Origin: Pseudarthrobacter sp. C4D7
GTDB taxonomy: Bacteria; Actinomycetota; Actinomycetes; Actinomycetales; Micrococcaceae
Reading direction: 5' to 3'
NCBI RefSeq assembly: GCF_013359725.1
Contig: NZ_JABFMW010000001.1
Location: forward strand, 62,001 to 126,000
DNA length: 64,000 bases
Positions 1 to 64,000 of this stretch are shown here, piece after piece (the stretch's first letter is position 1; every line of letters starts with the position of its first letter). The notes below the pieces were generated by a model. It was not told the origin of the DNA. It ran no database searches and was given only the letters and a program-made list of their open reading frames with translations. Position numbers and translations under genes: made by a program.

Positions 1-77
1 GGAGACGGGGCGGAAACGCTACGTTGTAGCTGCGTATCCGGGCGCATCCCATCCCATCCTGTTGCTAGGGGATTGAC

Positions 78-404
78 GTGGAACTTTTCAGCGACAAACC
101 CGCGCTGGCCGCGGCTGCCCTCACCCGGCTTGTCGCCGCGGATTCCCGGACCAAGGGCAGGCCTGCCGGCCGCCTCCAGGCCTACCTCAGCGACCTGGTG
201 GTGCGCAACGGCCCCAGCATTGTTGAGCAGCTGGCCATCGAGCTGGCGCGCCAGCACCTGGCCACCCTGGACCGGCTGGCCCAGGCCACCGGCAAACCGG
301 CCGCGCGGTACCTGGATGAGCTGGAGCTCGCTGCCGCGATGCAGGAAAGCATCGGCCGTGACAGTGCGCAGCTGGACACCACGGATCCCGACGACGGCAC
401 CTGA
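78..404 (+). CDS. Small hypothetical protein, 108 aa
   Basis: I do not recognise this protein. It starts at GTG, with an AGGGG ribosome site about 7 nt upstream. It is predicted mostly helical and soluble, with no signal peptide or membrane segment. The C-terminus is acidic (ending TDPDDGT) and the middle is rich in Ala, Leu and Arg. Codon use matches the neighbours, with strong G/C at third positions, which supports real coding. It is convergent with the PAP2 gene on the other strand, about 37 bp away. The upstream context lies outside the window, so it could end a longer operon. Confidence 0.7.
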   Translation: MELFSDKPALAAAALTRLVAADSRTKGRPAGRLQAYLSDLVVRNGPSIVEQLAIELARQHLATLDRLAQATGKPAARYLDELELAAAMQESIGRDSAQLDTTDPDDGT

Positions 405-440
405 GGCCCAGCCCGGCACAGGGGAGGTGCCTGGGGGCAT

Positions 441-1364
441 TTACCTCCGGGGCGTTCCCCGCCGCCGCGAGGCGAACGCAAACAGCGAAGTGGTGGCCAC
501 CGTGGCCAGGTATCCGGCGATCACGATCAGCGAGATGCCGGCCCAAAAGTAGTTGGTGGTACTGGTTTCCTGCCAGGGGCTGGGAGCAATCCGGATCAAT
601 GAATACACCGCAACCCCGGCCGACGCCAGCCCGATCAGCACCGGCAGCGTCAGCCAGATCCGGGCCGAGCCGAGGTGCCCGCCAAACCCGTCCCACTCAT
701 TCCAGGACCCGCGGCGCAGGATCAGCCAGCCGGCCGGAATCATGAAGGCACCCACCAGCAGGAACGCCGCCACCACGTCCGCCGGGCGGTGCCACTGGTT
801 GATCAGGGTGGACACCCCGGACGCGATGGCGAACGTGCCGCCGATGAAACCGGCCATGGGACGCCAGCGGGGAGAGACCATCAGGAACACGGCCGCCGCG
901 GCGGAGGCTGCCAGCGTGGTGTGGCCGGAGGGCAGCGAGTTCAATTCCAGGGTCAGCACGCCCTTGTCCGGGCGCGGCGGCAGCAGGTCCTTCAGCACCT
1001 GTGTGGCCACGTTGGCGCCGATGCACGCTGCCACGGCAATCCCGGCTTCGGCCCAGTGCCGCCGGATCACCGTGACAAACAGGACCACGACGGCGGCCAT
1101 CACCAGCGAGATGGTGGGCAGCCAGTCCAGGAACCGGGTGGCGGCCTTCCCTGCGGGCCCGTGCATCTCCACGGCTTCCACCAGCGCGGACTCGTCGATG
1201 AATTGGCCCGTGGTGGTCTGGACGAAGAAGTAGTAGGTGGCAACCAGTCCGGCAAGGCACGCCATGGTGGACAGCACGAACAGGAACGCCGAGCCCGGGG
1301 AAGGCCGTGCCGGAGTCCGGGCGGAGAGTTGCCGTGAAGAAGTCATCGCGGTTAAGGGTGACAT
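441..1364 (-). CDS. PAP2-family membrane phosphatase, 307 aa
   Basis: Likely an integral membrane lipid phosphatase of the phosphatidic-acid phosphatase type 2 family. About six hydrophobic segments are visible. The three PAP2 motifs can be placed: K125...R131-P132, P145-S-G-H148, and S185...H192-x3-D196. H148 and H192 would be the catalytic histidines. Two oddities: the first motif is one residue short between Lys and Arg-Pro, and the Arg that normally follows the Ser of motif three is Thr (T186). Activity or substrate may therefore differ from the type enzymes. A start at 1346 (MTSSRQ) is also possible. It follows the MFS gene on the same strand after 18 bp, so co-transcription is likely. 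Confidence 0.85.
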   Translation of the reverse strand: MSPLTAMTSSRQLSARTPARPSPGSAFLFVLSTMACLAGLVATYYFFVQTTTGQFIDESALVEAVEMHGPAGKAATRFLDWLPTISLVMAAVVVLFVTVIRRHWAEAGIAVAACIGANVATQVLKDLLPPRPDKGVLTLELNSLPSGHTTLAASAAAAVFLMVSPRWRPMAGFIGGTFAIASGVSTLINQWHRPADVVAAFLLVGAFMIPAGWLILRRGSWNEWDGFGGHLGSARIWLTLPVLIGLASAGVAVYSLIRIAPSPWQETSTTNYFWAGISLIVIAGYLATVATTSLFAFASRRRGTPRR

Positions 1365-1382
1365 AAAAAGCTGGAAGGACGC

Positions 1383-2567
1383 TCAGCCGGCGGGTTGGGC
1401 GGGGTCCAGCCGGGGGAGGGCGGCGGCAGCCACCAGCAGTGCCAGCGCGCCCAGCCCGAACGGCAGGGCGGTGGCAGTGGCGATGGCCCCCACCAGCAGC
1501 GGCCCGCCGGCGTCGCCGAGTTCGCGGCCCAGTTCCGCCGAGCCCATGGTCCGGCCCATCCGTTCCGGCGGCGTGGTGTCTGCCAGGTGGGCGAAGCCCA
1601 GCGGGGTGGTCACGCCGATGCCGGATCCGATCAGCGCCGCAGCGAGGAAGATGGTGACCACGCCCGGGGCGGCCGCCACCAGGGCGATGCCCGCGGCCAC
1701 CAGGAGCAGGCCGGTGGTGGTGCCCTTGTTGTCGCTGACGGCGTGCCGGTCCCGGAGCCTGCCGATCCACGGCTGGGTGAGCACCGAGCCCAGTGCCACG
1801 ACGCTCACCGCGGCGGTGCCCGCGAAGGCGTCCAGGCCGTGGCGCGTGGCCAGGGCGGGGAGGAAGCCGACGGCGGCACCCAGGGCACCGGTCGACGCGG
1901 CCAGCACCAGCGTGGGGACCAGGAAACGGCGCTCACCCACCTGCCGGGCCAGGTCCATTACCGTGTAACGTTTCCGCGGCAGCGGTGCCAGGTGCGGTAC
2001 AGAAGCCAGCACCCAGACAGCCGTGGCCGCCGCCAGCACTGACAGCGTGCCGAACAAGAGGGCGAAACCACCGGCCAGGATCAGGCCGGCGCCCAGCGGC
2101 GGCCCAATAATGTAGCCCAGGCTCTTCCAGGACCCGTAACGGCCAAAGTAGGTTCCCGCCTTCCCGCCGCGGGCCAGCCGTGCCACCATGGCGGACGACG
2201 ACGGCGAGAAGGCCGACGCTGCCGCGCCCTGTCCCAGCCGGGCCAGGGCCAGGATGAGCGGGTCAGCTGCGCCGAGGCCAATCAGGGACAGGGCGGCAAA
2301 GGCAAACAAGCCGCCGACAATGACCGGTTTGGCGCCGATGCGGTCGCTGAGGGCGCCAAAGACCGGCTTGAGGAACACCTCGGCCACGTCGTAGAGGGCC
2401 AGCAGGATGCCGAGGTTCAGCAGGGTCAGGCCGATGTTGCCGCTCTGTGAGCCCAGCCCTGCCGCGATGCTGTGGGCACCGAAAGCCGTGACGAACCCCG
2501 CGGCATAGAGGGGTGCGGTTGCCGGGCGGGTGGCCTGTGCGCCTGGCCCGGCTTTGTCGGGGGTCAT
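1383..2567 (-). CDS. MFS transporter, 394 aa
   Basis: A twelve-helix major facilitator, close to the usual 390-420 aa. The cytoplasmic loop between helices 2 and 3 carries the typical D-R-I-G-A-K motif, and a related R-D-R-H lies in the second half. Substrate cannot be read from sequence; many relatives are drug or metabolite exporters. The start codon lies 7 nt after a TAAAGT -10 box (on the - strand), so the mRNA is probably leaderless. The shared upstream region with the divergent ABC exporter holds a perfect TTCACAA/TTGTGAA inverted repeat, placing both under one regulator by inference. The PAP2 gene follows closely. Confidence 0.85.
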   Translation of the reverse strand: MTPDKAGPGAQATRPATAPLYAAGFVTAFGAHSIAAGLGSQSGNIGLTLLNLGILLALYDVAEVFLKPVFGALSDRIGAKPVIVGGLFAFAALSLIGLGAADPLILALARLGQGAAASAFSPSSSAMVARLARGGKAGTYFGRYGSWKSLGYIIGPPLGAGLILAGGFALLFGTLSVLAAATAVWVLASVPHLAPLPRKRYTVMDLARQVGERRFLVPTLVLAASTGALGAAVGFLPALATRHGLDAFAGTAAVSVVALGSVLTQPWIGRLRDRHAVSDNKGTTTGLLLVAAGIALVAAAPGVVTIFLAAALIGSGIGVTTPLGFAHLADTTPPERMGRTMGSAELGRELGDAGGPLLVGAIATATALPFGLGALALLVAAAALPRLDPAQPAG

Positions 2568-2585
2568 AGCTGGGACTTTAGTACC

Positions 2586-2601
2586 TTCACAAAGTTGTGA
2601 A
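2586..2601. promoter_or_regulatory. Inverted-repeat operator in the divergent MFS/ABC promoter
   Basis: TTCACAA-AG-TTGTGAA is a perfect 7-bp inverted repeat with a 2-bp centre. It covers TTCACA (2586-2591), a fair -35 that is 17 bp from CAGACT (2609-2614), itself 6 nt before the ABC ATPase start. On the other strand it sits between the -35 and -10 (TAAAGT) of the MFS gene. Binding there would block both. The MarR-like protein encoded at the end of the exporter operon is the natural candidate binder; this is inference. Confidence 0.6.
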
Positions 2602-2620
2602 AACTTTACAGACTGGGGCC

Positions 2621-3610
2621 ATGAACACCGTTGTCCAGACAGTAGGGCTGTACAAGCACTTCGGCCGCGTCAGGGCCCTCGACGGGTTGGACCTGGACGT
2701 CCAGAAGGGCGAGATCCACGGCTTCCTGGGCCCGAACGGCGCAGGAAAATCCACCACCCTGCGGGTCCTCCTGGGCCTGGCCAGGGCCACCTCCGGCTCC
2801 GCAACCGTGCTGGGCTTCGAGCCGTGGACCCAGGCGGTGGACCTGCACCGCCGGCTGGCCTATGTACCCGGCGACGTCCGGCTCTGGCCCAACCTCTCCG
2901 GCGGCGAAACGATCGACCTGCTCTCGCGGCTGCGCGGCGGCACGGCGGACGGTGCCGCGTACCGGCGCCGGAAGGACCGGCTCTGCCAGGTCTTCGACTT
3001 CGACCCGGCCAGGAAGGGGCGCACCTACTCCAAAGGCAACCGGCAGAAAGTCGCCCTGATCGCAGCCCTCGCCACCGATGCCGAGCTCTACCTCCTGGAC
3101 GAACCCACCAGCGGCCTTGACCCGCTCATGGAGGAGGTGTTCCGGCGGGAACTGCTGGCCGCCGTCGACCGCGGGGCCACCGTGCTGCTGTCCAGCCACA
3201 TCCTCTCCGAGGTGGAAGTGCTCTGCCACCGCGTGAGCATTATCCGCGCGGGCAGGATTGTTGACGGCGGCACGCTGGACTCCCTGCGGCACCTCACCAG
3301 GTCAGAGGTTTCGTTCGCGGCGGACGGCCTGGACGCGGACGCCCTGGCCCGCCTGGGTGCGGTGCATGACCTGACGCTCGACGCCGGGCGGGTCAGGTTC
3401 AGCGCCGACTCGGACCGGATCGCCGAGGTACTTCCCGCGCTGGGTTCCCTGGGCGTGCAGGGCCTGACGATCGTTCCGCCGTCGCTGGAGGAGCTGTTCC
3501 TGCGGCACTACGGGGAAAGGGTTGTCGGTGCTGAACCCGGCGCCGCAACGCCGTCCGAACCGCACCACGGGTCCCGCCGGCACCTGCTGGGCGCGAGGGG
3601 ACGGAACTGA
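2621..3610 (+). CDS. ABC exporter ATP-binding protein, 329 aa
   Basis: Nucleotide-binding subunit of an ABC-2 type exporter. The Walker A is G-P-N-G-A-G-K-S-T, the signature region is TYSKGNRQKVAL (LSGGQ-like but divergent) and the Walker B is LYLLDEPTSGLDP. The C-terminal part of about 100 residues is the extension common in drug/antibiotic exporter ATPases. I chose the ATG at 2621 because CAGACT lies 6 nt upstream as a -10 box. The longer reading frame from GTG 2597 would start inside the operator. The permease starts 1 bp after the stop and the MarR-like regulator follows, giving a three-gene exporter operon. Substrate unknown. Confidence 0.9.
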   Translation: MNTVVQTVGLYKHFGRVRALDGLDLDVQKGEIHGFLGPNGAGKSTTLRVLLGLARATSGSATVLGFEPWTQAVDLHRRLAYVPGDVRLWPNLSGGETIDLLSRLRGGTADGAAYRRRKDRLCQVFDFDPARKGRTYSKGNRQKVALIAALATDAELYLLDEPTSGLDPLMEEVFRRELLAAVDRGATVLLSSHILSEVEVLCHRVSIIRAGRIVDGGTLDSLRHLTRSEVSFAADGLDADALARLGAVHDLTLDAGRVRFSADSDRIAEVLPALGSLGVQGLTIVPPSLEELFLRHYGERVVGAEPGAATPSEPHHGSRRHLLGARGRN

Positions 3611-3611
3611 C

Positions 3612-5234
3612 ATGGGCGTCCTTGTGGCACTGTGGGGCCAGCGGCTGCGCCGGGACCGCTGGCAACTGGCCAGCTGGATAGCGGCCATCGGGGTATTCGC
3701 GCTGTTCGCGGCCGCCGCCGTCACCCAGACCTACGGCAACGTGGCCAGCCGCACCGAGATCCTGCAGGTGGCTATCGCCACGCCCGCCGTCCTGATGCTC
3801 CGCGGCCTGCCCCGCGGCGCAGACCAGGGCGCTTTCACGTTCTTCCTGATCTACGCGTTCCTGGCGCTGCTGGCCGGCCTCATGAGCACCTTCCTGGTGG
3901 TACGCCATTCCCGGGCTGACGAGGAAACCGGCGGGGCAGAACTGGTGGCCGCAACGCCGGCCGGACGGCTGCTGCCCAACACCGCCACCGTGCTGCACGG
4001 AATCACGGCCAACGTCCTGGTGGCGCTCGCAGTCTTTGCCGGCTTCCGCTCGCAGGGCCTGGACGCCCAGGGTTCCCTGACCGCCGGGGCCGCCACGGGC
4101 GCCGTCGGGCTCTCCTTCCTGGGGGTGGGGCTGCTGGTGGCCCAGTTCATGGGAACCTCCCGCGGCGCCAACGGCGTCTCTGCCTCGCTGGTGGTCCTGG
4201 CCTACCTCCTGCGCGGGATCGGTGACGCCACCGGAACGCCCGGGGCGGACGGGACCACCATGACCGAGGGTGCGGCCAGCTGGTTCTCACCCATCGGCTG
4301 GGGCCAGCAGACCTTTGCGTTCTCCGGGGACCGCGGCTGGCCGCTGCTGCTGCCGGCGGGACTCGGCGTGGCCAGCCTCGCCGCCGCCTGGCTCATCCTT
4401 GGCGCGCGCGATACCGGCGCCAGTATCTGGGAAGCCCGGCCGGGACGGGCCAATGCCCGCCGGGGACTCCGCAGTCCCGTTGCCCTTGCCCTGCGGTTGC
4501 AGGCGGGATCCATCACCGGATGGGGCGTGAGCGGCCTGGCCCTGGGGCTGCTGGCAGGCTCGCTCGGAAAGGCGATTGCCGCCGTCGACACCCCGGACAC
4601 CAACGTCACGGCCATGCTGCGCGCCATGCTCCAGTCGCAGGGAACCTCGCTCACCCAGCTCATGGTGTCCGTGCTGTTTTCCATGGCCGGGGTCCTGGCC
4701 GCTGCGTGTGCCCTGCAGGCCGTGATCAGGCTGCGGCAGGAAGAGGCGGCAGGAACCGCTGAACTCCTGCTGTCCACCCCCGTGGGCCGGATGCGGTGGC
4801 TGGCCGGATACCTGCTGCTCGGCGCCGCCGCCGTGGTGCTGGTGGTGGGCCTGGCGGGAGTGGGGGCGTGGACCACCCTCACGGGCACTGGCGATGAATC
4901 CATGCCCGCTGACGCACTCTGGCAAACCGCGCTTGCCCAGTTGCCGGCGGCGCTGATCTATCTGTCGGTTCCGGCGCTGGTGTTTGTCCTGTGGCCCGCC
5001 GCCACCATCGCCGCCAGCTGGGCCCTGCTGGCCCTCGGGGTGATGCTGGGGATCCTCGGCGCCATGCTGGGCATTGACCAAAGCCTGCGCAACCTCTCGC
5101 CGTTCGCGCACACGCCCGTGCCACATGGCGACGCAACGGACTGGAGCGGGGCGTGGTGGATGCTGCTGATTGCCGTGGCGGCCGCCGCGCTGGCTCTTGC
5201 GGCGATGCGGCGGCGGGAGGTGGGTCCGGCATGA
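3612..5234 (+). CDS. ABC exporter permease, 540 aa
   Basis: Membrane subunit of the exporter, about twelve hydrophobic segments in two similar halves, consistent with a fused ABC-2 permease that needs no separate partner. The first half starts near residue 15 with basic residues then a hydrophobic stretch; the second half begins near residue 300. Both halves contain a cytoplasmic R-x-E-E/D-E-x-x-G-x-A/T-E-L segment (RHSRADEETGGAEL and RLRQEEAAGTAEL), which supports internal duplication. I use ATG 3612, 1 bp after the ATPase stop, rather than an upstream in-frame start inside the ATPase gene. The stop overlaps the regulator start by ATGA, so translation is coupled. Confidence 0.88.
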   Translation: MGVLVALWGQRLRRDRWQLASWIAAIGVFALFAAAAVTQTYGNVASRTEILQVAIATPAVLMLRGLPRGADQGAFTFFLIYAFLALLAGLMSTFLVVRHSRADEETGGAELVAATPAGRLLPNTATVLHGITANVLVALAVFAGFRSQGLDAQGSLTAGAATGAVGLSFLGVGLLVAQFMGTSRGANGVSASLVVLAYLLRGIGDATGTPGADGTTMTEGAASWFSPIGWGQQTFAFSGDRGWPLLLPAGLGVASLAAAWLILGARDTGASIWEARPGRANARRGLRSPVALALRLQAGSITGWGVSGLALGLLAGSLGKAIAAVDTPDTNVTAMLRAMLQSQGTSLTQLMVSVLFSMAGVLAAACALQAVIRLRQEEAAGTAELLLSTPVGRMRWLAGYLLLGAAAVVLVVGLAGVGAWTTLTGTGDESMPADALWQTALAQLPAALIYLSVPALVFVLWPAATIAASWALLALGVMLGILGAMLGIDQSLRNLSPFAHTPVPHGDATDWSGAWWMLLIAVAAAALALAAMRRREVGPA

Positions 5235-5758
5235 GTGCCGACACCGGGCTGGTGGCCGGCACGGCGGCTGAACGTGGTGCGTCCGCCGCGGATTCCACCG
5301 CGGACGCCACCGCCGCTGCCGCCGAACGCACGGCCGCCGCCTTCGCCGCTGCCGGGTTCCCCAAGATGCCGGCGCGGGCGCTGTTGGCGCTGGTGTCTTC
5401 GGAACAGGGGAGCCTCACCGCCGCGGAGCTTTCGGAACGGCTGGGGGCCAGCGCGGCGGCCGTCTCCGGTGCCGTGCGGTACCTGCAGACGGTGGGCTTT
5501 GTGCACCGGATCTCACAGCCGGGCAGCCGCCGCGACCTGTACGCGCTGCACCGGGACGAGTGGTACGTGGTGTCTATGCGGACCAGCCCCCTTTACGAGA
5601 AACTGGCGGCCCTGACGGACGCGACCGCGGGCACCCTCCCGGAAGGATCTGCTGCCCGGGCCCGGGTGGCGGACATGGCCCGGTTCTACCGGTTCCTCAA
5701 CTCCCGGATGCCGGCCCTGCTGGACGACTGGGAACGCGAACGGGAGGCGGAGCCGTGA
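5231..5758 (+). CDS. MarR/GbsR-like transcriptional regulator, 175 aa
   Basis: A winged helix-turn-helix protein. The DNA-binding part spans about residues 45-105: a leading MPARALLALVSSEQGSLTAAEL, a recognition helix ASAAAVSGAVRYLQTVG and a wing containing SRRDLY. The first 40 residues are Ala/Thr rich, probably a helix. It starts at ATG overlapping the permease stop (ATGA), as is usual for exporter-linked MarR repressors that sense the exported compound. By context it should bind the 16-bp inverted repeat at 2586-2601 and control both the exporter operon and the divergent MFS gene; not proven by sequence alone. Confidence 0.85.
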   Translation: MSADTGLVAGTAAERGASAADSTADATAAAAERTAAAFAAAGFPKMPARALLALVSSEQGSLTAAELSERLGASAAAVSGAVRYLQTVGFVHRISQPGSRRDLYALHRDEWYVVSMRTSPLYEKLAALTDATAGTLPEGSAARARVADMARFYRFLNSRMPALLDDWEREREAEP

Positions 5759-6771
5759 CCATCATCGACAACGCGGTGTACGTGAACGGCCTGCGCACGG
5801 AAGACCCGGAGGACCTTGACGAGACGTACTTCCTGCTCCGCCAGCGCGAGGGGATGGCGTGGATTGGCCTCTACCGGCCGGACGCTGAGGAATTGCAGTC
5901 CGTCGGCGAGGAATTCGACCTCAACGCCCTGGCCATCGAGGACGCGCTCACCGGCCACCAGCGGGCCAAGCTGGAGCATTACGGCGAGTGCCTGTTCCTG
6001 GTGCTCCGGCCGGCCAGGTACCGGGATGACGTGGAGAAGGTGGACTTCGGCGAGATCCACGTTTTCGCCGGCGATGACTACGTGGTCACCGTCCGGCACG
6101 CCGAATCCCCGGACCTTGCCAAGGTCCGGCGCCGCATGGAGTCCATGCACGAGTTCCTGGCCTTGGGCCCGGACGCAGTACTCTACGGCATCCTGGACCA
6201 GGTGGTGGACGAATACGAACCCGTGGTGTCAGGCCTGGAAAACGACATCGACGAAATCGAGGACGACCTTTTCGGCGCCGACCCGGACGTATCCCGCAGG
6301 ATCTACGAACTGTCCCGGCAGGTCATCATCTTCCAACGGGCCACCAGCCCGCTCGCCGGCCTCCTGCAGGCCCTGATGGCGGGAACCCCGGACCGCGGAC
6401 AGGCCACGGAACTGCGCGACCACTACCGGGACGTCCTGGACCACGTCCTGCGCATCAACGAGCGCGTGGCCTCGTTCCGCGCCCTGCTCCAGAACGCGCT
6501 CGCCGTCAACGCTGCCCTGGTGGCCCAGCGGCAGAATGACGAGATGCAGCGCATGACCGAGTCCAGCTTCGAACAGAACGAGCAGGTCAAGCGCATCTCC
6601 TCCTGGGCCGCCATCCTCTTCGCCCCCACCCTGGTGGCCTCCATCTACGGCATGAATTTTGCCACCATGCCGGAGTTGGCCTGGACCTACGGCTACCCGT
6701 ATGCGCTGGGCCTGATGGTGGCCATGGGCCTGGTCCTCTACCTGGCCTTCAAGCACAACAAGTGGATCTGA
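5755..6771 (+). CDS. corA: CorA-family magnesium/cobalt transporter, 338 aa
   Basis: Divalent cation channel of the CorA family. A long acidic and helical cytoplasmic domain (residues 1-275) is followed by two membrane helices at the C-terminus. The selectivity signature Y-G-M-N-F is present at the end of the first helix, followed by a short loop with M-P-E-L, the second helix, and the basic ending K-H-N-K-W-I seen in many CorA proteins. I start at GTG 5755, which overlaps the regulator stop (GTGA). The overlap suggests read-through from the exporter operon, although the function appears unrelated. Confidence 0.93.
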   Translation: MTIIDNAVYVNGLRTEDPEDLDETYFLLRQREGMAWIGLYRPDAEELQSVGEEFDLNALAIEDALTGHQRAKLEHYGECLFLVLRPARYRDDVEKVDFGEIHVFAGDDYVVTVRHAESPDLAKVRRRMESMHEFLALGPDAVLYGILDQVVDEYEPVVSGLENDIDEIEDDLFGADPDVSRRIYELSRQVIIFQRATSPLAGLLQALMAGTPDRGQATELRDHYRDVLDHVLRINERVASFRALLQNALAVNAALVAQRQNDEMQRMTESSFEQNEQVKRISSWAAILFAPTLVASIYGMNFATMPELAWTYGYPYALGLMVAMGLVLYLAFKHNKWI

Positions 6772-6810
6772 GCGTCAAGGCGCTGCCGGGGCCCGCGTAC
6801 AGTAAACGGC

Positions 6811-7848
6811 ATGCCCAACCCCGGCCTTCCGCCCGCCCCTGACCTGCCTCAACCGGTTCCCCCGCTGGAAGAACTGCTGGCGGGCGCCCACGTGGTGAGC
6901 CTGCCCATGCGGGTGAAGTTCAGGGGGATTCTGCAGCGGGAATCCCTCCTGCTCCGCGGCCCCCACGGCTGGGGTGAGTTCTGCCCGTTCCCGGAGTACG
7001 AGGACGCGGAGGCGTCCCGGTGGCTGGCGGCAGCCATCGAAGCAGGGTGGCAGGGCTTTCCCGCCCCGCTGCGGACCTCCGTTCCCGTCAACGCCACGGT
7101 CCCGGCCGTGTCCGCAGACAGGGTGCCGGACGTGCTGGCCCGGTTCGGCCGGGTGGACGCCGTCAAGGTCAAGGTGGCGGAACGCGGGCAGACCCTTGAC
7201 GACGACGTGGCCCGGCTCCACGCCGTCCGTGCCGCGTTGCCGGACGCCGCCGTCCGCGTGGATGCCAACGGCGGCTGGGATGTGCCCGCTGCGGTGGCGG
7301 CACTGACCCGGCTGGCGCCCGTGGGGCTGGAATACGCGGAGCAGCCGGTCCCGACCATTGAGGGCCTGGCCGAAGTCCGCTCCCGCCTGCGCGATGCGGG
7401 GACTCCCGTGCTGGTCGCGGCGGACGAAAGCGTCCGCAAGGAATCCGACCCCCTCCGCGTGGCCAGGGCCGGTGCGGCTGACCTGATCGTGGTCAAGGTG
7501 GCGCCGCTGGGGGGAGTGCGGCGCGCGCTGGACATCGTGGCGCAGGCTGGACTTCCCGCCGTCGTCAGCTCCGCCCTGGACACCTCCGTGGGCATCCGCG
7601 CTGGGCTGGCGCTCGCCGCCGCACTGCCGGAGCTGCCCTATGCCTGCGGCCTGGGCACGGTGTCCCTGTTCGAATCGGACGTCACGCTGGACCCCCTGGT
7701 GGCCGACGACGGCGCCATCCGCCTCCGCGATGTGGCCGCTGGCGCCGGGCTGCTGGAGCGGTTTGCGGCTTCCGCGGAACGGCGGGACTGGTGGCTGGAC
7801 CGGCTCAGCCGCGTCCACGCCCTCCTCACCCCATCGATTGCTGAGTAA
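6811..7848 (+). CDS. menC: o-Succinylbenzoate synthase (MenC), 345 aa
   Basis: Enolase-superfamily enzyme that dehydrates SHCHC to o-succinylbenzoate in menaquinone synthesis. Visible family marks in order: the acid/base lysine pair in VKVKV, the metal ligands D in VDANGGW, E in YAEQP and D in AADES, and the second catalytic Lys in IVVKVAP. Length is normal for the actinobacterial enzyme. TACAGT (6798-6803) lies 7 nt before the ATG, indicating a leaderless mRNA. The last codons and the stop lie inside a long palindromic repeat (7832-7893), so the C-terminus was probably set by that insertion. menD, its pathway partner, lies 8.7 kb downstream past inserted genes. Confidence 0.93.
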   Translation: MPNPGLPPAPDLPQPVPPLEELLAGAHVVSLPMRVKFRGILQRESLLLRGPHGWGEFCPFPEYEDAEASRWLAAAIEAGWQGFPAPLRTSVPVNATVPAVSADRVPDVLARFGRVDAVKVKVAERGQTLDDDVARLHAVRAALPDAAVRVDANGGWDVPAAVAALTRLAPVGLEYAEQPVPTIEGLAEVRSRLRDAGTPVLVAADESVRKESDPLRVARAGAADLIVVKVAPLGGVRRALDIVAQAGLPAVVSSALDTSVGIRAGLALAAALPELPYACGLGTVSLFESDVTLDPLVADDGAIRLRDVAAGAGLLERFAASAERRDWWLDRLSRVHALLTPSIAE

Positions 7849-7893
7849 ACGTCGTTCTCGCGCCCCAAAACGGCGTTTACCCAGCAATGGATC
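7832..7893. repeat. Palindromic repeat, family A copy 1
   Basis: Left arm 7832-7856 begins CATCGATTGCTGAGTA; right arm 7869-7893 is its reverse complement at 21 of 25 positions; the loop is 12 nt. The arms match those at 40354-40415, including the CATCGATTGCT outer end, so this is a dispersed element and not just a terminator. The menC stop codon falls in the left arm. The remaining sequence to the phoX start (about 160 bp) shows a further CAATCGATGG half near 7980 but no gene. Confidence 0.75.
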
Positions 7894-8054
7894 ACGTTTC
7901 ATGGGCCTCTCGCTGACCGGGAATCTCCCGGCCCACGCCCTCTTCCCGCAGGTCACTGGCGGTTAACCGTAACTTCATCCAATCGATGGGTTCCTGTAGG
8001 AAGCGGCTGGAAGGGTGGACGGGCACCCCAGAGAGATTCCTTGGAAGGTTCCCC

Positions 8055-10133
8055 ATGTCTGAAACTGCCCGCAAGTTCACCCTGCTGCCCATGCTCGGCC
8101 ATACCAAGGGCAAGCGCAGCCCCGTCACCTGCGCGCTTAAGTGCGACAACGCCTGCGCCGGCGACGTCTGCAACACCAGCTCCAACAGCTACTTCCGCGA
8201 CATCGCCTCCGCCACCTTGTCCCGCCGCGCCGCCCTGGGCCTGGGCGCCGCCGGAGCTCTCGCCGTCGCCCTCGGTTCAGCCGTCAGCTCCGCCGAGCCC
8301 GCCTCAGGAGCCGGACTGTCCAAGGCCGCCAAGGAAGGCTTCGGCAAGTCCAAACTGCAGTTCACCGCCATCAAGCCGGTGGACAAGGCCGTCGACGCCT
8401 TCACCGTGCCGGAGGGCTTCACCTGGCAGCCGATCATCCGCTGGGGGGACCCGCTGTTCAGCGATTCACCCGAGTTCGACCTGAACAACCAGACTGCCGC
8501 CGCCCAGGCACGCCAGTTCGGCTACAACAACGACTACACGGACATCGTGGAAATCCCCGGCAGCAAGGGCCGCCGGGCGGTGCTGTTCACCAACCACGAA
8601 TACACCAACGAAAACATCATGGTCCCAGCCGGCTACGACCCCGTGGAAACCCGGGCGATCGGCCGCGCCGCCCATGGCCTGGCCGTGGTGGAACTGGAAC
8701 GCAAGAACACCACCAAGCCGTGGAGCTACGTCAAGGGCGCGCCGCTGAACCGCCGCTACCTCTCCGACACCACCTACGAACTGACCGGCCCCGTTGCCGG
8801 CTCGGCGCTGGTCAAGACCGTGGCCGATCCGTCCGGCCGCGCCATCAAGGGCACGTTCGGCAACTGCTCCGGCGGCACCACCCCCTGGGGCACCATCCTC
8901 TCCGGTGAGGAAAACTTCAACGGCTACTTCGTGGCCGGCGGAACCTCGGCCGGCGACAAGCGCTACGGCCTCACCGCCAAGCCCACCGCCCGCCAGTGGG
9001 AACTGGACGACCCCCGCTTCGACACCCGCAACGCCGGCTACGAGAACGAGAGCAACCGCTTCGGCTGGATCGTGGAAGTGGACCCGTTCGACCCCACCTC
9101 CACCCCCAAAAAGCGCTCCGCCATGGGCCGGTTCAAGCACGAGGGCGCCAATGTGATCGTGGCCGAATCCGGGCACGTGGTGGCCTACATGGGCGACGAC
9201 GAGAAGTTCGACTACCTCTACAAGTTCGTCACGGCGGACACATACCGTTCAGGCACAACGGCTGCCGACCGCAGGCACAACATGAACCTGCTCTCCGAGG
9301 GCGACCTCTACGTTGCCAAGTTCACCGGCAACTCGCCCGCCGCGGAAATCACGGGAACCGGTGCGCTTCCGTCCGACGGAGCGTTCGACGGCTCCGGCGA
9401 ATGGCTTCCGCTGGTGGTCGGCGGAAAGTCCGCAGTGCCCGGCATGTCCGTGGAAGAGGTCCTGGTGTACACCCGCCTGGCCGCGGACAAGGTGGGCCCC
9501 ACCAAGATGGACCGCTGCGAGGACGTCCAGCCCAGCCTGCACACCGGCAAGGTCTACGTGGTCTGCACCAACAACTCCGACCGCGGCACCGGCACCAAGG
9601 AAGGCGCCACCGAGGTCAACCCGCGCACACAGAACCGCGATGGCCACATCGTGGAAATCACCGAAACCGGCGACCAGGCCTCCACCAGGTTCAACTGGAC
9701 CCTCCTGATGGTCTGCGGCGATCCGGCGCAGGGCGATGTCACCTACTTCTCCGGCTACCCGGCGGACAAGGTCTCGCCCATCTCCTGCCCGGACAACGTG
9801 GCCTTCGACTCCGTGGGCAACCTCTGGATCTCCACCGACGGCGCCCCCTCCGGCATCGGCTACAACGACGGCCTCTTCAAGGTCACCCTGGACGGGGCCG
9901 AGCGCGGCAAGGTGGAGCAGTTCCTGTCCGTCCCGCGTGACGCCGAAACCTGCGGCCCGGTCATCCACGACGACGAGCGCACCGTGTTCGTCTCCGTGCA
10001 GCACCCGGGCGAGGAAGGCACTTTCGAGGCGCCGCACTCCTACTTCCCGGACTACGTCCAGGCAGGTACGACGCCGGCGCCCGGCAAGGTGCGCGCGCCC
10101 CGTCCTTCGGTGGTCCAGGTGTTCCGCGGCTAA
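8055..10133 (+). CDS. phoX: PhoX-family alkaline phosphatase, 692 aa
   Basis: Secreted Tat-dependent phosphatase of the PhoX family (DUF839), Ca/Fe dependent in studied members, releasing phosphate from organic phosphate esters. The signal is long: about 55 residues precede the twin-arginine stretch S-R-R-A-A-L-G-L-G-A-A. The mature part contains the family segments FTNHEYT, FGNCSGGTTPWGTILSGEENFN, ESGHVVAYMGDDE and DNVAFDSVGNLWISTDG. The four Cys of the N-terminal region (ALKCDNACAGDVC) are retained. Start ATG 8055 is preceded by GGAAGG; an upstream in-frame ATG at 7986 lacks this. It stands alone, with the 32-bp repeat array after it. Confidence 0.92.
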   Translation: MSETARKFTLLPMLGHTKGKRSPVTCALKCDNACAGDVCNTSSNSYFRDIASATLSRRAALGLGAAGALAVALGSAVSSAEPASGAGLSKAAKEGFGKSKLQFTAIKPVDKAVDAFTVPEGFTWQPIIRWGDPLFSDSPEFDLNNQTAAAQARQFGYNNDYTDIVEIPGSKGRRAVLFTNHEYTNENIMVPAGYDPVETRAIGRAAHGLAVVELERKNTTKPWSYVKGAPLNRRYLSDTTYELTGPVAGSALVKTVADPSGRAIKGTFGNCSGGTTPWGTILSGEENFNGYFVAGGTSAGDKRYGLTAKPTARQWELDDPRFDTRNAGYENESNRFGWIVEVDPFDPTSTPKKRSAMGRFKHEGANVIVAESGHVVAYMGDDEKFDYLYKFVTADTYRSGTTAADRRHNMNLLSEGDLYVAKFTGNSPAAEITGTGALPSDGAFDGSGEWLPLVVGGKSAVPGMSVEEVLVYTRLAADKVGPTKMDRCEDVQPSLHTGKVYVVCTNNSDRGTGTKEGATEVNPRTQNRDGHIVEITETGDQASTRFNWTLLMVCGDPAQGDVTYFSGYPADKVSPISCPDNVAFDSVGNLWISTDGAPSGIGYNDGLFKVTLDGAERGKVEQFLSVPRDAETCGPVIHDDERTVFVSVQHPGEEGTFEAPHSYFPDYVQAGTTPAPGKVRAPRPSVVQVFRG

Positions 10134-10147
10134 CCCCCGCCCACCCT

Positions 10148-10243
10148 GGACGCGCTATCACCTTTGGCGGCTTTTCCGGGGACGCGCCATCACCTTTGGC
10201 GGCTTTTCCGGGGACGCACCATCACCTTTGGCGGCTTTTCCCT
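10148..10243. repeat. Three tandem 32-bp repeats, family C
   Basis: Three units at 10148-10179, 10180-10211 and 10212-10243, each close to GGACGC-x-CCATCACCTTT-GGCGGCTTTTCC. They differ at only a few bases. A related two-unit array with the same 32-bp period lies at 16331-16393. Each array leads directly into a hairpin with AAACGCCCGCTC arms. No spacer sequences separate the units, so this is not CRISPR. Confidence 0.85.
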
Positions 10244-10294
10244 AAACGCCCGCTCACCTTCTGCTCCTTCCGGCGGAATGGTGGGCGGGCGTTT
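10244..10294. repeat. Hairpin closing the 32-bp repeat array
   Basis: Arms AAACGCCCGCTCACC (10244-10258) and GGTGGGCGGGCGTTT (10280-10294) pair with one mismatch in 15. The same arm sequence is found at 16396-16448. It could also act as the phoX terminator, but it has no T-run. Confidence 0.7.
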
Positions 10295-10345
10295 CGGCGT
10301 TAATGCCAGCTTGTCCGGCTGCTAAAGAGGCATCGCAGTGTGATG

Positions 10346-10393
10346 CTTGACACGTGTTAGGCGGTTCATCTACAGTTCCTAACACGTGTTAGG
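10346..10393 (+). promoter_or_regulatory. Promoter with two LacI-type operators for the fructan operon
   Basis: TTGACA (10347-10352) and TACAGT (10371-10376) are separated by 18 bp. One operator, CTTGACACGTGTTAGG (10346-10361), overlaps the -35. A second, CCTAACACGTGTTAGG (10378-10393), is a perfect 16-bp palindrome just downstream of the -10. The centres are 32 bp apart, about three helical turns. A third related site precedes the LacI gene at 16303-16318. Repression by the LacI-family protein of this operon is a strong inference. Confidence 0.8.
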
Positions 10394-10405
10394 AAGGAAA
10401 AGGAC

Positions 10406-11827
10406 ATGACCGGAGCCATTGACGGGCACCTGCGGGAGATCACCCGCCGTACTGCCCTGGGTGCCCTCGGCGCGGGAATAATCGGAGCAACCGTGGCGTC
10501 GTGGCCGCGGCTCTCCGGAACGGACATTCCGGGCCGCGGAGACGACAGCCTCAGCATCGCCATCATGGGCACCGCCGCGGACGCCGCCGCCCGCCAGCGT
10601 GCCATCGACGCATTCACCCGACTCCACCCGGAGATCCGGGTCAAGGTCCAGGCCATCCAGGCCGTGGACTGGAAAGACTTCTTCACCAAGATCCTCACCA
10701 TGGTGGCCGCCGGCACCCCGCCGGACGTGGTGTACGTGGCCACCGAGGGCGCCCAGCTGTTCGCCGAAAAACTGGCCCACCCGCTGGACGAATACATCCG
10801 CCGCGACGCCGCGGACATGCGCGAGTTCTTCGATGACGTCCACCCCAGCCTGGTGGAAGCCTTCATGTACAAGGGCAGCCTCTACCAGCTCCCCATGGAC
10901 TGGAACGCGGCCAACATGTATTACAACACCGCCGCCTTCGCGCAGGCAGGCCTGGACCGGCCCGCGGACGACTGGACCCACACCGATTTCCGCAACAGCC
11001 TCGCCGCGATGCGCAAGGCCCGGACTTCTGACTTCACGCCCTACTACTGGACCAACCGGCTCTTCGGCGGCGTGGTCCCGTGGCTTTACGCCAACGACAC
11101 CAGCTTCCTCAAGGAAACCAAGTCGGCGGGCGGCGACTGGCTCTGGGACGGTTTCTACGCCAACGATCCCTCCCGCAGCCTCCGCTCCGGCGGCTACCAG
11201 TGGCTGGAACCCAACGCCAACGACGACCGCGTGTTCGAGTCCTTCGACTACCTCCGGGGCCTGGTCAAGGACGGCCTGGGCGTCCGGCCGGAAGAAGGCG
11301 GCGGCAGTTCCCTGGTGGGCCTGTTCGCCTCCAACCGGATCGGCACCACTCCCGCCGGCGGCTACTGGGTGCAGGGGCTGCATGAAGCCGGCATGGGCGC
11401 CAACGACTTCGACGTCCAGTTCTTTCCGCGCTGGAAGACCCAGCGCCACCAGTTCGGCACCGCCGGCTACGCGATCATGAAGACCGCCAAGGACAAGGAC
11501 GCCGCCTGGGAATGGATCAAGTTCAGCTCCAGCCGTGAGGCCATGGAACTGATCTTCCCCAACCCGATCACCACGCCGGCGCGCCGCTCCATGGTCAACG
11601 AACAGCTCTACGCCGGCAAGGGCCCCGCCCACTGGAAGGTCTTCTACGACACCCTGGACCGGTTCCCCACCACAGGCCCCATTCCGGCACCGCCCCAGCA
11701 GGCCGCCGTCGAAACCGCTCTGATGAAGAACGTTTCCCTTGCCGTCAGCGGGGACGAGCAACAGCTCAAGCAGGCCCTCGCATCCATGCAGCGCGACCTT
11801 GAACTTGCCCTGAGGAGGCAGTCATGA
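10406..11827 (+). CDS. Sugar ABC transporter substrate-binding protein, 473 aa
   Basis: Extracellular solute-binding protein of the oligosaccharide (family 1) type. The N-terminus has a twin-arginine signal (T-R-R-T-A-L-G-A-L-G-A-G) and no lipobox Cys, so it may be Tat-exported and held by its N-terminal helix. Typical family segments include a leading LSIAIMG, DAFTRLHPEIRVKVQ, AAGTPPDVVYVATEGAQ, YQLPMDWNAANMYYNTAAF and FGTAGYAIMKTAKDKDAAWEW. RBS AGGAAGGAAAAGG precedes the ATG. It heads an operon with two permeases (4-bp overlap) and a GH32 enzyme. Context suggests sucrose, fructo-oligosaccharides or levan fragments as ligand. Confidence 0.9.
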   Translation: MTGAIDGHLREITRRTALGALGAGIIGATVASWPRLSGTDIPGRGDDSLSIAIMGTAADAAARQRAIDAFTRLHPEIRVKVQAIQAVDWKDFFTKILTMVAAGTPPDVVYVATEGAQLFAEKLAHPLDEYIRRDAADMREFFDDVHPSLVEAFMYKGSLYQLPMDWNAANMYYNTAAFAQAGLDRPADDWTHTDFRNSLAAMRKARTSDFTPYYWTNRLFGGVVPWLYANDTSFLKETKSAGGDWLWDGFYANDPSRSLRSGGYQWLEPNANDDRVFESFDYLRGLVKDGLGVRPEEGGGSSLVGLFASNRIGTTPAGGYWVQGLHEAGMGANDFDVQFFPRWKTQRHQFGTAGYAIMKTAKDKDAAWEWIKFSSSREAMELIFPNPITTPARRSMVNEQLYAGKGPAHWKVFYDTLDRFPTTGPIPAPPQQAAVETALMKNVSLAVSGDEQQLKQALASMQRDLELALRRQS

Positions 11828-12813
11828 GCACCACCACTCCGCCCCGCGAACGGCCCAGGGGGGCCGCAGGCAGGGCACGTACGACGACGGCCCGCACCCA
11901 CGGCGCCGGCGGCACCGGCGGTGCCGCCACCACCGGCTCCAGGCACAACCAGCGCTGGCTGGCCTGGATCTTTCTTGCCCCCACCATTTTGGGCATGGGC
12001 CTGTTCACCCTGATCCCCATCGTGGCCTCGGTTGTCCTCGCCTTCTTCCGCTGGGACATCATCTCGGCACCAACCTTCGTGGGCTTCAACAACTTCTCCG
12101 AGGTGGTCCAGGACCCCACCGTGCGGGTGTCCTTCCTCAACACCATCGTGTTCGTGGTGGTGGCCGTGGCACTCCAATTGGGCCTGGCCCTGGCACTGGC
12201 GGTCATGGTGCAGGAGAAGATGCCGGCGTGGCTGCGGGTGTTCTTCCGGTCTGCGTTCTTCTTCCCGCTGATCCTGTCCGCCGCATCGGTGTCCATCTTC
12301 ATGCGGTACCTCTTCAACGAACAGTTCGGCGTGGTCAACTGGTTCCTGTCCCTGGTGGGCATCCCCGCCGTGCCCTGGCTGACCACCCCCGGCGGATCGG
12401 CCGCCGTCGTCATCCTGGTGTACGTCTGGCAGAACTTCGGCTTCTCCTTCCTGCTGTTCATCGGTGGACTGGCCTCCATTCCCGTGGAGACATATGAGGC
12501 TGCCGCAATCGACGGCGCCACCGGCTGGCGCAAGCACCTCCACGTGACGCTGCCGCTGCTGAGCCCCACCACGCTTGTTGCCTCGGTCATGGCGATCATC
12601 AGCGCCCTGCAGGTTTTCGACCAGCCCTACGTCCTGACCCGCGGCGGCCCCGGCGACTCCACCCGCACCGCCGTCATGGTCATCTTCGAATCGGCCTTCC
12701 AACGGCTTGAATTCGGCCAGGCATCCGCGATCGGCGTGCTCCTGACGCTGATCATCATGGCCATCACGGCCGCGCAGTTCCGGCTCAGCAAACGATTCGT
12801 CTTCTACCAGTAA
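11824..12813 (+). CDS. Sugar ABC transporter permease (MalF-like), 329 aa
   Basis: Inner-membrane permease with six predicted helices after a Gly/Thr/Arg-rich cytoplasmic leader of about 40 residues. The EAA loop is ETYEAAAIDGATGWRKHLHV, which contacts the ATPase. It starts at ATG overlapping the binding-protein stop (ATGA). It pairs with the next permease. The operon has no ATP-binding gene, so the complex probably uses a shared MsiK-type ATPase encoded elsewhere, as is common in actinobacteria; this is inference. Confidence 0.92.
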   Translation: MSTTTPPRERPRGAAGRARTTTARTHGAGGTGGAATTGSRHNQRWLAWIFLAPTILGMGLFTLIPIVASVVLAFFRWDIISAPTFVGFNNFSEVVQDPTVRVSFLNTIVFVVVAVALQLGLALALAVMVQEKMPAWLRVFFRSAFFFPLILSAASVSIFMRYLFNEQFGVVNWFLSLVGIPAVPWLTTPGGSAAVVILVYVWQNFGFSFLLFIGGLASIPVETYEAAAIDGATGWRKHLHVTLPLLSPTTLVASVMAIISALQVFDQPYVLTRGGPGDSTRTAVMVIFESAFQRLEFGQASAIGVLLTLIIMAITAAQFRLSKRFVFYQ

Positions 12814-12821
12814 GGCCAGCC

Positions 12822-13724
12822 ATGACAACCACCACTGACCGCGGACTGGCCGGACATTCCCCCCGGCTCTCCCAAGGCCTCCCCGTCACCACGCCCAACC
12901 GGAAGAAGTTCAACTGGAGCTTCGCCGTCCGGACCCTCCTGCTGCTGCTCGCCGCCGCCCTGACGCTCGGTCCCGTGCTCTGGACCCTGTCCACGTCGCT
13001 GCGGTCGCCGTCGGAATCGTTCAAGCTGCCGCCGTCGTTCATTCCCTGGAACCCGGACTTCACCTCCTACGGGGAAGTATTCAAGCAGCTGAATATCTTC
13101 CTGCTGGTCCTCAACAGCGCCCTGGTCACCGGAATCATCGCGGTGGGCCAGATGGTCTCATCCGCACTGGCCGGCTACGCGTTTGCGCACCTCAAATTCC
13201 GTGGACGCGGGGCGCTGTTCTCGATTGTCCTGGCCACCATGATGGTGCCTGTTCAGGTGACGATCGTGCCCGTCTTCATGCTGATCCGCGGGATGGGCCT
13301 GTCCGATACCCTGCTCGCCCTGATCCTCCCCGCCATCCCGACGGCGTTCGGCACGTTCCTGATGCGGCAGTACTTCATGGGGCTGCCGGCCGAACTCGCC
13401 GAAGCCGCGTCGATCGATGGCGCCAGCCCCTGGCGGACCTTCCGTTCGGTGTATGCGCCGCTGGCGATGCCCGGCATGGCAATCGTGGGAATCCTGGCGT
13501 TCAACTTCCACTGGAACGAGTTCTTCCGCCCGCTCATCCTCACCATCTCCGAACAGAACTTCACCCTCCCGCTGGGCCTTGTCTCACTGCAGGGAAACCT
13601 GGGCACCGGCAGCATCTCGGTGGTCCTGGCGGGCGTGGTCCTGTCCATGATCCCCGCGCTGGTGGTCTTCATCTTCGGCCAACGCGCCCTGCAGGACGGC
13701 CTCACGGCCGGAACCGGCAAGTAA
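12822..13724 (+). CDS. Sugar ABC transporter permease (MalG-like), 300 aa
   Basis: Second permease of the importer, six predicted helices. The EAA motif is ELAEAASIDGASPWRTFRSV. Family segments include a periplasmic LKLPPSFIPWNPDFTSY-like region after helix 1 and the ending FIFGQRALQDGLTAGTGK, typical for MalG/CUT1 permeases. It begins 8 bp after the first permease, with AAGG upstream of the ATG. The GH32 gene follows after 33 bp, so all four genes are very likely one transcript. Confidence 0.92.
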   Translation: MTTTTDRGLAGHSPRLSQGLPVTTPNRKKFNWSFAVRTLLLLLAAALTLGPVLWTLSTSLRSPSESFKLPPSFIPWNPDFTSYGEVFKQLNIFLLVLNSALVTGIIAVGQMVSSALAGYAFAHLKFRGRGALFSIVLATMMVPVQVTIVPVFMLIRGMGLSDTLLALILPAIPTAFGTFLMRQYFMGLPAELAEAASIDGASPWRTFRSVYAPLAMPGMAIVGILAFNFHWNEFFRPLILTISEQNFTLPLGLVSLQGNLGTGSISVVLAGVVLSMIPALVVFIFGQRALQDGLTAGTGK

Positions 13725-13757
13725 ACCTCCCTCCCCTCAAGCCCGAAAGGCCGTTCC

Positions 13758-15137
13758 ATGACCTCCCCGGACCTCGCCACCGTCAGCTTTGACGACGTTG
13801 CCGCCACCCACCCCGACCCCGCCTTCCCGCGCTTCCACCCGCGCCCGGCGCAGGGCTGGATCAACGATCCCAACGGCATCAGCTTTATCAACGGCCGGTA
13901 CCACGTGTTCTTCCAGTTCAACCCGGACTCGGCCCGGCACCACAGGATCGCCTGGGGACACGTGAGCTCGGCGGACCTGGTCCGCTGGGAGGAGCACCCT
14001 GTGGCGCTTCGCCCGCAGGACGGCGGCCCCGATGAGTACGGTTGCTGGACGGGGGTGGTGACGGACGACGGCGGTGTTCCCACCGCTGCGTACTCCGGCG
14101 TCCGCAGCGACGGGGGCCACTCCCAGGTGGTTATCGCCCGCGGCTCGGATGACCTTGTCCACTGGGAACAGGGAGGCCACGTTGCCGCCACCATGCCCGC
14201 GGACCCACAAGTCACCGCCGTGCGGGACCCCTTCATTTTCCGTTTCAACGGCAAACGGTATGCCATGCAGGGCGCCGGACTGGCCAACGGGCACGCCGCC
14301 CTGCTGCTCTACACCGTGGACGACCTGGCCGACTGGACGTACCAGGGCATCTGGTTGACCTCCGAGAACCCGGTCGCGGCGGAGTTCACCCCGGCCGAGA
14401 TCTGGGAATGCCCGCAGCTGGTACAGGTGCCCGACAACGATGCCGCCGGTGAGGCAACGTGGCTGATGATGTTCTCGCTCTGGCTCTCTGGCGACTCACA
14501 CGAGCACGCCAACGGTGTGGGCCACCTGATCGGCTCACTGGCCGAAGACCCGGCCACCGGACTGCCCGTGTTCACGCCGCGGTCCGGCGGAAAGTCCGAC
14601 CTGGGCCGTGACTTCTACGCCCCGCAGGTGGTGTCCCTGGCGGACCGTGCCCTGCTGTGGGGCTGGGCCAACGAAGGCCCGGGGCGGGACGGGCGCCGCG
14701 GCCGGAGCCAGGAAGAGATCGACGCCGCCGGCTGGGCAGGGGTCCTGACCTTCCCCCGCGAGCTCTCGATTGTGGACGGCGCCCTGGCGGTCAGCCCTGC
14801 CCCGGAAGTTGATGCCTACCGCGGAGAGCTGCGTTCCGCGCACGCCTCCGGAACGGTGCCGGTACCGGCCTTCGCCGAGGCCGTAGTGAGGTCAGCCGCG
14901 GAGGGCACGGTGGAACTGGTCCTTGTGGGGAACGGAAGCCGCCAGGTGGTGTTCAGCGGCAGCATTGATGCGGGGGAAGAGCTGCGGGTGTTCGTGGACG
15001 CCTCCCTGGTGGAGGTGTACCGGGCCGGCTCGGTGGCCACCACGCTGCGTGCCTACCCGGCTGCGGGGGAGGAGTGGCACCTGAGCCTTCCCTCGGGAGC
15101 CACGGCGGACGTCTGGAGCCTGGCCAGGCCCGAGTAG
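13758..15137 (+). CDS. GH32 beta-fructosidase (sucrose/fructan hydrolase), 459 aa
   Basis: Cleaves terminal fructose from sucrose, fructo-oligosaccharides or levan/inulin fragments. The three catalytic residues are clear: nucleophile D37 in W-I-N-D-P-N-G, transition-state stabiliser D157 in R-D-P, and acid/base E217 in W-E-C-P. The propeller covers about residues 25-330 and a short beta-sandwich follows. There is no signal peptide, so it should act in the cytoplasm on imported sugar. RBS GAAAGG precedes the ATG. It could be annotated as levanase, inulinase or sucrose-6-phosphate hydrolase; with an ABC importer and no PTS genes here, an unphosphorylated substrate is more likely. Confidence 0.92.
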   Translation: MTSPDLATVSFDDVAATHPDPAFPRFHPRPAQGWINDPNGISFINGRYHVFFQFNPDSARHHRIAWGHVSSADLVRWEEHPVALRPQDGGPDEYGCWTGVVTDDGGVPTAAYSGVRSDGGHSQVVIARGSDDLVHWEQGGHVAATMPADPQVTAVRDPFIFRFNGKRYAMQGAGLANGHAALLLYTVDDLADWTYQGIWLTSENPVAAEFTPAEIWECPQLVQVPDNDAAGEATWLMMFSLWLSGDSHEHANGVGHLIGSLAEDPATGLPVFTPRSGGKSDLGRDFYAPQVVSLADRALLWGWANEGPGRDGRRGRSQEEIDAAGWAGVLTFPRELSIVDGALAVSPAPEVDAYRGELRSAHASGTVPVPAFAEAVVRSAAEGTVELVLVGNGSRQVVFSGSIDAGEELRVFVDASLVEVYRAGSVATTLRAYPAAGEEWHLSLPSGATADVWSLARPE

Positions 15138-15169
15138 CCCGCGGACCGGGGGCCAGGCCGGCGGGGTGT

Positions 15170-16258
15170 TTACCGGCCGGCCGGGACCGGGCCGGTGGAC
15201 TCCCTGGCCACCAGGCGGCAAGGAACCATCGTCTCCCGCGCGGTGCCGGAAACGGCGGCGGCAGCCGGGCCGCCGTCGTCGGGCGTTCCCTCCGGTGCTG
15301 ACCCCACCTCGGCGAGCAGCGACGTCATCGCTGCCGCCCCCATCTCGCGGAGCGGGAGGGCCATGGTGCTCAGTGCCGGGACCATGGCCTTGGCGATGCG
15401 GAATTCGTCGTCGTAACCCATGACGGACACGTCCTGCGGGACGCTCAGGCCCAGGCGGTAGCACGCCAGCACCACGCCGATGGCCAGGCGGTCGTTGGCG
15501 CACAGGATGGCGGTAGGCCGGGCGGCCGGTTCCACGCCCTCGAGGAGTTTCATGGCCCCGTGGAAGCCGGCGTCGATGTCCCAGCCCACCTGGATGACGC
15601 GGTCCTCGTTGACGGGCATCCCCGCGGAGTTGAATGCTGCGCGGTAACCCTCGATCCGGCGGGGCGCCGCGGGGGTCAGTGAGTCGCCGGCAAGGAACGC
15701 GATGTCCCGGTGGCCCAGGGACATCACATGCTCCGCAGCTTCCCGGCCGCCGCGCACCTCGTCCGGAATCACTGCCGGAAGCCCAGCCTCGGGCCGGTCA
15801 TCAAAGCAGTTGGCCAGGATGGACGGAACCCGCGCCATGTTGGCCGGGACGTGCAGCGGCCTCAGGCCCACCGTCACGTACATCAGGCCATCCACCTGGC
15901 GGTCCAGCAGGGTTTCCACGGCGCTCTCGTCCCGGGACTCGTCCAGCTCGGTATCCATCACCACGGTCACGAAGCCGTGCTCCCGGGCCACTGCGTCCGC
16001 GCCCGCAATGATGTTGCCGTCGAAGGGGCTGGTGACCACCTGGTCGGACACGATCCCGATGACCCGCGACTGCTGGTTGCGCAGGCTCAGCGCGATCTTG
16101 TTGGGGGAGTAGTTGAGCGCAGCCGCCGCGTCCCGGATCCGCTGCTGGCTTTCGAGGGCCACGTTCCCGTCGCCGCGGCCGTTCAGCACCAGGGAGACGG
16201 CACTGCGCGAGACGCCCGCCAGCTTGGCGACGTCGAGGGCAGTGGCCTTGCGCTTCAT
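15170..16258 (-). CDS. LacI-family repressor of the fructan operon, 362 aa
   Basis: LacI/GalR regulator: helix-turn-helix at residues 6-26 (TALDVAKLAGVSRSAVSLVL), hinge helix near residues 50-60 (NKIALSLRNQQ), then a periplasmic-binding-type sugar-sensing domain starting RVIGIVSDQV. It is encoded convergently to the GH32 gene. Three matching 16-bp palindromic sites, two at the operon promoter and one in front of this gene, point to repression of the operon and of itself. The C-terminal region after about residue 320 carries an extra Gly/Pro/Ala-rich insert (SAPEGTPDDGGPAAAAV), somewhat unusual. Confidence 0.92.
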   Translation of the reverse strand: MKRKATALDVAKLAGVSRSAVSLVLNGRGDGNVALESQQRIRDAAAALNYSPNKIALSLRNQQSRVIGIVSDQVVTSPFDGNIIAGADAVAREHGFVTVVMDTELDESRDESAVETLLDRQVDGLMYVTVGLRPLHVPANMARVPSILANCFDDRPEAGLPAVIPDEVRGGREAAEHVMSLGHRDIAFLAGDSLTPAAPRRIEGYRAAFNSAGMPVNEDRVIQVGWDIDAGFHGAMKLLEGVEPAARPTAILCANDRLAIGVVLACYRLGLSVPQDVSVMGYDDEFRIAKAMVPALSTMALPLREMGAAAMTSLLAEVGSAPEGTPDDGGPAAAAVSGTARETMVPCRLVARESTGPVPAGR

Positions 16259-16302
16259 GGGCGGTCCTTCGGGTGCTCGGATGTCCTGCTGGGTGCAGTT
16301 TA

Positions 16303-16318
16303 CCTAACGCGTGTGAGC
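16303..16318. promoter_or_regulatory. Third LacI-type operator, before the repressor gene
   Basis: CCTAACGCGTGTGAGC matches the perfect palindrome CCTAACACGTGTTAGG at 13 of 16 positions and lies 45 bp upstream of the repressor start. It fits autoregulation. Confidence 0.6.
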
Positions 16319-16330
16319 TTCCGCGCTCTC

Positions 16331-16509
16331 CCGACGCCCGCTCACCTATGGCCGCTCTTCCTGATACGCCGGCTCACCTATGGCCGCTTTTCCTAAAACG
16401 CCCGCTCGCTACCGTCCCTCGATGACGGGGGTCAGAGAGCGGGCGTTTCGGCTTGGGGTGTCAGAAGTGAGCGGGGGTGGGTCGATTTGCTGCGAAAGGT
16501 GAGCGGGCG
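16331..16509. repeat. 32-bp repeat array and hairpins, family C copy 2
   Basis: Two tandem units with a 32-bp period (ACGCC at 16334 and 16366), each containing GGCTCACCTATGGCCGCT or a near match, then a perfect 12-bp hairpin AAACGCCCGCTC / GAGCGGGCGTTT (16396-16407 and 16437-16448). A further inverted piece, AAAGGTGAGCGGGCGT, ends at 16509, just 22 bp before menD. This is the same family as 10148-10294, so the phoX-distal fructan operon is bracketed by it. Confidence 0.8.
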
Positions 16510-16531
16510 TGCGGGATGGCACACTGGGTTG

Positions 16532-18292
16532 GTGACTTCGTTGAACGAACCAGCCCCGGACACCTCCGGGCTGGGCAGCCCTGACGCCCCCGACGCTGAG
16601 CTGGGCGCCCTTGCCGCGGCGCGGATCGCCGTCGACGCCCTGCTCGACGGCGGCGTTCTGCACGTGGTGGTATCGCCGGGTTCGCGGTCGGCCCCCATGG
16701 CGTACGCCCTCGCCGAAGCCTCTGCCGCAGGGCGGGTGGACCTGCTGGTCCGGATCGATGAGCGCGCCGCAGGCTTCACCGCGCTGGGACTGGCCCTGTC
16801 CAGCGGCTCGCCCGCAGCCGTCCTCACCACGTCCGGGACCGCCGTCGGAAACCTGATGCCGGCGGTGATGGAGGCCAATCACGCCGCCGTCCCGCTGATT
16901 GTCCTCTCGGCAGACCGGCCGGATGAGCTGCGCGGGACCGGAGCCAACCAGACCACGGTGCAGCCGGACCTCTTTGGCGAGCAGGTCCGGTTCGCCGCCG
17001 ATGTTCCCGCCGGCAGCAACCCCGAGCGGGCCATCCAGACCGGACTCTTCGCAGCCACCGGCGCCTTCCCGGACCTTCCGCCCGGCCCGGTCCAGCTCAA
17101 CCTCGCGTTCCGTGATCCGCTGGTTCCCGCACCCGGGGACCGGCTGCCCGACGCCGTGGATCGGCAGCGCTACCGGGTGGGGGCCGAACCGCTGGTCATG
17201 AACCTGCCGCCGGCGCCGGATACCCTGCCGGAGCGGCGGACGGTGGTACTCGCAGGGCACGACGCCGGTCCGGTTGCCGAAGCCTTCGCCCGCGCCCACA
17301 ACCTGCCGCTGCTGGCCGAGCCTTCCTCCAACTCCCGGTTCGGTCCCAACGCCGTGGGCCCATACCGGCTGCTGCTGGATCATTTCCGGGCCGGTTCCGC
17401 GCAGCCCATCAAGCGCGTGGTGCTGTTCGGCCGGCCCACGCTGTCCCGTCCGGTGGCCGCATTGCTGGCCAGCGCCGACGTCGAATCCGCCCTGTACCAG
17501 CCCGTTCCGGTGGCCTGGTATGAGCCCGGCCGCCGCACCGAGCTGCCGCTGGAGAACCTGGCAGACTTGGCGGAATTCGCCGGCCGGGGGGCATCAGACT
17601 GGCTGGACACCTGGCTGCTGGCGGGATCGGCCGCGCAGCACGCGCTGGACCAGGTGGTGTCCGCCGAAGCCGCCGCCAATGGACCGTCCGTGGCGGCGCT
17701 GGTCTGGAAGCACTCACGCGGCCAGCTGCTGCTCGGGTCCTCCAACGGCATCCGCGACGTGGACCTCGCCGGACTTCCCGCCGCGGACCCTGCCGCCACC
17801 GTGTACGCCAACCGCGGCCTGGCCGGCATCGACGGCACCATCTCCACCGCCACGGGCATCGCCCTCGGCGGCCGTCAGCAGACCACCGTCCTGCTGGGCG
17901 ATGTGACCTTCCTGCACGACGCCGGCGGCCTCCTCCTCGGCGCCGGCGAAGAACAGCCGGACCTGCGGATCGTTGTCCTGAACGATTCCGGCGGCGCCAT
18001 CTTCAGCCTGCTTGAGCACGGGGGAGTGGAGGAAGGCGGCCGCTACGGAGACGCCGTTGAGCGCCTCTTCGGCACCCCGCACTCGGTGGAAATCGCGGCA
18101 CTCGCCGCAGCGTACGGCGTCGGGCATTCCCTGGTGAGTACGACGGCGGGACTCGCCGAAGCGCTGGACCGGCCTGTGCAGGGGCGCAGCATCGTGGAGG
18201 TCCGCACCGACCGCCGGTCGCTGCGGCAACTCCACGCACGGATCAAGGATGCCGTGTCCGCTGCGGTGGAGGCAGTGCTGGCCGGGCAGTAG
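16532..18292 (+). CDS. menD: SEPHCHC synthase (MenD), 586 aa
   Basis: Thiamine-diphosphate enzyme that joins isochorismate and 2-oxoglutarate in menaquinone synthesis. Visible marks: VVSPGSRSAPMAYAL (N-terminal PYR domain), DERAAGFTALGLA with the catalytic Glu region, TSGTAVGNLMPAVMEA, ADRPDELRGTGANQT, and the ThDP/Mg site GDVTFLHDAGGLL...LNDSGGAIF in the C-terminal domain. I start at GTG 16532: CACACT lies exactly 6 nt upstream, suggesting a leaderless start, and the longer frame from 16487 begins in the repeat region. It is convergent with the amino-acid ABC operon across a 27-bp hairpin. Confidence 0.94.
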   Translation: MTSLNEPAPDTSGLGSPDAPDAELGALAAARIAVDALLDGGVLHVVVSPGSRSAPMAYALAEASAAGRVDLLVRIDERAAGFTALGLALSSGSPAAVLTTSGTAVGNLMPAVMEANHAAVPLIVLSADRPDELRGTGANQTTVQPDLFGEQVRFAADVPAGSNPERAIQTGLFAATGAFPDLPPGPVQLNLAFRDPLVPAPGDRLPDAVDRQRYRVGAEPLVMNLPPAPDTLPERRTVVLAGHDAGPVAEAFARAHNLPLLAEPSSNSRFGPNAVGPYRLLLDHFRAGSAQPIKRVVLFGRPTLSRPVAALLASADVESALYQPVPVAWYEPGRRTELPLENLADLAEFAGRGASDWLDTWLLAGSAAQHALDQVVSAEAAANGPSVAALVWKHSRGQLLLGSSNGIRDVDLAGLPAADPAATVYANRGLAGIDGTISTATGIALGGRQQTTVLLGDVTFLHDAGGLLLGAGEEQPDLRIVVLNDSGGAIFSLLEHGGVEEGGRYGDAVERLFGTPHSVEIAALAAAYGVGHSLVSTTAGLAEALDRPVQGRSIVEVRTDRRSLRQLHARIKDAVSAAVEAVLAGQ

Positions 18293-18316
18293 CCGCCGAC
18301 GCGCAAGTTAACCCAC

Positions 18317-18374
18317 GACGCGGAAATGCCCTGTCGCTGCCGGAATACCGGCAGCGACAGGGCATTTCCGCGTC
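18317..18374. terminator. Perfect 27-bp hairpin between convergent genes
   Basis: Arms 18317-18343 and 18348-18374 are perfectly complementary over 27 bp with a 4-nt AATA loop. It lies between the menD stop and the converging ABC ATPase stop, so a bidirectional terminator role is plausible. No T-run follows on the + side, and the length is far beyond what termination needs, so it may be a mobile palindrome that serves as a terminator. Confidence 0.75.
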
Positions 18375-18391
18375 GAAAAGGTGGACCCGCG

Positions 18392-19164
<773 letters not shown>

Positions 19165-19168
<4 letters not shown>

Positions 19169-20163
19169 CGTGCACTCTCCTCGGGGAAGTCCGTCTTCAT
19201 GGACCGCTGGGCATCAGCACCGGCGCCGGCGGCTTTGGCGGCTGCCGGGTTGACCGCTGCCGGGGCCGAGTTGTCCACGCCCCTGCCGTAGTACGCCTCA
19301 AGGTAGTGCTGTCCGACCATGAGGATGCTGGTGACCAGGAGGTACCAGAATGCCGCAACGATCAGGAGCGGGATCGGGAGGTAGATGCGGTTGGCGAGAG
19401 CGTTGGTGGCGAAGGTCAGGTCCAGGGTGAACGGAACGGCGAGGACCAGCGAGGTGGTCTTCAGCATGCCGATCGTTTCGTTGCCGGTGGGCGGAACAAT
19501 GATCCGCATGGCCTGCGGCAGGATGATTCGCCACATGATCTTGCCCTTGGACATGCCCAGTGCTTCGGCGGCTTCCTGCTGGCCCTTGTCCACGGACTTG
19601 AGGCCGGCACGGAAGATTTCCGCCAGGTAGGCGGACTCGTTGAGGCCCAGGCCCAGGATCGCGGGGATCAAGCCCTTGCTCGGATCCGACAGCGCGTAGC
19701 TGAACAGCTCGGGACCAAACGGGATGCCCAGGGTAAAGGCGGGGTACAGAACCGTCACGAGGCCCCAGAACACCAGCTGCGTGTAGACAGGGGTGCCGCG
19801 GAAGAACCACACCCACACCCAGCTGGTCCAGCGGAACACCGGATTGTCAGACTGCCGCATGACCGCCAGCAGGATGGCCAGGACGATGGCCAGCACCATG
19901 GACGCGACCGTCAGCAGGAGGGTCCAGCCCACACCCTGGACCACTTTCACGTCCAGGATGTAGGTGCCCACAACATCCCAGCGGAAGTTGGGGTTGGTGA
20001 ACAGGCTCTGCAGGAACGCGGCCACCAGGAGAAGGATGATGACGGCGCTGACCCACCGGCCGGGGTGGCGCACCGGCACTGACTTATTCAGTACCGGTGC
20101 GTCCCCGTGTTGATGGTGTTCCATGTGCACGCCTGACTTGTCGTCGGTAACGCGAAAACTCAA
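19165..20163 (-). CDS. Polar amino-acid ABC transporter permease, 332 aa
   Basis: Permease of the HisM/GlnP type: about five hydrophobic segments starting near residue 35, and the EAA loop [23 protein letters not shown] His-rich N-terminus (MEHHQHGD) and an Ala-rich tail extend beyond the usual 220-250 aa core. The start is TTG at 20163, overlapping the binding-protein stop exactly as the ATPase start overlaps this gene's stop; ATG 20124 is the alternative and would give 319 aa. It may work as a homodimer because only one permease is present. Confidence 0.9.
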
Positions 20164-21113
20164 GACTTAACCGCCGGGTTGACCTCGGACTTCGTGATGG
20201 CACCTTCGGAGTTGCCCCAGCCGTCCAGGATCTTCTTGTAGGAGCCGTCCTCCATCAGCTTGGTGACAGCCTTCTGGATGACCTCAGCCCAGGCAGTGTC
20301 GCCCTTGGCCACGGCGATGCCCTGCGGAGCGGAGTCATAAACGTCGCCCAGCTTCTCCAGCTGGCCGTTGGTCTGGGTCAGGGCGTAGCCGATGATGGGT
20401 GAGTCGGCGGCCATGGCGTCGATGCTGCCGTTGACCAGGCGGGTGGTGACATCGGTCTGGTTCTTCAGGGTGACGATGTCGATGGGCTTCTTGCCGTCGG
20501 CGACGCACTTCTTGTTGCGGTCGGCCAGGTCCGGGTCTTCCTGCACGGTGCCGGTCTGCACGCCGATGGACTTGCCGCAGACGTCATCCAGGGAGAATTT
20601 GTTGGGGTTGCCCTTCTTCACGGCCCAGGCGGTGCCTGCGTTGAAGTAGCTGACCATGTTCACGGCGCCCAGGCGTTCCGGGTTGATGGTGAACGAAGAG
20701 ATGCCCAGATCGTACTTGGGGCCGAGGGCCGGAAGGATACCGGTGAACTCAGCCGTCTGCACCTGGACCTTTAGTCCCAGGGTGGCGCCGATGGCCTTGG
20801 CGATGTCCACGTCGTAGCCCACCGGGGTCTGGCCGTCCGGACCGAGGAATTCGGCCGGGGCGTAGCTGGTATCGGAACCAACCGTGATGGTGCCCTTGGA
20901 CTTGATGGCGTCCGGCACCATGGCGGCCAGGGCGTCGTCCTTCTTGACGGTGCTGGGATCAAAGCTGGTGCTGGCGCTACCCGACGGGTTGGCCGCGCTG
21001 GTGGGACCCGTTTCCGAGGCGTTGGTGCATGCTGAGAGGGCCAGGGCGCTGATGGCGATCATGGTGGCGGCGGTCAGCTTGGTGGTGCCCAGGAGGGTAC
21101 GGGGAGTCTGCAT
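20160..21113 (-). CDS. Polar amino-acid ABC transporter binding lipoprotein, 317 aa
   Basis: Family 3 solute-binding protein. Signal peptide with lipobox L-S-A-C near residue 28 makes it a membrane-anchored lipoprotein; a Ser/Thr/Gly linker follows. Core segments: a GTITVGSDTSYAPAEF strand, GYDVDIAKAIGATLGLKVQVQ, SFTINPERL and IGVQTGTVQEDPDL. These fit a glutamine/polar amino-acid ligand, though the exact ligand cannot be read. AAAGG lies before the ATG. The 187 bp from here to the menF stop contain no gene that I can see, only the promoter region of this operon. Confidence 0.92.
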   Translation of the reverse strand: MQTPRTLLGTTKLTAATMIAISALALSACTNASETGPTSAANPSGSASTSFDPSTVKKDDALAAMVPDAIKSKGTITVGSDTSYAPAEFLGPDGQTPVGYDVDIAKAIGATLGLKVQVQTAEFTGILPALGPKYDLGISSFTINPERLGAVNMVSYFNAGTAWAVKKGNPNKFSLDDVCGKSIGVQTGTVQEDPDLADRNKKCVADGKKPIDIVTLKNQTDVTTRLVNGSIDAMAADSPIIGYALTQTNGQLEKLGDVYDSAPQGIAVAKGDTAWAEVIQKAVTKLMEDGSYKKILDGWGNSEGAITKSEVNPAVKS

Positions 21114-21300
21114 TTCTTACCTTTTGTTGCAGGGGCTATGAGGTACTAACGCGGCTTATAGTGTAACGCTCAACAAGAGAGGTACGTCACACGCAACTAA
21201 GTTTCACTATTGGATAACTGTATCGATGACAAAATCAAGCCTTCCAAAGCAGCAGCCGTCTGTCATCCCAGACTCCGCGGCCGGACGGCGCAAAATAACC

Positions 21301-22701
21301 TCAGCTGTTGATGCCCAGGGACTCCAGCATCGGCCGGAACTTGGCCCAGGTCTCGGCCAGTTCAGCTTCCGGCTGCGAGCCGTCCACGATGCCGCACCCG
21401 GCATACAGCCGCACGGTCTCGGGGGACTCGATGACCGCACCGCGCAGGGCGATGCCCCACTCGCCGTTGCCGGCCGCGTCCAGCCACCCCACGGGACCGG
21501 CGTATGGCCCGCGGTCCAGGTGCTCCAGCTTGCGGATCAGTTCCCCGGCCACCAGCGTGGGTGTTCCGCAGACAGCAGCGGTGGGGTGCAGCGCGTTGAT
21601 CAGGGCCAGGCAGGTGGGCACGTGGCCTTCCACCTCGGTGAGCTCGGCTTTCACGTCGGAGGCCAGGTGCCAGACGTTGGGCAGCTCCAGGATGAAGGGT
21701 TCGTCATGGGCATTCATCGCCTCGGAGAATGGCGCCAGCTGCTTGGTTAACGACTGGATGGCGATCTCATGCTCATGCCGCTGCTTCTCGGAACCGGCCA
21801 GGACGCGGGTGGCGTAGTCCATGGGCAGGCCGTCCTCGCCGTGCGCGTCGCGGCGGTCCAGGGTCCCGGCCAGGACGCGTGCCTGGGCGGTGCGCCCCTC
21901 CACCTGGATCAGCATCTCGGGGGTGGCACCCACCAGGCCGTCCACGCCGTAGGTCCAGCATTCGCGGTACCGCGCGGCCAGCTCCCGCAGCACATCCGCG
22001 GCATGTACGCCGGAGGGAATAGTTGCCACCACATCCCGCGCCAGCACCAGCTTCTCCAGGGCACCCGTGCGGATTTCGGCAACACCGGCGGCCACTGCTT
22101 CCATCCAGGCGTCCTCGCTGAGGGAGCCGGTGTGCAGCGTTGCGCCGGCAGCCAGCGAGAGGGGGCGGACGACGGCGCCACCCGCCGCGCCGGGCACGGC
22201 ACCCACGGACCCGTCCCCGGCTGAGTCTCCTGCCGGCGTCGTGCCTTCCGTGGCGGAGGCAGTGCGGGAACCGCCGCCCAGCCAGCGGTTCAGGGCCGCG
22301 AGGGCTGTCTCTTCGGTGAGCCGGCCGTCGTCGAACGTCAAGTGCGTGAGCCACGCCTGGTTGTCCCGCACGCCCACCACAACCTCGGGCACAATCAGCC
22401 GGGACTCGTGGGCCGACGTCTTGGAGAAAGCAAAGGAGCCAAAGGCTACGGGCCCGGTGCCTGGCAGCTCCACGGAATCCGCCACCTCGGCCTCCAGGAC
22501 CAGGTGCCGCCACCAGATGTCCGCCTCAAGGAACCGGTCCGGCCCCGTGGCGGTGAAGCGGGCGATCTCGCCGAAACCGGCCAGCCCGGCTTCGCGGCGG
22601 GTCCAGCAGAGGACATCGTCCCGGACCAGAAACGAAGGCAGTCCCCCGGGGAACGCTTTGCCATCCAGGGGGACCGTCAGGGTGCGGAACGTGCTCGTCA
22701 T
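21301..22701 (-). CDS. menF: Isochorismate synthase, 466 aa
   Basis: Chorismate-binding enzyme that makes isochorismate, the entry to menaquinone. The C-terminal catalytic half (from about residue 205) carries GALEKLVLARDVVATIP, ATPEMLIQVEGRTAQARVLAGT, HEHEIAIQSL, LHPTAAVCGTP and GPYAGPVGWLDAAGNGEWGIALR, all typical of the MenF/EntC family. A Gly/Thr/Ser-rich insert sits at about residues 160-185. It is divergent from menG, and menD and menC are nearby, so the menaquinone role is preferred over siderophore synthesis. Confidence 0.92.
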   Translation of the reverse strand: MTSTFRTLTVPLDGKAFPGGLPSFLVRDDVLCWTRREAGLAGFGEIARFTATGPDRFLEADIWWRHLVLEAEVADSVELPGTGPVAFGSFAFSKTSAHESRLIVPEVVVGVRDNQAWLTHLTFDDGRLTEETALAALNRWLGGGSRTASATEGTTPAGDSAGDGSVGAVPGAAGGAVVRPLSLAAGATLHTGSLSEDAWMEAVAAGVAEIRTGALEKLVLARDVVATIPSGVHAADVLRELAARYRECWTYGVDGLVGATPEMLIQVEGRTAQARVLAGTLDRRDAHGEDGLPMDYATRVLAGSEKQRHEHEIAIQSLTKQLAPFSEAMNAHDEPFILELPNVWHLASDVKAELTEVEGHVPTCLALINALHPTAAVCGTPTLVAGELIRKLEHLDRGPYAGPVGWLDAAGNGEWGIALRGAVIESPETVRLYAGCGIVDGSQPEAELAETWAKFRPMLESLGINS

Positions 22702-22812
22702 GATGAGACAACACTACTCCCGCGTACGCCGGCGCTTTCCCGGCCCCCGGACTCCCTCCAAAGGAGCCCGGCGGGGCTGGTCAGCACCGTCAGGAACATT
22801 TGAGACAATGTC

Positions 22813-23592
22813 ATGGTGAACCGAGCATCCTTGGATAAGCGTCCGGACGAAGTAGCCACGATGTTTGACGACGTCGCACCAAAATACGACGTCGTCAACG
22901 ATGTCCTCTCCATGGGGCAGACCCGCCGCTGGCGGAAGATCGTGGTGGATGCCATGGAAGTCTCCAAGGGCCAGCGGGTCCTGGACCTCGCGGCCGGAAC
23001 CGGTACCTCCAGCGAGCCGTATGCCGATGCCGGCATAGACGTCGTGGCCTGCGATTTTTCCCTGGGCATGCTGAAGGTAGGCAAGCGCCGCCGCCCGGAC
23101 ATCGACTTCATTGCCGGTGACGCCACCAACCTGCCGTTCGCCGACAACACGTTCGACGCCACCACCATCTCCTTCGGCCTTCGCAACGTCAACGAGCCCA
23201 AGAAGGCGCTGGCCGAGATGCTGCGCGTCACCAAGCCCGGCGGCCGCCTGGTCATCGCCGAGTTCTCCCAGCCGGTGGTTCCGCTGTGGCGCACCATGTA
23301 CACCGAATACCTGATGCGCGCCCTGCCCGCCATCGCCGTCAAGGTCGCCTCCAACCCGGACGCGTACGTCTACCTGGCCGAATCAATCCGCGCCTGGCCG
23401 GACCAGGACCACCTGGCCGCGTGGCTGCAGGAGAGCGGCTGGGAAAAGGTCACCTACCGCAACCTCACCGGCGGCATTGTGGCCGTGCACCGTGCGTTCA
23501 AGCCTGCCGAGTCCTCGCCTGACGGCGCTGCTGCCGCCATCGCTGCGCATAAAGGCCCGGTGGCCAAGCTGCGCCGCAACATCGTCCGCTGA
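22813..23592 (+). CDS. menG: Demethylmenaquinone methyltransferase, 259 aa
   Basis: SAM-dependent UbiE/COQ5-family enzyme that methylates demethylmenaquinone, the last common step of menaquinone synthesis. Marks: [24 protein letters not shown] near the start, SAM site [12 protein letters not shown], and [25 protein letters not shown]. An extra Ala-rich tail of about 25 residues follows the core. The start may be ATG 22813 or GTG 22816; GACAAT (22804-22809) lies exactly 6 nt before the GTG, so a leaderless GTG start is credible. menJ begins 3 bp after the stop. Confidence 0.93.
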
Positions 23593-23595
23593 CCT

Positions 23596-24927
23596 GTGAA
23601 GGTACTGATTGTCGGCGCGGGTCCGGCCGGATCCACCGCCGCGTACTACCTGGCCAAGGCCGGCCTTGAGGTCACGGTCCTGGAAAAGACGGCGTTCCCC
23701 CGCGAGAAGGTCTGCGGCGACGGGCTGACCCCGCGCGCCGTCCGCGAGATCCAGAAGCTCGGCCTGCCGCACCCGGAGAACGATGGCTGGCGCCGGAACA
23801 AGGGCCTGCGCCTGATCGCCGGCGGCCGCACCATCGAGCTGCCCTGGCCCGAGGTGTCCGACTTCCCGCAGTACGGCCTGATCCGGACCCGACTGGGCTT
23901 CGATGAGGAACTGGCGCGGCACGCGGAGGCCGCCGGGGCCACCATCCTTGAGCGGCACAGCGTCACCGAAGCACTGCGGGACGACGCCGGCCGGGTCACC
24001 GGTGTCCGCGCAGCGCTCCTGGACGAGTCCGGACGCAAGACGGGGGAGACGCGTGACTTCAGCGCCGACGTCGTGCTTGCTGCCGACGGCAACTCCACCC
24101 GCACCGCCGTGTCCCTTGGGATCCAAAAGCGTGACGACCGCCCGCTAGGCGTGGCCGTCCGCACCTACTTCACCTCCCCGCGCACCGACGACGACTGGAT
24201 GGAAGGCTGGCTGGAGCTTCCCGGCCGCGACGGCAAGCTGCTGCCCGGCTACGGCTGGGTGTTCGGCGTGGGCGACGGCACCTCCAACGTGGGCCTGGGC
24301 ATCCTGAACTCCTCCAAGGAATTCGGCAAGCTCGACTACAAGCAGGTCCTGCGCGAATGGACCGCAGGCATGCCCGCCGACTGGGGCTTCACGCCGGAGA
24401 ACCAGGTGGGGGAGATCCGCGGCGCCGCGCTCCCGATGGGCTTCAACCGCACCCCCCACTATTCGCCCGGCCTGCTCCTGCTGGGCGACGCCGGCGGCAT
24501 GGTCTCGCCGTTCAACGGCGAAGGCATCTCCTACGCCATGGAGTCCGCGCGCTTCGCTGCCGAGTTCATCATCGATGCCTCCTCGCGCACGGCTGCTTCC
24601 GGCGGAACGTACGACGCCGATGCGCACCTTTCGCGGTACGCGGACTATGTGCGGGACCAGTGGGGCTCGCACTTCACCCTTGGCCGGGCTTTCGCCGCTC
24701 TGATCGGGAAGCCGGCCGTCATGAAGCTCGCACTGCGGACCGGCATGCCCATCCCGGTGCTGATGCGGTTCGTGGTTCGGCTCCTTGCCAACCTCACCGA
24801 TCCCGCCGCGAAGGGCTTCGAGGACCGGGTGATCCGCGTTCTGGAATCCTTGGTCCCGGCCACATCCAATACCCCGTCAGCTCCGAACCAGCGGTATCCG
24901 CAACAAAAAGTTAGGGTTAACCCGTGA
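23596..24927 (+). CDS. menJ: Geranylgeranyl reductase-type menaquinone reductase (MenJ-like), 443 aa
   Basis: FAD-dependent reductase of the geranylgeranyl reductase family, expected to saturate one isoprene unit of the menaquinone side chain. It starts with the dinucleotide-binding V-G-A-G-P-A-G-S-T-A-A-Y-Y, continues with PREKVCGDGLTPRAV, and has the FAD motif LLLGDAGGMVSPFNGEGI. Order menG-menJ-polyprenyl synthase matches M. tuberculosis, where the homologue (Rv0561c) is MenJ, and Arthrobacter menaquinones are commonly dihydrogenated. The symbol rests on family and synteny. GTG start; the stop overlaps the next gene (GTGA). Confidence 0.88.
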   Translation: MKVLIVGAGPAGSTAAYYLAKAGLEVTVLEKTAFPREKVCGDGLTPRAVREIQKLGLPHPENDGWRRNKGLRLIAGGRTIELPWPEVSDFPQYGLIRTRLGFDEELARHAEAAGATILERHSVTEALRDDAGRVTGVRAALLDESGRKTGETRDFSADVVLAADGNSTRTAVSLGIQKRDDRPLGVAVRTYFTSPRTDDDWMEGWLELPGRDGKLLPGYGWVFGVGDGTSNVGLGILNSSKEFGKLDYKQVLREWTAGMPADWGFTPENQVGEIRGAALPMGFNRTPHYSPGLLLLGDAGGMVSPFNGEGISYAMESARFAAEFIIDASSRTAASGGTYDADAHLSRYADYVRDQWGSHFTLGRAFAALIGKPAVMKLALRTGMPIPVLMRFVVRLLANLTDPAAKGFEDRVIRVLESLVPATSNTPSAPNQRYPQQKVRVNP

Positions 24928-26024
24928 CCAACTCCGCAGACCACAGCTGGACGCACGCCGGGCACGGCCTGCCGGACTCCGAACCCAGCCTCAACACCAC
25001 CGCCATCGCCACAGGCCTCCAGCTGCCTGCTGGATTTGCGGCCATCGCGGGGGATGACGAGCTGGGCCCGGCCATCACCAACAACCTGGCCAAGGTGGAG
25101 AAGAAGCTCCGCGAGGCCATCGCCAACTCCGATCCCCTGGCTGACGCAACGTCGCGCCACCTGGTGGAAGCCGGTGGCAAGCGGATCCGGCCCCTGCTGA
25201 CCCTGCTCTGCGCCCACCTCGGCGATGCCTCGCTGCCCGCCGTGGTGCAGGCCGCAGTCGTGGTGGAGCTGACGCACCTGGCCACCCTGTACCACGACGA
25301 CGTCATGGACTCCGCCCCCTTCCGCCGCGGCGCCCCCACCGCGCACGAGGTGTGGGGCAACTCCGTCGCCGTCCTGACCGGGGACCTGATCTTTGCCCGC
25401 GCGTCCATCCTGGTGTCCGAGCTCGGAGGCCGCGCACTGGGCATCCAGGCGCGCACCTTCGAGCGGCTGTGCCTGGGCCAGCTGCACGAGACCGTGGGCC
25501 CGCGGCCGGATGAAGATCCGGTGGAGCACTACCTCTCCGTCATCGCCGACAAGACCGGTTCGCTGGTTGCCGCCTCCGGCCAGTTCGGTGCCATCTTCTC
25601 CGGCGCCGACGAAGCCTACGAGGACGTCCTGGTGGAGTACGGCGAGAAGGTGGGCGTGGCCTTCCAGCTCGCCGACGACGTCATCGATGTCACCGGCGTG
25701 AAGGTGAAGTCCGGCAAGTCCCCGGGAACCGACCTGCGCGAAGGGGTTCCCACGCTGCCGGTGCTGCTCCTGCGCAAGGCTGCCGCCGACGGCGACCAGT
25801 CCGCCGTCGACCTCCTGACCCTGATCGACGGCGACCTGTCCTCCGATGAGGCCCTGGCTGCAGCCGTTGCCGGGCTGCGCGAGCACCCTGTCACCGCCGA
25901 GTCCTGGGTGGTGGCGCGGCAGTGGGCCAAGGAAGCCATTGACGCCCTGGCTCCGCTGCCCGAAGGCGTGGTCAAGGAGTCGCTGTCCAACTTCGCGCTG
26001 GCCGTGGTGGACCGCGCCAGCTGA
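24924..26024 (+). CDS. Long-chain polyprenyl diphosphate synthase, 366 aa
   Basis: Trans-isoprenyl diphosphate synthase making the menaquinone side-chain precursor. First Asp-rich motif H-D-D-V-M-D within LATLYHDDVMDSAPFRRG; second motif L-A-D-D-V-I-D. The segment GGKRIRPLLTLLCAHLGD carries the diphosphate-binding Lys/Arg. An N-terminal extension of about 35 residues precedes the core. Product length cannot be fixed from sequence, but heptaprenyl to nonaprenyl fits the menaquinone context. Starts at GTG overlapping the menJ stop. A 17-bp hairpin terminator follows. Confidence 0.92.
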   Translation: MTNSADHSWTHAGHGLPDSEPSLNTTAIATGLQLPAGFAAIAGDDELGPAITNNLAKVEKKLREAIANSDPLADATSRHLVEAGGKRIRPLLTLLCAHLGDASLPAVVQAAVVVELTHLATLYHDDVMDSAPFRRGAPTAHEVWGNSVAVLTGDLIFARASILVSELGGRALGIQARTFERLCLGQLHETVGPRPDEDPVEHYLSVIADKTGSLVAASGQFGAIFSGADEAYEDVLVEYGEKVGVAFQLADDVIDVTGVKVKSGKSPGTDLREGVPTLPVLLLRKAAADGDQSAVDLLTLIDGDLSSDEALAAAVAGLREHPVTAESWVVARQWAKEAIDALAPLPEGVVKESLSNFALAVVDRAS

Positions 26025-26036
26025 TTTCAGTTCTCC

Positions 26037-26084
26037 AGAAGCCCGGGACCTCTGGTTGATCCAGCCGAGAGGTGCCGGGCTTCT
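26037..26084 (+). terminator. Terminator after the polyprenyl synthase gene
   Basis: Arms 26037-26053 (AGAAGCCCGGGACCTCT) and 26068-26084 pair with one mismatch in 17, loop 14 nt, then TTCGTTGG. It directly follows the stop codon and likely ends the menG-menJ-synthase transcript. Confidence 0.75.
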
Positions 26085-26119
26085 TCGTTGGTCCCGTATT
26101 AGTTGCCGTTAAACGGGAC

Positions 26120-26161
26120 AGCCCCGGTCCTCAACAACCGAAGCTGCTGTGGACCGGGGCT
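26120..26161. terminator. Second hairpin, AGCCCCGGTCC stem
   Basis: An 11-bp perfect stem (26120-26130 with 26151-26161) and a 20-nt loop, 36 bp after the first terminator. Probably a back-up terminator. The region from here to 26484 holds no gene I can support; it contains TGACAAATCTGTCA (26219-26232), a small inverted repeat, and the family B palindrome. Confidence 0.5.
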
Positions 26162-26318
26162 ATCTCTCCGTTCGCATCAGACCCGCCGGAGGCGTTTAGC
26201 GGATCCGTGAATAGCTTATGACAAATCTGTCACAGAGCGCAAGTCCGCTGTAACTGCATCTGTCAAAATGTTTTTCCTGCCGAGTCTCCGCCGTACGCAG
26301 TTGAACAGCTCCCGCACG

Positions 26319-26403
26319 ATTGCGTGATTTTTGGCCGGACGGGTGGCTCCGCACCCCGCGGATACGCGGGACAGGCAGCCCGCGAGCCCAGAAATCACGC
26401 AAT
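26319..26403. repeat. Palindromic repeat, family B copy 1
   Basis: Arms ATTGCGTGATTTTTGG (26319-26334) and CCAGAAATCACGCAAT (26388-26403) pair at 15 of 16 positions around a 53-nt GC-rich centre that has its own small stem (CCGCG/CGCGG). The same TTGCGTGATTT core recurs at the far side of the next gene. Confidence 0.75.
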
Positions 26404-26484
26404 TGCGTCAGCGACTCTGGTGGCGTTATCCACATGGAGAGCATCGTCTGCGTCGTGGCGGGCTGGGCGCAGACACGATGAGGC

Positions 26485-27336
26485 ATGGATATCTGTGACT
26501 ACCTGGCCAGACACGGGGGCGCAGCCCGCTCCCTTGACCTGCGAAAGGCCGGCTTCACGCGTACCCGGGTGGGCCAGGCCTTGGAGCTGGGCCTGGTGGT
26601 GAGACCCACGCGCGGCGTCTATGCGCTGCCCCGCGATGGGCGGATCGCGGGGGCTCTGGCAGCCGGCGGGCGGCTCACAGGTTTGTCTGCCGCGCCCATC
26701 TACCAGCTGTGGACTCTCAACAACCCATCCGGCCTGCACCTGAGCCGGAGCCACCCCACGCGCACACCCGGGGTGGTGGACCACGGCCGGCCCAAGCACC
26801 CGCGGCATGCCTGGCTGCCCGTACTGGGACTCGCGGACGTTCTTCTTCATGCCTTGCACTGCCTGCCGGAGCTGGACGCGCTGGTGATGGTGCAGTCGGC
26901 CGTGGGCAGCGGAGGCATCTCGCCCGATTTCCTCTACGCGCGCTGCCAGGGGCGCCGCAACGGGCGCGCCACATCGGTTCTGGACTTGGTGATTCCCCGT
27001 GCGGACTCCGTCCTGGAGGTGCTCGCAAATGTCCATTTCGCACGCGCCGGGCTCCGGGTTCGGCGGCACGTGTACATCGCCGGGGTTGGAGAAGTGGATT
27101 TCCTGGTTGAGGAGTGCCTGGTGGTGGAGACGGATGGAGCAACCCACTTCGAACCGAAATCCATCAAGCGGGACCAGCGGCGCAATAACCAGAGCATTAT
27201 TGGCGGGTACCTGGTGCTGCGCTACTACTACGAGGACGTCATCCACCGTCCCGAGGCCATGGTGGCAGAGGTCCACGCGGTGCTAAGGACGTGGCGGAGG
27301 CCAGCGAACACCAGGCTTGGCGGCCTGTTTGCGTGA
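26485..27336 (+). CDS. DUF559-type nuclease-like protein with N-terminal winged helix, 283 aa
   Basis: The N-terminal 60 residues resemble the AbiEi-type winged-helix domain: HGGAARSLDLRKAGFTRTRV then VVRPTRGVYALP. The C-terminal part looks like the DUF559/Vsr-like fold of PD-(D/E)XK nucleases: VGEVDFLVEECLVVETDG, where D and E could bind metal, followed by HF...KRDQRRN and GYLVLRYYYEDV. A role in DNA cleavage or defence is possible but unproven; such proteins are common in actinobacteria with unknown function. GAGG lies 2-5 nt before ATG, closer than ideal. The stop codon lies inside the family B palindrome at 27331-27410, so the gene is bracketed by two copies. Confidence 0.75.
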   Translation: MDICDYLARHGGAARSLDLRKAGFTRTRVGQALELGLVVRPTRGVYALPRDGRIAGALAAGGRLTGLSAAPIYQLWTLNNPSGLHLSRSHPTRTPGVVDHGRPKHPRHAWLPVLGLADVLLHALHCLPELDALVMVQSAVGSGGISPDFLYARCQGRRNGRATSVLDLVIPRADSVLEVLANVHFARAGLRVRRHVYIAGVGEVDFLVEECLVVETDGATHFEPKSIKRDQRRNNQSIIGGYLVLRYYYEDVIHRPEAMVAEVHAVLRTWRRPANTRLGGLFA

Positions 27337-27410
27337 TTTATGGGACGTTAAACGGAGGGTGCCCCTGCAAATGCAGGGGCACCCGTCAACATCCGGTCCA
27401 TAAGTGACGC
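27331..27410. repeat. Palindromic repeat, family B copy 2, with nested terminator-like stem
   Basis: Outer arms GCGTGATTTATGGGAC (27331-27346) and GTCCATAAGTGACGC (27396-27410) pair imperfectly. Inside is a perfect 12-bp stem, GGGTGCCCCTGC with an AAAT loop and GCAGGGGCACCC (27357-27384). It lies between two converging genes and may terminate both. The outer arm matches the copy at 26319-26403. Confidence 0.75.
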
Positions 27411-27437
27411 ATTTACGTCATCGCAGGGAAGGGGCGC

Positions 27438-27866
27438 CTACTCTTCCTCTTCGTCCTCGAACGCCCACTCGAACATGTCGAAGACGAACTCGGAGAAGGT
27501 GCCTTCCTCGGACTTCCACTGACCGCGGGCATTGTTGCGGCGGTACACGATGGGGTCCGGGACGCTGAGGTCGCCCACGCGGAAGCCCCAGGTGAATGCT
27601 TCCTCTTCATCCTCGAGGAACATAAGGAAGCCTTCGTCATCGACTTCGAGCTCTTCGGGGTCCCAGAAGTAGTGGTAGGCCTCCATCAGGTCCTCGCAGC
27701 CGCCCAGGGCCAGGTAGAACTCGCGCAGGACCAGCGGGATCTCGAACTGGTGGTCCGCGAGGGCCTTGTCCAGCTCCTCCGGAGTCAGGCCGTCAGCTTC
27801 CTGCCATTCATCCTCGAGATACTTTGGAACAAGCGCGCGGAACTTCTCGAGGAACATGTCAGTCAT
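27438..27866 (-). CDS. Acidic small protein, SMI1/KNR4-like, 142 aa
   Basis: Strongly acidic protein ending EDEEEE, with many Phe and Tyr residues. The middle part IPLVLREFYLALGG and YHYFWDPEELEVDDEGFLMFLEDEE resembles the SUKH (SMI1/KNR4) fold often used by immunity proteins, but similarity is judged by eye only. No signal peptide or membrane helix. I choose the second ATG (27866) because TAGGAT lies exactly 6 nt upstream on the - strand, giving a leaderless start; an ATG two codons earlier (27872) would sit in that gap. No toxin partner is seen beside it. Confidence 0.75.
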   Translation of the reverse strand: MTDMFLEKFRALVPKYLEDEWQEADGLTPEELDKALADHQFEIPLVLREFYLALGGCEDLMEAYHYFWDPEELEVDDEGFLMFLEDEEEAFTWGFRVGDLSVPDPIVYRRNNARGQWKSEEGTFSEFVFDMFEWAFEDEEEE

Positions 27867-27916
27867 GCTCATATCCTAGCTAATCTCCGGGCTCCCAAAA
27901 TGACATGGAAGCAACG

Positions 27917-28570
27917 TCACAGCCCGGAATCGCCCGTCCTCCGGTGCCATCCGCGGACGGCCAGGGGAGCCTGCCACGACCGCCGCCACGCCAGAACCCT
28001 GAACGTGAACACCAGGGCCGCAATTCCGGCCGCCGTCAACACGTTCAGCACTCCGAAGACCCACAGCACCGCAGTCAACGATGAACCCAAAAAGGCCGGC
28101 AGCGCGTAGATGTCCTTCGGGTTGAACAGCTCGGGCACCTCATTGGCGGTGATGTCCCGGAGCAGGCCGCCGCCCACCGCCGTCGTCACACCGAGCAGCA
28201 CCGATGCCACCGGGTTGAGGCCGGTGGCCAGCGCCTTGAGCGTGCCGGTCATGCAGAAGAGGGCCAGGCCGGCGGCATCGAACAGGATCAGCAGCGACGT
28301 GTAGCGCTGGACGCTGGAGAACAGGAAGAACACCAGCACAGTGGCCAGCAGCGGCGGCGCCAGGTACGCCGGATTGGTGAAGGCCGCCGGAACAATGACG
28401 AGGATGACATCGCGGATCACACCGCCGCCCAGGCCCACCAGCGAGGCCAGCAGCAGGGAGCCCACAATGTCGATCTGCTTCCGTGCCGCCAGCAGTGAGC
28501 CCGATACCGCGAAGAAGAACACGCCCAGCAGATCCAGCCACACCGGGGAGTTGTCAAAGGCGAAGGTCAT
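27917..28570 (-). CDS. TRIC-type cation channel family protein (YadS/UPF0126), 217 aa
   Basis: Small membrane protein with seven predicted helices built from two similar halves. Each half carries the family's G-G-G-x-x-R-D motif: GLGGGVIRDVIL and AVGGGLLRDITANEVP. This is the bacterial trimeric intracellular cation channel (TRIC) family, thought to conduct monovalent cations such as K+. Length matches the family. It is divergent from the chelatase gene with a 60-bp shared promoter region. Confidence 0.88.
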   Translation of the reverse strand: MTFAFDNSPVWLDLLGVFFFAVSGSLLAARKQIDIVGSLLLASLVGLGGGVIRDVILVIVPAAFTNPAYLAPPLLATVLVFFLFSSVQRYTSLLILFDAAGLALFCMTGTLKALATGLNPVASVLLGVTTAVGGGLLRDITANEVPELFNPKDIYALPAFLGSSLTAVLWVFGVLNVLTAAGIAALVFTFRVLAWRRSWQAPLAVRGWHRRTGDSGL

Positions 28571-28630
28571 GGTGCGTCCCGGTATTTCAAAGAGGGCGGA
28601 CAGGGCGGCTCCAACGTTACGCTAGCCCCT

Positions 28631-29488
28631 ATGAACAGCCCCATCATGATCGCCTGTGCCCATGGGACGTCCAACACACAGGGGGCCGCCGAGGTCAACG
28701 CCCTGCGCGCCGCCATCGCGGAACTGCGTCCGGACCTTGATGTCCGGGAGGCCTACGTGGACGTCCAGCAGCCGGACCTGGTGGACGTGGTGGCGGGCCT
28801 GCCGGCGGGGGAAACTGCCGTGGTGGTGCCGCTGCTGCTGAGCGTGGGCTACCACGTCAAGGTGGACATCGCACGGGCCGTGAAGAGCCGGCCGGGGAGT
28901 GCCGCCGCCGCGCCGCTGGGCCCCGACCCGCGCCTTGCAGCCCTGCTGGACCAGCGGCTGCGGGAGGCGGGCACCACCGATAACGACGTCATCGTCCTGG
29001 CCGCAGCGGGCTCATCCAATCCCAATGCCGCGGTGAGTGTCGAGGAGCTCCTGGGCCAGTTGCGGGCACTGCGGTCCAACCGGATGGTGGCCGCCTACGG
29101 TGCCTCGGCCCAGCCGTCCGTGCCCGACGCCGTCGCCATGCTGCGCGAGGAGCTCGCCGGGGGTGCCGGGGCGGGGGAGTCCGCCGGAGCGGTCGACGTC
29201 GGCGGCCGGGTGGTGATCGCCTCGTACCTCCTGGCGCCGGGCTTCTTCCACGACCAGCTGGCCAAGGCGGGTGCCGACGTGGTCACCCAGCCCCTGCTGC
29301 CGTCCCCGACGCTCGCGGAGATCGCGCTGGACAGGTACGACGCCGCCGTCGCCGCCATGCATGAAACACCCGCCGAAGCACCCGCGGCAGCCCCCGCCGA
29401 CACCCCAAACGAGGCTCCCGCCGATGCACAGCAAGGTGGCTTCTTCAAGGTCCTCCAGCGTTTCGTGACGAAATATTTCCCTAGGTGA
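28631..29488 (+). CDS. Sirohydrochlorin chelatase (CbiX/SirB type), 285 aa
   Basis: Inserts iron into sirohydrochlorin to give siroheme for the sulfite reductase next door. The N-terminal half has the chelatase His in C-A-H-G-T-S and the segment PLLLSVGYHVKVDI; a second half-domain from about residue 125 ends with YLLAPGFFHDQLAKAGAD, so it is the long two-domain type. The C-terminal 40 residues are a low-complexity Ala/Pro/Glu stretch ending in a basic Phe-rich tail. TACGCT lies 7 nt before the ATG (leaderless). Cobalt insertion is possible in this family, but the sulfur context favours iron. Confidence 0.88.
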   Translation: MNSPIMIACAHGTSNTQGAAEVNALRAAIAELRPDLDVREAYVDVQQPDLVDVVAGLPAGETAVVVPLLLSVGYHVKVDIARAVKSRPGSAAAAPLGPDPRLAALLDQRLREAGTTDNDVIVLAAAGSSNPNAAVSVEELLGQLRALRSNRMVAAYGASAQPSVPDAVAMLREELAGGAGAGESAGAVDVGGRVVIASYLLAPGFFHDQLAKAGADVVTQPLLPSPTLAEIALDRYDAAVAAMHETPAEAPAAAPADTPNEAPADAQQGGFFKVLQRFVTKYFPR

Positions 29489-29503
29489 CTTAGCGTTTCC
29501 GGA

Positions 29504-29542
29504 CCTTTGTGACGGTATTCGGCGCCGCCCTACAGTCGATGC
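29504..29542 (+). promoter_or_regulatory. Leaderless promoter of the sulfite reductase operon
   Basis: TTGTGA (29507-29512), 18-bp spacer, TACAGT (29531-29536), then 6 nt to the ATG at 29543. The -35 lies in CCTTTGTGACG, repeated exactly at 39004-39014 before cysG, and the -10 lies in GCCGCCCTAC, also shared with cysG. A common activator or repressor for sulfur assimilation is likely. Confidence 0.7.
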
Positions 29543-31288
29543 ATGACTGATACAGCTCTAGCCGGAGCGTCGGCGGATTCCGCTGCACCCAAGCGCCCCG
29601 CCCGCCCGTCCCGCCCCGCTGCCAAGCCGCATGGCCAGTGGAAAGTGGACGGCAAGACGCCGCTGAACGCCAACGAAACCTGGAAGCAGGAAGACGACGG
29701 GCTGAACGTCCGCGAGCGTATCGAGACCATCTACGCCAAGGAAGGCTTCGACGCCATCCCCGGCCAGGACCTGCACGGCCGATTCCGCTGGTGGGGCCTG
29801 TACACCCAGCGCAAACCCGGCATCGACGGCGGCAAGACCGCAACCCTTGAGCCGCACGAGCTCGAAGACAAGTACTTCATGCTCCGTGTCCGGATCGACG
29901 GCGGGGCGCTCACCACCGAGCAGCTGCGCGTCATCGGCCAGATCTCCGTGGACTTCGCGCGGGACTCCGCCGACCTCACCGACCGCCAGAACATCCAGCT
30001 GCACTGGATCCGGGTGGAGGACATCCCCGAGATCTGGAACCGCCTGGAGTCCGTGGGCCTGTCCACCACCGAAGCCTGCGGCGACGTGCCCCGCGTCATC
30101 CTGGGATCGCCGGTGGCCGGCATCGCCAAGGACGAGATCATCGACCCCACCCCGCTGATCGCCGAGCTGGGGGAGCGGTTCATCGGCAACCCGTTGCTGT
30201 CCAACCTGCCCCGCAAGTACAAGACCGCCATCACCGGCCATCCCAGCCAGGACGTGGTCCACGAAATCAACGACTGCGCCTTCGTGGGTCTCCGGCACCC
30301 GGAACTGGGCGTTGGCTACGACCTGTGGGTGGGCGGCGCGCTGTCCACCAACCCCATGCTGGGCAAGCGCCTCGGCGCGTTCGTCAGGCCGGACCAGGCC
30401 GCGGACGTGTGGCTGGGCGTCACCAGCATCTTCCGGGACTACGGCTACCGCCGCATGCGCACCAAGGCCCGACTGAAGTTCCTCCTGGCCGACTGGGGCC
30501 CGGAGAAGTTCCGCCAGATCCTCGAGGACGAATACCTCGGCTACAAGCTGGCCGACGGTCCGGCAGCGCCCAAGCCCGCCACCCCCGGCGACCACGTGGG
30601 CGTGCACGAACAGAAGGACGGCAGGTTCTTCATCGGTGCCACCCCGCTGGCTGGCCGCCTGTCCGGCGCAGCGCTGGTCAAGCTTGCCGACACGCTGGAG
30701 GCCCGCGGCTCCTACCGGCTGCGCACCACCCCGCACCAGAAGCTCGTGGTCCTGGACGTCGAGAAGGACCAGGTGGAGCCGCTGGTGGCTGAACTGGACG
30801 AGCTGGGCCTGTCCGCCCGCCCGTCCGTGTTCCGCCGTGGCACCATCGCCTGCACCGGCATCGAATACTGCAAGCTGGCCATCGTCGAAACCAAGATGAC
30901 GGCCGCCGGTGCTGTTGCCGAGCTGGAACGCCGCCTGGCCGACCTCGCCGAATCCGGCCAGCTGCCGCAGGCACTCTCCCTGCACATCAATGGCTGCCCC
31001 AACTCCTGCGCCCGCATCCAGACGGCGGACATCGGCCTCAAGGGCATGATGCTGCCAACGCCCGACGGCGATCCCTCCCCGGGTTTCCAGGTCCACCTGG
31101 GCGGCGGGCTGGCCAACAACGACCGCGAGGAAGCAGGCCTGGGACGCACCGTCCGTGGCTTGAAGGTCTATGTCGACGACCTGCCCGACTACGTGGAGCG
31201 TGTGGTCCGCCGTTTCGTGGCAGACCGTGCCGAAGGCCAGACCTTCGCCGAATGGGCCCACGCAGCAGACGAGGAGGCGCTCCAGTGA
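29543..31288 (+). CDS. sirA: Ferredoxin-dependent sulfite reductase, 581 aa
   Basis: Siroheme/[4Fe-4S] enzyme reducing sulfite to sulfide with six electrons. The cluster and siroheme cysteines are visible as C-T-G-I-E-Y-C and C-P-N-S-C near residues 435-495. Other family parts: a DRQNIQLHWIR segment, and two ferredoxin-like half domains (TTEQLRVIGQIS..., LVKLADTLEARGSYRLRTTPHQKLVV). The nitrite reductase alternative shares these motifs, but direct linkage to cysH-cysD-cysN and to siroheme genes points to sulfite. First gene of a tightly overlapping operon. Electrons probably come from ferredoxin via the FprA proteins. Confidence 0.93.
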   Translation: MTDTALAGASADSAAPKRPARPSRPAAKPHGQWKVDGKTPLNANETWKQEDDGLNVRERIETIYAKEGFDAIPGQDLHGRFRWWGLYTQRKPGIDGGKTATLEPHELEDKYFMLRVRIDGGALTTEQLRVIGQISVDFARDSADLTDRQNIQLHWIRVEDIPEIWNRLESVGLSTTEACGDVPRVILGSPVAGIAKDEIIDPTPLIAELGERFIGNPLLSNLPRKYKTAITGHPSQDVVHEINDCAFVGLRHPELGVGYDLWVGGALSTNPMLGKRLGAFVRPDQAADVWLGVTSIFRDYGYRRMRTKARLKFLLADWGPEKFRQILEDEYLGYKLADGPAAPKPATPGDHVGVHEQKDGRFFIGATPLAGRLSGAALVKLADTLEARGSYRLRTTPHQKLVVLDVEKDQVEPLVAELDELGLSARPSVFRRGTIACTGIEYCKLAIVETKMTAAGAVAELERRLADLAESGQLPQALSLHINGCPNSCARIQTADIGLKGMMLPTPDGDPSPGFQVHLGGGLANNDREEAGLGRTVRGLKVYVDDLPDYVERVVRRFVADRAEGQTFAEWAHAADEEALQ

Positions 31289-32130
31289 ATCCCCAGCCAC
31301 TCCCCAACCTCGCAAGCTCGGCCGGGGGCCCCGGTGGCCGTGGCCCCTCATTTGGAGTAGATCCGGTGGCAGGCGATGCCGAGGCTTCAGCCCAGGTTGA
31401 GGCCACGGTGGCAACCGCCGCCCCGACTGCCCTCCGCTCCAAGGAAGAACTCAAGGCCCTTGCCGAGGCCGGCGCTGCCGAACTCGGCTGGGACGCCTCG
31501 GCCAGCGACGTGATCGCCTGGGTGGAACGGAACTTCGACCTCCGTGCCGTCGCCGTTGCCTGCTCCATGGCAGACGCCGTCCTGCCCGCGCTGGTCGCTG
31601 ACCAGATGCCCGGCGTGGATGTCCTGTTCCTGGAGACCGGGTACCACTTCCCGGAGACCTACGCCACCCGTGACGAGGTGGCCGCCAACCTGCGCGTCAA
31701 CGTGGTGGACGTCCTTCCCGAGACCACCGTGGAGCAGCAGGACCGGCTGCTGGGCAAGGACCTCTTTGCCCGCGACGCCGCCCAGTGCTGCGCCCTGCGC
31801 AAGGTGGCCCCGCTGCAGCGGACCCTCGCCGGCTACGAACTGTGGTTCACCGGCGTCCGCCGCGACGAAGCGCCCACCCGCACCAACACCCCGCTGGTCA
31901 CCTGGGACGAGAAGAACGGCCTGGTCAAGGTCAACCCCATGGCTGCCTGGACGTTCGACCAGCTGGTCCAGTACTCCGACGACAACCTTTTGCCCGTCAA
32001 CCCGCTGCTTTCCCAGGGGTACCCCTCCATTGGCTGCCAGCCCTGCACCCGGAAGGTGGCGCCCGGCGAGGACCCCCGCGCCGGCCGCTGGGCAGGATCC
32101 GACAAGACAGAATGCGGACTACACGTATGA
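31285..32130 (+). CDS. cysH: Assimilatory APS reductase (CysH), 281 aa
   Basis: Reduces adenylyl sulfate to sulfite. The catalytic Cys is in the C-terminal E-C-G-L-H-V. Two additional Cys pairs, C-C-A-L-R-K and C-Q-P-C, are the [4Fe-4S] ligands that distinguish APS reductase from the PAPS-specific enzyme. So no APS kinase is needed, and no cysC is seen here. The phosphosulfate-binding region is ETGYHFPETYATRD and GVRRDEAPTR. The first 55 residues are low-complexity. GTG start overlapping the sirA stop (GTGA). Confidence 0.93.
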   Translation: MNPQPLPNLASSAGGPGGRGPSFGVDPVAGDAEASAQVEATVATAAPTALRSKEELKALAEAGAAELGWDASASDVIAWVERNFDLRAVAVACSMADAVLPALVADQMPGVDVLFLETGYHFPETYATRDEVAANLRVNVVDVLPETTVEQQDRLLGKDLFARDAAQCCALRKVAPLQRTLAGYELWFTGVRRDEAPTRTNTPLVTWDEKNGLVKVNPMAAWTFDQLVQYSDDNLLPVNPLLSQGYPSIGCQPCTRKVAPGEDPRAGRWAGSDKTECGLHV

Positions 32131-33071
32131 GCACTTCACTGACCGAGGAGACCAAGGTGACCGACGCCGCCGTATCCACGCGCCTGTCCAGCCTGGACAC
32201 CCTCGAATCCGAAGCGATCCACATCATCCGCGAGGTTGTTGCCGAATTCGAGAAGCCTGCGCTGCTGTTCTCCGGCGGCAAGGACTCCGTGGTGATGCTG
32301 CACCTGGCCACCAAGGCCTTCTGGCCGGGCAAGGTGCCGTTCCCCGTGCTGCACGTGGATACCGGGCACAACTTCCCCGAGGTCATCGACTTCCGCGACC
32401 GTACCGTGGAGCGCCTTGGCCTGAAACTGGTGGTGGGTTCCGTGCAGGAGTTCATCGACCGCGGCGAACTCGCCGAGCGTGCCGACGGCACCCGCAACCC
32501 GCTGCAGACCGTTCCTCTGCTGGACGCCATCCAGCAGAACAGGTTCGACGCCGTGTTCGGCGGCGGCCGCCGCGACGAGGACAAGGCCCGTGCCAAGGAA
32601 CGCATCCTGAGCCTCCGGGACGAGTTCGGCCAGTGGGATCCGCGCAACCAGCGGCCCGAGCTGTGGAACCTGTACAACGGCCGGCACACCGTGGGCCAGC
32701 ACGTCCGCGCGTTCCCCATCAGCAACTGGACCGAGCTGGACATCTGGCGCTACATCGAGCGCGAGAACATCGAACTCCCCGGCCTGTACTACGCCCACGA
32801 ACGCGAAGTCTTCGCCCGCGACGGCATGTGGCGCGCCGTGGGCGAGGTATCCCAGCCGCGTCCCGACGAGCAGGTCATTACCAAGACCGTCCGTTACCGC
32901 ACCGTGGGGGACATGTCCTGCACCGGGGCCGTGGAATCCAACGCCTACACGGTGTCCGACGTGGTGGTTGAAGTCGCCGCCTCCACCCTGACCGAACGTG
33001 GCGCCACCCGCGCAGATGACCGCATCTCCGAGGCCGCCATGGAAGACCGCAAGAAGGACGGGTATTTCTAA
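32127..33071 (+). CDS. cysD: Sulfate adenylyltransferase subunit 2 (CysD), 314 aa
   Basis: Catalytic half of ATP sulfurylase, forming APS from sulfate and ATP with CysN. Signature parts: LLFSGGKDSVVMLHLA (ATP pyrophosphatase loop S-G-G-K-D-S), HVDTGHNFPEVIDFRD, GGGRRDEDKARAKER and SNWTELDIWRYIE. Length is normal. Starts at ATG overlapping the cysH stop (ATGA) and ends overlapping the cysN start (TAATG), so sirA-cysH-cysD-cysN are translationally coupled. Confidence 0.95.
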   Translation: MSTSLTEETKVTDAAVSTRLSSLDTLESEAIHIIREVVAEFEKPALLFSGGKDSVVMLHLATKAFWPGKVPFPVLHVDTGHNFPEVIDFRDRTVERLGLKLVVGSVQEFIDRGELAERADGTRNPLQTVPLLDAIQQNRFDAVFGGGRRDEDKARAKERILSLRDEFGQWDPRNQRPELWNLYNGRHTVGQHVRAFPISNWTELDIWRYIERENIELPGLYYAHEREVFARDGMWRAVGEVSQPRPDEQVITKTVRYRTVGDMSCTGAVESNAYTVSDVVVEVAASTLTERGATRADDRISEAAMEDRKKDGYF

Positions 33072-34477
33072 TGACCACCGAAGCAGTTCTCCCGGCGGAC
33101 CTGGAAACAGCCCTGCCCACCACGCTCTTCCGCTTTGCCACGGCCGGATCGGTCGACGACGGCAAGTCCACGTTGGTGGGCCGCCTCCTCCATGATTCCA
33201 AGGCGATCCTCGCTGACCAGCTTGACGCCGTGGCCCGGACCTCGGCGGACCGCGGGTTCGGCGGCGACAAGGGCGGCATCGACCTGGCCCTGCTGACCGA
33301 CGGCCTGCGTGCCGAGCGCGAACAGGGCATCACCATCGACGTGGCCTACCGCTACTTCGCCACCGACCAGCGCAGCTTCATCCTGGCCGACTGCCCCGGG
33401 CACGTGCAGTACACCAAAAACACGGTGACGGGCGCGTCTACCGCGGATGCCGTCGTCGTCCTCATTGACGCCCGCAAGGGTGTCCTGGAGCAGACCCGCC
33501 GGCACCTGTCCGTGCTGCAGCTGCTGCGCGTGGCGCACGTGATTGTGGCCGTGAACAAGATCGACCTGGTGGACTTCAGCGAGTCCGTGTTCCGCGGCAT
33601 CGAAGCCGACGTCCAGCAGGTGGGCCGCGAACTGGGCCTGGGCTCCGACGGCATCAGCGACCTGCTGGTCATCCCCGTCTCTGCGCTCGACGGCGACAAC
33701 GTGGTGGAGCGCTCGGAGCGCACCCCCTGGTACACCGGCCCGGCACTGCTGGAGGTCCTCGAAACCCTCCCCGCCGCCGACGAACTGGAAAGCCACCTTG
33801 AAAGCTTCCGCTTCCCGGTGCAGCTGGTGGTCCGGCCGCAGGGTGCACTGGCTCCCGACGCCGTCGCTGCCGGCCTGGATGTGGAGGCCTACCGCGACTA
33901 CCGCGCGTACGCCGGACAGATAACCGAGGGCTCCGTGAAGGTGGGTGACCAGGTGTCCGTGCTGACCCCGGGCCAGTCGCCGCGGACCACCACCGTGGTG
34001 GGGATCGACTTCGCCGGAGCGTCGCTGCAGGAAGCTGCCGCCCCGCAGTCTGTGGCCATCCGGCTGGCGGACGAGTTCGACGTCGCCCGCGGTGACACCA
34101 TTGCCGCAGCCGGTACCGTCAGGGAAGCTTCCGCGGACCTGTACGCCGCCTTGTGCTGGCTGTCACCGAAGCCGCTCCGCGAAGGCCAGAAGGTCCTGGT
34201 CAAGCACGGCACCCGGACCGTCCAGGCGATGGTCCGCAGCGTCTCCGGCAAGCTGGATTTGGCCACCTTCAAGCTCGAAGGTGCCTCAAGCCTGGAGCTC
34301 AACGACATCGGCCACGCGCAGCTCCGCCTCGCCGCCCCGCTGCCGCTGGAGAACTACCTGCACCACCGCCGTACCGGTGCGTTCCTGGTGATCGACCCGC
34401 TGGACGGCAACACGCTGGCAGCCGGCCTGGTCAAGGACCACCCGGGCGACCACGAGGACGAGCGCTACAGCATATAG
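33071..34477 (+). CDS. cysN: Sulfate adenylyltransferase subunit 1 (CysN), 468 aa
   Basis: GTPase that drives APS formation by CysD. EF-Tu-like G domain: P-loop A-G-S-V-D-D-G-K-S-T, switch II DCPGH, and N-K-I-D; two beta-barrel domains follow. It ends without a fused CysC kinase domain, which fits the APS-type CysH in this operon. A 12-bp hairpin terminator follows 25 bp after the stop. Confidence 0.95.
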   Translation: MTTEAVLPADLETALPTTLFRFATAGSVDDGKSTLVGRLLHDSKAILADQLDAVARTSADRGFGGDKGGIDLALLTDGLRAEREQGITIDVAYRYFATDQRSFILADCPGHVQYTKNTVTGASTADAVVVLIDARKGVLEQTRRHLSVLQLLRVAHVIVAVNKIDLVDFSESVFRGIEADVQQVGRELGLGSDGISDLLVIPVSALDGDNVVERSERTPWYTGPALLEVLETLPAADELESHLESFRFPVQLVVRPQGALAPDAVAAGLDVEAYRDYRAYAGQITEGSVKVGDQVSVLTPGQSPRTTTVVGIDFAGASLQEAAAPQSVAIRLADEFDVARGDTIAAAGTVREASADLYAALCWLSPKPLREGQKVLVKHGTRTVQAMVRSVSGKLDLATFKLEGASSLELNDIGHAQLRLAAPLPLENYLHHRRTGAFLVIDPLDGNTLAAGLVKDHPGDHEDERYSI

Positions 34478-34502
34478 GTCCGCCCACACCGCTGGAACCC
34501 TG

Positions 34503-34530
34503 GGGGCCGCCGTATTTTTACGGCGGCCCC
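34503..34530 (+). terminator. Hairpin terminator after cysN
   Basis: Perfect 12-bp stem GGGGCCGCCGTA / TACGGCGGCCCC with a TTTT loop, 25 bp after the cysN stop. No clear T-run downstream. The remaining 160 bp to the next start contain no gene I can see. Confidence 0.75.
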
Positions 34531-34690
34531 GCACTGTTTCCGGCGATTTCGAGGTCCTGCGGGAATCCGCACAAGAAACCACAAAGGTTCCCACCGGCCC
34601 TTTCGTGGCCCCGGGAGGCATGGGAAGCTCAGGGATCGCTTCGCCGGTGCCGTGGTTGTGGTTCCGGCCTGTTTCGTCGAGGGGGACACG

Positions 34691-35464
34691 ATGCCGGCCA
34701 TTTACCGGTGGAACACCAAAGCCACCATCCGTTTTGCACGGGATGCCCGTGAGTGGGGAATCCCCCCGCGCCGCGCGCTCATCATCGCGCTGTTGCCTCT
34801 TGCAATCGCCCTCGCAGCCGCGGCCACTGTTGTGCACCCGCCCCTTTTCATCTGGCTCCTCGACGAAGACTCCCTGGTGGAGTGGCTGCAGTTCCTTGCC
34901 CTGGGGGCCGCGGGGATTTTCCTGCCCCTCATGGCGTTCCGGCTGGCCAAAACCGGCCACAAAGCCATGGCCCTTTTGTACGGGGTGGTTGCGGCCGGTG
35001 TCTGGTTCCTGGCGGGGGAGGAGATCTCCTGGGGCCAGCGCATCTTCGGCTGGCAGACACCGGAGGCTATGGAAGCGATCAACCGCCAGGGGGAGACCAC
35101 CGTGCACAACATCGGCGGGGTGCAGGAACTGGTACCCGCCGCCATGCTGCTGGCGAGCCTCTACGGCGCCTGTGCTCCCTTGGTGTGGAACGCAGTGCGC
35201 GGCCACTGGAGGTACGCCACGCCCGCGCACCTCCTGGTTCCGCCGCTCTGCGTGGTGCCGGCCTTCGGGCTGGCCGCGGCCTACCGCCTCTTCCGCCTGA
35301 TCGTGTGGCCCGCACCTGATTACGGCATTTCCGAGTACGGCGAAGTGATGGAACTTTCCCTGTACCTGGGGCTGGCTCTGTTCTGCTGGTTCAACCTTCG
35401 CCGCGTGGTGCCGGTCCGGCCTGCTGCCCGCACCCCACGCCACCGGCTCACGGCAGCCGCCTAG
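34691..35464 (+). CDS. Multi-pass membrane protein of unknown function, 257 aa
   Basis: I cannot assign a function. About six to seven hydrophobic segments. The striking motif A-G-E-E-I-S-W-G-Q-R-I-F-G-W sits in the middle, followed by a polar stretch with NRQGETTVHNIGG that looks like an extracytoplasmic or active-site loop; conserved Glu, Trp, Arg and His there suggest an enzyme or binding site in the membrane. Similar GEEISWGQR proteins exist widely in bacteria, but I know of no role. ATG 34691 is chosen because GAGGGGG precedes it; GTG 34652 would add 13 residues. It stands alone between the cys and sulfonate operons. Confidence 0.75.
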   Translation: MPAIYRWNTKATIRFARDAREWGIPPRRALIIALLPLAIALAAAATVVHPPLFIWLLDEDSLVEWLQFLALGAAGIFLPLMAFRLAKTGHKAMALLYGVVAAGVWFLAGEEISWGQRIFGWQTPEAMEAINRQGETTVHNIGGVQELVPAAMLLASLYGACAPLVWNAVRGHWRYATPAHLLVPPLCVVPAFGLAAAYRLFRLIVWPAPDYGISEYGEVMELSLYLGLALFCWFNLRRVVPVRPAARTPRHRLTAAA

Positions 35465-35598
35465 ATCTACCCGTTGACGGTGCGGCACAACTGGCGGCAT
35501 CTGGTCAATGCCCGGGGCAGCCGAATCCGCCGAACCGGTCAGCGATGCGGCGGAATGTGACGCTGGATGAACGTGCGTGACCCCCCGTTTCCGCGTCA

Positions 35599-35633
35599 TT
35601 GAACGGGTTGGGGCCGCTCCCTATGGTGAAACA
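35599..35633 (+). promoter_or_regulatory. Leaderless promoter of the sulfonate importer
   Basis: TTGAAC (35599-35604), 17-bp spacer, TATGGT (35622-35627), then 6 nt to the ATG at 35634. The spacing is the same as at the sirA and cysG starts. Confidence 0.65.
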
Positions 35634-36782
35634 ATGACTAGTTCCAAGCCCGGGATGACCCGCATCGTGGCAGGCGAGAGCGCGGTCCCCACGCGCAGGC
35701 GCGCCGTCGAAGCTGCCCTGGCCATCGGCCTGGTCCTGCTGATCGCCGTGGGGGCCATTGTTGCCTCCAACATTTCCCGCAACACCGAAGCGCAGGCCGC
35801 CGAACCCACCCCGGCCGCAGAGCTGAAACTGGGCTACTTCGGCAACGTCACGCACGCCCCGGCCCTGGTGGGCGTCGCCAAGGGCTTCCTGGCCGAGGCC
35901 CTGGGCGGCACCAAGCTCAGCACCGAGACCTTCAACGCAGGACCTGCAGCGATCGAGGCCCTCAACGCGGGGGCCATCGATGCGGCCTATATCGGCCCGA
36001 ACCCCGCCATCAACTCCTTCGCCAAGAGCCAGGGCCAGTCCGTGCGCGTCATCGCCGGTGCCGCGGCGGGCGGCGCCCAGCTGGTGGTCAAGCCAGGCAT
36101 CAATTCCGCAGCGGACCTCCGGGGCAAGACCCTGGCAACGCCGCAGCTGGGCGGGACCCAGGACGTCGCCCTGCGCGCCTGGCTCGCCAGGCAAGGGTAC
36201 AAGACCAGCGTGGACGGCAGTGGCGATGTGGCCATCAACCCCACGGACAACGCCCAGACCCTCAAACTGTTCCAGGACGGAAAGCTCGACGGCGCGTGGC
36301 TGCCTGAGCCGTGGGCCTCGCGTTTGGTGCTCCAGGCCGGAGCCAAGGTCCTCGTGGACGAAAAGGACCTGTGGGACGGCTCAGCCACCGGCAAACCGGG
36401 GGAGTTCCCCACCACCGTCCTGATCGTGAACCAGAAGTTCGCCGCCGACCATCCGGACACCGTCAAGGCGCTGCTGGCCGGGCACGCCAAGTCGGTGGCA
36501 TGGCTCAACTCCGCACCGGCCGACGAGAAGGCCGGCCTGATCAATGACGCCTTGCAGGAATCCGCCGGGGCCGCGCTGCCGGCCGACGTGCTGAACCGTT
36601 CCCTCGCCAACATCACCTTCACCCTCGACCCGCTGGCCGGCAGCTACCCCAAGCTGCTGCAGGACGGGGTGGACGCCGGCACCACCAGGAAAGCCGACAT
36701 CAACGGCCTGTTCGACCTCACCGCGCTCAACCAGGTCAACGGCGCCGGCAAAATCTCCGCAGCCGGCCTCGGCCAGGACTGA
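35634..36782 (+). CDS. ssuA: Sulfonate/nitrate-type ABC transporter binding protein, 382 aa
   Basis: SsuA/TauA/NrtA-like solute-binding protein. An N-terminal hydrophobic segment (residues 25-43, AALAIGLVLLIAVGAIVAS) would export and perhaps anchor it; no lipobox Cys. Core: LKLGYFGNVTHAPALVGVAKGFLAEALG, NAGPAAIEALNAGAIDAAYIGPNPAINSF, and GAWLPEPWASRL. Ligand likely an aliphatic sulfonate because sulfur genes lie on both sides; nitrate or a thiamine precursor cannot be excluded. ATG 35634 fits the leaderless promoter; the longer frame from 35577 does not. Confidence 0.87.
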   Translation: MTSSKPGMTRIVAGESAVPTRRRAVEAALAIGLVLLIAVGAIVASNISRNTEAQAAEPTPAAELKLGYFGNVTHAPALVGVAKGFLAEALGGTKLSTETFNAGPAAIEALNAGAIDAAYIGPNPAINSFAKSQGQSVRVIAGAAAGGAQLVVKPGINSAADLRGKTLATPQLGGTQDVALRAWLARQGYKTSVDGSGDVAINPTDNAQTLKLFQDGKLDGAWLPEPWASRLVLQAGAKVLVDEKDLWDGSATGKPGEFPTTVLIVNQKFAADHPDTVKALLAGHAKSVAWLNSAPADEKAGLINDALQESAGAALPADVLNRSLANITFTLDPLAGSYPKLLQDGVDAGTTRKADINGLFDLTALNQVNGAGKISAAGLGQD

Positions 36783-36810
36783 CTCCCACCCACTACCAAA
36801 GGACGCCACC

Positions 36811-37536
36811 ATGCCAGTCGTACTGGAACACCTGGGCAAGCGCTTCGGCGACGGCGCCCCGGTACTGGACGACGTCAACGCCAACATCAAGCAGGGCGAG
36901 TTCGTTGCCCTCCTGGGTGCCTCCGGCTGCGGCAAATCCACCCTCCTGAACATCATCGCGGGACTGGAAGCGCCGACGTCGGGCGCCCTGGAAGTGCCCA
37001 GCGACGGCGCCGCCTTCATGTTCCAGGACGCCGCACTGTTCCCCTGGCTGACTGCCCGGGAGAACATCGAGCTGGCCCTGAAACTGCGGGGCGTGGGCAA
37101 GGCCGAACGCCGCACCAAGGCCCAGGAACTGCTTGAACTGGTGCACCTGGGATCCGCGGGGGACAAGCGCCCGCACGAGCTCTCCGGCGGCATGCGCCAG
37201 CGCGTGTCCCTGGCACGATCCCTTGCCCAGGACCGGCAGCTGCTGCTCATGGACGAGCCCTTTGCCGCCCTCGACGCCATCACCCGTGACCTGCTGCACG
37301 ATGAGCTGGAACGCATCTGGAAGGAAACCGGGCGCACCATCGTCTTCGTCACCCACAACGTCCGTGAAGCCGTCCGCCTCGGCCAGCGGGTGCTGCTGCT
37401 GTCCTCCCGTCCCGGCCGCGTGGTCCAGGAATGGGCGGTCACCGAGGAACACCGAACCGACGCCGGGCTCGCCGGCCAGCTGACCGGGGTCATCACCGCC
37501 CGGCTGCGGGAGGAGATTCGCCGCCATGCCAAGTAA
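36811..37536 (+). CDS. ssuB: Sulfonate-type ABC transporter ATP-binding protein, 241 aa
   Basis: SsuB/TauB-like ATPase. Walker A G-A-S-G-C-G-K-S-T, Q-loop FMFQDAALFPWLT, signature ELSGGMRQRVSLARSLA, Walker B LLLMDEPFAALDAIT and switch His in VTHNVREAV. Normal length. GGACGCCACC precedes the ATG; the stop overlaps the permease start by 11 bp. Confidence 0.92.
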   Translation: MPVVLEHLGKRFGDGAPVLDDVNANIKQGEFVALLGASGCGKSTLLNIIAGLEAPTSGALEVPSDGAAFMFQDAALFPWLTARENIELALKLRGVGKAERRTKAQELLELVHLGSAGDKRPHELSGGMRQRVSLARSLAQDRQLLLMDEPFAALDAITRDLLHDELERIWKETGRTIVFVTHNVREAVRLGQRVLLLSSRPGRVVQEWAVTEEHRTDAGLAGQLTGVITARLREEIRRHAK

Positions 37537-38464
37537 CCCGACACCGCTCGCCGAGGTGACCGAAACCCGTGAGCACGTGCATGCCGCTTTGACGCGAACA
37601 TCCACCGGGCATGAGGACCTCCGGGAACTTGAGTCCGGCCTGGACTCGCTGCAGTCCGACTCCGACCGCAAGCACCGCATCGACTGGACCCGGATCCTGC
37701 TGCCTATTGCCGCGCTGGTGGTCCTGGTGCTGATCTGGCAGTTCTACGTTTCCCTGGGACTCAAGCGCCGCGACCAGGTGCCCGGCCCCCTGGACGTGAT
37801 GAACCAGATGGCCGTCCTCTGGACCGAAGGGAAAGTCCAGGAATCCGTCTGGACGTCGCTGCAGCGCGGCATTGTGGGGTTCGTGATCAGCGTGGCCATC
37901 GCCACCCCGGTGGGCCTGCTGCTGGCACAGGTTGCCCCGTTGAGGCGCGCCTTCGGGCCGTTGATCTCCGGGCTGCAGGTGCTGCCGTCCGTTGCGTGGG
38001 TTCCCGCGGCCATCATCTGGTTCGGCCTTACCGACGCCACCGTGTATTTCGTGGTGTTCATGGGCGCCATCCCGTCCATCATCAACGGTCTCATCTCCGG
38101 TGTGGACCAGATCCCGCCGCAGTACCGGCGCGTTGGGACCGTCCTGGGCGCGTCCCGGCTGCAGATGGCGCTGCAGGTCATCCTTCCCGCCGCGCTGCCC
38201 GGCTACCTGGGCGGCCTCAAACAGGGCTGGGCCTTCTCCTGGCGGTCCCTCATGGCGGCGGAAATCATCGCCGTGGGCGGCACCATCGGCTTCGGCCTGG
38301 GCTCGCTGCTGGACCAGGGCCGGGACCTGTCCGACATGGCCATGGTGATGGCGGCGATCCTGCTGATCCTCGCCGTGGGCATCCTGATCGAGCTGCTGGT
38401 CTTCGGCCCCATTGAGAAGCGCCTCCTGCGCCGCCGCGGGCTCCTGGCCGGCAGCACCCGCTGA
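37526..38464 (+). CDS. ssuC: Sulfonate-type ABC transporter permease, 312 aa
   Basis: SsuC/TauC-like permease with six predicted helices after a longer than usual cytoplasmic leader (about 55 residues, Glu/Asp rich). The EAA-like loop is PPQYRRVGTVLGASRLQMALQVILPAALPGYLGGLKQG, and SWRSLMAAEIIAVG follows, both characteristic of this family. Last gene of the three-gene importer, followed by a strong terminator at 38489-38522. Confidence 0.92.
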   Translation: MPSNPTPLAEVTETREHVHAALTRTSTGHEDLRELESGLDSLQSDSDRKHRIDWTRILLPIAALVVLVLIWQFYVSLGLKRRDQVPGPLDVMNQMAVLWTEGKVQESVWTSLQRGIVGFVISVAIATPVGLLLAQVAPLRRAFGPLISGLQVLPSVAWVPAAIIWFGLTDATVYFVVFMGAIPSIINGLISGVDQIPPQYRRVGTVLGASRLQMALQVILPAALPGYLGGLKQGWAFSWRSLMAAEIIAVGGTIGFGLGSLLDQGRDLSDMAMVMAAILLILAVGILIELLVFGPIEKRLLRRRGLLAGSTR

Positions 38465-38488
38465 CCCAACCCCCTCCCAACGCACGCA

Positions 38489-38522
38489 AGAGCCCGACGG
38501 CGACCTCCCGCCGTCGGGCTCT
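38489..38522 (+). terminator. Terminator after the sulfonate importer
   Basis: AGAGCCCGACGGCG pairs with CGCCGTCGGGCTCT over 14 bp with loop ACCTCC; it starts 25 bp after the permease stop. Confidence 0.8.
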
Positions 38523-38553
38523 GCCGTTCCCCGGCGCATGGCAGACTGGCGCC

Positions 38554-39000
38554 ATGACCTTCAGCTTCGTGTGCCGCACCGAATCCCGGCGTCCCGTGGA
38601 GCAGCTCTTCGACCGTGCCCGCAGCATCGACCTGCACGTGGACTCCCAGAAGGACTCGGGGGAGCGGGCGGTTGGCGGCGTCACCAAGGGGCTCATCGGA
38701 GCAGGCCAGCACGTCACCTGGCGGGCCAAGCACTTCGGCATTCCCCTCACCATGACCAGCCGGGTCACCTCCCTTGACTTCCCCCGCAGCTTCACCGACG
38801 AGCAGGTCAAGGGACCCTTCAGGTCCTTCCGGCACGTCCACGAGTTCACCCCCACGGTCGCGGGAAGCATCATGACGGACCGGGTGGAGTTCACCGCCCC
38901 GCTGGGAGTCCTGGGCCGCGTCGTCGAGCGCCTCATCCTGGCCCGGTACCTGGAACGGCTGATCACCAACCGGGGCAACTTCCTCGCCGGCCGCGCCTGA
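38554..39000 (+). CDS. SRPBCC-family protein, 148 aa
   Basis: START/Bet v1-like fold: a MTFSFVCRTESRRPVEQLFDRARSIDLH opening is the strand-helix start common to SRPBCC ligand-binding proteins, with later VTWRAKHFGIPLTMTSRV and FRSFRHVHEFTP strands, and a final long helix GRVVERLILARYLERLI. Ligand unknown. CAGACT lies 6 nt before the ATG (leaderless). It lies between the sulfonate importer and cysG but nothing ties it to sulfur metabolism. Confidence 0.82.
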   Translation: MTFSFVCRTESRRPVEQLFDRARSIDLHVDSQKDSGERAVGGVTKGLIGAGQHVTWRAKHFGIPLTMTSRVTSLDFPRSFTDEQVKGPFRSFRHVHEFTPTVAGSIMTDRVEFTAPLGVLGRVVERLILARYLERLITNRGNFLAGRA

Positions 39001-39003
39001 AAT

Positions 39004-39086
39004 CCTTTGTGACGCAGCGTTACCTTACGTGAACTGGTGTTGCTGACCCTTTGTAGGCCAATGTGACGCCGCCCTACCGTTGATCC
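39004..39086 (+). promoter_or_regulatory. Leaderless promoter of cysG with CCTTTGT repeats
   Basis: TTGTAG (39051-39056), 18-bp spacer, TACCGT (39075-39080), then 6 nt to the ATG at 39087. CCTTTGT occurs twice (39004-39010 in CCTTTGTGACG, and 39048-39054). The core GCCGCCCTAC-x-GT and spacing match the sirA promoter. Confidence 0.7.
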
Positions 39087-40349
39087 ATGGCAATTCAGGA
39101 CATTTACCCCACGGCGCTGCGGCTCCTCGGCCGCCCCGTGCTGGTGGTGGGCGGCGGCCCCGTTGCTGCCCGCCGCGCCAAGGGACTGCTCGACGCCGGT
39201 GCCGTGGTCACCGTCGTGGCCCCGGTTGCCTCGCCCGCGCTGCAGGAAATGGCCGACGCCGGCCTGGTCACCTGGGAAGCGCGGCCCTACCGCTCCAGCG
39301 ATGTGGACGGCGCCTGGTTCGTCCAGACCGCCACGGGCGTTCCGGACGTGGACGCCCAGGTTTCGGCCGACGCCGAGGCGCAGCGGGTGTGGTGCGTCAA
39401 CGCCTCCAACCATGAAGCTTCCGCCGCCTGGACCCCCGCCGTCGCCGTGGTGGACGACGTCAAGATCGCCGTCAACGCCGGGGGAGACCCGCGCCGGGCC
39501 ATGGCCGTCCGCGATGCTGTCGCCACCGCGCTCGAAACCGGGGACCTGCCGCTGCGCCGCCGCCGCGCGCACCGTGGATCCGTCGCCCTCGTTGGTGGCG
39601 GCCCGGGCGACACCGGGCTCATCACCGTCCGCGGCCGCCGACTCCTGGGCCAGGCTGACGTCGTCGTCGCCGACCGCCTGGGCCCCCGCGGACTGCTCGC
39701 CGAACTCGCCCCGGACGTCCGCGTCATCGAGGTGGGCAAGACCCCCGGCCACCACCCCGTGCCGCAGGCAGAGATCAACCGGATCCTCGTCGAGGAAGCG
39801 CTCCAGGGCCACCGCGTGGTCCGGCTCAAGGGCGGCGACCCGTATGTGCTGGGACGCGGCGGCGAGGAAGCCGAGTACTGCCGGCAGCACGGCGTGGAGG
39901 TTGAGGTGGTGTCCGGCGTGACGTCCGCCATCTCCGTCCCCGCCGCCGCAGGCATCCCCGTCACGCACCGCGGACTGGCCAAGGGCTTCAGCGTGGTCAC
40001 CGGCCACGAGGAACTCTCCGAGGTCCCGGCCCGCGCAGACCACACCATCGTCCTGCTCATGGGCGTCGGCCAGCTCCGCGAATCCGCGTCCGCGCTGGGC
40101 GAAGCCGGACTGCCCGCAGACACCCCTGTTGGTATCGTGGAAAACGGCTATTTGCCGGACCAGCGCGTCACCATCGGCACGCTCGGTTCCATCGCCGAGC
40201 AGGCCCAGGCGGCCGGCGTCGCAAATCCTGCCGTGATTGTCATCGGTGACGTGGTGCGCGTGAGCCCGTTCGCGCCGTCGCACTTCAAAACCGCTGACTA
40301 CAGCACCACCACCCCGAACAGCCCCCGCAAGACCGTCCTCACCACCTGA
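39087..40349 (+). CDS. cysG: Siroheme synthase: precorrin-2 dehydrogenase plus uroporphyrinogen-III methyltransferase, 420 aa
   Basis: Bifunctional CysG. Residues 1-155 form the NAD-dependent precorrin-2 dehydrogenase/ferrochelatase domain, starting ALRLLGRPVLVVGGGPVAARRA. Residues 165-405 are the SAM-dependent methyltransferase: VALVGGGPGDTGLITVRG, VVADRLGP, VVRLKGGDPYVLGRGGEEAEY and VVSGVTSAISVPAAAGIPVTHR. The dehydrogenase half is shorter than in E. coli (457 aa total), and a separate chelatase gene exists at 28631, so iron insertion may be done there. Provides siroheme to SirA, consistent with the shared promoter. Confidence 0.92.
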   Translation: MAIQDIYPTALRLLGRPVLVVGGGPVAARRAKGLLDAGAVVTVVAPVASPALQEMADAGLVTWEARPYRSSDVDGAWFVQTATGVPDVDAQVSADAEAQRVWCVNASNHEASAAWTPAVAVVDDVKIAVNAGGDPRRAMAVRDAVATALETGDLPLRRRRAHRGSVALVGGGPGDTGLITVRGRRLLGQADVVVADRLGPRGLLAELAPDVRVIEVGKTPGHHPVPQAEINRILVEEALQGHRVVRLKGGDPYVLGRGGEEAEYCRQHGVEVEVVSGVTSAISVPAAAGIPVTHRGLAKGFSVVTGHEELSEVPARADHTIVLLMGVGQLRESASALGEAGLPADTPVGIVENGYLPDQRVTIGTLGSIAEQAQAAGVANPAVIVIGDVVRVSPFAPSHFKTADYSTTTPNSPRKTVLTT

Positions 40350-40353
40350 AACC

Positions 40354-40415
40354 CATCGATTGCTCCGTACTTGTCGTTATGAGCCTTCAAAACGACAAGT
40401 ACTCAGCAATCGATG
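40354..40415. repeat. Palindromic repeat, family A copy 2
   Basis: Left arm 40354-40378 and right arm 40391-40415 pair at 23 of 25 positions with a 12-nt loop. The ends CATCGATTGCT and AGCAATCGATG match the copy at 7832-7893. It follows the cysG stop by 4 bp and would serve as a terminator or mRNA-end stabiliser. The last three bases of the right arm form an ATG that could be mistaken for the fprA start. Confidence 0.8.
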
Positions 40416-40436
40416 CAGAAGAAAAGGAACACAGCC

Positions 40437-41903
40437 GTGTCATCCAGCACTACCGTAGGATCTGCTGCGCGTCCGCTGCGCGTCGCCGTCGTGGGCTCCG
40501 GCCCGGCCGGTGTCTACGCCGCCGACATCCTCACCAAGAGCGAAGCCGTCAAGAGCGGCGAGCTGACCGTCAGCATCGACCTCTTTGACCGCTACCCGGC
40601 ACCCTACGGCCTGATCCGCTACGGCGTGGCCCCGGACCACCCCCGCATCAAAGGCATCGTGAACGCCCTGCACAAGGTGCTGGACCGCGGCGACATCCGC
40701 TTCTTCGGCAACGTGGACTATGGCACGGACCTCACCATCGAGGACCTCCGCAAGCACTACGACGCGGTCATCTTCGCCACCGGCGCCATCAAGGACGCGG
40801 ACCTGAACATCCCTGGCGTCGAACTGGAAGGCTCCTTCGGCGGTGCCGACTTCGTCTCCTGGTACGACGGCCACCCGGACGTCCCGCGGGAATGGCCGCT
40901 GGAGGCCAAGGAAATCGCCGTGATCGGCAACGGCAACGTGGCCCTGGACGTTGCCCGCGTCCTGTCCAAGCACGCCGATGACCTGCTGGTCACCGAGATC
41001 CCGGACAACGTTTACGCCGGCCTGAAGGCCTCGCCCGTCACCGACGTGCACGTCTTCGGCCGCCGCGGCCCTGCCCAGGTCAAGTTCACCCCGCTGGAGC
41101 TGCGCGAGCTGTCCCACTCCAAGGACGTGGACATCATCCTGTACCCGGAGGACTTCGAGTTCGACGAGGAATCGGACCGCCAGATCCAGACGAACAACCA
41201 GACCAAAACCATGGTGGGCACGCTCACCAACTGGATCGCCGAGCAGCCCGAGGACCTCTCCGAGCTCAAGGCTTCCCGCCGCCTGCACCTGCACTTCCTG
41301 CACAGTCCGGTGGAGATCTACGACGACGCCGAGGCCCCCGGCAAGGTGGCGGGCATCAAGTTCGAGCGCACCGAGCTGGACGGCACCGGCAACGCCCGCG
41401 GCACCGGCGAGTACGTGGACTACCCGGTCCAGGCCGTGTACCGCGCCATCGGCTACTTCGGTTCCGCCCTGCCGGACGTCGAGTTCGACCACAAGAAGGG
41501 CGTTGTCACCAACGACGGCGGCCGGGTCCTGGACGCCTCCGGCCAGCATGTGCCGGGTCTCTACGCCACCGGCTGGATCAAGCGCGGACCGGTCGGCCTC
41601 ATCGGCCACACCAAGGGCGACGCGCTGGAAACCGTTACGTACCTGCTGGAAGACCGCGAAAACCTTCCGGTCGCCGAGGCGCCTGCAGCGGAGGCCGTGA
41701 CTGAACTCCTGGATGCCCGCGGTGTGAAGTTCACCAGCTGGGAAGGCTGGCTGGCATTGGATGCCCACGAGCTGGCCCTCGGCGCCGCAGCCACCGAGGC
41801 CGGCGGCTCGCACGGCGTGGAGGTCAAGCGTGAGCGCGTCAAGGTGGTGCCGCGCGAGGACATGGTTTCCATTTCGCGTGACGGTGTCGCCGCCCAGGTC
41901 TAG
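40437..41903 (+). CDS. fprA: FprA-type ferredoxin-NADP reductase, 488 aa
   Basis: Adrenodoxin reductase-like flavoenzyme passing electrons from NADPH to ferredoxin (or the reverse). FAD site V-G-S-G-P-A-G-V-Y-A-A-D; NADP site VIGNGNVALDVARVL; other family blocks YPAPYGLIRYGVAPDHPRIKG and VFGRRGPAQVKFTPLELREL, and the C-terminal YATGWIKRGPVGLIGHTKGDA. I start at GTG 40437 with AAAGGA about 9 nt upstream; ATG 40413 lies inside the palindromic repeat. Placed after cysG, it likely feeds the ferredoxin-dependent sulfite reductase. A close paralogue begins at 63192. Confidence 0.92.
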   Translation: MSSSTTVGSAARPLRVAVVGSGPAGVYAADILTKSEAVKSGELTVSIDLFDRYPAPYGLIRYGVAPDHPRIKGIVNALHKVLDRGDIRFFGNVDYGTDLTIEDLRKHYDAVIFATGAIKDADLNIPGVELEGSFGGADFVSWYDGHPDVPREWPLEAKEIAVIGNGNVALDVARVLSKHADDLLVTEIPDNVYAGLKASPVTDVHVFGRRGPAQVKFTPLELRELSHSKDVDIILYPEDFEFDEESDRQIQTNNQTKTMVGTLTNWIAEQPEDLSELKASRRLHLHFLHSPVEIYDDAEAPGKVAGIKFERTELDGTGNARGTGEYVDYPVQAVYRAIGYFGSALPDVEFDHKKGVVTNDGGRVLDASGQHVPGLYATGWIKRGPVGLIGHTKGDALETVTYLLEDRENLPVAEAPAAEAVTELLDARGVKFTSWEGWLALDAHELALGAAATEAGGSHGVEVKRERVKVVPREDMVSISRDGVAAQV

Positions 41904-41913
41904 GACCCGGGTA

Positions 41914-41949
41914 CAGGAAGCGCGGGGCCCGGGGGTCCCGCGTTTCCTG
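41914..41949. terminator. Bidirectional terminator after fprA
   Basis: CAGGAAGCGCGGG (41914-41926) pairs with CCCGCGTTTCCTG (41937-41949) at 12 of 13 positions. It lies between two converging genes. Confidence 0.7.
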
Positions 41950-41978
41950 CGTTTAACAATCGATGTAGCCCGGCCGGG

Positions 41979-43193
41979 CTATTTACCCGCACCGCCGATG
42001 GCCATGAGCTCCAGCCGCCGCAGCGTTTCCCGGTTGCGGGCCGAGATCAGGGGAACGCGCAGGGCCTTGGGCATCAGTTTGCCGGGGCCGTGGATGGCGT
42101 CTTCGGCAATGGTCACCAGGCATTGTGCTCCGCGGTCCTCCAGGGTGATCTCCACTTTGGCCTCACCCAAGGGCCAGCCCCGCGCCACAAGCTCCAGCGA
42201 GCGGCCGGGCTCGACGGCGGTCACGCGGGAGCTGTCGTCGAGCACCAGCGGCCAGGCGCCCACCGAGTGGTGGAGATTGGCCCCCACCTGCGGCCATTCA
42301 GCGTCCACGTCCCTGATCCGGGAGGCGCCCACCACCCAGCCTGAGTACAGCCAGCCGTTGGCGATGACGCGCCAGACGTCGGCGGCGGGGGCCTTGAACA
42401 GCTGAGAGAGGGTGGACATGGGGGTCCTTTCGGTTGCGGGGGTGCTTTCCTGAAGCTGCAGCGCGGGGTCCGTCGCGGGCGCCTTGTGCAGGGGGCGTCC
42501 GACGGCGGGAGGTGCGGGCCGCCGAGCGGCCCGGTAGGACGGCTTCCGCAGGCGCCGGGTCCAACTGTAGGCCTGCGCCCCGGGCGGCTGGTGCTCCAGG
42601 GGGTCGAAACGCAAGGGGGTGTCGGCGGGGTTGGCCCCTGCCTGCAGCCGCACCTCACCGCATTCCCGCCAACGGCCACCCGGCGCTGCCCAGTACAGTC
42701 CCAGTACCCATTCCCCGGATGCCAGGGAACCCGGCGGCAGGCTCCGGGTCCGCAGCCCCAGCAGCACGGGGCCCCGGCTTCCCTGGTAGGGCATGAGCGT
42801 AGTCATGGCGGCTCCTGCCACACCCAGCCGCGGCACCAGCAGGAACCGGCCCGGCAGCCCCCACCCGGTGGAGGCAAAGAGGATGTCCGCGGGGCCTGGG
42901 CCGGCAGCCGGCGAAACGCGGAGGGCCAGGCCAAGGATGTCCGGCAGTGACTGCGGCAATCCCAGGGACCGGGAAAAGCGGGCCGCCACCTGGTCGGTGC
43001 CCGGCGAGTCCAGCCAGTCGATCCCGCTGGGGCCGCCCGGGTTGCCGGTCCTGGTCACAGTTCCGGAGAGCCCCAGTCCGTCGGGGTGGATGGGCCGGTC
43101 CGGCCGGGCCAGTTTCAGGAGCCGGAAGAGGCCTGCGAAAGCCTGGCCGGCACCCGAAGTGATGGCGGAACTCACGCGCAGTTGCTGGGTCAT
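41979..43193 (-). CDS. Two-domain protein: catalase-like/unknown N-terminal part fused to SRPBCC, 404 aa
   Basis: Residues 1-235 contain VAARFSRSLGLPQSLPDILGLALRV and ADILFASTGWGLPGRFLLVP, a pattern I associate with actinobacterial proteins distantly like catalases (often labelled phosphodiesterase); function unknown and assignment uncertain. Residues 259-404 form an SRPBCC domain starting MSTLSQLFKAPAADVWRVIANGWLY. The two are joined by a proline-rich, low-complexity linker. An internal ATG at 42419 begins the SRPBCC part and has its own AAAGGA site, so a separate 146-aa product is likely in addition to, or instead of, the fusion. Main start has GGAAGGA upstream. Last gene of a three-gene operon. 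Confidence 0.7.
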   Translation of the reverse strand: MTQQLRVSSAITSGAGQAFAGLFRLLKLARPDRPIHPDGLGLSGTVTRTGNPGGPSGIDWLDSPGTDQVAARFSRSLGLPQSLPDILGLALRVSPAAGPGPADILFASTGWGLPGRFLLVPRLGVAGAAMTTLMPYQGSRGPVLLGLRTRSLPPGSLASGEWVLGLYWAAPGGRWRECGEVRLQAGANPADTPLRFDPLEHQPPGAQAYSWTRRLRKPSYRAARRPAPPAVGRPLHKAPATDPALQLQESTPATERTPMSTLSQLFKAPAADVWRVIANGWLYSGWVVGASRIRDVDAEWPQVGANLHHSVGAWPLVLDDSSRVTAVEPGRSLELVARGWPLGEAKVEITLEDRGAQCLVTIAEDAIHGPGKLMPKALRVPLISARNRETLRRLELMAIGGAGK

Positions 43194-43222
43194 ATGTCCT
43201 TCCTACCCACATCCACCGGAAA

Positions 43223-44050
43223 CTACATGCGGCCAAACCGGGCCCGGACCAGCGCGAAGATCCCGTACGCGATGAAACCGGCACCGATGGCCACCAGCAG
43301 GGCGGGACCGAAAGGGTGGTCCTGCAGGGCCTTGAGTCCGCCGTCCAGTCCGGTGGATTCGTCCGGCCGGTGTTTGGCGGCGGCAATGACGAACAGTAGC
43401 CCGGTGAGGTTCAGTGCGATGCCCTTGGCCACGTGGCCGGTAACGCCCAGGCCGTCGATGAGCCTGCCACGGCGGGTGCCGTCAAAGTGGAACAGCTCTT
43501 CCTTGAATCCACGCCGTACGCCCTTGATGACGAAGTAGACCCCGATGCCAAGGATGGTCAGTCCCAGCGCCACCAGGACCCAGGGCCCCACGGGGTTGGC
43601 CATCAGGATGGCGCTGAAGTCCCTGGTCCTGTCGCCCGAGTCGCTGCGCTGCCCCACCGCAAAGCCCGCGAAGGTCAGTCCCACGCTCCCGTACGCGATG
43701 GCCAGGAATCCCGAGGACGCCAGCTTGGCCAGCCTTTCCTTCCGCGGGAGGCTCCTGGCCCTCAGCGTGGCCTCGCTGGCCTGCCACAACGCCAGGCCCA
43801 GGCACGCCGCCACGCATCCCCAGAGCACGATGGGGCCCCACGGGTTGTCGCCCAGGCGGGCGATGGCCCCGGTGGTCTCCGCATCCCCGGGGTGGCCGAA
43901 GGCGATGGCGATGGCGATCACTCCCACGATGATGTGGAGCAGCGCCATCACGGCAAATCCAGACCGTGCCAGGACGTCCAGGGCCTTGGCGTTGGACGCC
44001 TCCTCCACAGCGTCCGCTGCCCGGCTGAGGGTGGAGTCGCCGTCGGACAT
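43223..44050 (-). CDS. DUF1206 membrane protein, 275 aa
   Basis: Six predicted helices in three repeated two-helix units, each beginning near a Arg/Lys-Gly or Ser-Gly-Phe step (ARSGFAVMALLHIIVGV, ASSGFLAIAYGSVGLTF, GVTGHVAKGIALNLTGL), the hallmark of DUF1206. Function unknown. The next gene upstream stops 3 bp before this start, and the SRPBCC fusion gene follows 29 bp later, so the three are one operon. Confidence 0.88.
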   Translation of the reverse strand: MSDGDSTLSRAADAVEEASNAKALDVLARSGFAVMALLHIIVGVIAIAIAFGHPGDAETTGAIARLGDNPWGPIVLWGCVAACLGLALWQASEATLRARSLPRKERLAKLASSGFLAIAYGSVGLTFAGFAVGQRSDSGDRTRDFSAILMANPVGPWVLVALGLTILGIGVYFVIKGVRRGFKEELFHFDGTRRGRLIDGLGVTGHVAKGIALNLTGLLFVIAAAKHRPDESTGLDGGLKALQDHPFGPALLVAIGAGFIAYGIFALVRARFGRM

Positions 44051-44053
44051 CTG

Positions 44054-44344
44054 CTAGCCGTTCATGGGACCTTCGGCCCGCAGCTTCTCTGCACCGGGTC
44101 CCTCCACGTGGATGGTGCAGCGGACCACCAGCCGGCCGGGGGCGTTGTCGAGTTCCACGAGGGATTCGTCCGCGCTGAGGACGGTGAAGACCTCGGAGCC
44201 GGGGACAACGCCAACGCCTTTGGCTTGTGCCGTCTCACGGGCATTCGCCAAGGCCTCCCGCTGCAGCCCGTCCACATAGCCGCCGTCACCTTCACGGGCG
44301 GGGTCCCCGAAGGCCCAGCCGAACAATGTCCCTGTGTTTCCCAT
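44054..44344 (-). CDS. Small hypothetical protein, 96 aa
   Basis: I do not recognise it. Mixed alpha/beta appearance, no signal peptide or membrane helix; ends KLRAEGPMNG. I choose ATG 44344 since TAATAT lies exactly 7 nt upstream on the - strand, a good leaderless -10; the longer frame to 44413 would begin inside an inverted repeat. First gene of the operon with DUF1206. Confidence 0.7.
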   Translation of the reverse strand: MGNTGTLFGWAFGDPAREGDGGYVDGLQREALANARETAQAKGVGVVPGSEVFTVLSADESLVELDNAPGRLVVRCTIHVEGPGAEKLRAEGPMNG

Positions 44345-44396
44345 GGCCACGATATTACGCGGTTGCCCCTGCCAAGGACCGGGTTTCGTAATATTA

Positions 44397-44410
44397 GTAA
44401 GTGTGCTTAC
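44397..44410. promoter_or_regulatory. GTAAG-TGTG-CTTAC inverted repeat in a divergent promoter
   Basis: Perfect 5-bp arms around a 4-bp centre, about midway between the - strand operon start (44344) and the + strand gene at 44503. Likely a regulator site; the regulator is not known to me and is not evident nearby. Confidence 0.45.
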
Positions 44411-44502
44411 CATGGGCGGACCATACCTCGATGGAACACGGCACGTGAAGTCCGCGGCACACCGGTTCCCCGGAACCGATCACAACGTTAGGAACGCACA
44501 TC

Positions 44503-45042
44503 ATGGCAGGAAATCTCATTGCCCGTTCGGTACACGACCTGACGGCAGCAGCCTGGTTCGGTGGATCCCTGATGGGCGCCATCGGCCTCAACGGGGCAGC
44601 AGCCCAGGCCAAGGATCCCGCAGAACGCACCCGGCTCTCCAGTGCCGGCTGGATGAAGTGGGCGCCGTTCCAGACGGCGGCGTTCGCCACCCACCTGGCG
44701 GCGGACCTCGCCATTGCCTGGGAAAACAAGGGCCGCATCGCCAAGCAGGAGGGCGTGGCCCGCGATACCGCCATCAAGACGGCGGTGACCGTGGTGGGCG
44801 CCGCGGTGACCCTGTATTCAGGCATCCTGGGCAAGAAGGTGGAGAAGCTGGCCGGTGAGGGCGCCGAAGGTGCCACCGAACCGCACGCTGCGGCCTCCGA
44901 CGAATTGAAGTCAGCCCAGCAGCAGCTCAAGGCGCTCCAGTGGGCCATCCCCGGCTTTGCCGCCCTGGTGATCATCCTGGGCGCCAAGCACGGCGAGATG
45001 CAGCGCCCCAAGAACGTGATTTCGGGCCTGCTCCGCGACTAG
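44503..45042 (+). CDS. Small membrane protein of unknown function, 179 aa
   Basis: Three to four hydrophobic segments (around residues 15-30, 55-70, 90-108 and 150-165), separated by an acidic-to-helical stretch EKLAGEGAEGATEPHAAASDELKSAQQQLKAL that may form a coiled coil. No known domain recognised. TAGGA lies about 12 nt before the ATG. Divergent from the DUF1206 operon, sharing the GTAAG inverted repeat region; possibly stress related, but nothing in the sequence proves this. Confidence 0.78.
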   Translation: MAGNLIARSVHDLTAAAWFGGSLMGAIGLNGAAAQAKDPAERTRLSSAGWMKWAPFQTAAFATHLAADLAIAWENKGRIAKQEGVARDTAIKTAVTVVGAAVTLYSGILGKKVEKLAGEGAEGATEPHAAASDELKSAQQQLKALQWAIPGFAALVIILGAKHGEMQRPKNVISGLLRD

Positions 45043-45069
45043 CGGACCAGCACGACACAGAGCGGACGA

Positions 45070-45101
45070 CGGCGGCCCGGCACCACAGTGCCGGGCCGCC
45101 G
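45070..45101. terminator. Bidirectional terminator
   Basis: Perfect 14-bp stem CGGCGGCCCGGCAC / GTGCCGGGCCGCCG with loop CACA, between the + membrane-protein gene and the converging GntR gene. Confidence 0.8.
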
Positions 45102-45142
45102 GCATGTCCGCGGCGAGAAGAGCGCCGGTTCCACGTGCCCGG

Positions 45143-45823
45143 CTACTCGGCCAGCCACTCCGCGCACGAGTTCAAGTTCCGGTTCACGCTGGCCACGGCG
45201 GCGTCCCCGTCCCGCTGCGTGATGGCGTCCAGCAGCGTTTCATGGCCATCGCGGGGGAGTCCATTGAAGCCCGGCCGGGCCTGTTGCTTTAACAGGTCCT
45301 GATGGAATGCGGTCCCGAAGCTGGCGTACAGCTCGTGCAGCAGCGGGTTGCCGGATGCCCGGGCGATCCCCTCATGGAAGCTCCAGTCCGCGTCCGCCCA
45401 GGCCTCAACGTCGCCGTTGTTCCAGGCCTGGTCCCGGGCGGCGAGGAGCTCGCGCAGGCGGGCGACGTCGTCGTCCGTTGCATTGCGTGCGGCCAGCCGC
45501 GCAGCCTGGGTGTCCAGGCCCAGCCGGACTTCCAGGATGTGCTGCTCTGTATGGTCCTGGTACATGCGGCGGGCGGCCCCTGACATCTCGCTCGTGGCGC
45601 GCACATAGGTGCCGTCCCCGCGCCGCACCTCCAGCATTCCGCCGTGCGCCAGGGCCTTGATGGCTTCGCGAAGTGTGCCTCGGGAGACCCCCAGCCGGGC
45701 CATGAGTTCAGGTTCGGACGGGATGCGCTGGTCCAGCGGCCACTCGCCGGAGTGCACCATGTCCCGCAGTTTGGACGTGACCTCGGCAGCGAGCGGCTGG
45801 CGGGTGGACGGACTCAGGGCCAT
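45143..45823 (-). CDS. GntR-family (FadR/FCD type) regulator, 226 aa
   Basis: N-terminal winged helix (residues 8-75): PSEPELMARLGVSRGTLREAIKAL then MLEVRRGDGTYV. The C-terminal all-helical FCD ligand domain contains D/H residues typical of metal-dependent members (ARLRELLAAR, WADADWSFHEGIARASGN). It starts 4 bp after the stop of the MFS gene, so both are in one operon and it likely controls that transporter. Effector unknown. Confidence 0.92.
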   Translation of the reverse strand: MALSPSTRQPLAAEVTSKLRDMVHSGEWPLDQRIPSEPELMARLGVSRGTLREAIKALAHGGMLEVRRGDGTYVRATSEMSGAARRMYQDHTEQHILEVRLGLDTQAARLAARNATDDDVARLRELLAARDQAWNNGDVEAWADADWSFHEGIARASGNPLLHELYASFGTAFHQDLLKQQARPGFNGLPRDGHETLLDAITQRDGDAAVASVNRNLNSCAEWLAE

Positions 45824-45827
45824 GGCC

Positions 45828-47102
45828 TTACTTCCTGCCTGCAGGCGTGCCGGCCATCGCAGGACCGGTAATGAGGTGGGACACCACGATCTGCACCAGG
45901 GCCAGGGCCAGCAGCAGCACCAGCGGCAGGGACCAGCCGCCGGTGGCGCTGTGCAGCAGGCCCATGCCGAACGGGCCCGCGGTGGCCAGCAGATAACCCG
46001 ATGACTGGGCCAGGGTGGACAGCGCCGTGGTCTCGGCGGTGCTGGTCCCGCTGCGGCTGATCATCACCATCACCAGGGGGAAGATGCCCAGGCCGAAGCC
46101 CAGCAGGACGGCCGGGATGGCCGCCAGCGCTACCGGGAGGGCCAGCAGCGATGCGATCCCCGCCGCCATGGTGATGCTCACCAGGTAGAACGCGGGACGA
46201 AGCATCCGGGGCCGGGAGCCCAGGGCAATCAGCACCATACCCGCCGGCACGGACACCAGCTGCATGAGGCCGAACATCAGCCCGCTGTCCGCCGCGCTCA
46301 GGCCCATGGTGGTGAGCATGTAGGGGAACCAGCTCAACAGGGCGTAGGCCAGCAGGGCCTGCAGGGTGAAGATCGCGGTGAGGAGCTGGCCCTTGCGGGT
46401 GCGCAGCAGCGGCCAGGGGGACACATGCCCGGCAGCGGAGCGGACGGTGTGCCGGTGGGCGTGCAAGGCCACCGGAAGGAAGCCGAGGAAAGCGGCCACG
46501 GCGGCGATGCCCACGGCACCCACCGCGGCGGACGGGGAACCCAGCGCGTGTGCCAGCGGAACCACAGCCACCGACGTGAGGGTGCCGCCGGTGGTCATGG
46601 TGACCGTGTAGACGGCGGTCATCAGCGACGTGCGGGCCGCGAAGTGCTCGCGGATGAAGGACGGCATGGCCACGTTGCAGATGGCCAGGCCTGACATTCC
46701 CACCACGCTGCCGGCCACCAGCATGCCCGTGGCGGGGATGCCGCGGAGGAGGAGACCGCCGGCCAGCAGGGCGAGCGACAGGAGGATGGCCTTCTCCACG
46801 CCCATCCTTCCGGTGAGCCAGGAGGTGGCTGCGCCGGCCACTGCGAAGCAGAGGGTGGGGATGGAGGGGATGATCGCGGCCACCAGCACCCCGTAGCCCA
46901 GTACTTCCTGCAGATCGTGCAGCAGTGCAGATGCGCCCGTGATACCCGCACGCAGGTTCAGTCCGATCAGCACCAGCGCAACCACGCCGAAGACGACGGC
47001 GGATCGCGGCCTGGCAGCGGCGCCGCCGCCATTGGCGAAGGCATCCACGTGGTTGGCCGGGGGAGCGGAAGCGGGGGGAGTGGCGGTCATACCCTCCACC
47101 AT
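45828..47102 (-). CDS. CynX/NimT-like MFS transporter, 424 aa
   Basis: Twelve-helix transporter resembling the cyanate/nitroimidazole (CynX/NimT) group: LRAGITGASALLHDLQEVLGY after helix 1 is typical. Substrate unknown. Two starts compete: ATG 47102 (MVEGM), or ATG 47090 with GGAGGG just upstream and TATGGT 7 nt before it; the second is better supported by these signals and would give 420 aa. The reading frame stays open far upstream on this strand, but that part has no protein-like pattern. Followed by the GntR gene. Confidence 0.87.
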   Translation of the reverse strand: MVEGMTATPPASAPPANHVDAFANGGGAAARPRSAVVFGVVALVLIGLNLRAGITGASALLHDLQEVLGYGVLVAAIIPSIPTLCFAVAGAATSWLTGRMGVEKAILLSLALLAGGLLLRGIPATGMLVAGSVVGMSGLAICNVAMPSFIREHFAARTSLMTAVYTVTMTTGGTLTSVAVVPLAHALGSPSAAVGAVGIAAVAAFLGFLPVALHAHRHTVRSAAGHVSPWPLLRTRKGQLLTAIFTLQALLAYALLSWFPYMLTTMGLSAADSGLMFGLMQLVSVPAGMVLIALGSRPRMLRPAFYLVSITMAAGIASLLALPVALAAIPAVLLGFGLGIFPLVMVMISRSGTSTAETTALSTLAQSSGYLLATAGPFGMGLLHSATGGWSLPLVLLLALALVQIVVSHLITGPAMAGTPAGRK

Positions 47103-47226
47103 AAAGGTTAGACGTTTGATGTTTGAAGTTATGTGGCCCACCTCTCCGGCAGCCAGCTGCCTGCCATAGACTGCCAACGGACTGTCAGAGTGCCTGGCGC
47201 GGACCAGGCGGTGCGGAAGGACGGCT

Positions 47227-48807
47227 GTGGAAGCTTCCCGGGGACTCGAGATTGAGAAGAAGTACGACGTCGATGCCGGCGCCGTGGTGCCGCCACTGGA
47301 ACAGGTCGTGGGGGTGGCCAGGACAGGCAATCCGCACACCGACCTGCTTGAGGCGGTGTATTTCGACACCCCCGGCCAGGTCCTGGCGTCACGCCGCATC
47401 ACCTTGCGCCGCCGCACCGGCGGAAAGGACGCCGGGTGGCACCTGAAGATGCCGGCCGGGGCCGCAGCCGGCGAAGGGCCGCGGCAGCGGACTGAACTGC
47501 ACGCGCCCCTGGGCCGGCCCGACGCCGTGCCGGATTCCCTGCTGATCCACCTGCACGCGTACCTTCGGGGCGCCGTTCCCGCGCCGGTGGTGCGGCTGGA
47601 CACCAGGCGGACCACCTACCCCCTGTACGGGGAGCACGGCACCCACCTCGCTGACCTCGCGGACGACCACGTCAGCGCCGAACGGCTGGGGGAGGGCGGT
47701 ACGGACGCACGGCAGGAGTGGCGCGAGTGGGAGCTGGAGCTGGTCCATGGCGACCCCGGCCTCTTCGGGCCGGTTGAGGAACTGCTCGCGGCCGCCGGCG
47801 CCCGGCCGGCCGGGCATGCCTCCAAACTGGTGCGCGCCCTGGGTGCCGGGACAAAGGCGGGGAAGCGGGCCGCTGCCGGTGAGGCGGATGCCGGACCCGA
47901 AGGCACCCCTGCCCTGCTGGCCGGGAAGCGGGCCCCGGCCGCCGCCGTCGTCACCGTGTACCTGGCTGGGCAGATCGACCAGATCCTCGCCGGGGATGCC
48001 GCCGTCCGCGCGGAGGAACCCGAGGCCATCCATAACATGCGCTCCGCCACGCGGCGGATCCGGTCCGTCCTGGCGGCCTATGCCAAGCTCTATCGCGCAT
48101 CACCGGTGCGCAAGCTGCGGAGCGAACTGAAGTGGCTCGGCGGGCTGCTGGGCCAGCCGCGGGACGCCGAAGTCCTGCAGGCCCAGCTGCGGGACCAACT
48201 TGGCGGGCTGCCGGCCGGCGACGGCGTGGCCGGTGCCACGGCAACGGTGGAACAGCGCACGGGCGGGAATTACGACGCCGCGTACCGGCTCCTGCTCGAA
48301 GCCCTGGGATCGGGCCGATACTTCCGGCTCCTGGACAAGCTCGAGGATTTCCGGGACAACCCGCCCGTGCGCGCCGACGCAGTGGCACCGGGACGGCGGG
48401 CGGCGTCGAAAGCCGTGGACAAGGCTGCCAGGCGGCTGCAGCGCTCCCGCAAGGCCGCACGGCGCGCGCGGCGCGGCAGGGACCAGGAACTCGCGCTCCA
48501 CCGCGTGCGCAAGGACGCAAAACGCCTCCGGCACGTGGCTGAATCGGCGGTCCCGGTCCATGGCAAACGCGCCGGCAAGGTGGCCAAGGCCGCCCGCCGG
48601 CAGCAAAAGGTCCTGGGCCAGTTCCAAGACGCGGTGGTGGCCCGCGACCTGCTGGCAGCCATCGCCGACGAGCACAGTGAGCCCGCCACGGCGGACATCT
48701 ACACGGAACTGCTCAATCAGCAGGAGGAACGGATGGCCGCGGCCAAAGCCGGGTACCGCAAGGCCTGGAAGAAGTCGCGGGACCTGCTGCGCCGCAACGT
48801 GATCTGA
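47227..48807 (+). CDS. CYTH-CHAD domain protein, 526 aa
   Basis: Residues 1-205 are a CYTH (triphosphate tunnel) domain with the E-x-E-x-K signature as L-E-I-E-K-K-Y and later LRRRTGGKDAGWHLKMP. Residues 230-525 are a CHAD domain, helical and rich in His/Arg/Lys: IHNMRSATRRIRSVL, LHRVRKDAKRLRHVAE. CYTH proteins hydrolyse tri- or polyphosphates and CHAD binds polyphosphate, so an inorganic polyphosphate role is expected. GTG start with GGAAGGA upstream. Stands alone. Confidence 0.92.
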   Translation: MEASRGLEIEKKYDVDAGAVVPPLEQVVGVARTGNPHTDLLEAVYFDTPGQVLASRRITLRRRTGGKDAGWHLKMPAGAAAGEGPRQRTELHAPLGRPDAVPDSLLIHLHAYLRGAVPAPVVRLDTRRTTYPLYGEHGTHLADLADDHVSAERLGEGGTDARQEWREWELELVHGDPGLFGPVEELLAAAGARPAGHASKLVRALGAGTKAGKRAAAGEADAGPEGTPALLAGKRAPAAAVVTVYLAGQIDQILAGDAAVRAEEPEAIHNMRSATRRIRSVLAAYAKLYRASPVRKLRSELKWLGGLLGQPRDAEVLQAQLRDQLGGLPAGDGVAGATATVEQRTGGNYDAAYRLLLEALGSGRYFRLLDKLEDFRDNPPVRADAVAPGRRAASKAVDKAARRLQRSRKAARRARRGRDQELALHRVRKDAKRLRHVAESAVPVHGKRAGKVAKAARRQQKVLGQFQDAVVARDLLAAIADEHSEPATADIYTELLNQQEERMAAAKAGYRKAWKKSRDLLRRNVI

Positions 48808-48819
48808 CGCGGACCGGTC

Positions 48820-50256
48820 CTACTTGCCCTGCCGTGCCGACAACCTGGCCACGGCCAGGGCCAGCCAGAGCTGCACCCGGTCCGCGGTGACGGCGGGGTC
48901 GTACCCGGTCAGCTCGGTGATCTGCGCCAGCCGGTACCGGACCGTGTTGCGGTGCAGCGTCAGTTCCTCCGCCACCGCAGCCACCGAACCGTTGTTGTTC
49001 AGGTAGCTCTCCAGCGTTCCCATCAGCTCCGAGCCGTGCGCGGCATCGAAGGAGCGCAGGGGATTGAGGGACTCGTGGGCCATGTCGGCCAGCGGTACGT
49101 CCTCGCTGGCCAGCAGCAGCGAGGTCAGGCTGAGCCGCTCCGGTTCGTTGACGGGGAGCCCATGGCTGGCGGCGTCGCGGGCCTCAAAGTAGCTCCAGCG
49201 CAGCCCGTTGGGTTTGGTGTAGGCCCCGCCGATGCCGATCGTGGCGTGGATCCCAGCTTCGGCGAGGTGGTCGCTCAGCTTCCGTGCCAGCGCCGGCGCC
49301 GTCCCGCCGTCGTCGTTGACCACCAGCACCAGGTCCTTGCCCACGACGGCGGCCACCGCCTTCTCCAGTTCCTGCGGCACCGAGGTGCTCCCCAGGGCCG
49401 TCCCATGGGCTGCGGAGACGGCCAGCAGCACCACGTTCTTGCGGGTGCTGTTCACGCCCATGCCCGCCAGGCGGCGCTGTGCCTCGCTGGTCTCCAGGGC
49501 GCCGTGGATGACGTCCTCCAGCACCTGGCCGCACAGGGCGCGCTGGGCCTGCCGCTGCTTGACCATGTTGTTCAGCTCCACGCTGATCAGGTTCTGCGCG
49601 TACCCGATGATGCCCGTGTCCTCGAACGGCTGGCGCACCCACAGCGTGCAGGCGTCCCGCCGCCCGGTGGGCACGGGGTAGCTGGACCACGTATCGGCCG
49701 ACGGGTGGGCGCCGCCGCTGTTGTACAGCTGCGCGGTGAACTGGGTCAGCGCTATGTCCGTGCGCAGCATGCCGCCCAGGTTCTTCAGCAGTTCCGCCAG
49801 GCCGCCGCCGGTCAGCAACGCCCTGGCCAGCACCTGGTGCCCGGCGATCAGGCGTTCCAGCTTGGCGTAGTGGTCTGCCGACTGGGCATCGGCCACCAGT
49901 TTGGTAATGGCGATGAACGGGGTTTCGTAGGGCACTTCCACCACCGGCAGGCCCCACCTGTTGGCCTCGGCCAGGAGGGCCGGCGGCACCGCTTCATGGG
50001 ACAGGCCCACGCCAAACCCGATGCCCACCGCCCCGGCCCGCTGCACCTGGCGGACGAACCGGCGCTGCTCCGGGGCGGACCGCAGCCGCAGCCCCGTGGT
50101 GAGGACCAGCTCCCCGCCGTTGAGGAACCGCTGAGGATCCTCCAGTTCGGTCACCGCCACCCAGTTGATGTCCTGGTTCCAGGTGGTTTCCGCTACGCCC
50201 GCCTTGGACAGCTTCAGGGACGTCACGCCCACCAGGGCGGCAAGGGAAATGGCCAT
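48820..50256 (-). CDS. PucR-family transcriptional regulator, 478 aa
   Basis: N-terminal PucR domain (purine catabolism-like, about residues 1-125: LSKAGVAETTWNQDINWVAVTE, FLNGGELVLTTGLRL), a middle GGDEF-like sensor portion, and the C-terminal helix-turn-helix AEELTLHRNTVRYRLAQITELTG. Divergent from the aminobutyraldehyde dehydrogenase and GABA transaminase genes, so it probably activates them in response to putrescine, GABA or a related nitrogen source; effector not visible. Confidence 0.9.
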   Translation of the reverse strand: MAISLAALVGVTSLKLSKAGVAETTWNQDINWVAVTELEDPQRFLNGGELVLTTGLRLRSAPEQRRFVRQVQRAGAVGIGFGVGLSHEAVPPALLAEANRWGLPVVEVPYETPFIAITKLVADAQSADHYAKLERLIAGHQVLARALLTGGGLAELLKNLGGMLRTDIALTQFTAQLYNSGGAHPSADTWSSYPVPTGRRDACTLWVRQPFEDTGIIGYAQNLISVELNNMVKQRQAQRALCGQVLEDVIHGALETSEAQRRLAGMGVNSTRKNVVLLAVSAAHGTALGSTSVPQELEKAVAAVVGKDLVLVVNDDGGTAPALARKLSDHLAEAGIHATIGIGGAYTKPNGLRWSYFEARDAASHGLPVNEPERLSLTSLLLASEDVPLADMAHESLNPLRSFDAAHGSELMGTLESYLNNNGSVAAVAEELTLHRNTVRYRLAQITELTGYDPAVTADRVQLWLALAVARLSARQGK

Positions 50257-50296
50257 AAAGCAAGGATAAACGTGAGCTGGGCAACCGCACTAAACC

Positions 50297-50352
50297 CCCT
50301 TGGCAAGGGTGTGCAGGTGGCTATTCACCCCGCTTGGGCGCTGGAATAGGCT
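50297..50352 (+). promoter_or_regulatory. Divergent pucR / dehydrogenase promoter with inverted repeat
   Basis: CCCTTG-G-CAAGGG (50297-50309) is a perfect 6-bp inverted repeat. It lies upstream of TTCACC (50324-50329), 17 bp, TAGGCT (50347-50352), a plausible promoter for the + strand operon. An activator site for PucR is possible. Confidence 0.5.
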
Positions 50353-50423
50353 CAAGGCAGTTCCATCCATCCGTCCTGGTCTCCGCCAAACGCCGATGGC
50401 CCATACGAAAGAGGTTGCACACC

Positions 50424-51854
50424 GTGGTCCAAACCTTGCAGAACTTCATCAACGGGAAGTTCGTCACCCCAGCCGGCACCACCCTGCTGGACGTGGTCAA
50501 CCCCACCAACGGCGACGTGGTGGCCCATGCCCCGGTGTCGGTGCAGGCCGATGTGGACGCGGCCATGACGGCAGCCAAGGACGCCTTCAGGACCTGGAAG
50601 CACGTCACCCCGGGCCAGCGCCAGCTCATGCTGCTCAAGCTCGCCGACGCCATCGAGGCCAACAGCGACGAACTCGTCGAAGCCCAGCACCGCAACACCG
50701 GCCAGGTGCGCTCCCTCATCGCCTCCGAGGAAGTGGCTGCCGGCGCCGACCAGTTGCGCTTCTTCGCCGGTGCCGCCCGCATCCTGGAAGGCAAATCAGC
50801 CGGGGAGTACTTCGAGGGCCACACCTCCTACGTCCGCCGCGAACCCATCGGTGTGGTGGCCCAGGTGGCCCCGTGGAACTACCCCTTCCTGATGGCCATC
50901 TGGAAGATCGGTCCCGCGCTGGCCGCCGGCAACACCGTGGTGCTGAAGCCCTCCGACACCACCCCCGAGTCCACCCTGGTCCTGGCCCGCCTGGCCGGTG
51001 ACATCCTGCCCGCAGGCGTCCTGAACGTGGTGCTGGGCACCGGTGAAACCGGGGCCCTGATGGTGGAGCACAAGGTCCCCGGCCTGGTGTCCATCACGGG
51101 GTCCGTCCGCGCCGGCATCGCCGTTGCCTCCGGTGCCGCCAAAGGCCTCAAGCGCGCCCACCTGGAACTCGGCGGCAAAGCCCCGGCCATCGTGTTCGCC
51201 GACGCCGACATCAAGAAGAGCGCCGCCGCCATCGCCGAGTTCGCGTTCTTCAACGCGGGCCAGGACTGCACCGCGATCACCCGGGTGCTGGTGCAGGAAT
51301 CCGTGCACGACGACGTCGTGGCCGCCATGGTGGAACACACCAGGACCCTGCACACGGGCTCCCAGAACGACGAAGACAACTACTTCGGCCCGCTGAACAA
51401 CGTGAACCACTTCAACGCCGTGACCTCCGTGGTGGAGAACCTGCCGGCCAACTGCCGGATCGAAACCGGCGGCCACCGGGCAGGGGAGAAGGGCTACTTC
51501 TTCGAGCCCACCATCATCACCGGCGCCAAGCAGACCGACGACGTGGTCCAGAAGGAAACGTTCGGCCCCGTCATCACCGTCCAGAAGTTCAGTACCGAAG
51601 AAGAAGCGGTGGAACTTGCCAACGATGTGGACTACGCCCTGGCCTCCAGTGTCTGGACCACCAACCACGGCACCGCCATGCGCCTGAGCCGCGACCTGGA
51701 TTTCGGCGCCGTCTGGATCAACACCCACATCCTGCTCACCGCCGAAATGCCGCACGGCGGCTTCAAGCAGTCCGGCTACGGGAAGGACCTCTCCATGTAT
51801 GGCGTGGAGGACTACACGCGCATCAAGCACGTGATGTCCGCCCTCGACTCCTGA
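50424..51854 (+). CDS. Gamma-aminobutyraldehyde dehydrogenase, 476 aa
   Basis: NAD(P)-dependent aldehyde dehydrogenase. Catalytic Cys282 in G-Q-D-C-T-A and general base Glu248 in L-E-L-G-G-K lie 34 residues apart, as usual; the cofactor region PWNYPFLMAIWKIGPALAAGNTVVLKPS is present. Full length is typical. Pairing with a GABA transaminase gene suggests oxidation of 4-aminobutanal to GABA in putrescine breakdown (Prr/PatD type); other aminoaldehydes are possible. GTG start with GAGG about 9 nt upstream. A longer frame to 50334 crosses the promoter. Confidence 0.88.
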   Translation: MVQTLQNFINGKFVTPAGTTLLDVVNPTNGDVVAHAPVSVQADVDAAMTAAKDAFRTWKHVTPGQRQLMLLKLADAIEANSDELVEAQHRNTGQVRSLIASEEVAAGADQLRFFAGAARILEGKSAGEYFEGHTSYVRREPIGVVAQVAPWNYPFLMAIWKIGPALAAGNTVVLKPSDTTPESTLVLARLAGDILPAGVLNVVLGTGETGALMVEHKVPGLVSITGSVRAGIAVASGAAKGLKRAHLELGGKAPAIVFADADIKKSAAAIAEFAFFNAGQDCTAITRVLVQESVHDDVVAAMVEHTRTLHTGSQNDEDNYFGPLNNVNHFNAVTSVVENLPANCRIETGGHRAGEKGYFFEPTIITGAKQTDDVVQKETFGPVITVQKFSTEEEAVELANDVDYALASSVWTTNHGTAMRLSRDLDFGAVWINTHILLTAEMPHGGFKQSGYGKDLSMYGVEDYTRIKHVMSALDS

Positions 51855-51911
51855 CCGTTTCCCCGTCCTCCCAGCCTGCCTGGAATTCCGGAATCGTAGA
51901 AAGAAAGCACC

Positions 51912-53282
51912 ATGACCACCACCGCATCAGACATCACCTTCCGCCTGGACCAGAAGCGCAACGTCCAGGCCGACTTCCCGGGCCCCAAGTCCGTGGCACT
52001 GACTGAGCGCCGCAAGTCCGTGGTGGCTGCCGGCGTCGCCTCCAGCGTCCCGGTCTACGTTGCCGACGCCGACGGCGGCATCATCCACGACGTCGACGGC
52101 AACTCCTTCATCGACCTGGGCTCCGGCATCGCCGTGACCAGCGTGGGTGCATCCGATCCCGCCGTTGTGGGAGCAGTCAAGGAAGCCGTGGAGCACTTCA
52201 CGCACACGTGCTTCATGGTCACCCCCTACGAGGGCTACGTGGCCGTTGCCGAACAGCTGAACCGCCTCACCCCCGGCGACCACGAGAAGCGCACGGTCCT
52301 CTTCAACTCCGGCGCCGAGGCAGTGGAGAACGCTGTTAAGGTGGCCCGCCTCGCCACCGGCCGGGACGCCGTCGTCGCCTTCGACCACGCCTACCATGGC
52401 CGCACCAACCTGACCATGGCGCTGACCGCCAAGGCCATGCCGTACAAGACCAACTTCGGTCCGTTCGCTCCCGAGGTCTACCGCATGCCCATGAGCTACC
52501 CGTACCGCGAGGAAAACCCCGCGATCACGGGCGCCGAGGCTGCCAAGCGCGCCATCACCATGATCGAGAAGCAGATCGGCGGGGACCAGGTCGCCGCGAT
52601 CATCATCGAGCCCATCCAGGGCGAGGGCGGCTTTATTATCCCGGCCGAGGGTTTCCTGCCGGCACTGGCCGCCTGGGCCAAGGAAAAGGGCATCGTCTTC
52701 ATCGCGGACGAGGTCCAGTCCGGCTTCTGCCGCACCGGCGAATGGTTCGCCGTCAACCACGAAGGCGTCGTCCCGGACATCCTGACCATGGCCAAGGGCA
52801 TCGCCGGCGGCATGCCGCTGTCCGCTATCACCGGCCGCGCCGACCTCCTGGACGCCGTGCACCCCGGTGGCCTGGGCGGCACCTACGGCGGCAACCCGGT
52901 GGCCTGCGCCGCCGCCCTGGCGTCCATCGGTTCCATGGAGGAGTACGACCTGAACGGCCGCGCCCGCCACATCGAAGCCATCGCCACGGCACGCCTGCGC
53001 GACCTGCAGTCCGAGCTGGCCGGCGCCGGCAACGCCGTGATCGGCGACGTCCGCGGCCGAGGCGCCATGCTCGCCGTCGAACTCGTCCAGGCCGGTTCGA
53101 AGGAACCCAACCCGGACCTGACCAAGGCCGTCGCCGCCGCCTGCCTGAAGGAAGGCGTCATCATCCTCACCTGTGGCACGTACGGCAACGTCATCCGCCT
53201 GCTGCCTCCGCTGGTCATCACCGATGAACTGCTCGAAGACGGCCTGGAAGTCCTCGCCGCGGCCATCAAGGCCAACGCCTAG
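51912..53282 (+). CDS. gabT: 4-Aminobutyrate aminotransferase, 456 aa
   Basis: Class III PLP transaminase converting GABA and 2-oxoglutarate to succinate semialdehyde and glutamate. Marks: NSGAEAVENAVKVARLATGR, FDHAYHGRTNLTMALTAKAMPYK, IIEPIQGEGGF, FIADEVQSGFCRTG and the PLP lysine in M-A-K-G-I-A-G-G. Follows the dehydrogenase by 57 bp, with AGAAAGAAAG before the ATG; same operon. A strong intrinsic terminator follows. Succinate-semialdehyde dehydrogenase is not in the window. Confidence 0.93.
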   Translation: MTTTASDITFRLDQKRNVQADFPGPKSVALTERRKSVVAAGVASSVPVYVADADGGIIHDVDGNSFIDLGSGIAVTSVGASDPAVVGAVKEAVEHFTHTCFMVTPYEGYVAVAEQLNRLTPGDHEKRTVLFNSGAEAVENAVKVARLATGRDAVVAFDHAYHGRTNLTMALTAKAMPYKTNFGPFAPEVYRMPMSYPYREENPAITGAEAAKRAITMIEKQIGGDQVAAIIIEPIQGEGGFIIPAEGFLPALAAWAKEKGIVFIADEVQSGFCRTGEWFAVNHEGVVPDILTMAKGIAGGMPLSAITGRADLLDAVHPGGLGGTYGGNPVACAAALASIGSMEEYDLNGRARHIEAIATARLRDLQSELAGAGNAVIGDVRGRGAMLAVELVQAGSKEPNPDLTKAVAAACLKEGVIILTCGTYGNVIRLLPPLVITDELLEDGLEVLAAAIKANA

Positions 53283-53305
53283 CAGCCCCACTCCGGAGTA
53301 CCGGG

Positions 53306-53338
53306 AAAGGCAGCACCCCGCCGGGGTGCTGCCTTTTT
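53306..53338 (+). terminator. Intrinsic terminator after gabT
   Basis: AAAGGCAGCACCCC pairs with GGGGTGCTGCCTTT (14 bp) around a 3-nt loop, ending in a T-run. Confidence 0.9.
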
Positions 53339-53339
53339 C

Positions 53340-53809
53340 GTTGCCGGAAAGCCCGCATAGGGGGATACCTAGGCCCCGGCGCCGGACCGTGACAACTACC
53401 TAACATCCCGACCGGCGCGGCGGGCAGGCGTCGGTCCCCCAAAAACCCTTTGGTAAGTAGCCCCAAAAATCTTTATAGAGTACCCGTTACTCGTGTCCGC
53501 CCTCCGCCGGAATCCGTAATTTTGACCTATAAACGGGTGGGCAGTGCGCGACGCCGGATGCCTGAGGCGCCACCTGCCACCCCACACTGCGGAGCTGCTT
53601 TGGCGCTCCCCAAACAAGTCAGCCGCAGGGTAATGACGCTGCCCTGCCATGGCACTGACGACAGGAACTTCCACAACGCCTGGTGCATGGGCACCCCAGG
53701 TGGCGACACCCCATAGCCCAAATGACGCTCAACTTGCTCAAGACAGGGGGAAGGCAACGATGCAGCCTTCAGCAATGACGCAAGATTTACGGGGAAACGG
53801 GGAGGGCCT
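53340..53809 (+). other. 470-bp non-coding leader before the exopolysaccharide locus
   Basis: No convincing gene. From 53420 to 53530 it is more A/T-rich than its surroundings, including TTTATAGAG near 53471 and TTTTGACCTATAAAC near 53519, which look like promoter parts. From 53530 to 53730 are several GC-rich inverted repeats, for example GGTGGGCAGTG versus CACCTGCCACC. A long structured 5' leader or cis-regulatory RNA is possible; I could not match it to a known riboswitch. Confidence 0.4.
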
Positions 53810-54253
53810 GTGGTGACGCACCCGGGGTCCTTCGCCGTGCCTTCAGCCGCAACCTTTGGCAGGGACGGCGCCATGTTCGAGAACCTGCTCAGTTTCGTGG
53901 CCCAGATGAGCCTGGTGCTGTGGGCCTTGGTGGTCCTCACCGTGATCATCCGCTTCGTGGGTATCCGGTTCTACCGCCACGCCGCACGCAGGGCCCTGGC
54001 CCGGATCACGGCCGCCACGGACATCCCGGCCGTTGCGGGTCCAGCCGCAGCCGCTGGTCCGGCAGGCTCCGCCGGGGTTGGCGTGGCAGGGGCTGCCGGG
54101 GCTGCCGCTGCACAAGCCGCCGCTGCAGCCGTCAAGCCGGCCATCGCCGTCGTGCCTGCTATCGCAGCCGGAATCGACCCGCTCCAACCGGCCAACGTCC
54201 CGCTGCCCGAAGCCCTCAGGAACGTGCTGGCCGCCAACTCCGCGGACGGGTGA
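53810..54253 (+). CDS. Small membrane protein of the exopolysaccharide locus, 147 aa
   Basis: One strong transmembrane helix (about residues 28-48, FVAQMSLVLWALVVLTVIIRF), then a basic stretch and a long Ala/Gly/Pro-rich region before a short polar tail. It directly precedes the glycosyltransferase gene (3 bp gap), so it may be an accessory subunit of the synthase; no known family recognised. GGGGAGGG precedes the GTG at 53810; ATG 53873 (MFENLL) is an alternative that keeps the helix and would give 126 aa. Confidence 0.7.
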   Translation: MVTHPGSFAVPSAATFGRDGAMFENLLSFVAQMSLVLWALVVLTVIIRFVGIRFYRHAARRALARITAATDIPAVAGPAAAAGPAGSAGVGVAGAAGAAAAQAAAAAVKPAIAVVPAIAAGIDPLQPANVPLPEALRNVLAANSADG

Positions 54254-54256
54254 GCG

Positions 54257-55597
54257 ATGGATATCGCGCTCGTGGTCTTCTGGCTCTTCGCGGCCGTCAG
54301 CATCCTCTATGTGGTGCACTTTGGCCTGTACCTGGCCGGCGCCAACTTCTACGACATCTGGCAGCAGCGCCGGAAGGGACTCACGGGCGTCCGGCTTCCG
54401 TCCCAGTACCAGCCGGAATGTGCTTCCACCGCCACCTGGACCAGGCGGGCGCTCCCCGAGGTGCCGGGCCTGGTTTCCATCGTCATTGCGGCCCACAACG
54501 AGGAAGCAGTGATCGTCCGGACGTTGGATTCCATCCGGCGCAGCACCTACCCCGCCTTCGAAGTCCTCGTGGCGGACGACGCCTCGGCTGACCTCACCGG
54601 GCGCCTGGTCCGCGACTACCAGCTGCGCCATCCCGGGATGGACCTCCGCGTGGTGCGGATGCACCGCAACGTGGGAAAGGGGGCGGCGCTCAACTCGGTG
54701 CTGCGCCGGTTCGCGCGGGGCCAGTTCGTCATGACTCTCGACGCCGACTCGGTCATCCAGCCGGACGCCATCGCCAACGCGCTGTCATACTTCGACGATC
54801 CGTACGTGGCCGGCGTGGCAGCCAATGTCCAGATCATGGAGGACACCACGGCCCTTGGCATCCTGCAGCGCTTCGAACACATGATCGGCTACCGGTCCAA
54901 GAAGCTCTACTCGCTGCTGAACTGTGAGTTTGTGGTGGGTGGGGTGGCCTCCACCTACCGGATGCGCGTGCTGCGCAAGGTGGACTTCTATGACACGGAC
55001 ACGGTCACGGAGGACATCGGCCTGAGCGCGAAGGTCACGCACCTGGGCAACAGGCGCTTCCGGATGGTCTACGCCGCAGACGTCGTGGCAAAGACCGAAG
55101 GCGTACTGACCTTCCGCGCCCTGGTCAAGCAGCGTTTCCGCTGGAAATACGGCAGCATCCAGAACCTCATCAAGTACCGCAGCATGACCCTGAATCCGAG
55201 CTGCCGGTACAGCCGGACCCTGGCCTACTACCGGATGCCCATGGCCGTGCTGAGCGAGTTCACCCTGCTGGTCTCACCCCTGGCCTGGACGTACGCCGTG
55301 TACTGGTCGCTGGCCACATACACGCCGGCGCTCATCATCGGCTCATACGCAACCATCACGGCCTACACCCTGCTGACGGTCCTCATGGACGAGAACCTCA
55401 CGCCACGGGAACGGACCCGGCTGTGCATGTACGCGCCCACCGCCTACTTCCTGTTCTACATCATGGACCTGGTCCAACTGTCTGCAGCTGTCCGCTGCAT
55501 CGCCCGGTCCCGCGGCCTGGTCAGGCGGCCTGAGATCAACACCTGGAAGTCTCCGCAGCGGGCCGGCAGCGTGGCGGTGGCCAGCCGTGCCGCCTAG
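54257..55597 (+). CDS. Processive GT2 polysaccharide synthase, 446 aa
   Basis: Membrane glycosyltransferase of the hyaluronan/PNAG/cellulose synthase type. One N-terminal helix, then the GT-A domain: VSIVIAAHNEEAVI, VADDASADLT, D162-A-D164 (DxD), T-E252-D253, and Q292-R-F-R-W296, the QxxRW motif marking processive enzymes. Three to four helices follow (residues 330-420), forming the likely export channel. Substrate sugar cannot be read; linked deacetylases suggest an N-acetylated sugar such as GlcNAc. The stop overlaps the next gene by 11 bp. Confidence 0.9.
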   Translation: MDIALVVFWLFAAVSILYVVHFGLYLAGANFYDIWQQRRKGLTGVRLPSQYQPECASTATWTRRALPEVPGLVSIVIAAHNEEAVIVRTLDSIRRSTYPAFEVLVADDASADLTGRLVRDYQLRHPGMDLRVVRMHRNVGKGAALNSVLRRFARGQFVMTLDADSVIQPDAIANALSYFDDPYVAGVAANVQIMEDTTALGILQRFEHMIGYRSKKLYSLLNCEFVVGGVASTYRMRVLRKVDFYDTDTVTEDIGLSAKVTHLGNRRFRMVYAADVVAKTEGVLTFRALVKQRFRWKYGSIQNLIKYRSMTLNPSCRYSRTLAYYRMPMAVLSEFTLLVSPLAWTYAVYWSLATYTPALIIGSYATITAYTLLTVLMDENLTPRERTRLCMYAPTAYFLFYIMDLVQLSAAVRCIARSRGLVRRPEINTWKSPQRAGSVAVASRAA

Positions 55598-57401
55598 GGC
55601 CAGGCGGGTCCGCCGGGTACTGCTGAATCCGTTTGTCGTCATCTCCGTCGTGGTCCTGTTGATCACCGCGGGGTGGTTCATCTACACGGGCAGGCTGGGC
55701 AGCTTCGCCCAGGCGCGGCCCGGGGCCAACCTGCTCCCGGCGCTTTTTCCCGCCGTAGCCGGACCCGTCGCCACACCCGGGCCCGCGCCGTCGGCCGGTT
55801 CCTCGGTGGCACCTTCCGGCGCGTGGACCGCGGCGCACAGCGGGGGTGCAAAAACGTCCCTGAACCTGGTGCCCGGGCAGATGGGGGCGCAGGCACTGAA
55901 GCTTGACGTCACGGACTATGTATCCGGCGACGTTACCCTGACCAGCCCGCGCGTGGACCTGATCCCAGGGACCACTTATCTCTTCAAGGTGTTCACCACG
56001 ACTGAATCCGATTTCCGGCTCCTGGCCCGGAAGTACCACAAGGATGGAAGCGCCACCCTGGAGCAGCTGCGGAACCCAGTGGAACGGCCAGGCACCACGG
56101 CGTTCACGGTCAGCGACGCCTTCAACAGCGGCGACTCCGTCACTGCGGTGGAATACGTCTTCCGCTTCGCCTCCGCCGGCTCCGCCCGGGTGGAAGGGGC
56201 CTACCTCGAAGCAGCGGCCGACGTCCAGCTTCCGCCGCCCGCAGTGGATGGTCCCAACATGGTCCCCAACCCGGGATTCGCAGGCACCGACCCGAACCAA
56301 CCAGCCTCCTGGTCCCCCTACTCGTCGGGAACGTCAACGGTGGAGTCAGGCCGCGGCGAGGACGGACGCGGCAGCTTCCTGTGGACCCGGATCGGGAACT
56401 ACCAGAACGGTGAGGCGAAGTGGCAGTACCAGCCCGTCCCGGTGACCCAGGACCGCTATTTCAGGTTCGGCGCGGCTTACAAGGCTGAACGCGAGGTGGA
56501 CGTGGTGGCCGAGTTCGAGCTGGTGGGCGGCGGACGGACGTTCCGGAACCTCGAGACCGTGCCGCCGGCAGGGGAATGGACCACCATCAGCGAGGCATTC
56601 CAGGTCCCGGCCGGCGCCGTCAACGCCATGGTCACCCTGGTGGCACATGGCAACGGGAGCACCGCCGTCCGCAACTTTTCGCTCACGGACATCACCAAGC
56701 CAGGTCCGCTGCGGTGGAACCAGCCCATGGTGTCCATCACGTTCGACGACGGGTGGCAGTCCGTATACGACCGGGCGCTGCCGCTCCTGGCCAAGCACGG
56801 TTTCCGGTCCACCCAATATGTGAACGCCAGCTCCATCGAGACGCCGGACTTCATCACCGGTGCGGAAGTCCAGCAGTTGCACCAGGCCGGGCACGAGATC
56901 GCCGCGCACGCCTACCAGCACGTCGACCTCACATCCGTGGGCGCCGACCGCCTGGACGAGGAACTGCGCAGAAGCGAGGACGCGCTGGCCGCGGCAGGCC
57001 TTCCCACGGACGACCTTGCGCCGCCGTACGGCAGGACCGACGCCCAGGTGGACTGGTATGCGGCCCAGTACTTCAAGATCATGCGGGGCACTGATGACGG
57101 CATCAACACCAGGCAAAACATCAATCCGCATGACCTGAAAGTCCTCTACGTCACCGACGCGACCACGACGGAAACGCTGAAGGAAGCGCTTGCCGAGACC
57201 GCCCGGTCCAACGGCTGGCTGATCCTGGTCTACCACCAGATCGCTGCCCCCGATTCGTCGGGGACCCAGAAAAACACCATTGCGGGGGACAGGAGCACCA
57301 TCACCAGCGATGTCCTCGCAACCCAGCTGCAGCTCATCGACGACAGCGGGATCCAGGTACAACCGGTCGCGCGGGCGTTCGAGCAGCTGCAGGGCCCGTG
57401 A
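55587..57401 (+). CDS. Membrane-anchored polysaccharide deacetylase with carbohydrate-binding-like domains, 604 aa
   Basis: N-terminal signal anchor (residues 11-31, FVVISVVVLLITAGWFIYTG), a variable Pro/Ala linker, then two beta-rich carbohydrate-binding-like regions (about 60-220 and 220-370; the second begins NMVPNPGFAG). The NodB deacetylase domain starts near residue 380 with T-F-D387-D388-G-W; the metal His pair is H-A-Y-Q-H, and PPYGRTDAQV plus VYHQIA follow. It should remove acetyl groups from polymer emerging outside the membrane, comparable to IcaB/PgaB. Overlaps the synthase gene. Confidence 0.88.
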   Translation: MPPRARRVRRVLLNPFVVISVVVLLITAGWFIYTGRLGSFAQARPGANLLPALFPAVAGPVATPGPAPSAGSSVAPSGAWTAAHSGGAKTSLNLVPGQMGAQALKLDVTDYVSGDVTLTSPRVDLIPGTTYLFKVFTTTESDFRLLARKYHKDGSATLEQLRNPVERPGTTAFTVSDAFNSGDSVTAVEYVFRFASAGSARVEGAYLEAAADVQLPPPAVDGPNMVPNPGFAGTDPNQPASWSPYSSGTSTVESGRGEDGRGSFLWTRIGNYQNGEAKWQYQPVPVTQDRYFRFGAAYKAEREVDVVAEFELVGGGRTFRNLETVPPAGEWTTISEAFQVPAGAVNAMVTLVAHGNGSTAVRNFSLTDITKPGPLRWNQPMVSITFDDGWQSVYDRALPLLAKHGFRSTQYVNASSIETPDFITGAEVQQLHQAGHEIAAHAYQHVDLTSVGADRLDEELRRSEDALAAAGLPTDDLAPPYGRTDAQVDWYAAQYFKIMRGTDDGINTRQNINPHDLKVLYVTDATTTETLKEALAETARSNGWLILVYHQIAAPDSSGTQKNTIAGDRSTITSDVLATQLQLIDDSGIQVQPVARAFEQLQGP

Positions 57402-57457
57402 CCACCACTGACGCGGTGAAACGCGGCGCCTTCGCCACCCGAAAGAAGGAGAAAGTC

Positions 57458-59242
57458 ATGATCACATCCAGATCCGGCCTGGTGCGCCGCCGCGCCAGGC
57501 TCCTGACCATCGGGGTGGCTGTGTGGGCAATAGCCGCCGCGCTGCTGTCCCCCGCGGCCGCGAATGCCGCCGTCGATAACCCCGCACCGACTCCGCTCGT
57601 GTCCTTCACCTTCGACGACGGGATGCAGAATGCCCTGACGCAGGCGGCCCCCACCCTCAAGAAGTACGGGCTCACCGGCACCAGCTACGTCATCACCAAC
57701 TGCGTGGGGATGACCACGGTGCCGAACACCTGCCGCGCCAACACCGACGTTCCGTACATGACGTGGGACCAGGTCACCCAGCTGCAGAACACCTACGGCT
57801 GGGAGATCGGCTCGCACACCGTTGACCACCAGTGCCTTGTGAGCGTGGGCAATGACTGCCAGGCCACCAAACTGACGGCCGCCCAGGTGGACGCCGAACT
57901 GGCCAACAGCAAGGCAGCACTGGCCGCCCACGGGTTCAACGCCACCGCCTTGGCCACACCTTACGGGGACTACGACATGTCCGCGCTCGCCCGGATAGCG
58001 AAGTACTACACCTCGATGCGTGGCTTTGCCGACGTCGGCAACAACATCTGGCCCCTCGGTGACCTGCTGCTCCACAACACCCCGGTGCAGGAAGCCACCA
58101 CCCCGGTCTCCACGCTGAAGGCGAAGGTTGACGAGGCCATCGCCAACAGGACCTGGGCCATCTTCACGTTCCACGACATCCGGCCATCGCCGAGCCAGAA
58201 CCCGGACGACTACCAGTACGGCACGGCCGAGCTGGACCAGCTGGCCGCCTACGTGCAGACCAAGGTGGCGGCCGGGCAAATCAGGAACGTCAACGTCAGC
58301 AAGGGCCTGGTAAACGGCAGCCCCAACCTGCTTCCCAACCCCACATTCAATAACGGCATCGCCGACGGTTGGCGCACCGACGCCCCGGCCACGATCACCG
58401 CGGACTCGGGGACCAACGGCAGCTTCCCGGACCCCGCCAAGTCCGTAAAGCTGGTCTCGGGCGCCGCTGCAGGCCACCTGTTCTCACCGAAGGTAGCGGT
58501 CTCGGCGGCCAACAGCTACCTGTACAAGGCGTACCTCAACGTCGCTGCCATTTCCTCCGGGGAAGTGGGCTTCTACGTGGACGAGTACAACGCGGCCGGG
58601 CAGTGGATTTCCGGACAGTTCCGCAAGCGGGAAAACAGCCGCTGGGTGGAGTCGATGAACTTCACCTACACGCCAAGCTCCACCAGCGTTGCCACTGCCA
58701 GCCTGCAGGTCTACGTGACCGGAACCGGCATCACCGCCTACCTGGACAACATGCAGATGATGGCGCTCGGGGCGGGTTCCACCACGCCGGCGCCGAACCT
58801 CGTGGCGAATGGCACCTTTGATGCCGGCATCGGCTCGGGCTGGCGGACGGACTCCGCCACCACCATCGTGGCTGACGCGGCCAACCATGGCAGCCCGGCC
58901 AATCCGGTTAACTCGGTCAAGATGACGGCCACCACGGCCAACAAGCACCTGTTCTCCCCGCAGGTGGCCGTGGCTCCAGGCAGCTATAAGATTGCCAGCT
59001 ACCTCAACATCACGGCGCGGACCAGCGGCGAGATGGGCTTTTACATCGACGAATACAATTCCGCCGGGCAATGGATCTCAGGGCAGTGGAAGCTTGGGGT
59101 CTCAACAGCCGGCGTGACCAATGTGGACCTCACGTACTCGCCGAGCAGCACCTCTGTGGCCAAGGCAAGCCTGCAGGTGATCGTCCAGGGCAACTCGGGA
59201 CTGAAGGCCTACTTCGACGACGTCCGCTGGACCAAGTCCTAG
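57458..59242 (+). CDS. Secreted polysaccharide deacetylase with two C-terminal carbohydrate-binding-like modules, 594 aa
   Basis: Sec signal peptide ending about residue 38 (LLSPAAANAA). NodB domain from residue 47: S-F-T-F-D53-D54-G, H-T-V-D-H metal pair, TPYGDYD and FTFHDI. Two tandem C-terminal modules of about 145 residues, near 288-433 and 446-592, are clearly homologous (both contain FYVDEYNAAGQWISGQ or FYIDEYNSAGQWISGQ and a YTPSSTSVA-type segment); they resemble CBM4/9-like folds. ATG 57458 has a near-perfect AAGGAG; the longer frame from GTG 57398 overlaps the previous stop and is less likely. Confidence 0.9.
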   Translation: MITSRSGLVRRRARLLTIGVAVWAIAAALLSPAAANAAVDNPAPTPLVSFTFDDGMQNALTQAAPTLKKYGLTGTSYVITNCVGMTTVPNTCRANTDVPYMTWDQVTQLQNTYGWEIGSHTVDHQCLVSVGNDCQATKLTAAQVDAELANSKAALAAHGFNATALATPYGDYDMSALARIAKYYTSMRGFADVGNNIWPLGDLLLHNTPVQEATTPVSTLKAKVDEAIANRTWAIFTFHDIRPSPSQNPDDYQYGTAELDQLAAYVQTKVAAGQIRNVNVSKGLVNGSPNLLPNPTFNNGIADGWRTDAPATITADSGTNGSFPDPAKSVKLVSGAAAGHLFSPKVAVSAANSYLYKAYLNVAAISSGEVGFYVDEYNAAGQWISGQFRKRENSRWVESMNFTYTPSSTSVATASLQVYVTGTGITAYLDNMQMMALGAGSTTPAPNLVANGTFDAGIGSGWRTDSATTIVADAANHGSPANPVNSVKMTATTANKHLFSPQVAVAPGSYKIASYLNITARTSGEMGFYIDEYNSAGQWISGQWKLGVSTAGVTNVDLTYSPSSTSVAKASLQVIVQGNSGLKAYFDDVRWTKS

Positions 59243-59279
59243 CACCACCAGGTCCCGGCAGCAGGGGAGAGGACGGAGG

Positions 59280-60962
59280 ATGGGCGGGCACCGGCACGCA
59301 CTGACAGTGGTGCTGGTGTCCGCCCTCCTCGTGATCCTCTCTTCCTGCACACCGCCCAAGCCCGATGTGACGCTGGACCTGCTGGATGGTGACTGGCAGG
59401 ACGTTCCCGGTGTCCGGGCAGCGGAGGGTGCCCTCCAGGTGACGCCCACCGCCAGGCGCATCGTGGAGCAGAGCGGGGAGGGAGGCCAGCCAAACCCCCC
59501 GCTCAACCTCGCCGGCACCCACTTGGTGGTCGGCGGTGATTTTTCGCTTTCCGCCACTTTTGCGCACGTGACAGCGGACGCATCCTGGGCCCTGTATGAC
59601 CGGCCGCCCGTCATCGCGGATGAGTTCCGGGTGGAGCCGGCCGGCCTGCGGCTAACCCTCCAGGGCAATGACCTCAGGATTGCGGTCTTCGACGGGACAC
59701 AGAAGAAGGACGTGTCCCAGCCGAAGCCCGTGCACGAGGAACACGTGACCGTGAAAGATCCCGGGGCTCCCCTCACCGTGCGCCGCTCCGGCGACTCCCT
59801 GGCCTTTTCCAGCGGCACCGGCACCCTTTCCACGATGCCCCTGGGCAAGGTTTTTTCATCCGGTGAACTGTGGCTGGGGTTCTCCAGCGAATCCGGGGAT
59901 TTCGACATCACCACGCTCACGGCGGTTGCGCCGGGAAATACCGGACTGCGGACGTCGGGGGCCGCCGTGGCAGATCTCCAGCCGTCAAAGGACGGCCTGC
60001 AGGCGCTCGCCGCCAGGACCCGTCCCGACTTCCTGATGGGCGCGGCCGTGGCACTGGGCCCGCTCACCGGCGACGCCGACTATGCCCGGGAGTTCGTGGG
60101 GAACTTCGGCGCCCTCACGCCGGAAAACGCCATGAAGCCGCAGTTCCTCTCCCCGCAGCAGGGCGTGTACACCTTCGAGGAGGCTGATGCGATCCTTACC
60201 ATTGCGCGGAGCAAAGGCATTGCGGTGCACGGCCACACCATCGCCTTCACGGAGGCCATGCCCCGCTGGATGCAGGACCTGCCTGCCGGTTCCGAGGCTG
60301 AGCGCCGGGCCAGCGGCGCTGCCCTCCTGGACTACATCGCCACGGTGGTGGGGCACTTCAAAGGCCGGCTGGCGTCCCTCGACGTGGTCAACGAGCCTTT
60401 CGACGTGGACCAGGGAACCAGCATGCAGCAAAACATCTGGTACCGCGTCTTTGGGCCGGGCTATCCGGCCGTGGTCTCCAAAGCCGTCTACGCAGCCGAT
60501 CCGGACGTCAAGCAGTACATCAACGAAAACGGCGCCGACGTGCCGGGACGCCGCCAGGACGCGCTGCTCAAACTCATCCTGGACGCCAACGCGCAGGGCG
60601 GCCACATCTACGGCGCAGGCCTCCAGGCGCACGTCTATGACCTGGGAACTGACGCCATTACCGCGGACGGCCTCTCCCGCACGCTCAAACACTTCGGGGA
60701 CGCCGGGCTGCGGGTCCGGATCTCCGAGAACGACGTCACGGACGACCACGGGACCGAAGCCCAGGCGGAGCAGTACGCCGCGGTGGTGTCCACCTGCCTG
60801 CGTTCGCGCTCCTGCATTTCCTACACCACCTGGGGCGTCGATGACCGCTATGACTGGTGGATCGACGACGGCGGGACCCTGCAACAGGGGCACGACCACC
60901 TGTTCAACAACGGCAAGCCCACCCCTGCCTACGACGCCGTCAAGCGCGCCCTGGGCGGCTGA
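59280..60962 (+). CDS. GH10-like glycoside hydrolase lipoprotein, 560 aa
   Basis: Lipoprotein signal with lipobox L-S-S-C at about residue 23. Residues 30-230 form a beta-rich domain of unknown type. Residues 240-560 are a GH10 fold: LTPENAMKPQ, the VVNEPF acid/base E372, GLQAHVYDL, nucleophile E483 in I-S-E-N-D-V, and TTWGVDDRYDW. The usual R-G-H-T-L-V-W-H is V-H-G-H-T-I-A-F-T here, losing the Trp and second His that line the active site in xylanases, so substrate may not be xylan. Genetic linkage suggests trimming of the locus's own polymer. Confidence 0.85.
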   Translation: MGGHRHALTVVLVSALLVILSSCTPPKPDVTLDLLDGDWQDVPGVRAAEGALQVTPTARRIVEQSGEGGQPNPPLNLAGTHLVVGGDFSLSATFAHVTADASWALYDRPPVIADEFRVEPAGLRLTLQGNDLRIAVFDGTQKKDVSQPKPVHEEHVTVKDPGAPLTVRRSGDSLAFSSGTGTLSTMPLGKVFSSGELWLGFSSESGDFDITTLTAVAPGNTGLRTSGAAVADLQPSKDGLQALAARTRPDFLMGAAVALGPLTGDADYAREFVGNFGALTPENAMKPQFLSPQQGVYTFEEADAILTIARSKGIAVHGHTIAFTEAMPRWMQDLPAGSEAERRASGAALLDYIATVVGHFKGRLASLDVVNEPFDVDQGTSMQQNIWYRVFGPGYPAVVSKAVYAADPDVKQYINENGADVPGRRQDALLKLILDANAQGGHIYGAGLQAHVYDLGTDAITADGLSRTLKHFGDAGLRVRISENDVTDDHGTEAQAEQYAAVVSTCLRSRSCISYTTWGVDDRYDWWIDDGGTLQQGHDHLFNNGKPTPAYDAVKRALGG

Positions 60963-60991
60963 CGCAGGCGTCTGCCGGACAGGCCCGGAGG

Positions 60992-62008
60992 TCAGGCGCT
61001 TTGGCGGGCCGCCGCCCTGCGGGCCAGGGAATTGCGGCGCGCCGTCCGCAGCATGTCCAGGGTCAACAGCAGCAGGGCCAGCCACACCACGCCGAAACCA
61101 ATCCAGCGCTCAACCGTCATGGCCTCCCGGAACACCAGCAGTGCCACCAGGAACTGCAGGACTGGAGCAAAGTACTGGAGCAGGCCGATGGTGGTCATGG
61201 GCAGCCGCCGGGCGGACGCACCGAAGAAGAGCAACGGAACAGCGGTGATCACGCCTGAGGCCAGCAGCAGCCAGAAATGGCCCGCACCCTGGGACGTCAG
61301 GGTTGAGTTTCCTCCTGCAGCCAGGACCACCATGGCCACGGCCGCGAACGGGGCGAGCACCATGGTTTCCACGCTCAGGCTGGTGATGGCGTCCACCCTC
61401 GATCCCACCCGGTTCTTGACGAAGCCGTACAAGCCAAAGCTGAACGCCAGGGTGAGTGCGATCCACGGCAGTTTCCCATAGGAGTAGGTGAGGACGCCCA
61501 CCGCCACGAAGCCGACGCCGACGGCGGTCCACTGGAGCGGCCGAAGCCTTTCCTTCAGGACCAGCACCCCCAGGAGGACGGATACGAGCGGGTTGATGAA
61601 ATAGCCCAGCGACGTTTCCACGGCCTGCCCGGTGGTGACGCCATAGGTGTACGTCAGCCAGTTGATGGCGATCAGGAACGCCGCCAGCGCCAGGGAACCG
61701 AAGACGCGGCGGTCCTTCAATGCCGCCGCCAGCACGCTCCACGCCCTGGTGACCGTGATCAGGAGGGCGCAGAAAATCAGCGACCACACCACGCGGTTGG
61801 CCACGATTTCCACTGCGCCGGCGGGCATCAGGACAAAGAAATACAGGGGGAGCAGCCCCCACAAAACGTACGCGCCGACGCCAAACAGCATCCCCGCCGT
61901 CGAGTCCTTGGCGGCCTGCCCCGGAGCCCCCGGCCCGGATCCTCCCGGGGCGGCTGCTGCCGGGGTGGCGACGGATGTGGCGTGGGAGGTTCGTTCTGGC
62001 GTGGGCAC
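60992..62008 (-). CDS. rarD: RarD-type EamA transporter, 338 aa
   Basis: Ten-helix drug/metabolite transporter of the RarD branch (historically linked to chloramphenicol sensitivity). Typical parts: GMLFGVGAYVLWGLLPLYFFVL, AVEIVANRVVWSLIFCALL, NWLTYTYGVTTGQAVETSLGYFINPLVSVLLGVLVLKERL and TIGLLQYFAPVLQFLVALLVFRE. GTG start; an Ala/Gly/Pro-rich cytoplasmic leader of about 30 residues precedes helix 1. Substrate unknown. Convergent with the exopolysaccharide locus. Confidence 0.92.
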   Translation of the reverse strand: MPTPERTSHATSVATPAAAAPGGSGPGAPGQAAKDSTAGMLFGVGAYVLWGLLPLYFFVLMPAGAVEIVANRVVWSLIFCALLITVTRAWSVLAAALKDRRVFGSLALAAFLIAINWLTYTYGVTTGQAVETSLGYFINPLVSVLLGVLVLKERLRPLQWTAVGVGFVAVGVLTYSYGKLPWIALTLAFSFGLYGFVKNRVGSRVDAITSLSVETMVLAPFAAVAMVVLAAGGNSTLTSQGAGHFWLLLASGVITAVPLLFFGASARRLPMTTIGLLQYFAPVLQFLVALLVFREAMTVERWIGFGVVWLALLLLTLDMLRTARRNSLARRAAARQSA

Positions 62009-62120
62009 GAAGTCAATAACAGCATCCCCGGGGCAGGTATTCCTGCAGACTGGCGGTATTCCGCAAAATAATCAGTAGGCTTGCTTTCATGACACGTGCG
62101 CCTTTCCCGGAACCCGCCCG

Positions 62121-63116
62121 ATGAGGCTCCGGCGCAGCAACGCCTCCGGCCGCGGCTACCGCAGGGTGGCTGCCGGCAAGGGCTTCAGTTACCGGGACTT
62201 GGACGGTTCCACCCTGCCACCGGGCCCCATCCGGGACCGGCTGGACAGCATTGGCATCCCGCCGGCCTGGACGGATGTCTGGATCGCCCCATTCGAGAAC
62301 GGGCACATCCAGGCGACCGGCGTGGACGCGGTGGGCCGCCGCCAGTACATCTACCATCCGGAGTGGCGCGAGCGGAAGGACCGGGTGAAGTTTGACCGGT
62401 CCCTCCAGTTGGCCGAATCGCTGCCCACGGCCCGACGGCGGGTCACCATGGACCTGCGCGGTGAGGGCTTCAGCCGCGACCGTGTCCTGGCGGCCGCATT
62501 CCGGATGCTGGACAGCGGATCCCTGCGTGTGGGTTCGGAACGGTACACCAACGAGAACGGCAGCAGGGGCCTGGCCACCCTGCTGTGTGCCCACGTCCAA
62601 GTGCGGAAGGACCGGATCCTGCTGCGCTTCCCTGCCAAGAGCGGAAAAGACTGGGAATCGGAAATCCGCGATGCCGACCTCGCCGCACTCCTGCGCCTGC
62701 TGAAGCGGCGGGGCGGCAATGCCCGGCTGCTGGCCTACAAGGAGGGCAGGACCTGGCGTCCGGTCACCAGTGCCGACATCAACGCCTACGTCAAGGAACG
62801 CACCGGCTCCGACTTCACGGCGAAGGACTTCAGGACCCTGCGCGGCACGGTAGCGGCAGCCCAGAGCCTGGCACGGACCGGAGTCCAGCGGACAGTGGCC
62901 AAGCGGAAGCGGGCCATCAGCCGCGCCATGGTGGACGCCTCGGAGACGTTGGGAAATACCCCCTCCATTGCCCGCAAAAGCTACGTGGACCCCCGGGTGG
63001 TGGACCATTACCACGACGGCGAAACCATCGATCCGAAACGGCTGGACTCGGCGGAGTCTGAACTCCGGGCGCTCCTGTACCGCGAAGGCAAGGTAGTGGC
63101 CCTGGCCGCCAACTAG
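62121..63116 (+). CDS. DNA topoisomerase IB, 331 aa
   Basis: Eukaryote/poxvirus-like type IB topoisomerase, nicking and rejoining one DNA strand through a 3'-phosphotyrosine. Nucleophile Y288 in R-K-S-Y-V-D-P-R-V; catalytic Arg and Lys are in FRMLDSGSLRVGSERY, KDFRTLRGT and the basic stretch KRKRAISRAM. The N-terminal DNA-binding part contains YIYHPEWRERKDRVKFDR. Length is normal for the bacterial form. ATG start; the 110 bp upstream hold no other gene. Confidence 0.92.
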   Translation: MRLRRSNASGRGYRRVAAGKGFSYRDLDGSTLPPGPIRDRLDSIGIPPAWTDVWIAPFENGHIQATGVDAVGRRQYIYHPEWRERKDRVKFDRSLQLAESLPTARRRVTMDLRGEGFSRDRVLAAAFRMLDSGSLRVGSERYTNENGSRGLATLLCAHVQVRKDRILLRFPAKSGKDWESEIRDADLAALLRLLKRRGGNARLLAYKEGRTWRPVTSADINAYVKERTGSDFTAKDFRTLRGTVAAAQSLARTGVQRTVAKRKRAISRAMVDASETLGNTPSIARKSYVDPRVVDHYHDGETIDPKRLDSAESELRALLYREGKVVALAAN

Positions 63117-63191
63117 AATGGGGGACTGTGCGCTGCACCATGCCGCGCACCCTCATGAAACATGAGCAGCACCAGTTCAGAAGGGTTCCCG

Positions 63192-64000
63192 GTGTCCAAT
63201 CACAGCGAAACCGCCGCCAACCGTCCCCTCCGCGTCGCCATTGTCGGCGCGGGACCGGCAGGAGTCTATGCTGCGGACATCCTCACCAAGTCCAGTGGTG
63301 TCAAGGACGGCGACTTCCAGGTCAGCATCGACCTTTTCGAGGCGTACCCGGCACCCTACGGGCTGATCAGGTACGGCGTGGCACCGGACCATCCCCGCAT
63401 CAAGGGCATCGTCAACGCCCTGCACAAGGTCCTGGACCGGGGTGACATCAGGTTCCTGGGCAACGTGACCTACGGCCGGGACCTCACGCTGCATGATTTC
63501 CGGGCTTTCTACGACGCCGTGATCTTCTCCACGGGTGCCATCAAGGACGCCGACCTGGACGTTCCGGGCATCCACCTGCGGGGCTCTTTCGGCGGTGCCG
63601 ACTTCGTGTCCTGGTATGACGGCCATCCGGACGTGCCGCGGGAGTGGCCGCTGGAGGCCAAGGAAATCGCGGTGATCGGCAACGGCAATGTGGCCCTGGA
63701 CGTGGCCCGCATGCTGGTCAAGCACCCCGAGGAACTGCTGACCACCGAGATCCCGGACAACGTCTACCAGGGCCTGAAAGCATCCCCCGTCACGGACGTC
63801 CACGTCTTCGGCCGCCGCGGCCCCGCCCAGGTCAAGTTCACCCCGCTGGAGCTGCGGGAACTGAGCCACATGAACGACGTCGACATCGTCCTCTACCCCG
63901 AGGATTTTGAGTTCGATGACGCCTCGGACGAGGCCATCCGCACCAACAACCAGGTCAAGACCATGGTGAACACCCTCACCAACTGGCTGGTGGAGGAACA
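63192..64000 (+). CDS. fprA: FprA-type ferredoxin-NADP reductase paralogue, truncated by window end
   Basis: Second copy of the enzyme at 40437, highly similar through the shared blocks VYAADILTKS, YPAPYGLIRYGVAPDHPRIKG, IKDADLDVPG, VIGNGNVALDVARML and VFGRRGPAQVKF. The first 269 residues are present and the frame is open at the window edge; no sign of damage. GTG 63192 is chosen because AGAAGGG lies 6 nt upstream; ATG 63162 is in frame and would add 10 residues. The N-terminus and internal changes (for example GRDLTLHDFRAFY for GTDLTIEDLRKHY) show divergence, so an old duplication and not a recent repeat. Confidence 0.9.
   Translation, partial: MSNHSETAANRPLRVAIVGAGPAGVYAADILTKSSGVKDGDFQVSIDLFEAYPAPYGLIRYGVAPDHPRIKGIVNALHKVLDRGDIRFLGNVTYGRDLTLHDFRAFYDAVIFSTGAIKDADLDVPGIHLRGSFGGADFVSWYDGHPDVPREWPLEAKEIAVIGNGNVALDVARMLVKHPEELLTTEIPDNVYQGLKASPVTDVHVFGRRGPAQVKFTPLELRELSHMNDVDIVLYPEDFEFDDASDEAIRTNNQVKTMVNTLTNWLVEE

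Follow-up and report, generated by a model that had tools for sequence, protein, structure and literature searches.

A horizontally shared five-gene cassette that probably makes, deacetylates and trims an extracellular amino-sugar polymer

In the window, by which we mean the whole stretch of 64,000 nucleotides of Pseudarthrobacter sp. C4D7 that was analysed, an ORF check places five adjacent open reading frames on the same strand between positions 53810 and 60962, preceded by a short conserved element:

53478-53495, + strand: element GAGTACCCGTTACTCGTG, conserved ahead of the cassette, with the inverted repeat GAGTA/TACTC; distance to orf1 332 bp
53810-54253, + strand: orf1 (A), small membrane protein, no Pfam family
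54257-55597, + strand: GT2 synthase (B), Pfam GT2 E=1e-29, with D, D, TED and QxxRW motifs
55587-57401, + strand: CE4a (C), predicted anchored deacetylase with a C-terminal CE4 domain, Pfam CE4 7e-24
57458-59242, + strand: CE4b (D), predicted secreted deacetylase, CE4 plus two C-terminal CBM_4_9-like modules, Pfam CE4 3e-19
59280-60962, + strand: GH10 lipoprotein (E), Pfam GH10 E=1.3e-59, lipobox LSSC

The spacings from A to E are +3, -11, +56 and +37 bp, the negative value being an 11-bp overlap between GT2 and CE4a. These coordinates and spacings agree with the first-pass annotation, which had described five genes packed tightly on one strand. An exact match to the pattern of the 18-bp upstream element lies at the cassette in all 11 carriers within the genus; the same pattern also precedes an ANTAR-domain gene elsewhere. 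An Rfam search of 52500-61500 gave no match at E<=0.5, a scan of 53200-61100 for sigma-70-like promoters found none, and the latter interval holds one terminator-like site, with 4.4 expected from shuffles.

The product of orf1, for which the Pfam search gave no family, has a strong hydrophobic stretch at residues 24-55 and a weaker one at 103-122, inside an Ala-rich tail. It precedes the GT2 in 14 of 14 complete loci, and also in locus L032. Since the stretch TFGRDGAMFE ahead of the helix is largely conserved among loci, the upstream GTG start is favoured over the ATG at 53874. Simple hydropathy places hydrophobic stretches of the GT2 at residues 1-29, 358-377 and 398-416, and its motifs TLDADS, TEDIGL and KQRxRWKYG each occur in 15 of 15 aligned rows. 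The D, D, (T)ED and QxxRW signature with flanking membrane segments is thereby complete, and processivity is predicted from it. Among NCBIfam families, PgaC/IcaA comes closest to the GT2 (TIGR03937; 138.7 bits, under the equivalog cut-off of 422.3), a model matched by all 15 aligned rows at E<=1e-15 (best 4.1e-44), in line with the earlier proposal of a processive GT2 synthase. A MatB-like protein reaches 205 bits on the same model, and because the cassette GT2 scores below it and far under the cut-off, the score does not fix sugar or linkage.

Both CE4 proteins carry intact motifs (TFDDGW, HxxxH, PP(Y/F)GR and VYHQ in CE4a; TFDD, HxxxH, PYGD and FHD in CE4b; each in 14 of 14 rows) and score over the Pfam cut-off, from which deacetylase activity is predicted for both. 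CE4a begins with a membrane anchor, CE4b with a signal-type N terminus (ATG start at 57458, alternative in-frame GTG at 57398). In CE4b, CBM_4_9 is matched in two stretches at 26.2 bits, barely above the cut-off of 25.9, which together with the motifs upholds the original description of two separate deacetylases, one anchored and one secreted with paired CBM-like modules. CE4a remains below that cut-off at 18.7 bits, yet 10 of 14 aligned CE4a rows match at E<=0.001, and it seems to carry two beta-sandwich modules of its own ahead of the CE4 domain. The fold matches of its model start with a xylanase CBM22 pair and include many unrelated beta-sandwich proteins; as the mean pLDDT is only 58.7, we treat them as a hint. 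Against the IcaB and PgaB deacetylase models (TIGR03933 and TIGR03938, with cut-offs of 248.35 and 321.9), CE4b scores 41.8 and 26.7 bits and CE4a 14.5 and 24, all below threshold.

The fifth protein is, as first annotated, a lipoprotein of the GH10 fold (PF00331, 202.4 bits with a cut-off of 22.1). Its barrel (residues ~237-560) superposes on the xylanase 7wha with a Z of 35.5 and an rmsd of 2.5 over 306 aligned residues, and its closest solved structures are mostly xylanases. Ahead of the barrel lies an all-beta region (~30-227) which has no Pfam match and is barely covered by the structure comparison. The catalytic E372 and E483 are invariant (23/23), and a Lys, His, Asn, Gln and Trp are likewise kept in 23 of 23. 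The remainder of the pocket is changed. In all 37 aligned rows of the clade, representing 32 distinct genes, the Trp-His-x-Gln and Asn-Asp-Tyr residues of ordinary relatives are absent and the W, H, Q, W and NDY positions altered; judged by sequence, none has the ordinary pocket set (W-H-x-Q, W, N-D-Y, T-E-x-D). In the enzyme encoded in the window, F323 and A326 stand where ordinary relatives have the Trp and Gln. The 25 rows beyond the clade comprise 16 that keep W-[HN]-x-Q, six Streptomyces-type ones that are intermediate and three that are otherwise odd. No second GH10 match was found in the genome of the window, and among the 11 carriers in the genus just one (G009) has any.

Conservation of the gene order in relatives, set beforehand as a point on which the initial reading could fail, was found: 14 of 22 GH10-ortholog loci have the full order A-E. 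The other eight consist of one truncated where its contig stops (C-D-E visible), one with an internal deletion and six with the GH10 alone. Two complete loci are imperfect, with split matches in both CE4 genes (L034) or a broken-up CE4b match (L043), and the Arthrobacter liuii record lacks most of B-D while retaining the GH10. Within the genus, the GT2 accompanies the GH10 ortholog in all 11 carriers, intact in 10 and as a remnant in one. Three Cryobacterium records (Microbacteriaceae) hold the cassette, which is therefore not confined to the Micrococcaceae. The cassette GH10 copies form one clade; nine relatives with the same changed pocket stand alone, without A-D nearby (for the G198 and G232 copies as judged from ~9 kb on each side), and a close GT2 was absent from all five lone-GH10 genomes searched, of six in the ortholog set. 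As such, the GH10 is a recruited part that is not tied to the cassette. The overall reading first given to the locus stands as regards its conserved order, a GT2 nearest to PNAG synthases and intact CE4 motifs, while this solitary occurrence of the GH10 subfamily speaks against its strictest form.

The cassette occupies four genomic sites, which have these five genes in common and no other gene. In 11 of 11 genus carriers it lies between gabT and rarD, and in 23 of 59 scorable non-carriers these two genes are 67-286 bp apart, representing empty sites. In a concatenated tree restricted to the 13 loci represented in each of the four alignments (which leaves out L032, L034, L038 and L043), an Arthrobacter copy nests among Cryobacterium copies (p-AU 0.0001), so the block moved between families, with organism names taken as in the records, where a misnamed one would weaken the cross-family claim. 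Judging from these sequences, the five genes appear to be transferred from one bacterium to another together. Protein-distance correlations between cassette members are 0.49-0.73 and, without a control, carry no weight. Chance neighbourhood of the five genes was also considered, and is ruled out by conserved order and shared movement.

On balance, we favour reading the locus as a self-contained, horizontally mobile cassette for an extracellular polysaccharide of the synthase-dependent kind, a partly deacetylated amino-sugar chain with a recruited GH10 trimmer. Literature searches found no published description of this five-gene combination among the matches listed, in keeping with the earlier impression of an undescribed variant. 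We infer the chemistry and linkage of the polymer, the enzyme activities and their order as follows. The GT2 would polymerise an N-acetylhexosamine inside the cell and thread the chain through the membrane, with orf1 as its putative helper, in the place that MatA or IcaD takes. The anchored CE4a would strip some N-acetyl groups from the emerging chain, and the secreted CE4b, with its two sugar-binding modules, may go on deacetylating chains that have reached the matrix. At the cell surface, the lipid-anchored enzyme of the GH10 family would then cut the chain, and so determine how long it is or free it. In xylanases, a pocket Asn touches the hydroxyl at C2 of the sugar bound there. That Asn is kept in the cassette enzyme, and since an unacetylated amino group at C2 takes up roughly as much room as a hydroxyl, the GH10 may cut only at deacetylated positions, which would explain its place beside two deacetylases; here the step from altered residues to substrate is itself an inference.

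Could the polymer instead be ordinary PNAG (beta-1,6-GlcNAc) from a diverged ica/mat-type system, with the GH10 an accessory acting elsewhere? The nearest family of the GT2 and the IcaB match of CE4b (41.8 bits) point that way, as does the actinobacterial MatAB, which makes PNAG according to the available part of PMC5972031. However, both equivalog cut-offs are missed by far (138.7 vs 422.3; 41.8 vs 248.35). The GH10 enzymes characterised so far are known for cleaving beta-1,4-linked chains, and a GH10-fold enzyme in 14 of 14 complete loci would therefore be odd for a beta-1,6 polymer. We consider this explanation unlikely. Somewhat less probable still, the chain would be of beta-glucan type, either neutral or O-acetylated; the CE4s would take O-acetyl groups off it and the GH10 would be a glucanase. 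The attraction of this idea lies in the pocket Gln, Ala or Ser in the cassette clade, which by PDB titles and our own alignment corresponds to one mutated site of the S. olivaceoviridis Q88A/R275A xylanase; such changes open the -2 subsite to glucose-type sugars. The Arg position (R275) lends this explanation nothing, as ordinary GH10 rows, L022 excepted, also have no Arg there. Moreover, Pfam finds no acetyltransferase among the five genes, and the cellulose-synthase score of the GT2 is low (29.1 bits vs 138.7 for PgaC). Very improbable, lastly, is a locus for acetylxylan breakdown with a GH10 xylanase, two CE4 acetylxylan esterases, xylan-binding modules and a bystander GT2: while GH10, CE4 and CBM22-like or CBM_4_9 modules are found together in xylan degradation, and the structural matches of the GH10 and CE4a lean towards xylanases, the GT2 overlaps CE4a and travels with it to each site seen, Pfam finds no transporter, xylosidase or xylose gene among the five, the ordinary GH10 pocket is missing clade-wide, and 10 of 11 carriers have no second GH10 match.

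Returning to the amino-sugar cassette, a bolder version can be put forward as a tentative and rather doubtful possibility. The lipoprotein would be the founder of a GH10 subfamily without xylan cutting, which cleaves an amino-sugar chain only at sites that a neighbouring deacetylase has already stripped of their acetyl group, and which entered a mobile exopolysaccharide cassette in a single recruitment, having been a stand-alone enzyme before; its stand-alone relatives would be matrix-eating or matrix-loosening enzymes against the polymer of other bacteria. If an amino-sugar polymer does turn out to be the substrate of the GH10, this would widen the activities of a family so far known for xylan, and the enzyme could be of use as a matrix-dissolving tool. 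Being small, transferable and sharply bounded, the cassette would be a handy genetic system for Gram-positive deacetylation and cutting of secreted chains. Automatic annotation as xylanase calls for caution in this clade, as it does in the related Streptomyces plasmid proteins that bear the name.

The cassette enzyme shares fold and catalytic residues with GH10 endo-1,4-beta-xylanases, and differs in its clade-wide pocket changes, its extra N-terminal beta part and its lipoprotein nature. The Listeria Pss locus has another hydrolase family and another gene set. Like the cassette it is a Gram-positive locus with a dedicated hydrolase, PssZ, acting in a system whose chain is an amino-sugar polymer, beta-1,4-ManNAc (PMC6307706, available part). 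In the Gram-negative pgaABCD, synthase, deacetylase and hydrolase also work together for PNAG, whereas PgaB fuses deacetylase and hydrolase, which the cassette keeps separate, without an outer-membrane pore gene. The PgaB hydrolase belongs to another family than GH10; it cleaves deacetylated PNAG, going by the title of a paper cited in PMC6307706. The staphylococcal icaADBC operon for PNAG likewise joins a GT2 with a small helper in the membrane and a deacetylase at the surface, whereas Pfam finds no IcaC-type family among the five cassette genes, and their scores fall below the IcaA and IcaB cut-offs. A hydrolase is not known from ica. Streptomyces MatAB, also actinobacterial, makes PNAG with a small protein without known domains, a GT2 and an extracellular CE4, and the available part of PMC5972031 names no GH10 for it. 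Its MatB is a CE4-GT2 fusion, whereas the cassette has the two as separate genes, in the window as in each of the 14 complete loci, and carries the CE4 twice.

The first-pass annotation had described five tightly packed genes on one strand, with gaps or overlaps from -11 to +56 bp. This is what the spacings show (+3, -11, +56, with the CE4b ATG at 57458, and +37 bp), and the genes are flanked by gabT-like and rarD-like neighbours:

51912-53282, + strand, gabT-like aminotransferase gene, named from its own sequence
53478-53495, 18-bp inverted-repeat element GAGTACCCGTTACTCGTG, 332 bp upstream of orf1
53810-54253, + strand, orf1
54257-55597, + strand, GT2 synthase
55587-57401, + strand, CE4a deacetylase
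57458-59242, + strand, CE4b deacetylase
59280-60962, + strand, GH10-like lipoprotein
60992-62008, - strand, rarD-like gene, named from its own sequence

Pfam assigns four of the five cassette genes; orf1 matches no Pfam family and has a single weak NCBIfam match, far below cut-off. Its product has a strong hydrophobic stretch at residues 24-55 and a weaker one at 103-122 in an Ala-rich tail, while such stretches lie at 1-29, 358-377 and 398-416 in GT2 and only at 7-37 in CE4a. CE4b and GH10 both begin with signal-type stretches, and GH10 also has an LSSC lipobox. G+C is 63-71% per 2 kb across the window, which is part of a 4.3-Mb genome, and the nearest named relatives carrying the cassette are Arthrobacter and Pseudarthrobacter.

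The cassette is conserved and real, and apparently mobile. Scanning a single genome for each species, which with a single-protein query reaches close relatives only, gave 22 loci encoding GH10; the same gene order, proposed earlier as a check, is complete in 14 of them (L033-L037, L039-L047), counting L034, where matches are split in both CE4 genes, and L043, where the CE4b match is broken up. L038 begins within CE4a, L032 (A. liuii) retains orf1, the start of GT2, the end of CE4b and GH10, and in the remaining six (L048-L053) GH10 stands alone. The A. liuii record (L032 8985-11680, also L118) is without about 4.3 kb, comprising most of GT2, all of CE4a and most of CE4b, either because the sequence was truly deleted or because the assembly is faulty. 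Among 119 relatives, 12 have a full-length GH10 ortholog with 65% identity or more, namely 11 of 73 genomes of the genus and G096, from another family; ten of those 11 carry GT2 orthologs at 82-100% identity and the eleventh, G009, a remnant. Of 394 genomes drawn across the class, none but the window's own reaches E<=1e-60 with the GT2 profile. With the GH10 profile seven do: besides the window's genome, these are two members of the clade at about 66% identity, three relatives from a single family at 34-37%, and a partial match.

Within the genus, gabT and rarD lie on the same contig in 70 of 72 genomes. They are 7.7-9.2 kb apart in the 11 carriers, save for 3.4 kb in G009, apparently through an internal deletion. 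The 67-286 bp between them in 23 of 59 non-carriers we read as the empty site; the other 36 hold 451-12924 bp of other content. Of the 15 loci with usable flanks, ten have the cassette between these two genes, and both genes are absent from the available stretch in three Cryobacterium loci (L039, L040, L045), Kocuria L043 and Arthrobacter sp. SX1312 (L044). When neighbours in the window and 14 loci were clustered (predicted genes of at least 80 aa from our own simple gene calling; >40% identity, 60% coverage, E<=1e-20), no cluster beyond the five cassette genes was common to loci at the gabT site and the five elsewhere. In a joined tree of the four large cassette proteins from 13 loci, the SX1312 copy falls inside Cryobacterium (support 100/100), and a constraint uniting the three Cryobacterium copies is rejected (p-AU 0.0001). 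The cassette therefore appears to have crossed between families, in one direction or the other, provided the records are rightly named.

All 15 aligned GT2 rows carry the TLDADS, TEDIGL and QRxRW motifs and match the PgaC/IcaA model, the best NCBIfam family for the window's GT2. Its score of 138.7 bits, however, falls short of the 422.3-bit cut-off, and a Kocuria MatB-like fused protein reaches 205 bits on the same scale, so that the family match fixes neither sugar nor linkage; two GT2 proteins encoded on plasmids of lactic acid bacteria score 143.5 and 130.4. Since two CE4 enzymes follow GT2 and Pfam finds no acetyltransferase among the five genes, an N-acetylhexosamine is the simplest reading of the polymer's sugar. 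The CE4 motifs are kept in all 14 rows of CE4a and of CE4b; for both, the best NCBIfam match is the HfsH deacetylase, far under cut-off (76.1 and 54.6 against 400 bits). A low-confidence model of CE4a (pLDDT 58.7) places two beta-sandwich modules before the CE4 domain, with tandem CBM22 as the closest structure, and CBM_4_9 is matched by 10 of 14 CE4a rows at E<=0.001.

In many relatives, an open frame some 630-910 aa long matches GT2 at about 30-37% identity. The single such frame that was read, on a Kocuria plasmid (L101 3870-6143), is a MatB-type CE4-GT2 fusion adjoining a gene annotated as chitinase, whose GH18 match is below cut-off. On plasmids of Lacticaseibacillus (L099 1633-4749) and Lactococcus (L100 3432-6555), a GT2 and a membrane protein of 547-561 residues, the latter with no Pfam match at E<=0.01, adjoin a 54-57 residue peptide in which LPQAG or LPETG is followed by a hydrophobic stretch and basic tail, resembling a sortase signal.

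GH10 is the unusual part. In its predicted model (pLDDT 79.0, pTM 0.75), an all-beta N-terminal part precedes a barrel closest to xylanases (best 7wha, Z 35.5, rmsd 2.5, 306 residues), and all 23 aligned sequences share E372, E483, K286, H319, N371, Q449, H451 and W518. The pocket is remodelled. In an alignment of 62 rows, all 37 clade rows (32 distinct genes) read F, T/S, A/S, L, N-E-N-G and S-E-N-D at positions that in ordinary GH10 rows are W, H, Q, W, N-D-Y and T-E-x-D. Among the 25 others, 16 retain the W-[HN]-x-Q pattern, six Streptomyces-type rows stand halfway (W-H/F-x-A, N-E-Y-G, S-E-M/A-D; 34-37% identity to the window's GH10, with matches extending through the N-terminal part), and three are otherwise odd (L022, L030, L108). 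The residues matching these positions are visible in alignments with solved xylanases; position names such as W84 and Q87 follow Cex numbering. Changes of the Q88A/R275A type favour glucose-type sugars. PDB entries, by their titles, exist for such engineered mutants. Of these two positions, only that of Gln is distinctive for the clade in the 62-row alignment; at that of Arg, clade rows carry W, L, F, S or Y, V prevails in ordinary rows, and R is confined to L022. Two Streptomyces plasmid proteins with a half-changed pocket and a match reaching the N-terminal part (L096 7884-9626, L098 7923-9629) are annotated endo-1,4-beta-xylanase, which is doubtful.

In a GH10 tree built from 38 rows, all 23 copies from cassettes group as a single clade (support 99/98), with nine lone and six Streptomyces-type copies outside. 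Because the lone copies have the same remodelled pocket, the change most simply preceded recruitment into the cassette; alternatively, the lone lineages may have lost the other four genes. Five of the six lone-copy genomes of the one-per-species scan could be searched for GT2, and none has a close one (listed matches 21-40% identity, E no better than 4.9e-19); G096 has no GT2 match better than 3.8e-8. The neighbours of L048-L053 have nothing in common beyond matches at 28-35% identity among a few transport-ATPase-like proteins. Lone remodelled copies (L048-L053, L103, L104 and L115, the last being the L013 gene) are found under record names that include Microbacterium, Frigoribacterium, Serinibacter and Nocardioidaceae, with no synthase nearby. 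That the block serves ordinary xylan degradation is unlikely, since the window's genome has no second GH10 match, 10 of 11 carriers likewise lack one, and the synthase travels with the block.

The 18-bp pattern lies at the cassette in all 11 genus carriers. Of 15 cassette loci compared, 10 have its inverted repeat, including L044 and, with one extra spacer base, L037; the five without it are L036, the Kocuria locus and the three from Cryobacterium. At up to one mismatch the element occurs eight times in the window's genome and its reversed control not at all; 41 of the 73 genomes of the genus contain exact copies, against one control match across all 73. In the window's genome, one copy stands immediately 5' of a gene encoding an ANTAR domain (53.4 bits against 27.3; its GAF part only below cut-off). 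Such a gene also follows the element in 9 of 20 further stretches, which were hand-picked rather than random; five of the nine are from carriers and four from non-carriers. The other 11 stretches lack it. As the same element precedes the cassette and ANTAR-domain genes, its sites could form a shared control circuit of the host, into which the cassette may be wired. The ANTAR-domain gene is often beside a MarR gene (L119-L126; L127-L135), and a one-mismatch copy precedes a GT2 gene elsewhere in the window's genome (L125). Upstream of the repeat (53340-53470 in the window), TACCTAA-N-CCCC-like boxes recur in several gabT-site loci; in the window itself the two matches, a number reached by 8 of 100 shuffles, do not clearly exceed chance.

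Beyond gene identity, we infer each step of the mechanism. GT2 would synthesise and export the chain with orf1 as helper, and anchored CE4a, then secreted CE4b, would partially deacetylate it. Surface-tethered GH10 would then cut it, possibly at deacetylated positions only, because N371 is kept; the matching Asn contacts the C2 hydroxyl in xylanases.

The variant had been said to look undescribed, and we found no description of the five-gene combination among the papers listed from the open full-text literature; one behind a subscription is possible. A survey of synthase-dependent systems (PMC7112194) reports, in the portions used here, operons for cellulose, PNAG and Pel in Bacilli and Clostridia, and for Pel in Actinobacteria too; GH10 and Arthrobacter gave no match in its main text. 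Judged by its sequences, the cassette, of which we saw no account in print, would belong with the exopolysaccharide systems that deacetylate their product, as a variant in which one component is unusual. For the proposed cutting the likeness is to PgaB, whose hydrolase domain, according to the title of a paper cited in PMC6307706, cleaves deacetylated PNAG, much as GH10 may cut the chain after CE4 action.
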